This document shows, piece after piece, positions 1 to 22,875 of a stretch of DNA of 22,875 nt. The notes beneath the pieces are model-generated. The model saw only the letters and a program-made list of their open reading frames with translations. It ran no database searches and was not told the DNA's origin. Position numbers and translations under genes: made by a program. This DNA is from a virus. The stretch spans positions 170-23,044 of the IMG/VR virus record IMGVR_UViG_3300000235_000025; one strand, given 5' to 3'. How positions within the stretch are numbered: position 1 is the first letter of the stretch; each line of letters opens with the position of its first letter.

Positions 1-378
1 ATAGCCCCACTAATACATATAATTATAGCCTTTGTATTTGTTGATATGTTATTTGGATTAGTAGTAATAATTCATAAGAGGGGATGGGGTTATATACTTA
101 GTAGTAGGTTACGAGATAGCTTAATTAAAGTATTTTTTTATTTATTAATTGTTATAGGGTTATTTTTAATTGAAACCCAGATTGTAGATGGCTATGTTGT
201 AGCAAGTAAGTTAGCTTTTAGTTTAATAGCAGGAACTGAACTGTGGAGTATCATTGCAAATATGCTAATCTTATTTCCAAATATACCAGTACTGAGAATG
301 CTGCAAAAGTTATTGGCTAAAGAAATAACTAGTAAAACAGGTTATATTATAGAAAATGAAAATCAAGCAAGTAATTAA
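1..378 (+). CDS. Phage holin (5' end outside window)
   Basis: This membrane protein probably permeabilises the inner membrane at the end of infection so that the endolysin reaches the cell wall. The frame is open from base 1, so the true start lies upstream and the ATG at 46 is internal. Visible are a hydrophobic segment ending in FVDMLFGLVV, a basic stretch (HKRG, then SRLRDSLIK) and two further hydrophobic segments (FFYLLIVIGLFLI and the region around ELWSIIANMLIL), followed by a charged tail. The D-x-x-x-G arrangement followed by basic residues and an E-x-x-S-I motif resembles the Bacteroidota/Firmicutes toxin-secretion holin group (Phage_holin_4 type). It overlaps the next gene by 23 bp, as lysis cassettes often do. 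It ends in TAA. The family is recognised from its pattern, not from a search. Confidence 0.75.
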   Translation: MAPLIHIIIAFVFVDMLFGLVVIIHKRGWGYILSSRLRDSLIKVFFYLLIVIGLFLIETQIVDGYVVASKLAFSLIAGTELWSIIANMLILFPNIPVLRMLQKLLAKEITSKTGYIIENENQASN

Positions 379-949
379 TGTGGTTATAGTTTTAATAATG
401 GTAGGGCTTCTTAGTTCTACCATTATTTTATATAATGAGAATGTAAACCAGAAAGATAATATAGAATACCTTAGGCATAACTTATCTGTAAAAGATGTAG
501 GTATAAGGGAAATGATTTTAAAAAAAAGAGAATTAGAACAGTACATAGCTAATAAAGACACACAACATAAAATTGAAATTGATTCCTTGCTTAAAAAGCA
601 TAAAATTAAAATTAAAAATTTAATTTCATATAGTAAGATTACTGCCAAAATTATTGACGTGGATACCACTAGGATAGTTTCTAATGAATCCAAAATGCAA
701 AATGACAGTACATATCGAAAAGAGATTAAGTACTCTAGAAAGTGCCTTAAAATAAGTGGATATTTATTGTCTAAGGATTCAACAACCGAAGCATTTATTA
801 CTAAAGTTGAACAGAAAAATAAAATCTATATTACCAAATCATATAAGAAATCATTCTGGGATTGGATATTTTTGAGGAAAGGTAAAGAACTTATTCAAAC
901 AAGTTCAGACTGTGGTGAATTGGAAGTAGATAATATTATTATTAAATAG
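356..949 (+). CDS. Inner-membrane spanin-like lysis protein
   Basis: A 197-aa protein with one N-terminal membrane segment (about residues 7-26, VINVVIVLIMVGLLSSTIIL) followed by a charged, helical stretch predicted to form a coiled coil (about 30-95) and a C-terminal domain containing FWDWIFLRKGK and a single cysteine in SSDCGELEV near the end. This layout is common in small proteins next to holins of Bacteroidota phages and matches that of an i-spanin (Rz-like), which bridges the periplasm to disrupt the outer membrane. The start lies within the end of the holin gene. It ends in TAG, just before a clear terminator, so it is probably the last gene of the lysis transcript. No separate outer-membrane spanin lipoprotein was found. 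The lysis role is inferred from position and topology. Confidence 0.55.
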   Translation: MKIKQVINVVIVLIMVGLLSSTIILYNENVNQKDNIEYLRHNLSVKDVGIREMILKKRELEQYIANKDTQHKIEIDSLLKKHKIKIKNLISYSKITAKIIDVDTTRIVSNESKMQNDSTYRKEIKYSRKCLKISGYLLSKDSTTEAFITKVEQKNKIYITKSYKKSFWDWIFLRKGKELIQTSSDCGELEVDNIIIK

Positions 950-955
950 TGAATT

Positions 956-989
956 AAAAGTCGAGCAGTAGTTCGACTTTTGTTGTTTT
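956..989 (+). terminator. Intrinsic terminator after lysis genes
   Basis: A stem of ten pairs (956-965 with 972-981; nine Watson-Crick pairs plus a closing G-T) with a six-base loop CAGTAG is followed by the T-rich run TGTTGTTTT. It lies seven bases after the TAG of the spanin-like gene and separates the lysis genes from the helicase transcript. Confidence 0.8.
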
Positions 990-1085
990 ATGTATACTAG
1001 CCAGTAAATTAATTAATTAGAATAGCTATTAAAATTATTTTTATACTATTTTATATTTTATAGTTTTTATGTAATTTTTTATAAC

Positions 1086-1093
1086 TATCTTTG
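1086..1093 (+). promoter_or_regulatory. Bacteroidota-type -7 promoter box
   Basis: TATCTTTG matches the Bacteroidota primary sigma -7 consensus TAnnTTTG exactly. A clear -33 TTTG is not present at the expected distance (that stretch is T-rich but lacks the G), so this is a partial match. Transcription would begin just downstream, giving a leader of roughly 250 nt before the helicase start. No other exact box stood out in the non-coding stretches examined. Confidence 0.4.
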
Positions 1094-1112
1094 TATATGA
1101 AATTTAATAGGA

Positions 1113-1136
1113 TAGTAAAATAGCAAAATAGCAAAA
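1113..1136 (+). repeat. Three tandem 8-bp units TAGyAAAA
   Basis: TAGTAAAA, TAGCAAAA and TAGCAAAA follow one another without gaps just downstream of the promoter-like box. They could be protein-binding iterons or chance low-complexity sequence; the phase of 8 bp is less than a helical turn. Confidence 0.4.
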
Positions 1137-1162
1137 TAAACTAAAAGAGTTGGAGTGATTAT

Positions 1163-1173
1163 TACACAGTGTA
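1163..1173. promoter_or_regulatory. 11-bp palindrome, possible operator
   Basis: TACAC-A-GTGTA is a perfect odd palindrome lying about 70 bp after the promoter-like box in a non-coding leader. Such a short dyad fits a small repressor site, but the size is also compatible with chance. Confidence 0.25.
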
Positions 1174-1178
1174 TATTT

Positions 1179-1270
1179 AAAAAATATATTAATTTTTATT
1201 CACAGATTAACTTAAAAGCTAGTTTAAATCAAAAACTTTACTAAAAAATATATCAACTTTTTTTTCACAG
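1179..1270 (+). repeat. Pair of AT-rich boxes ending TTCACAG
   Basis: Two imperfect direct copies of a 27-28 bp box, at 1179-1205 and 1243-1270, share the core AAAAAATATAT-YAAY and the end TTCACAG. They differ at several positions and by one base in length, so they are an older duplication or a maintained site. The 35-bp copy of coding sequence lies between them. Confidence 0.5.
1206..1240 (+). repeat. 35-bp repeat, non-coding copy
   Basis: Perfectly identical over 35 bases to 1375-1409 inside the helicase gene and in the same orientation. It begins directly after a TTCACAG box and ends before the second box. The base on each side differs between the copies, so the repeat has sharp ends. Confidence 0.9.
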
Positions 1271-1344
1271 GGTATATAAGATATTTTTAAAAAAAAAAGT
1301 TACATATAGATTATAAGCTTAATCATAACATACAAGAAAAATAA

Positions 1345-3084
1345 ATGAAAAAAATTACAGTGTCTCAAAATCTAATTAACTTAAAAGCTAGTTTAAATCA
1401 AAAACTTTATCTTTCTGATATTCCAGAATTTAGTAATGGGCTAAGTCCATTATATAATACAGTTTTTAATAAAACAGTTACCGGAATTGGAGGAACTAGT
1501 CTAGCATTGGATAGTTCAGAAAATATTATTATTCTTATGCCTTTTGTTGAGGTTGTAAATAATAAAGAGGGTTATAACTCAGATACATTTATAGTTAAAG
1601 AAGGAGTTACAGTGGCAGCTATTGCTAAGTATTTAAAAACTGCACCAGTTAGAAAGCTAGTTTCTACTTATGATGGATTAATAAAAATTACACAAGCATA
1701 TACTAAGGCAGCATTAAATATTTATAATGATTTTTTACTTATAGATGAATGGCAAGTAATATTTCAACAGTATGGTCTTAGGTATAAAGCAATGAGGTAC
1801 TTATTAAATCAATCAATATTATTTACAAGAAAGTGTTTTATGACTGCTACTCCAATTAAAAGGGAATATTGGTTTGATGAATTAATTGAACTTGAGGAAC
1901 TTATTTTAGATTACAATATAGAACCTATAGAGCTAAGACATTATAAATCAAAGGATGTTGTTGATGAAGCTATTGCAATTATTAATAACAAAGGAGAAAA
2001 TAATTTACACTTCTTTATAAACTCAGTTGAGACTATTAAAACTATAGTAAAGACTTTAAATTTAACTCCTGAGCTAGTTAGGGTTATATGCTCTAAACAA
2101 GAAAAGAATCAACATAAGTTAACGGGCTATCAAATAGCTTCTACAAAAGATCCTGTAAAATCAATTAATTTTTATACCTCTACTTGTTTTGAAGGCTGTG
2201 ATTTATTTGATAAGACTGCTAAAATGTATGTGCTTTGTGATGGATCAAAATCACATTCACTTGTTGATATTTCAACAACACTTAGCCAGATAGCTGGAAG
2301 AATTAGAGATATAGAAGACACTACGGTTAATCTTATTTATAAGTCTGGCAGATATGTTAATATTACAGAGGAGGAATTTAATAGAACTATAGATATAAAT
2401 ATTAAATCTGGAGAAGTCATTTTATCAGAGGTTAGGAGTAAAGAAACCCTTGATGTCCTTGATTTAAATAAGGCTAATGATAAATATTTAATAGTAGAAG
2501 ATGGTAAACTTAGATTTGAGAAAACACTTTTAAATGTTGATAAAAACAATTTTGAGATAAGTAAAACGTATTCATTAAAGGCTAATATAATTGCTAAGAG
2601 CTCTGGTAAATTTACACCTGTTACAGTTAATAAACCTTGGGCCTGTGAATTAGAACACATTATCCAAGAGAAAATTAAAAAGATGTCCTTTAAAGAAAAA
2701 TGCTTGCAGTATATAGAAATTAAAGATATGCAATACATATTAGGGGATTTTGATAGTCTAGTAGTAGATGCAGTTAATAAGTTGGGAGTTGAAGAGTTGC
2801 AGAGATTAAATTACCATAAAGGGGATGTTACTAAGAAGCTATTAAATTTTACTACTTTTAGTATTGAAAATAAAGTACTGAGTGCTTTGTCTCTTAATAG
2901 GGGAGAGTTTTATTCATCTGCTAAATTAAAACCTATATTTAAAAATATATATTCTATTTTAGGAATTAGTAAAGCAGCTAAGGGTACTGATGTTAATAAT
3001 TATTACTTTACAAAGCCAACTATAAATAGTAAAGGTGAGAGAGGGTATATTATAATTAATGAAAAACTAAACCTCACAAAATAA
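1345..3084 (+). CDS. Divergent superfamily 2 helicase-like protein
   Basis: A 579-aa protein with the order of motifs of a DEAD/DEAH-type superfamily 2 helicase: GIGGTS at residues 47-52 in place of Walker A, LLIDEWQ (131-137) as the DEAx box, MTATP (166-170) as motif III, a motif V-like TCFEGCDL, and QIAGRIR (315-321) as motif VI. The Walker A lysine is replaced by glycine (GGT for GKT); related Bacteroidota phage proteins also tend to have a lysine-less loop, so this is probably a family trait rather than damage (from memory). The C-terminal 250 residues are unrecognised. It may unwind DNA in replication or recombination. It follows a long leader, and its codons 11-22 are copied there. The start ATG sits after AAAATAA, typical of this phage. 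It ends in TAA. Confidence 0.7.
   Translation: MKKITVSQNLINLKASLNQKLYLSDIPEFSNGLSPLYNTVFNKTVTGIGGTSLALDSSENIIILMPFVEVVNNKEGYNSDTFIVKEGVTVAAIAKYLKTAPVRKLVSTYDGLIKITQAYTKAALNIYNDFLLIDEWQVIFQQYGLRYKAMRYLLNQSILFTRKCFMTATPIKREYWFDELIELEELILDYNIEPIELRHYKSKDVVDEAIAIINNKGENNLHFFINSVETIKTIVKTLNLTPELVRVICSKQEKNQHKLTGYQIASTKDPVKSINFYTSTCFEGCDLFDKTAKMYVLCDGSKSHSLVDISTTLSQIAGRIRDIEDTTVNLIYKSGRYVNITEEEFNRTIDINIKSGEVILSEVRSKETLDVLDLNKANDKYLIVEDGKLRFEKTLLNVDKNNFEISKTYSLKANIIAKSSGKFTPVTVNKPWACELEHIIQEKIKKMSFKEKCLQYIEIKDMQYILGDFDSLVVDAVNKLGVEELQRLNYHKGDVTKKLLNFTTFSIENKVLSALSLNRGEFYSSAKLKPIFKNIYSILGISKAAKGTDVNNYYFTKPTINSKGERGYIIINEKLNLTK
1375..1409 (+). repeat. 35-bp repeat, copy inside helicase gene
   Basis: Second copy of the repeat at 1206-1240. 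It begins exactly on a codon boundary (codon 11) of the helicase gene and encodes INLKASLNQKL plus two bases of the following tyrosine codon. Confidence 0.9.
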
Positions 3085-3110
3085 AACAACCAATAAACAC
3101 AAATAACATT

Positions 3111-3272
3111 ATGAGTAACAAAACAAAGGCAGTAATACAAAAAATAATTCTATTAGTAGCTATAGTATTAATTACAGTATTTATTATTAATACCAAATTT
3201 ACAGCTAAGCCAATTAGCAAACAAACACAACTTGAAATGGAAATATTTTCAGAAACACATAGAGTAAATTAA
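3111..3272 (+). CDS. Small single-pass membrane protein
   Basis: A 53-aa protein starting MSNKTKAVIQK, followed by one hydrophobic segment (about residues 11-27, KIILLVAIVLITVFII) and a polar tail rich in Thr, Lys and Glu. The topology suggests a short inner-membrane protein with a basic N-terminus on the cytoplasmic side. The start context AATAACATTATGAG is nearly the same as that at 3487, which supports this start. It lies 26 bp after the helicase gene and ends in TAA two bases before the next ATG. The function is unknown. Confidence 0.55.
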   Translation: MSNKTKAVIQKIILLVAIVLITVFIINTKFTAKPISKQTQLEMEIFSETHRVN

Positions 3273-3274
3273 AA

Positions 3275-3433
3275 ATGACAACAAATGAAGCTTTGCAGTT
3301 CAAAAATGAACTTTTACAGTACCAAGTATCAGTCCTTAAATTAGAGATTGAAAGGGTGGAACTTCTCAGAGAATTAGAAATGAATAAGTTAAAAACACTA
3401 TTTAAAATAGTACAAACATTAAGTAATGAATAG
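3275..3433 (+). CDS. Small coiled-coil protein
   Basis: A 52-aa protein, highly charged and leucine-rich (for example SVLKLEIERVELLRELEMNK), predicted to be one long amphipathic helix or coiled coil. It starts two bases after the stop of the preceding membrane protein, so the two are probably translated together. It ends in TAG. It resembles the many small unassigned helical proteins encoded ahead of terminase genes in Bacteroidota phages; no function can be given. Confidence 0.5.
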   Translation: MTTNEALQFKNELLQYQVSVLKLEIERVELLRELEMNKLKTLFKIVQTLSNE

Positions 3434-3486
3434 TATAATCAAAGGACAATTAGAAATTAGAGCAGGGTGATCTAAATAATAACATT

Positions 3487-4002
3487 ATGAGAAAAGAAGA
3501 AACAGAATCAGTTACCTTAGTTATGAATTGATTAGTGGGACGAGGATATGCAGTATCCTCTTCAGATAACGGGGGAAGTAGTAGTTTTTTGCATTACGAT
3601 TTACTATGTAAAAAGGAGGAGGTTAATAATTATATTGAGGTTAAAAAGAGAAGACTTACAGTATTGCAATTTTTAAACTATGCTAGTCAAGGATTTATAT
3701 ATGAGAATGTTAAGTACCAATTTTTAAAAGATAAAGCTAGCTACTATATAAATGTAATAAATCTCAATGGGATTGACTATATATTTAGTTGATATGTAGG
3801 AGTAAATACTAATTTAAAATTTAAGTGAAAAGGTAAAATGTGTAAAGCTACTACAGACTTTACTAAAAATAATTATGTTGAAAAACTTGTTAGTTATGTG
3901 TATCCTGTGAATGCACAAATTATTAAGTATGAGGGTGGTGTATACACACAAATAACGTATAAAGAATTAAATGATGAACTTAAAAACTATGGAAGATTAT
4001 AG
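3487..4002 (+). CDS. Unknown protein with three in-frame TGA codons
   Basis: An open frame of 171 codons if TGA is read as an amino acid. The ATG at 3487 follows AATAACATT, the same leader as at 3111. In-frame TGAs lie at 3529, 3790 and 3832; between them the sequence looks coding (for example TLVMN-W-LVGRGYAVSSSDN). The frame closes with TAG at 4000-4002, overlapping the next gene. With the standard code only a GTG-started piece (3535-3792) and an ATG-started piece (3838-4002, MCKATTDFTKNNYV) remain. The first TGA is hardest to explain otherwise, since the residues before it start from the better initiation site. Because no intact gene here stops at TGA, one long gene is preferred, although two adjacent genes split near 3790-3838 cannot be excluded. 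No domain was recognised. Confidence 0.55.
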
Positions 4003-4306
4003 ACATAATATAGTAAAAGAAATTTATGGAAGTGGATGACTAGCTAAGCACTGTCATTCACTTTCTAGTGATTATAGCCTTATGGAAGACTTAATGCAGG
4101 AGGTAGGGCTAATAATTATTGAGTATAGAGGTGAGGGGTTATTAAAATCCTATAAGGAAGGAAATCATTTGGCTTTTATTAAAATGATTATTCGCAATCA
4201 ATATAATAGCAACACGAGCCCATTTTGGAGTAAGTATAGAAAGAATCAAACATCTGAATTAATGGATGAATTTTATTTAGGAGAGGACAATGAAGACAAC
4301 TATTAA
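3989..4306 (+). CDS. Sigma-70 region 2-like protein with in-frame TGA
   Basis: A 105-codon frame starting MEDYRHNIVKEIYGSG, interrupted by TGA at 4037-4039, then continuing LAKHCHSLSSDYSLMEDLMQEVGLIIIEY and on to TAA at 4306. The DLMQEVGLIIIEY stretch followed by FIKMIIRNQYNSNTSPFW resembles sigma-70 region 2 (core RNA polymerase binding and -10 recognition) of the short sigma-like proteins encoded just ahead of terminase genes in Bacteroidota phages. The TGA falls where an aromatic residue fits (GSG-W-LAKH). Another tryptophan in the same gene is TGG. With standard code the protein would start at 4082 and lose its first helix. It overlaps the previous gene by 14 bp and the next by 17 bp. Role in transcription is inferred from similarity. 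Confidence 0.6.
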
Positions 4307-4571
4307 TAAGCATATGGTTATAGGTTCTTGAGAATCTTTTGATAATATAATGGCTCAGTACTATGATGGATTAGATATTTATGATTCTAGGACTACTAAG
4401 ATACTTAATTATCTAAACAGCATTGATCAGGTTGATAGGGAGGTATTTTTATTATTTGCAGAATTTAGAAGTTATCGTAAAGTTGCAGTTCAAACTAATA
4501 GAAGCTACTCTTACATAGGTGGTATAATTAAAAACGTGAGGAATAATATAATTAATTTAATTAGCACTTAA
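4290..4571 (+). CDS. Sigma-70 region 4-like HTH protein with in-frame TGA
   Basis: A 93-codon frame starting MKTTINKHMVIGS, then TGA at 4329-4331, then ESFDNIMAQYYDGLDIYDS and on to TAA at 4571. The second half (QVDREVFLLFAEFRSYRKVA, then a helix around RSYSYIGGIIKNVRNNII) matches the pattern of sigma-70 region 4: a helix, then a helix-turn-helix that would recognise the -35/-33 element. The start overlaps the region 2-like gene by 17 bp in another frame, so the two halves look like one sigma factor split in two and coupled in translation. With the standard code only MAQYYDG onward (4350) would be made. The two-protein sigma arrangement is inference; the TGA and the overlap are direct observations. 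Confidence 0.6.
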
Positions 4572-4572
4572 T

Positions 4573-4887
4573 ATGAATATTTTATATATAATAGAAATGA
4601 TAGCCATAATTAATTTTGTGGTGGTGTTTATAATTGAATACAGTGGTATACTATTTGATTTATCCAAGTTTTTATATAGTAGGAGTGGTAGAAAGTGGAA
4701 ATATCAAATGATAGGTAAACCCTTTAGCTGTTCAATGTGTATGACTTGGTGGATTACTTTAGTATATTTACTATTTAGTATTGAATTTTTATATGCCATT
4801 GGTTTAGCGGCTATGAGTTCAATGGTTAGTGTATTTACTAAGAAGATTATAGGATTAGTTTTAAAATGGTTTAACAGCATAGAATAA
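4573..4887 (+). CDS. Membrane protein with KPFSCSMCMTWW motif
   Basis: A 104-aa protein with an N-terminal membrane segment (about residues 5-23), a basic loop (SRSGRKWKYQ), the motif KPFSCSMCMTWW (about 49-60) leading into a second hydrophobic stretch, and a third toward the C-terminus. The Lys-Pro-x-x-Cys-x-x-Cys followed by tryptophans at the edge of a membrane segment recurs in small membrane proteins of Bacteroidota phages, usually near the terminase genes, where the two cysteines could bind metal or form a disulfide. Function is unknown. It starts one base after the stop of the preceding gene and its TAA overlaps the next ATG (TAATG). Its tryptophans are all TGG. Confidence 0.6.
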   Translation: MNILYIIEMIAIINFVVVFIIEYSGILFDLSKFLYSRSGRKWKYQMIGKPFSCSMCMTWWITLVYLLFSIEFLYAIGLAAMSSMVSVFTKKIIGLVLKWFNSIE

Positions 4888-5132
4888 TGGCAAATAAAAA
4901 ACAACAACAACCTGAGATAGTGAATAGCAATGAAATTACTATTTATGATAAGTATGATAAGTATATTAAACAATTAGAATCTGGATATTTAATTGGTTTA
5001 AATCATACGGAGGCTATGGAAATACTTATGTACTGTGAGAGAAAGATGAGTATCAATATACCACTTAATATGAGTTGTGGTGTATGTTTAATGGATTTAA
5101 TAAAGCTATTTAAAAATATAAAGGATAAATAA
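4887..5132 (+). CDS. Hypothetical protein ahead of small terminase
   Basis: An 81-aa soluble protein beginning MANKKQQQPEIVNSNEI, followed by a helical region (YDKYDKYIKQLESG) and a C-terminal part with three cysteines, including the pair in SCGVCLMDLIKLFKN. The C-x-x-C near the end resembles other short proteins that precede small terminase genes in Bacteroidota phages, possibly metal-binding. It starts on the stop of the upstream membrane protein (TAATG) and ends in TAA two bases before the terminase small subunit, so it belongs to the same operon. Function is unknown. Confidence 0.5.
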   Translation: MANKKQQQPEIVNSNEITIYDKYDKYIKQLESGYLIGLNHTEAMEILMYCERKMSINIPLNMSCGVCLMDLIKLFKNIKDK

Positions 5133-5134
5133 TT

Positions 5135-5557
5135 ATGGGAAACCCAAAAACAAATACAGGGCCAGAATTAGATGATAAAGAATTAAAAGTAATTCATCTA
5201 TTTATTGGAGGAATGAATAGGATAGCTTCTTATAGGGAAGTATTTCCAATTGATATATGTGATAAGACTATTTATAATTGGTATAAGACTTCTAAAGTTA
5301 AAACCTATTTAGAAGAGTATGAACATAACTTAGCAGACTATAATGTTATAACTGACAGGGTACTACTTGAAATTATACAGTCAGAGTATGCTAGAGACTC
5401 TGATAAGATTAAAGCTATTAAATTGTGGAATGACACTAAGGGTAGGATTACAAACCTTATAAAAGTTGAAAATGAGAGCACAATTAATCTTGGAGGAACT
5501 ACCGATGAGGATTTAGAAAAGTTAATAGCCGCTATTCAGAATGGAAATAAGCAATAG
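5135..5557 (+). CDS. terS: Terminase small subunit
   Basis: A 140-aa protein directly before the large terminase and overlapping it by 17 bp. The N-terminal part (about residues 14-60, DDKELKVIHLFIGGMNRIASYREVFP then CDKTIYNWYKTSKVKTYL) has the pattern of a helix-turn-helix DNA-binding domain as in small terminases that recognise the packaging site. The rest is helical and charged, suited to ring oligomerisation, and the acidic C-terminal end (DEDLEKLIAAIQNGNKQ) could contact the large subunit. It ends in TAG. The assignment rests on position and this pattern; the sequence itself is divergent. Confidence 0.7.
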   Translation: MGNPKTNTGPELDDKELKVIHLFIGGMNRIASYREVFPIDICDKTIYNWYKTSKVKTYLEEYEHNLADYNVITDRVLLEIIQSEYARDSDKIKAIKLWNDTKGRITNLIKVENESTINLGGTTDEDLEKLIAAIQNGNKQ

Positions 5558-6893
5558 TGTTAAAAATGAGATAGTAAAGGAATATTGCTCTAGAAGCTTC
5601 TATAACTTCTTTTTGTACTTTTGGAAGCAAGTGGAGACCTCAGAGTATGATAACAACTGGCATATCAAAATGGTATGTGATGAACTGCAAGAACGCTTTG
5701 AAATATTCAATAGAAAAGAAATTGATGAAAGTACCACGAGGGATTTAATATTTAACCTCCCACCTGGATGTAGTAAATCATTAATGATTTCAGTATTTTT
5801 TCCAGCTTGGGTTTGGTTAATTAGACCATCGGTAAAGATAATTAGTTACTCATACAGTTATAAAGTAGCAGAAGAACTATCTGGTAAGTCTCTTAGATTA
5901 CTTATGAGTGATGAGTACCAATCAATTAGTAGCTTTAAATTAACATCCACTGCTGTTAGTAATATTAAAAATAATAAACACGGACAACGATTTGTTACTT
6001 CTACAGGAGGAGCAATTACAGGTATTCACGCTGATATAATTATTGGGGACGATCCAAACTCACCTCAAGCTATTAATTCAGAAGCATCTCGGCTTGAAGC
6101 TAGAAGGTTTGTTAGAGAAATACTACCATCTCGTAAAACATCAATTAGATATAGTTATGCAATTACTGTACAACAAAGACTACACAGCGAGGATGTTACA
6201 AGTTGTTTATTAGATTTAGGCAATCCTAAAATTATTTCTATACCAGCTATTAATGAGGCCAATCAATCATTCTTTCCTACTAGATTTCCGCTGTCCGCAT
6301 TAGAGAGTAAAAAAACTGAATTGGGCAGTCTATCATTTATGGCTCAGTATATGCAGATTACTCAAGATGCAAGCGGTGGTATTATTAAAAAGGATTGGTT
6401 AATTGAGGAGGTTACAGAGGAGAAACCATTATTTTACTTTTTAGATAGTGCCTATGGTGGCAAGAATGCTGACTATAATGCTATCTGTGGTTGTTATAGG
6501 AGAGGTAATAATTTAATAGTACACTCCCTTGAATTAAATAAGTATGAATTTCCAGAGCTTATTAAATGGTTAAAGAATAGTGTACCTGCTAAGAGTAAAA
6601 TATATATTGAAGGGAAAGCATCTGGTAAATCTATTATACAAACACTCAGGCTAGAAACTGACTTAAATATTATAGAAATAAAACCAACAGTGAGTAAGAA
6701 TGAACGTAAGCATAGTTGCTCACCATTTTTTGAAGCTGGTAGAATAATAATTAATAAAAATATTAAACACAAAGAAACTCTTATAGAACAGTTAATATTT
6801 GATAGTGTTAAGCACGACGATGCTTTAGATGTTGTTATGCACGCTATTGAGCAGTTACTTATTAAAAGGGTTGGTAATTACGATATACGATAA
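5541..6893 (+). CDS. terL: Terminase large subunit
   Basis: A 450-aa packaging motor ATPase and nuclease, which pumps DNA into the prohead and cuts it. The ATPase domain has an adenine-binding-like aromatic region near the start, Walker A LPPGCSKS (residues 73-80), and Walker B ADIIIGDDP (164-172). The RNase H-like nuclease domain shows the expected acidic residues: Asp302 in FYFLDSAYGG, Glu357 in IYIEGKASGKS and the cluster Asp426/Asp427/Asp430 in HDDALD near the C-terminus. Length is normal for the family. All key motifs are intact, so this gene looks functional. All its tryptophans are encoded by TGG and none by TGA. It starts inside the small terminase gene and its TAA overlaps the next ATG. 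Confidence 0.95.
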   Translation: MEISNSVKNEIVKEYCSRSFYNFFLYFWKQVETSEYDNNWHIKMVCDELQERFEIFNRKEIDESTTRDLIFNLPPGCSKSLMISVFFPAWVWLIRPSVKIISYSYSYKVAEELSGKSLRLLMSDEYQSISSFKLTSTAVSNIKNNKHGQRFVTSTGGAITGIHADIIIGDDPNSPQAINSEASRLEARRFVREILPSRKTSIRYSYAITVQQRLHSEDVTSCLLDLGNPKIISIPAINEANQSFFPTRFPLSALESKKTELGSLSFMAQYMQITQDASGGIIKKDWLIEEVTEEKPLFYFLDSAYGGKNADYNAICGCYRRGNNLIVHSLELNKYEFPELIKWLKNSVPAKSKIYIEGKASGKSIIQTLRLETDLNIIEIKPTVSKNERKHSCSPFFEAGRIIINKNIKHKETLIEQLIFDSVKHDDALDVVMHAIEQLLIKRVGNYDIR

Positions 6894-7450
6894 TGAAACA
6901 ATTAAAAGATTTTACAATTAAAGAATTTAATGAGTACAAAGACTTACTCTTAGAAGAAAGCATTAATGAAGTAGAGATACTTAAATTATTTGGAGTGGAC
7001 ATTAATAAATTATCAATAAGTCAATTAAAAGATACTATGGGTAAAATTAATAGTATGAACCTAGATACTAAACTAAGAAAGTACTATACAATTAAAAATG
7101 TTAGATATAAAGCTACCCTAAATTTAATGAGCCTTAATGCTGCACAATTTATAGACTTTCAAGCCTATATGAAAGACTTTCAGATTCAGAATATACTATC
7201 TGTGTTTCTAATACCACAAACTAAAGTATGGTATGGTTGGAAAGACGGCAAGTATAATACAGACTACAATGTTATAAATCTAGTGGATAATATATACAGT
7301 GAGTTTAAGATGAGTGATGCTAAATTACTCAGTGATTTTTTTTTATCACAATCGACCAGCTTATTAAAGATTATGAAGGATTATTTAACCAAGAAGAGTT
7401 TAATGATGAAGAGGAAGAGACAGATAAAAGATTTAAGAAGCCCAAAGTAA
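6893..7450 (+). CDS. Tail assembly chaperone-like protein (short form)
   Basis: The 0-frame product is 185 aa. It has the pattern of tail assembly chaperones of Bacteroidota phages: a helical N-terminus, a central MSLNAAQFIDFQAYM region, a LSVFLIP-x-x-x-x-WYGW segment and a region ending MSDAKLLSDFF, just before a run of nine T. These proteins coat the tape measure during tail assembly. After the T run the 0 frame continues SLLKIMKDYLTKKSLMM and becomes very basic, ending in TAA. A second product would come from a -1 shift at the T run (listed separately). It starts on the stop of the large terminase. Unlike the usual arrangement, it lies about 7 kb before the tape measure gene. The assignment relies on pattern and the frameshift layout. 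Confidence 0.6.
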   Translation: MKQLKDFTIKEFNEYKDLLLEESINEVEILKLFGVDINKLSISQLKDTMGKINSMNLDTKLRKYYTIKNVRYKATLNLMSLNAAQFIDFQAYMKDFQIQNILSVFLIPQTKVWYGWKDGKYNTDYNVINLVDNIYSEFKMSDAKLLSDFFLSQSTSLLKIMKDYLTKKSLMMKRKRQIKDLRSPK

Positions 7451-7608
7451 GTAGTTCTATGCAATGGATGCAAACAATTGATAATATTGCAGAGATTGCT
7501 AGAATACCTTACCTAGAAGTATTTAACTTAGGTATTACTGATTTTTTAAATCTTATGAGTTATTTAGTATATAAAAATAAACAAATAGAGAAACAGTATA
7601 AGAAATAA
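6893..7608 (+). CDS. Tail assembly chaperone, -1 frameshift fusion (G-T like)
   Basis: A shift of -1 at the slippery site 7339-7345 would join the first 151 codons to a downstream frame of 87 codons beginning ITIDQLIKDYEG, giving about 238 aa. The added part has an acidic linker (FNDEEEETDK) and a conserved-looking end (MQWMQTIDNIAEIARIPYLE then FLNLMSYLVYKNK). Continuous coding past the short form's stop and the exact TAATG junction with the next gene support that the downstream frame is translated. This copies the layout of lambda gpG/gpGT. An alternative is independent initiation at ATG 7459 (49 aa), or a homopolymer length error in the T run. Product structure is inferred. Confidence 0.6.
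7339..7345 (+). promoter_or_regulatory. -1 ribosomal frameshift slippery site
   Basis: In the 0 frame the codons read GAT TTT TTT TTA, which contains the canonical heptamer T TTT TTA in the correct phase for a -1 slip. It lies in a run of nine T (7336-7344). GTGAT and ATCAC flank the run and could pair around it. No strong downstream stem or pseudoknot was recognised by eye. Confidence 0.6.
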
Positions 7609-8045
7609 TGGAATACATTAATTTAATAAAAGTATTAAACGTTATAGGAGCAGAGATCAGGGATAAATATAAAGCAAAGCTCAAAACTGGAGCTTATGCC
7701 ACTGGTAAATTATATAACTCTGTTCAGTATAGAATAAGTGTTACTGATAAATATGTAAAGCTATCATTTAGTCTTGAGGATTATTGGATAAATGTAGAGG
7801 GGGGTAGAGCAGCTGGTAAGAGGATGCCACCTGTATCAGTAATAAGAAAGTGGATGTTAAGTAAAGCAATCCCAGATAAAGATGGTTTAGCTTATGCAAT
7901 ATCCCGTAAAATAAGTAAGGTGGGTATTAAAGCTAAACCTTACTTTAAACAAACTAAAATGGAAGTTATACCTAATTACTTGGATGATATAACTAAAGCA
8001 ATTAATAAAGATTTGAAAGAATCATTTAACAACAAAACAAAATAG
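7608..8045 (+). CDS. HK97 gp10-like tail completion protein
   Basis: A 145-aa basic protein with features of the gp10-like neck/tail completion family common in Bacteroidota phages: IRDKYKAKLKTGAYATGKLYNSV (about residues 17-39), a beta-rich centre, LEDYWINVEGGRAAGKRMPP (about 56-75), then VIRKWMLSKAIPDKDGLAYAISRKI and GIKAKPYFKQT. The Gly-Arg-x-x-Gly-Lys-x-x-Pro-Pro motif is typical. The protein probably sits at the head-tail joint or tail end. It starts on the TAA of the frameshifted chaperone frame (TAATG), which supports translation of that frame. It ends in TAG one base before the next gene. Confidence 0.7.
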   Translation: MEYINLIKVLNVIGAEIRDKYKAKLKTGAYATGKLYNSVQYRISVTDKYVKLSFSLEDYWINVEGGRAAGKRMPPVSVIRKWMLSKAIPDKDGLAYAISRKISKVGIKAKPYFKQTKMEVIPNYLDDITKAINKDLKESFNNKTK

Positions 8046-8046
8046 A

Positions 8047-10452
8047 ATGAATTTAATAAATGTATTAGCAACAAAGTCAGGTGTAAATGAATACACAACA
8101 GACTACTATGTAAATAGCAAAGACTATCGAGGTTCTAATTTAATTTTTTCATCAACAGCAGCATCAAAGTATAATTACTGCATATTAAAATTTAATCTAT
8201 CGGATTCTAAATGGTATGCTATAACACAGGGAGAATTAAAGGGCTACCTTGATTCATCCTTAGGGTCATACTTATATAAATTTGATTTTGATAAGTATAT
8301 ATCATTTGACAGTAATAAAATAATGTCAGATGCAGATGTGCTTAGCTTAAATTTTAAATTTACAGGTATGTGCTCATCTAAAATGCGTTTTTTATTAAGT
8401 ACTAGTGCTACGTTTGTTACAGCAAATATAAATGCTGGACATTTCACATTATTAAATGATGGTAGAATACTTGTAAATGATATAAGCCAGTTTAGTAATT
8501 TTATTTGTACCGATAAGTTCACAGTTAATTTTTGGAATAGAGAAGACAATACTACTATAAATTATCCTATACAAGAGAAGGTTGAGAAGAGCAGTTACTT
8601 TCCTATTACTACATATTCAAATCATAACGTATATGTAGCACTTAAAGATGCTAATGGTAATAAAATTAACACCTTAGAGGTTAGTAATGGAGACCAGGAT
8701 TTTACAACTGAGTTTATCTGGATTCCAGAAAATTGTGAGTCTATAGATATTTATGAATATAATTCCAATGGGTATAATGAAATCTTAAATGGAGTTCAAC
8801 CTAATTTAGTCAATGATAGTAGAGCTCCATTATTTGGAGAGAATGCAGCTACTGGGACAATGGTAGCTACACTGAAGGATGATGAATCATCAAATGAACC
8901 ATACTATCGTTATCAACCTAGCAGTTCTTATGCTGCTTCTGTTTATGGATGTATAACTACTTATGATGACCCCAAGGCATTATATGTAGCATCTGCGGAT
9001 GTTAGAGTACAAAGCGATGAAGCTAGTGCTATTATAAATACCTATATGCATAATGACCTATGGGATTCTGTTTCAACAACAAGTAATATAGAACCATTTG
9101 TATGGACAAGAGTATTCACAAAACCATTCAGCATCCCATTAGGAACATATCCGTCTGACTCATCTGGCTATTTCATAATATCTAATGGTAGCAATGATGC
9201 GTTAGGTAAATGGATGGATATAAAAAATGTTAAAATAGAAAAGGTAAAGTTTAATAAATATGTTAATCTTATTCCAAAGATGCAAACGAGTAATCTCTAT
9301 GGATTTGCGTCTGATCAATTTTACTTACAAGCTGGAAAAACTTATACATTACGAGTTGATGGTAATAATAGCAATGCAACATTAAATAGACATTTATTTG
9401 TAGAAATTAACAAGAGTGGAGCTTATTATTCTGTGCCATCAACAGAATTTCCTGGTTCATACCAGAAATCTATATCATTTACTGTATCATCTTCAGGAAT
9501 ACACTATATTAATTCTTATTATCATCCACAAATAGCCGACACAACAGGTTCAGTTGATTTAGGATCATATTACTTATATGAAGGGACTGTTGATCCTGGA
9601 CAAGACATAACACCAACTGACTGGATTCCATCATCGTTTGATATGAAAGCCCAAACAAATCAAAAGTCATTTACTAAAACTGTAGGCTGCTCAGGTGTTG
9701 TTTCAAATGATTATTTCTATCTTGACAATAATTCAGTAATGGATAAGCTTTCTTGTAAAGCAAATGCATTTGAAATTGAATCAATTGAAAAGGAGTATGT
9801 TAAACTTGGAAATAAAGATTTTAATCATAAAACTACCATTAAAAAACAGGTTAAACAAAATACAGGGTACAGTCTTGACGAGAAACAATTATATAGCTTA
9901 AATAAGAGTCCTTTGGTTTATAAGATACACCCAAAGGATTATATGATAAATCAAAACTATGTATTAAACACATCCTCAGAGTATACAATCAACAATGCTG
10001 GTTGGATTCATCTAAACTTAAAATATACACTTAAACCTAACACTAAATATTTTTTCCAAGTTGATGTGGTAAGCGGTTTTGATGATGTTAATGCTTCAAG
10101 ATTTTTATATGCTACAGCATCAAACTATAGTGGTGATGAAATCGAATTGACTCCTAATACATATTTTATAACACCAGCCGATAGCTCTAAATTTATATAT
10201 CTAAATGTGGTTAATAATTATGGTTATTCCCCATTTGTATTCAGAAACATTATGATTACCGAAGGTGACCAAGCAAGAACATTTGAACCAGAAGTATATC
10301 CTCATTTTGAAATTGCTAATTATAACATAGATAATAATACTTTTGATGGCTACAAACATAAGTTGTTAAATGAAAAGAATTTTGAGTTAACCTTAACCGA
10401 TATAGAAACAACAACAAAGAGAAATAATGTAAAAACAACCTTTTTAGACTAA
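8047..10452 (+). CDS. Large tail-tip protein with carbohydrate-binding-like modules
   Basis: An 801-aa protein, rich in beta-strand, Ser, Thr and Asn, between the gp10-like gene and the probable tail-associated protein. The N-terminal 240 residues (MNLINVLATKSGVNEYTTDYYVNS onward) are unrecognised and may form the part that attaches to the tail. Three later regions (about residues 255-400, 405-540 and 630-765) each begin NLV/NLI/NYVLN and contain strand patterns such as AGKTYTLRVDG or KPNTKYFFQVDV ending in phrases like YLYEGTVDPGQ..WIPSSFD or MITEGDQARTFEPE. This is the pattern of jelly-roll carbohydrate-binding domains seen in phage tail proteins. It likely contacts the cell surface; whether it is the distal tail protein is uncertain. 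TAA overlaps the next ATG. Confidence 0.6.
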   Translation: MNLINVLATKSGVNEYTTDYYVNSKDYRGSNLIFSSTAASKYNYCILKFNLSDSKWYAITQGELKGYLDSSLGSYLYKFDFDKYISFDSNKIMSDADVLSLNFKFTGMCSSKMRFLLSTSATFVTANINAGHFTLLNDGRILVNDISQFSNFICTDKFTVNFWNREDNTTINYPIQEKVEKSSYFPITTYSNHNVYVALKDANGNKINTLEVSNGDQDFTTEFIWIPENCESIDIYEYNSNGYNEILNGVQPNLVNDSRAPLFGENAATGTMVATLKDDESSNEPYYRYQPSSSYAASVYGCITTYDDPKALYVASADVRVQSDEASAIINTYMHNDLWDSVSTTSNIEPFVWTRVFTKPFSIPLGTYPSDSSGYFIISNGSNDALGKWMDIKNVKIEKVKFNKYVNLIPKMQTSNLYGFASDQFYLQAGKTYTLRVDGNNSNATLNRHLFVEINKSGAYYSVPSTEFPGSYQKSISFTVSSSGIHYINSYYHPQIADTTGSVDLGSYYLYEGTVDPGQDITPTDWIPSSFDMKAQTNQKSFTKTVGCSGVVSNDYFYLDNNSVMDKLSCKANAFEIESIEKEYVKLGNKDFNHKTTIKKQVKQNTGYSLDEKQLYSLNKSPLVYKIHPKDYMINQNYVLNTSSEYTINNAGWIHLNLKYTLKPNTKYFFQVDVVSGFDDVNASRFLYATASNYSGDEIELTPNTYFITPADSSKFIYLNVVNNYGYSPFVFRNIMITEGDQARTFEPEVYPHFEIANYNIDNNTFDGYKHKLLNEKNFELTLTDIETTTKRNNVKTTFLD

Positions 10453-13400
10453 TGAGAAAGTTATTAATAAACAACACGCTGGCTTTGATTGATAATAATC
10501 AAGCAATTTTATTTTCGCATAAGGTGAACAACTTAGATGATTTCTCTATTATAAATTTAGCAGTGTCAAAAACAATTCAGCTGCCTCGTTGTCAACAGAA
10601 TGATGAAATATTTGGATATATTGGGGAAATAACAAGACTAACCTTTAATTATAATAATAATGAAAAAACAAGCATATCATTTAATCAAACAAAGAAAATA
10701 GCTTATGTGTACTTAGATGACTCTGAAATATTATCTGAGGGTAATTTAGTTGTTGAAAATATTACAGAGGATTACTATGAGGTTTCTTTATATGATAAAA
10801 TGATAGACATATTAGAGCAGTTTGATGGTAATGATGAAACTGGCAGTGGATATTTAAATGATTTAGACTTGTACTATGAAGGATCAAATAGCAAGATTGA
10901 ATACAGCCTATTTTCTGCAAGGTTACCTTACTATGCACAGAATTTTAAAAATCTAAAGTACAGTATAAATATAAATGATGATAATTTAACAGATAACTTA
11001 TTTAGATGCATTGATAGCTCTACTAATAAACCAACCACCTTTGAATTACCAGAAGATATGTCACAGGTGCAGGCAAGGACTATAAAAGCCTATGATGTTG
11101 ATTATAATGTTCCTATTAATGGGGTTATAGAATCTATTAATAAAAAATATAATGATATTATTGAGGTGGATGATAAATTAGATAACTACTTCAATGATTT
11201 ACATTTAAATTGTGGTAAGGTCAGAAAATATAGTAAAGCTCACCAAGAATATGAACTAAAACCATATAGTGATTTAACCCATATATCAACAACGAATGCA
11301 GCAGTTAAAAAGTATGCATTCTTGACTTATCCAGCAGGGCATACCGTTAATGGTATTATTAATACAGTAAATACCAACTATAATAGGTTCTTTATTCCAT
11401 TAAAAAATATAGATGGCAATTTTATCAGTAAAAAGAATGGTAAATACTATATAGAAATACCATTAAATATTTCACTATTTACAAGTAGTTATTACACTGG
11501 TTCTTCAAATGTTATCTCAGTTTTTAATAATAAAAACTACAACTATAATAACATACTAGAGGGTGAGAAGTTTGGGCAATTATATTTTAAAACGAGGATG
11601 TGCAACTACACACCTGGCACTGTTCCTGCATATGGTACTCCACAAAATTTTGGTAATAAAGAAGAGTATAACACTTCCCAGATAGAAAATGAAATAAATT
11701 TTATTAAGGGGGTTAGTTCAAATGTAACATTCAATTCAGCAACAAATAAATATACAATAAGCTGTAATAATACACTAGTGCTTGAGTATGATTACTTACC
11801 AGAAATTGGCACACTAACTAATATGGCAATTGAATTAGACATTGAATTCCCACAGAAAAGTCACAGTTTATTCTTTTCTGAGAAAGTTGGTACATCAACA
11901 ACTCATATAGGCTATGATGTAAAAATAAGTGTAGCTTCTGGTGGTAAAGTAAATTATACTCCAGGAGATAGTTTTCACACTGGTGAATTAGTAACAGGTA
12001 AAAATATATTCCCAAAGGTAAGTATTAAAGATTTTTTAATAGAGTTAGCAAAGTATCATAACCTTAAACTAGTCATACTAAATGGTAAACTACGTATTGA
12101 AAAGAAACTTTACACTTCCAAAAATGAATTTTTAAATGTGATTAATATAGAGGGAGTTAATCCTAAACTATTTGATTTTAATAATATTATTTTGAGCTAT
12201 GGCTTAACTAGTAATGATTTAATAAACTCAAGCTATGAAGACTTAAATAGAAAAAAATATGGGCAAAAATTGGTTAATCTGAACTACAGCATAAGAAATA
12301 AAACTAAAAAGATAGAATACAGTAGTTATATTCCTGCTCTCATTAAGGACACTAAAAAATATGCCTATGATGAATTTGGAGGTTACTTTAACTCTGGTAG
12401 AAATAAATCAAATCTTGGAGTAACTCAAGGGCTGAGTGATAAAATTGTATTCTGTTTCTTAAATAATATTGTAGATAATGTTATTTATTTATGTGATGAT
12501 ACTTTCTATGAAGCAAATATGGCCTCAAATTATGAAAGTAGTATACCTACAGAAGTTAAATTTTTAAAAACAAACTTAGACGTTGTATATACCTCTGGAT
12601 TATTTTCATTCACTGGTACATCTTATGGGGAAACTCAAAGCATACCAATTAGTAATTATTACACATCAAGTCCATATAAATTTAATGGGGACGTCATTAG
12701 TAAGTCGTTAGAGATGAATAAGCCAATCTATAATTATACAAACATAACAGACACACAATATCCTGATTCTGCTACACATTATGAGAGGTACTTTAAAAAA
12801 TACATCAGTGAAATTTATAATGTGAACAACCACATCCTAGAATGTGATGTTATACTTAATAGTAAGCTTGATGTAAGCCAAGTATATCATTATAATAATG
12901 TTAATTATATTATTACTGAGATTCCTGAGTATGACCCCTTTGATAATTACGTTAAGGGCATTAAACTACTAAAGGTTAATGATAAAAACAATTATTTATT
13001 TCCATATACTAAAGAGGAGGGCAATATAACTATAAACTATTATTCTAATATTACACAGACATCATTAACTGTAAATGAAAGGATTAACTACACTGGTGGA
13101 GATACTATTGTTACTGGTGGTGTTAAATATGGTTTAAATTCTAACAGTCTTAATTTAAGCTCAACAATAAGTAATCCAGGAATAACATTTAGTGTTAATA
13201 TTACTTCTGGATTAATTAAAAATACAAAATTTTACTTTCAACCATATATGGTTAGTGCTACAGGAATATATACATATGGGGAAGTATCTGAGGCTATTAC
13301 CCTAGATGATTATTCTATACCAACGGTTAATATAACAAGTATAAACACAACCACTTATACTACTTTTAATGCTGTAGGTAATATATTAAGTCAAGGTGGT

Positions 13401-14573
13401 TATCCTATAACAGAGTATGGTTTTGTTTTTTCTAGCTCAAGTCAATTTCCAACAACAGCTGATACAAAAATAATTACTGGTACAACAAATGGATTTGGAA
13501 CTTATGGGGATACTATTAGTAATTTAAATAGTAATACAACCTATTATGTAAGAGCTTATGCTATTAATCAAAATGGTACAGCATATAGCAGCAATCAATT
13601 AATTGCTAGAACAAATACATATTCAATTCCTATGCTAGACACTTCAGTACCTTTTAACATAAGACAAACAGATGGGGATAGTGGAGGTTATAGAATTGAG
13701 GATGGAGGAAGTCCTGTAACTCAAAAGGGTATAGTAATTCAACTAGCAGGCTCTGGGATACCATCAATAACAAATAATATATTTATGTCCTCGAATGGCA
13801 GTGGTACAAGTGATTTTACAGCTCACTTTAATGGATTAATATCAGATGAATCCTATACTATTAGTTCTTTTGCAACAAATGCTTATGGAACTGGTTATGG
13901 TCAGCAAGATTTCTTTAATACATTACCTATTGGTTTACCAATAGTTTATACTGTATCATACTTTGGAAATCTAACATTTGAAAGTGTAGACTTGTATGGG
14001 GTACTAAATTATAATGGTGGGGACCCAGATCCAATTACTGAATATGGAGTTATTATTTCTAAGAGTAATTCAAACCCAACAGAAGGTGGTGTAGATTGCA
14101 CAACTATTTGGAGTGGTGGTTCTTCAATAACAAATGGGAATGATTTTTTAATTACAGTAAATGGATTAACAGAGAATACTTCCTATTATTATAGAGCCTA
14201 TGTTTCTAATATAATTGGTATAGGCTATGGCCAAGTCTATAGCTTTAATACATTATATGAAGAGCCCTATTTAGGGGAGTATTCATTAAAACGAAATGCA
14301 GATTTTAATGCAATAGCACAACTAAGATTTAATATTTATTCAAATTATGAAGTTATGGAGTATGGCGTGTTGTATTCTGCAGAGATTACAAATCCAACAT
14401 TTGGAAATTCACTAGTTAGAGAGTGGTCAGGTGATCCAGCAGGAGTAGTAGCAGCAGAATTTGAGGATGTTAACTTAGAAGATAGTATGATTGGAGAAAT
14501 TTATTGTAAGGCATATATATTAACATCTCTAGGTTATACATACAGCCCTGTATTTGTAGATACATATTATTAA
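10452..14573 (+). CDS. Tail-associated receptor-binding protein with FN3-like repeats
   Basis: At 1373 aa the longest gene in the window. The N-terminal region (MRKLLINNTLALIDNNQAILFS then VSKTIQLPRCQQNDEIFGYIG) is typical of Bacteroidota phage and prophage tail proteins that join the tail tip. A middle region to about residue 865 is unrecognised. The C-terminal third contains five related domains of about 85-110 residues (starting near 868, 953, 1055, 1158 and 1270) with phrases such as GGYPITEYGFVFS and NSNTTYYVRAYAINQNGTAYS, a fibronectin type III/Ig-like pattern common in Bacteroidota surface and phage adhesion proteins. The array probably reaches the host surface. Domains differ substantially, so they are an old duplication. 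It is separated by 23 bp from the tape measure gene. Confidence 0.7.
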   Translation: MRKLLINNTLALIDNNQAILFSHKVNNLDDFSIINLAVSKTIQLPRCQQNDEIFGYIGEITRLTFNYNNNEKTSISFNQTKKIAYVYLDDSEILSEGNLVVENITEDYYEVSLYDKMIDILEQFDGNDETGSGYLNDLDLYYEGSNSKIEYSLFSARLPYYAQNFKNLKYSININDDNLTDNLFRCIDSSTNKPTTFELPEDMSQVQARTIKAYDVDYNVPINGVIESINKKYNDIIEVDDKLDNYFNDLHLNCGKVRKYSKAHQEYELKPYSDLTHISTTNAAVKKYAFLTYPAGHTVNGIINTVNTNYNRFFIPLKNIDGNFISKKNGKYYIEIPLNISLFTSSYYTGSSNVISVFNNKNYNYNNILEGEKFGQLYFKTRMCNYTPGTVPAYGTPQNFGNKEEYNTSQIENEINFIKGVSSNVTFNSATNKYTISCNNTLVLEYDYLPEIGTLTNMAIELDIEFPQKSHSLFFSEKVGTSTTHIGYDVKISVASGGKVNYTPGDSFHTGELVTGKNIFPKVSIKDFLIELAKYHNLKLVILNGKLRIEKKLYTSKNEFLNVINIEGVNPKLFDFNNIILSYGLTSNDLINSSYEDLNRKKYGQKLVNLNYSIRNKTKKIEYSSYIPALIKDTKKYAYDEFGGYFNSGRNKSNLGVTQGLSDKIVFCFLNNIVDNVIYLCDDTFYEANMASNYESSIPTEVKFLKTNLDVVYTSGLFSFTGTSYGETQSIPISNYYTSSPYKFNGDVISKSLEMNKPIYNYTNITDTQYPDSATHYERYFKKYISEIYNVNNHILECDVILNSKLDVSQVYHYNNVNYIITEIPEYDPFDNYVKGIKLLKVNDKNNYLFPYTKEEGNITINYYSNITQTSLTVNERINYTGGDTIVTGGVKYGLNSNSLNLSSTISNPGITFSVNITSGLIKNTKFYFQPYMVSATGIYTYGEVSEAITLDDYSIPTVNITSINTTTYTTFNAVGNILSQGGYPITEYGFVFSSSSQFPTTADTKIITGTTNGFGTYGDTISNLNSNTTYYVRAYAINQNGTAYSSNQLIARTNTYSIPMLDTSVPFNIRQTDGDSGGYRIEDGGSPVTQKGIVIQLAGSGIPSITNNIFMSSNGSGTSDFTAHFNGLISDESYTISSFATNAYGTGYGQQDFFNTLPIGLPIVYTVSYFGNLTFESVDLYGVLNYNGGDPDPITEYGVIISKSNSNPTEGGVDCTTIWSGGSSITNGNDFLITVNGLTENTSYYYRAYVSNIIGIGYGQVYSFNTLYEEPYLGEYSLKRNADFNAIAQLRFNIYSNYEVMEYGVLYSAEITNPTFGNSLVREWSGDPAGVVAAEFEDVNLEDSMIGEIYCKAYILTSLGYTYSPVFVDTYY

Positions 14574-14596
14574 AATATAAATAAAACATAAATAAA

Positions 14597-17500
14597 ATGA
14601 ATGAAGATATAAATATAAAAGTTGGTATTACAGGAGAGGATAGTGTTAATAAATTAAATAAATCCTTAGAGGCCACAAATAACACAGTAAAAGATGGAGT
14701 TAAAAGCTTTAGCAGTTATGTAAGGGAAGTACGGGCTGCTAAAATAGAAATGACTAACTCTGTGCAAGGTTCTGAACAATATAATAAAGCCCTGTCTAAA
14801 GCTATAAAATTACAGAGTGAATGGAAAGAAACTAATGATAAAGTAAAAGCTGGGGTAAGAGATCTTGGCTCTGTTACTAGATTAGTTGCTGGAACAATTA
14901 ATGGACTGGCTGGTGGATTTCAAGTAGCTCAAGGAGCAATGGCATTATTTGGTGTAGAGAATGATGCTGTTCTTAAAACTATGATGCAAATACAAGCTGT
15001 TATGTCTATAACACAAGGTATTGCAGGATTTGCTAATGGCTTTGATAACCTACAGGATTTAATGGTTGGGTTTAAAAATAAGGCAGGAGATGCTAAAGAT
15101 GCTGTAACCGAATTAAGTAAAGTATCAGGAGAAGCTTCCAGCAGTATGAGTAACTTAGCTAAAGAAGGAGCTGTTATTGGGTCTAACTTAGCTGGTACAG
15201 TAGGAATAGTAGGTGGCGTTAATAATGAACTTGAAAACCTAGCAACATCAGTTGGGGATGTTGGTAAGCAATTTGGTAAAAGTTATGGAGATATAACAGT
15301 AATACTAGATAGATTTAATAAATCACAAATAGATTCAGATATAGCTTTACTAAAAAGTGGTAAAGCTTTTAAATCATTAACCTTTGCTTCTAATAAACAT
15401 TTAGAATCTTTAGGGGGGATTATTGATAAAAAAGAGATGCTAAAAGCATTAGAAGAACGATCAGGTGTTCTTGGTCAAAACATAGAAGCTGATAGAAGCT
15501 GTTGAAGCTGCTAAAATTGCTGAAACTGCTAAAGCAGAAGCCACTAATAAAGCTGCTGAAGCCACTAATAAAGCTGCTGAAGCCACTAATAAATCAACTA
15601 TTAATTTAAAATCCCAATTAATCACAATGGGAGTTTGGATTATAGCTATTGCTGCAGCTACTTATGCTATTACTAGTTTAATTGAGTGGATAAATAAAAT
15701 ACCAGAAAGTGCTAAAGTTAAAATTGAGGTAGACACTGATGTATTTAAAGCATTAGGTAAAGATCTTATATTAATTAATAAATTCGTTAATGACTATAGG
15801 AAGGCATCTAAAGAGCATAATGTAGAACGAATGGCTGAACTTGAAGAGTTTGGTAAGAAAGAATTTGACTTAAATGAGGCAAGACTTAAACAAATTATAG
15901 AAACTACTGATGGTTGGAAATTAGCTTTTAAAGAATATTTAAAAATGGCAGAGGACACTTATTGGAATGAATCTATTATTAAAAAGAAGGTAGAAGCCCA
16001 ACAAACAGCATTAACTGCTAAATCAACAGCTATTAGTTTATTTAAAAGTCAATCAAGTAATGGATTTATGAATGGAAAAACTGCACAAGCTGGTATATCT
16101 GCTGATACTGCTGGTGGTTGGACTTGGGAACAATTATATGAGGCTTCCCAAAAAGATAGTTGGGCCGGTAAACTTGATACAGATCTAAGAGCTATTGGAA
16201 TACCTCAGCAAATAATTGATGAATTAAGAAAGGCTAGAGAGGCAAATGAAATAATTAAAGGATTACCTCAACTTAGGAATGTTGATTTAAAAACTGGAAT
16301 AAAATCAACTGTCTCAACTAAATCAACACCTAATGTAACATTAGATAAATCGCGAGGTTTAAAGGCAATTAAACAAGAAGCTGAAATAGTAGATAGAAAA
16401 CCTTTTAGTAAACCTATAGTAGATTCTGAAATTAAATATACCAATGAAGAACTTGTTATTATGGAGGACAATAACAAGGTGAGAAAAGGTATATATGATG
16501 ATGCTATTGAATACCAAATAGATTATGTTAAACGTAGAGAAGATGCTAGACAGCAGGACTTAAATAATGAGCTAGCTTATCAGTATGGTCAAAAAATACT
16601 TATTGAAGCAGAGGTTGAAAAGTTTGATACTGTTAATGCAGAGTATGATTCTGTTATTAGGGATTTAAATATCTATAATAAAAACAAGACTAACCTATTA
16701 AATACTAATGCTTTAATTGAGGAGGAGATTAATAAATCTAAAGATCAAAAAAGCATTGAAGCATTAAATAGTCAAAAGCAAATTAACCTTGAGAGCATTA
16801 AACTTATAGAACAGGATATAGCTGCTAAACAGACCCAAAAAACTACAATTGAAACACAGCTTAAAGAATTTGAAGAATACCCTAACAAGATTAAACAAAT
16901 AACTGAAAGCATTGCACAATTAAATGTATCCATTACTGATAGCACTAGAACACAAGTTGAAGCTGAGCGTGACCTATGGCAAGAACGTGTAAAAATGGCT
17001 AAGGATTATTTAGATGCTATTAGTGATGTTGCTGGAGGAATGGCTGATATTGCACAAGGTAATATGGATTTAATTAGTGCTGAGTATGACCAACAGATTT
17101 GGGCTAATGATGAGATGATTCAATCTGATAAACAGAGAGAGAATAAGGCTTATGAAATTGAAATGCAAAGATGGAATGCTCTCAAAGAGAATTTTGAAAT
17201 GCAAAAGAAAATGAAAGAAGCTCAGGCTTGGATGGATTTTGCTAGTGGTTCGGTTGGTATATGGACAGCCCCTGGTATTACATCCCTTGCACCATTTGGT
17301 TATATACTTGCAGGTATTCAACAGGCTGCTTTATTAGCTTCAACTGTAGGTAATGTTGAAAGTATTAGAGCACAGCAAATGCTTAAACCTCATAAGCCAG
17401 GGAGTGGTTCTAGTGGTGGAGGTGGAGGAGGTGGTATTAATGTGGCCCTTAATCCAATTAAAGAAGCCTTAACTTCCAGAGATGAAAATATAAATACTAT

Positions 17501-17606
17501 GACAAGTGCTAATTTAAAAGAGCCTTCCCCTAATATTGTGAGAGTAACAGACATAAATGATGTTCAAAGTAAGGTTAAAGTAAGAGAGCAAAATTCTACT
17601 TTTTAA
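14597..17606 (+). CDS. Tail tape measure protein, frame broken by 10-bp duplication
   Basis: The first frame (MNEDINIKVGITGEDSVNKLNK onward) and the second (15627, MGVWIIAIAAATYAIT onward) are two halves of one tape measure protein. Signs are coiled-coil N-terminus, hydrophobic Ala/Gly-rich segments (LVAGTINGLAGGFQVAQGAMALFG; VMSITQGIAGFANGF; WIIAIAAATYAITSLI), long coiled coil (about 480-620 of the joined protein), and a glycine run near the end (GSGSSGGGGGGG). Tandem copies of ATAGAAGCTG at 15482-15501 shift the frame and give TGA at 15503. Removing one copy gives a continuous 999-aa protein reading NIEAVEAAKIAETAK across the site. A tape measure of that length implies a tail near 150 nm (using the usual 0.15 nm per residue). 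As written, the gene makes only about 302 aa. Confidence 0.8.
15482..15501 (+). repeat. 10-bp tandem duplication in tape measure gene
   Basis: ATAGAAGCTG occurs twice without a gap at 15482-15491 and 15492-15501, followed by the partial third TTGAAGCTG. The extra 10 bp shifts the frame; deleting one unit restores the 999-aa tape measure frame exactly. Confidence 0.95.
15537..15593 (+). repeat. 21-bp in-frame repeats encoding EATNKAA
   Basis: Two identical 21-bp units (15537-15557, 15558-15578) and a 15-bp partial third encode the heptad Glu-Ala-Thr-Asn-Lys-Ala-Ala in the restored tape measure frame. Seven-residue units suit a coiled coil, and identical tandem units can expand or contract by slippage. 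It lies 35 bp after the frame-breaking duplication. Confidence 0.85.
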
Positions 17607-17614
17607 AATATAAA

Positions 17615-17645
17615 ACTAGTGGAGGAAAACAAATTCTCCACTAGT
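17615..17645 (+). terminator. Hairpin after tape measure gene
   Basis: A stem of 12 pairs (17615-17626 with 17634-17645, one G-T) with a seven-base loop lies nine bases after the tape measure stop. The following CTTTAACAATT is only weakly T-rich, so it may be an attenuator or RNA-stabilising hairpin rather than a full terminator. Confidence 0.6.
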
Positions 17646-17687
17646 CTTTAACAATTATATGCTTTTTGAATATATAAAAATAGTAAA

Positions 17688-18578
17688 ATGCAACAATCAA
17701 TACAAGTATCAATTATGATAAAAAATATTCCTATATATAAAATAATACTAACAGATGCAGAATCAATTGAAATAGCTTTGGTAGATGAGCCAGCTATTGA
17801 AGTTGATTTTTTAAAATTTAATTCTGAGCAAGTAAAATTAGAATTTAATGAAGATAAAATGATTGTTAAGGGGGCTGTATTAATTCCTGATAAATTGATA
17901 TACCGAAATGACAGGCTAGGAGAAAGATTTGTAAAATTTGATACAGTTGAGGTTGAAAAAGTGGCTATGTTGTTTCTTAAAAATGGTATGAGATTTAATA
18001 AATCCCATAGTGATATACAAGTCTCATTAGATATACTAGAAAGCTACTTGGCAACTGAGGGTAATGAATTCAATGTTCCTCTAGGAAGTTGGATTATATC
18101 AGCTAAAATAAAAGATGATGCCTTGTGGCAAGAAATTAAAAATGGTACATTTAATGGGTTCTCATTTGAGGGTATGTTCTCTAATGAACTTATAGGTACA
18201 CAAGAAATAAAATTTAATAAAAACGAAGAAATGGAATTTAAAGAAAAATTACAAACAGTAATTGATGCCGTTTTCTTTGCTAATGAAAAACCAGAAGATA
18301 CTTCTATAGTTGCAGAGAGTGTTACTCCTGAAATTACAGAGAGTGTTACCCCTGAAATGTTTAGTAAAGAACAGGCAGAGGAATTAATCCTTAATGCAGT
18401 TACATCAATTACAGAAAAATTTAATTCTCAGTTGGAGTTATTGACAAATCAATTAAAAGAGTCTAACACTAAACTGGAAGAATTTTCAAAACAACCACTT
18501 TCAGCTCCTGTGCAAGAGAGTGTAAACCAACCAATAGTATTAGGCGATAACCCAGCCTTACGCTATTTTACTAAATAA
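17688..18578 (+). CDS. XkdF-like prohead protease with scaffold-like C-terminus
   Basis: A 296-aa protein. The N-terminal part has the pattern of the XkdF-type phage serine protease family: YKIILTDAESIEIALVDEPAIE (about residues 17-38), GAVLIPDKLIYRND (62-75), FNKSHS (103-108), LESY (117-120), PLGSWIISAKI and NGFSFEGMF (156-164). His107 and Ser119 are candidates for catalytic residues by comparison with prohead proteases. After residue 175 it becomes acidic and coiled-coil (SKEQAEELILNAVTSITEKF onward), resembling a scaffold, so the gene may encode protease and scaffold in one protein. A short ESVTPE repeat links the two. It precedes the major capsid gene, as usual. The ATG at 17715 (MIKNIPIYK) is an alternative start. 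Confidence 0.75.
   Translation: MQQSIQVSIMIKNIPIYKIILTDAESIEIALVDEPAIEVDFLKFNSEQVKLEFNEDKMIVKGAVLIPDKLIYRNDRLGERFVKFDTVEVEKVAMLFLKNGMRFNKSHSDIQVSLDILESYLATEGNEFNVPLGSWIISAKIKDDALWQEIKNGTFNGFSFEGMFSNELIGTQEIKFNKNEEMEFKEKLQTVIDAVFFANEKPEDTSIVAESVTPEITESVTPEMFSKEQAEELILNAVTSITEKFNSQLELLTNQLKESNTKLEEFSKQPLSAPVQESVNQPIVLGDNPALRYFTK
18313..18358 (+). repeat. In-frame 24-bp repeat in protease-scaffold linker
   Basis: Two copies of a 22-bp sequence (18313-18334 and 18337-18358) at a 24-bp spacing differ at one base and encode ESVTPEIT/ESVTPEMF. It lies between the protease domain and the coiled-coil tail. The repeat preserves the frame. Confidence 0.8.
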
Positions 18579-18650
18579 TTAACAGGGTGACTTTATTTAA
18601 AAAATTAATAAACCTCACTTGTATAGGCTAAAGTATAAAACAATAAACTT

Positions 18651-19553
18651 ATGATTACAAATTCATTACCAGCATATACCCTTGAAAATAGAGGAATGCT
18701 TATTAGAAAATCAATTTTAGGAGCTGTATCAGCAAAAAGATTCTCTTTACAAACAGGCGTAAAAACCAAAGCTCAAATTAATTTATTGGCTACAGATGTT
18801 ACATTGCAAAATGGCGATGCTTGTGGATGGAATGCAGCAGGAACTTCTAGTATTACAGCTCGTTCTATTACTGCTCCAGTAATTAAAATTAATATGTCAT
18901 TCTGTGACAAAACTCTCTTAAATTCTTCATTACAACACGAAGTACGTATTGCTGCTGGCCAACAGACACTTCCTTTTGAACAGACTTTCGTAGAAGATAT
19001 ATTGGCTGATATTGCAGCTAAACACGAAAATCTTATTTGGCGAGGAGATACTGCCTTAAATAATGGTTCTTATTTAGATTTAGCAGATGGTCTTATTAAG
19101 ATCAGTTTAGCAGATGTTGCTAATACTGTAGGCACAACTGTTGCTTTAACTTCTACAAATATTAAAGCACAAGTGGATGCAGTCTTTGCTGGTATTGATA
19201 CAGCTATCCTAAACAAAGCTGAAATCTATTTAGGTGTAGATGCTTATAGATTATATGTTATGGCTTTGCAGGCTCTAAACTTATATATGGGTTCTCCAGC
19301 AGTTGATGTTATGGAAACATTCTATCCAGGGTCTAATGTAAAAGTTGTTGCTATCCCTGGTTTAACTGGCACTGACTTTATCTTCGGATTTGATCCAGCT
19401 AATGCTTTCTATGGTACTGATTTATCAGGTGATGAAGAAAAATTTGATATTTGGTATTCCAAAGATAATCAAGAATTTCGTTTAGCAGTTCAATTTACTT
19501 CTGGAGTTCAGTTTGCTATTCCTTCTCAAGTAACAATGCGTAAGAAAGTTTAA
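18651..19553 (+). CDS. Major capsid protein
   Basis: A 300-aa protein without a scaffold segment of its own, directly after the protease/scaffold gene and before the tail tube gene. Features fitting an HK97-fold capsid protein are a helical stretch with acidic ends in the middle (EQTFVEDILADIAAKHENLIWRGD, about residues 105-128), a region that could form the A domain (YLGVDAYRLYVMALQ; SPAVDVMETFYPGSNVKVVAIPG), a loop GTDFIFGFDPANAFYGTDLSGDEE, and a strand-rich end (EFRLAVQFTSGVQFAIPSQVTMRKKV). The protein has few charged residues and fewer rare codons than the surrounding genes. A hairpin follows the stop. The identity rests on position and pattern, not on a named close relative. Confidence 0.8.
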   Translation: MITNSLPAYTLENRGMLIRKSILGAVSAKRFSLQTGVKTKAQINLLATDVTLQNGDACGWNAAGTSSITARSITAPVIKINMSFCDKTLLNSSLQHEVRIAAGQQTLPFEQTFVEDILADIAAKHENLIWRGDTALNNGSYLDLADGLIKISLADVANTVGTTVALTSTNIKAQVDAVFAGIDTAILNKAEIYLGVDAYRLYVMALQALNLYMGSPAVDVMETFYPGSNVKVVAIPGLTGTDFIFGFDPANAFYGTDLSGDEEKFDIWYSKDNQEFRLAVQFTSGVQFAIPSQVTMRKKV

Positions 19554-19563
19554 TAATTAATAC

Positions 19564-19589
19564 AGGAGGGGATATAATAATCCTCTCCT
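19564..19589 (+). terminator. Hairpin after major capsid gene
   Basis: A ten-pair stem (19564-19573 with 19580-19589, one G-T) with six-base loop ATAATA lies ten bases after the capsid gene stop. It is followed by an A-rich leader, not a T run, so it probably works as a partial terminator or protects the capsid mRNA 3' end. Confidence 0.55.
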
Positions 19590-19621
19590 TAATACTAATA
19601 AAAATAAATAAATAAACAAGT

Positions 19622-20140
19622 ATGGCTTGCTCAATAACTTTATCAAATGTTTCTTTAGAGTGTGGTAACGTAGGTGGAATTAAAAACCTATATATTGCTC
19701 CAATAGAAGAAATAGTTTCAATAGGTGTTCCAGTTGCTGGCGTTATTCCATCAATAACAATGGTAACCGGTAAAACCTTTAAAAAATATGCATTCCGTAG
19801 AGGAAATGCTAACTATGTAAGTACCCTTACAAAAGATGACAAAGCAGGAACAGTATATGTATCCACTGATATAACTGTTCAATTAAATAAGATGACTACT
19901 GCTCTTAGAAATGAGATGGTACAATTAACAAAAGGACAATTCTATGTAATGGTTGAAGATCAAAATGGAGAAGTCTGGTTTATTGGCTATGGCTCTTACA
20001 ACTCTGCAACAACTGGAGTTGGACAAACAGGAGCTGAAATGGGTGAGGGTAACTTCTATAATTTAGTACTTCAATCAATGACAGCAGAATATCCCTATTC
20101 TTTAGATCCAGATGCATATTTAAGTGGTCAAGGAGTTTAA
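19622..20140 (+). CDS. Major tail tube protein
   Basis: A 172-aa beta-rich protein starting MACSITLSNVSLECGNVGGIKNLYIAPIEEI, with central FKKYAFRRGNANYVST and TVYVSTDITVQLNKMTTALRNEMVQL, and a C-terminal GYGSYNSATTGVGQTGAEMGEGNFYNLVLQSM. The CGNVGGIKNLYIA opening and the loop FEhV-type strand run are typical of siphovirus tail tube proteins in Bacteroidota phages. It is flanked by hairpins on both sides, as expected for a protein made in many copies. It would form the tube around the tape measure. Confidence 0.7.
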   Translation: MACSITLSNVSLECGNVGGIKNLYIAPIEEIVSIGVPVAGVIPSITMVTGKTFKKYAFRRGNANYVSTLTKDDKAGTVYVSTDITVQLNKMTTALRNEMVQLTKGQFYVMVEDQNGEVWFIGYGSYNSATTGVGQTGAEMGEGNFYNLVLQSMTAEYPYSLDPDAYLSGQGV

Positions 20141-20163
20141 TATTTTTTAATACATTAATTAAG

Positions 20164-20194
20164 AAGGGTGGTGAGTAATCATCATCCTTTTTTT
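20164..20194 (+). terminator. Intrinsic terminator after tail tube gene
   Basis: An 11-pair stem (20164-20174 with 20179-20189, two G-T) with a four-base loop GTAA is followed by a run of seven T starting at 20188. This is the strongest terminator in the late region and lies 23 bp after the tail tube gene. Genes downstream would be made by readthrough or from another promoter. Confidence 0.8.
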
Positions 20195-20209
20195 ATAATA
20201 CAAAAAATT

Positions 20210-20518
20210 ATGATATACCTTATACAAAATCAAGAGAATATAGTGCTAACTGATAGCTGGCTTAATTATATTCCAGAAATTTTAAGTGTGTATATAGATG
20301 ACGTTTTAATTGGAGAATATATAAATAATTCATTAATTAATAGTTATATCAGTATTACAATTCCATTAGTTAACTTAGTTGGCTTACAGCTAATAGAAGG
20401 TAAATTAAAGTGGTTTAGTAATGGGGTTTTATTAAAGGAGGAATTAGTTTCTGTTAAATCTACCAATACGTTTGAAGTAATATCAACAAACAAATCTAAT
20501 ATAAAATTTTATGAATAG
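20210..20518 (+). CDS. Hypothetical virion-region protein
   Basis: A 102-aa protein starting MIYLIQNQENIVLTDSW. A longer reading from GTG at 20168 would run through the terminator hairpin, so ATG 20210 is preferred. The sequence is beta-rich (LSVYIDDVLIGEYINNSL; VGLQLIEGKLKWFSNGVLLKEELVSV) and resembles small Ig-like or connector-type proteins found near phage structural genes, but no family is identified. It overlaps the portal gene by 8 bp and ends in TAG. A structural role is suggested by position only. Confidence 0.5.
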   Translation: MIYLIQNQENIVLTDSWLNYIPEILSVYIDDVLIGEYINNSLINSYISITIPLVNLVGLQLIEGKLKWFSNGVLLKEELVSVKSTNTFEVISTNKSNIKFYE

Positions 20519-21574
20519 CTTTTTATCGGTAATTAAATTTGCCAAAGAAAAAACAACAGATAGTATATTTAACCCAAACCAAAAGTACCATAAATGGGAG
20601 GATGCAGATATTCTTCTAGATTTATATAACTCTGTTCCAGAGCATTCAAGCTCTATAGATTATATAGTTGATTTAATTGTTACTAATGGGAGGATGCAGA
20701 TATTCTTCTAGATTTATATAACTCTGTTCCAGAGCATTCAAGCTCTATAGATTATATAGTTGATTTAATTGTTACTAGTGGAATAGATGACTTAGATTAT
20801 TGGACTCTACAAAAAACTGTATTGGACTATATAATTTTTGGAGGTTTTGTATTTCAAATAATTAAAACTCGTGGTGGAGACACCATTAAAAACTATGTTG
20901 ATATATCTAAATGTAGATTTTCAGCAGATAAAAAACACATAGGCTATTCAGAAAAATGGAATACCTATAAAACTGAAATTAAATGGTATCCAATAGTACA
21001 GGAATCCATTACAGAAGGAATGTTCTACTTTAAAAATAATAAGTCAAGAGATATATATCCTAGACCTTATTATGTATCATCTATGACTTCCTTGAACACA
21101 ATGAAGTCTATTATAGAATACCATTACAATAATGCCTCTAATGGGTTTGCTCCTAATGTAGTTATTAACTTTAATGGTGGAGATCCAGGAGAAGAGGTAA
21201 AAGAAAGGATTGAAAAATCAATTGAAGATAAATTTACAGGAGAAAATGGCAAAAAATTTATTTTATCCTTTAATGATTCAGAAGAAACTAAAACAACTAT
21301 TGAGAAACTAGATAATGATAACCTTGACCAAAAGTTTGAGCAATTGCAGAAGTTTTTACAAGAGCAGGCATTTATATCACATAAACTTACTAGTGGTTGT
21401 TTAATTGGTAAATATCCAGAAGGCTCAGGGTTTTCAAAACAGGAATATGAGGAATCATTAGCTGTATTTAAAGGCACAACTATTAGATCATTAAGGTTTG
21501 AATTGGAGTATGGATTAAGTAAATTATTTGGTAAAGAAATTAAAATTAAGGAGGAAATAAATAATGACAACTAG
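20511..21574 (+). CDS. Portal protein, frame broken by 92-bp duplication
   Basis: Two frames, 20511-20711 and 20822-21574, are parts of one portal protein. A 92-bp segment is repeated in tandem at 20593-20684 and 20685-20776 with no differences. Since 92 is not a multiple of three, the first frame ends at TAG 20709. Removing one unit gives a continuous 323-aa protein reading YIVDLIVTSGIDDLDYWTLQ across the join. Portal features are N-terminal WEDADILLDLYNSVPEHSSSIDYIV, a TRGGDTIKNYVDI region, RPYYVSSMTSLNTM, NVVINFNGGDPGEEVKERIEKSIEDKFTG and the C-terminal TTIRSLRFELEYGLSKLFG. The portal is the ring through which DNA enters and leaves the head; a broken copy would prevent assembly. The length is near that of the shorter portals. 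Confidence 0.75.
20593..20776 (+). repeat. 92-bp tandem duplication in portal gene
   Basis: Bases 20593-20684 and 20685-20776 are identical. The match ends one base later, at 20777. The repeated unit holds portal codons from the WEDADILL region through YIVDLIVT. Deleting one unit restores the portal frame exactly, which indicates a recent event or an assembly error. Confidence 0.97.
21548..21554 (+). promoter_or_regulatory. Shine-Dalgarno-like AAGGAGG
   Basis: AAGGAGG lies nine bases before the ATG at 21564, within the end of the portal gene. Almost no other start in this window has such a motif, and Bacteroidota generally do not depend on it, so it may be chance (it encodes Lys-Glu-Glu of the portal). 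Confidence 0.3.
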
Positions 21575-22028
21575 ATACTGCTTAATATCTCCAAGTATAT
21601 TAAAACTTGAATACAACGTAGATGCAAATATAGAAGATGCATACCTTATTTCTAATATAGTTAAAGGTGAGGACTTCATTATTAAAAAGATACTATCTAC
21701 TGATAAATATAATGAACTTATAAGTCAGATAACTAATAATACTGTTACAGAGGCTAATGATCTTTTAATAAAGCAATATATTAGACCTTGTCTGGCATAC
21801 TATGTATTTAGTGAGGTAGTGTACTCCACTGCTTATAAAATGAAAAATAATCCTGACTATCAAAACAATCCTTCCTCTAGTGAAAGATTTGATGAATTAG
21901 TAAGGGTTAGTAAGCACTATTTAAATGATTCTAAACAGTATGAAGAATTACTTAAAGAATATATGTGTGATAATAACCTCATTAAAAATGCGGAATATAA
22001 TTTTAAATGCTCTTTACACTTAGGATAA
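21564..22028 (+). CDS. Head-tail connector-like protein
   Basis: A 154-aa, mostly helical protein that overlaps the portal gene by 11 bp. The pattern LIKQYIRPCLAYYVFSEVVYSTAYKMKNN in the middle and RVSKHYLNDSKQYEELLKEYMCDN toward the end resembles the gp6-like/DUF6712-type head completion proteins of Bacteroidota phages, which sit under the portal ring and stop DNA leakage. The assignment is from this pattern and position. Its TAA overlaps the next ATG by one base. Confidence 0.6.
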   Translation: MTTRYCLISPSILKLEYNVDANIEDAYLISNIVKGEDFIIKKILSTDKYNELISQITNNTVTEANDLLIKQYIRPCLAYYVFSEVVYSTAYKMKNNPDYQNNPSSSERFDELVRVSKHYLNDSKQYEELLKEYMCDNNLIKNAEYNFKCSLHLG

Positions 22029-22498
22029 TGATAAAAGCTCTTTGTGATAAAATAAAATTTCAAAGTATATCCCACCCCATTGTTAATATGGCGAGTGTTG
22101 GTGATATAACAATCTTTGATAACAAAGCAACTATAGCTTATCCATACGTAAATGTAGATGTAGTTAATTGCTTACGAAAAGATTTCTTAAAAACATATAC
22201 TATTAGAGTGTATGTTTGTGATAGGAATGAGCCTTATATAGCTTACAATAAAACTGAGCTTATACTTACAGAGATATTAGAACAGCTGAATATATTTGAT
22301 GTGTCTATCAATTATTTTAACAATGATTTTCAAGACGTAGTAAATGGAGTGTATGCTGACATACAATTTCAAATTCCAATTGGCTGTGATGTCCAAGATA
22401 TATTTGATTATAACTTATTTACTAATACATTCATTATATTAGAGAATGGGGACTTCTTAACAACACAAAATAACAATCCTATAATAACCGAAGAATAA
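22028..22498 (+). CDS. Possible tail terminator or neck protein
   Basis: A 156-aa protein beginning MIKALCDKIKFQSISHPIVNMASVGDI. The ATG at 22028 overlaps the previous stop (TAATG), the same junction used elsewhere here, so it is preferred over the in-frame ATG at 22007 inside the preceding gene. The central YPYVNVDVVNCLRKDFLKTYTIRVYVCDRN and the pattern of strands and a helix (KTELILTEILEQLNIF) resemble tail terminator or minor tail proteins, but the family is uncertain. It lies between a connector-like gene and a fibre gene. Its TAA again overlaps the next ATG. Confidence 0.45.
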   Translation: MIKALCDKIKFQSISHPIVNMASVGDITIFDNKATIAYPYVNVDVVNCLRKDFLKTYTIRVYVCDRNEPYIAYNKTELILTEILEQLNIFDVSINYFNNDFQDVVNGVYADIQFQIPIGCDVQDIFDYNLFTNTFIILENGDFLTTQNNNPIITEE

Positions 22499-22875
22499 TG
22501 GAATTACAAAAGAAAAAAGTGAGTGAAATGCCCCTTCTTGGGAGCATTACTCCTGAATCTATAATAATGGTAGTAGATGGAGATACTAATTATAAATATG
22601 CTTTAGAAAATATAACTCAAGATGGTGTAGAGTCAGTAACATCTACTGATAACCATATTGTAATTAATAATACAGACCCTAAAAAGCCTACAGTATCCTT
22701 TCAATTAGCAAATAATGAAAACCTAATTACTGATGAGGAATTAGCAGAACTACAAGCTAATACTGATAATGAAACACAAGCTCGTATAGCAGCCGATAAT
22801 ACATTACAAACTAGTATTGATAATGAAGCACAGGCTCGTATTGCAGCCAATACTACACTGCAAGCTACTATAAAC
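22498..22875 (+). CDS. Tail or head fibre protein (3' end outside window)
   Basis: The first 126 codons of a gene running off the right edge, beginning MELQKKKVSEMPLLGSITPESI. The N-terminal VSEMPLLGSITPESIIMVVDGDTNYK is a form common in proteins that attach fibres to phage particles. It is followed by at least two 18-residue repeats (DNETQARIAADNTLQTSI then DNEAQARIAANTTLQATI), the pattern of trimeric coiled-coil fibre shafts. The frame is open to the last base. The receptor-binding end is not visible, so host range cannot be read. Confidence 0.65.
   Translation, partial: MELQKKKVSEMPLLGSITPESIIMVVDGDTNYKYALENITQDGVESVTSTDNHIVINNTDPKKPTVSFQLANNENLITDEELAELQANTDNETQARIAADNTLQTSIDNEAQARIAANTTLQATIN

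Follow-up and report, generated by a model that had tools for sequence, protein, structure and literature searches.

Three overlapping genes with in-frame TGA codons

The window analysed here is a stretch of 22,875 nucleotides that forms part of a viral record of 23,044 bases (IMG/VR IMGVR_UViG_3300000235_000025). Ahead of the terminase it carries three small genes that begin with ATG, overlap by short stretches and, when translated with code 4, run through five in-frame TGA codons (Table 1). A sequence-only reading had already pointed to these codons, and its positions were accurate apart from that of the third TGA in gene 1, which it had put at 3832, six bases off the true start at 3826. All three tryptophan codons of gene 1, and the single one of gene 3, are TGA.

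Table 1. Genes and in-frame TGA codons considered in this study (positions in the window)
Feature	Position	Strand	Remarks
Gene 1, PD-(D/E)XK, Hjc-like nuclease	3487..4002	+	171 aa in code 4; ends TAG
In-frame TGA, gene 1 codon 15	3529..3531	+	Trp identity inferred
In-frame TGA, gene 1 codon 102	3790..3792	+	opposite Trp (TGG) of L001 by MAFFT
In-frame TGA, gene 1 codon 114	3826..3828	+	T or gap in homologue
Gene 2, sigma region-2-like half	3971..4306	+	111 aa; one TGA, one TGG; ends TAA
In-frame TGA, gene 2 codon 23	4037..4039	+	conserved Trp position, five phages
Gene 3, C-terminal HTH half of split sigma-like protein	4290..4571	+	93 aa; ends TAA
In-frame TGA, gene 3 codon 14	4329..4331	+	Trp (TGG) in L001, L002, L003
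Terminase large subunit (TerL)	5541..6893	+	six TGG, zero TGA; clade marker gene

Judged by their terminases, four viral contigs are near relatives of the window phage: L001/G001 (79%), L002/G002 (73%), L003/G003 (67%) and L028 (60%, measured on the 130 conserved residues used in the search). Broader searches returned 24 loci for gene 2 and 65 for gene 4, the near relatives counted in. Gene 1 has a homologue in L001 (31% identity, E 2e-13), and as a lone query it retrieved no relatives from viral contigs or isolate phages. Its structural model (mean pLDDT 63) matched archaeal Hjc Holliday-junction resolvases in Foldseek (best E 3e-3, probability 1.00), and there was a weak match to NOV_C. Since the TGA at codon 15 falls within predicted helix 1 (residues 3-18), a complete fold of the protein would require readthrough.

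Homologues of gene 2 are found in L001 (82%), L002 (50%), L003 (43%) and L028 (34%), and none were found in isolate phages. The predicted structure of its product weakly resembles region 2 of ECF sigma factors: the model is all-helical, its top PDB matches are to that region at non-significant scores, and there is a weak match to the sigma factor family phrog_1740. Gene 3 has a homologue in L001 at 70%. In this clade the sigma-like protein is laid out as two overlapping ORFs (3971-4571 in the window), and in two more distant phages (L046 and L054) a single ORF covers both halves, corresponding to genes 2 and 3.

Tryptophan as the reading of UGA

We aligned the products of the three genes with those of the relatives after masking each TGA as X, which avoids circularity. 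The codon at 4037 falls on a column of gene 2 that holds tryptophan or TGA in all four relatives, being TGG in G001, G003 and L028 and, in G002, again TGA (L002 6949). The codon at 4329 aligns with tryptophan, encoded by TGG, in G001, G002 and G003, and with histidine in L028. At 3790, MAFFT placed the codon on a tryptophan (TGG) of L001, the sole homologue, even when masked, while BLASTP with the masked sequence placed it on asparagine. The homologue carries leucine or glutamate at 3529 and threonine or a gap at 3826. The earlier proposal that TGA stands for tryptophan is thus firm at 4037 and 4329 and weaker at 3790, where it depends on one homologue; the remaining two sites lack a tryptophan homologue, and we infer their identity from the other three.

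G002 has a second in-frame TGA, at 4906, in an unrelated nuclease-like gene whose only homologue found has phenylalanine at this place; G001 has no in-frame TGA. An unbiased scan of 113 loci for in-frame TGA codons with homologue support returned cases in sense genes from the window and L002 only; among the other rows were many that lie opposite conserved genes, in a different frame from such genes, or past likely TGA stops.

A second line of evidence is the disappearance of TGA from among the stop codons. With ORFs picked by one common rule, none of about 82 intact genes across the window, G001 and G002 ends in TGA, compared with 106 of 410 (26%) in 21 other low-GC relatives, a set of contigs with GC below 33% that includes G003 and L028 (Fisher p = 5e-10). 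For the window this agrees with the sequence-only reading, which had reported that every intact gene ends in TAA or TAG; the one ORF that does end in TGA (14597-15505) is the tape-measure gene cut short by a frameshift. TGA is the stop of 1 gene out of 27-28 for G003 and of 4 genes out of 19-20 for L028, so that the relatives look like a gradient in which TGA passes from stop to depleted stop to sense codon. Behind each of the G003 TGA stops at L003 4553 and 7553, one of which is in a short gene, a TAA follows within two codons, as if it served as a backup against leaky UGA.

Because homologues carry tryptophan at 4037 and 4329, a second phage shares the TGA at 4037 and TGA stops have disappeared, the conclusion that UGA is read as tryptophan in the window phage and in its near relative G002, and no longer serves as a stop, is well supported.

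The use of this codon is both sparse and clustered. The window has 59 TGG and 5 TGA among its tryptophan codons (TGA 5/64, 8%); TGA makes up five of the six in genes 1-3 and none of the 58 elsewhere (hypergeometric p = 7.9e-7), and every tryptophan codon of the packaging, virion and lysis genes is TGG. That TGA keeps to small genes preceding the terminase, as already suspected from the sequence, is therefore borne out in the window, and it holds in G002 as well, where both TGAs lie between the helicase and small terminase genes (18 TGG and 2 TGA there, 45 TGG elsewhere), a clustering with p = 0.09 when taken alone. Codons ending in A account for 74% in comparable two-fold pairs of the window, against 8% for TGA, which means that TGA is strongly avoided outside genes 1-3 and that UGA clearly does not rank as a full equivalent of UGG. 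Unrestricted use of TGA for tryptophan across the genome, with all five instances inside three genes, was not seen. We also sought a programmed-readthrough signal in the flanks of the seven TGAs (five in the window, two in G002) and rejected it; the contexts differ, and no common sequence follows the codons.

Source of UGA decoding and competing explanations

A second contig of 4,253 bases (L066) overlaps the first 1,873 bases of the record at 99.95% and extends leftwards into the final part of a gene that carries the repeat NETQARIAAD, as found in the tail gene that closes the right end of the record. L066 thereby joins both ends of the record, and the genome is therefore circular or permuted and nearly closed, at about 26 kb; the gap that remains unread is small and probably falls within the tail gene. 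Searches with ARAGORN (under the bacterial code and, in some runs, also under code 4) and with the Rfam model RF00005 detected no tRNA in the window, in G001-G003 or in L066, although RF00005 gave a match in 14 of 14 reference genomes used as a positive control. No suppressor tRNA was thus found in the window, as had been noted before, and the further suggestion that the phage might carry such a gene outside the window has become unlikely, given that a tRNA of its own with a UCA anticodon was not found in this nearly closed genome, the small tail-gene gap aside.

Since the phage has no tRNA, decoding is probably supplied by the host. We consider it likely that UGA is read as tryptophan through host decoding and is tolerated in low-demand genes only. 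The host, rather than the phage, would supply the reading of UGA, whether full or leaky, and this would be the simplest account; the codon would be tolerated in gene 1, the resolvase-like nuclease, and in genes 2 and 3, the split sigma-like regulator, presumably because little of either product is needed. A host whose tRNA-Trp has a 4-bp anticodon stem would be expected to yield such a pattern, with no UGA stops and with UGA present where little protein is required. This form is the only tRNA-Trp in about 6.5% of standard-code bacterial genomes, and in 13 of 19 orders UGA stops are fewer where it occurs (PMC13092985). A fully reassigned host would fit the missing UGA stops and would fit the strong avoidance of UGA only if the change were recent.

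The most serious competitor, which we nonetheless regard as rather unlikely, is that UGA remains mainly a stop in the host and that the TGAs act as leaky control points, low-level readthrough with tryptophan keeping the nuclease and the sigma-like protein scarce or tied to the state of the cell. Such control would agree with the placement of TGA in putative regulatory and nuclease genes and in none of the virion or lysis genes, with the missing phage tRNA, and with the identical TGACTA context of the gene 2 site in two phages; TGA followed by C is a weak terminator in E. coli. However, the seven TGAs share no context, gene 1 would need three readthroughs, and TGA stops have been lost completely. 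Moreover, G001, whose TerL is 79% identical, carries TGG at both the gene 2 and the gene 3 position, so that regulation through UGA would be unconserved.

It is very unlikely that genes 1-3 are decaying pseudogenes with nonsense mutations, even though the window also holds a frameshifted tape-measure gene and a portal gene broken by a 92-bp duplication. All five lesions are TGA, with no TAA, TAG or frameshift among them, whereas counts made on the G001 homologues show that changes from TGG to TGA make up only 3-18% of one-step nonsense paths, depending on the gene and on transition bias, and that most such paths lead to TAA. The TGA of gene 2 is found again, at the corresponding codon, in the independent phage G002. 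Furthermore, genes 2 and 3 are under no relaxed selection and are constrained like their intact neighbours, with dN/dS of 0.134/1.38 for gene 2 and 0.201/0.84 for gene 3, against 0.191/0.74 for gene 4 and 0.153/1.34 for TerL. We rejected nonsense decay on the mutation-path counts and these dN/dS values.

Still less probable is that UGA encodes another residue, such as glycine (code 25), cysteine or selenocysteine: the two sites of gene 1 that lack tryptophan homologues would leave room for it, but homologues have tryptophan at 4037 and 4329 and never glycine or cysteine, two residues that the alignments led us to reject. Sequencing or assembly error is the least credible explanation of all, for although two frame lesions, both at repeats within late genes, hint at an imperfect assembly, errors would neither land on conserved tryptophan codons nor turn up again at an identical position in G002, which is a separate IMG/VR record.

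As to these lesions, a perfect 92-bp tandem duplication (20593-20776, copies 100% identical) breaks the frame of the portal gene, which is intact in G001, and a frameshift near 15480, among GAAGCTG repeats (15470-15505), splits the tape-measure gene, which is open in G001 and G002. The assembly is therefore not flawless, yet the two lesions do not explain TGA at conserved tryptophan codons.

Affiliation and relation to other recoded phages

The sequence-only reading had brought up crAss-like phages of Bacteroidota as a precedent. Judged by its genome of about 26 kb and by its closest TerL and portal relatives, the phage does not look crAss-like: the best matches of its portal and terminase are proteins from flavobacterial siphophages (Croceibacter, Cellulophaga and Nonlabens phages), at only 24-35% identity. 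This distant similarity, together with Shine-Dalgarno-like sites at only 3 of 25 gene starts, suggests a host among the Bacteroidota. A host search with TerL profiles against GTDB genomes found no relative.

Among phages with UGA as tryptophan, Lera, a crAss-like phage of the Zeta group, uses translation table 4, has 26 tRNA genes including tRNA-SUP-TCA, and carries TGA in 41 ORFs; those of known function are mostly structural, with lysis genes in addition (PMC12386605). Our phage resembles the Zeta-group crAss-like phages that read UGA as tryptophan in that homologues have tryptophan at the recoded sites, in that some of those phages also lack a suppressor tRNA, and in that the code differs between close relatives (PMC12386605, PMC10136315). 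It differs from Lera in its genome of some 26 kb, without tRNA genes and with five TGAs, none of them in structural or lysis genes.

According to the accounts of Borges et al. (2022) given in PMC11210395 and PMC10136315, recoded stops in gut phages occur mainly in late structural and lysis genes, and a review likewise ascribes a late-gene pattern to recoded phages (PMC10136315). As far as those accounts go, the gut phages and ours have in common that recoded stops are confined to one class of genes, and they differ in that here the class consists of nuclease and sigma-like genes only, and not of late genes. What is new in our case is that TGA is confined to nuclease and sigma-like genes, and that the phage concerned is small and belongs to another group. 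The absence of a tRNA is not new, as an opal suppressor tRNA is present in only 11 of 73 table-4 phages (PMC11210395). Hosts that read UGA as tryptophan, such as Mycoplasma and Spiroplasma, are known for 22 of 27 table-4 phages in INPHARED (PMC11210395). Phages of Mycoplasma and Spiroplasma likewise need no tRNA of their own, the host decoding UGA; by contrast, the nearest proteins of our phage belong to flavobacterial phages, and its use of UGA is sparse.

L028 commonly uses TGA stops, G003 has almost none left, and the window, G001 and G002 have none. It is possible, although we would put it at somewhat short of an even chance, that this lineage, and by implication its host, is midway in a change of UGA from stop to tryptophan, in which UGA is starting to serve for tryptophan in low-demand genes alone, with decoding by the host and no phage tRNA. 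If this is true and the host belongs to the Bacteroidota, the latter would be an apparently unreported UGA-reading lineage of that phylum. How phages that read UGA as tryptophan decode it when they lack a suppressor tRNA, and why recoding is limited to some genes, are open questions in the field. The present group of small phages free of tRNA genes, which has close relatives before and after the change and shows the late-gene pattern reversed, makes two points open to testing in some 26 kb of sequence: that UGA stops are lost before UGA is used in sense, and that the host supplies the decoding.

Two minor features set members of this group apart or mark the window itself. GIY-YIG-like ORFs, possible homing endonucleases of which one is short, lie between genes in G001 and G002 (L010 5787-6317, L002 1589-2107 and L011 3698-3913) and are missing at these places in the window. 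The window, in turn, has an identical 35-bp direct repeat, with one copy upstream of a helicase-like gene (1206-1240) and the other inside the start of that gene (1375-1409).
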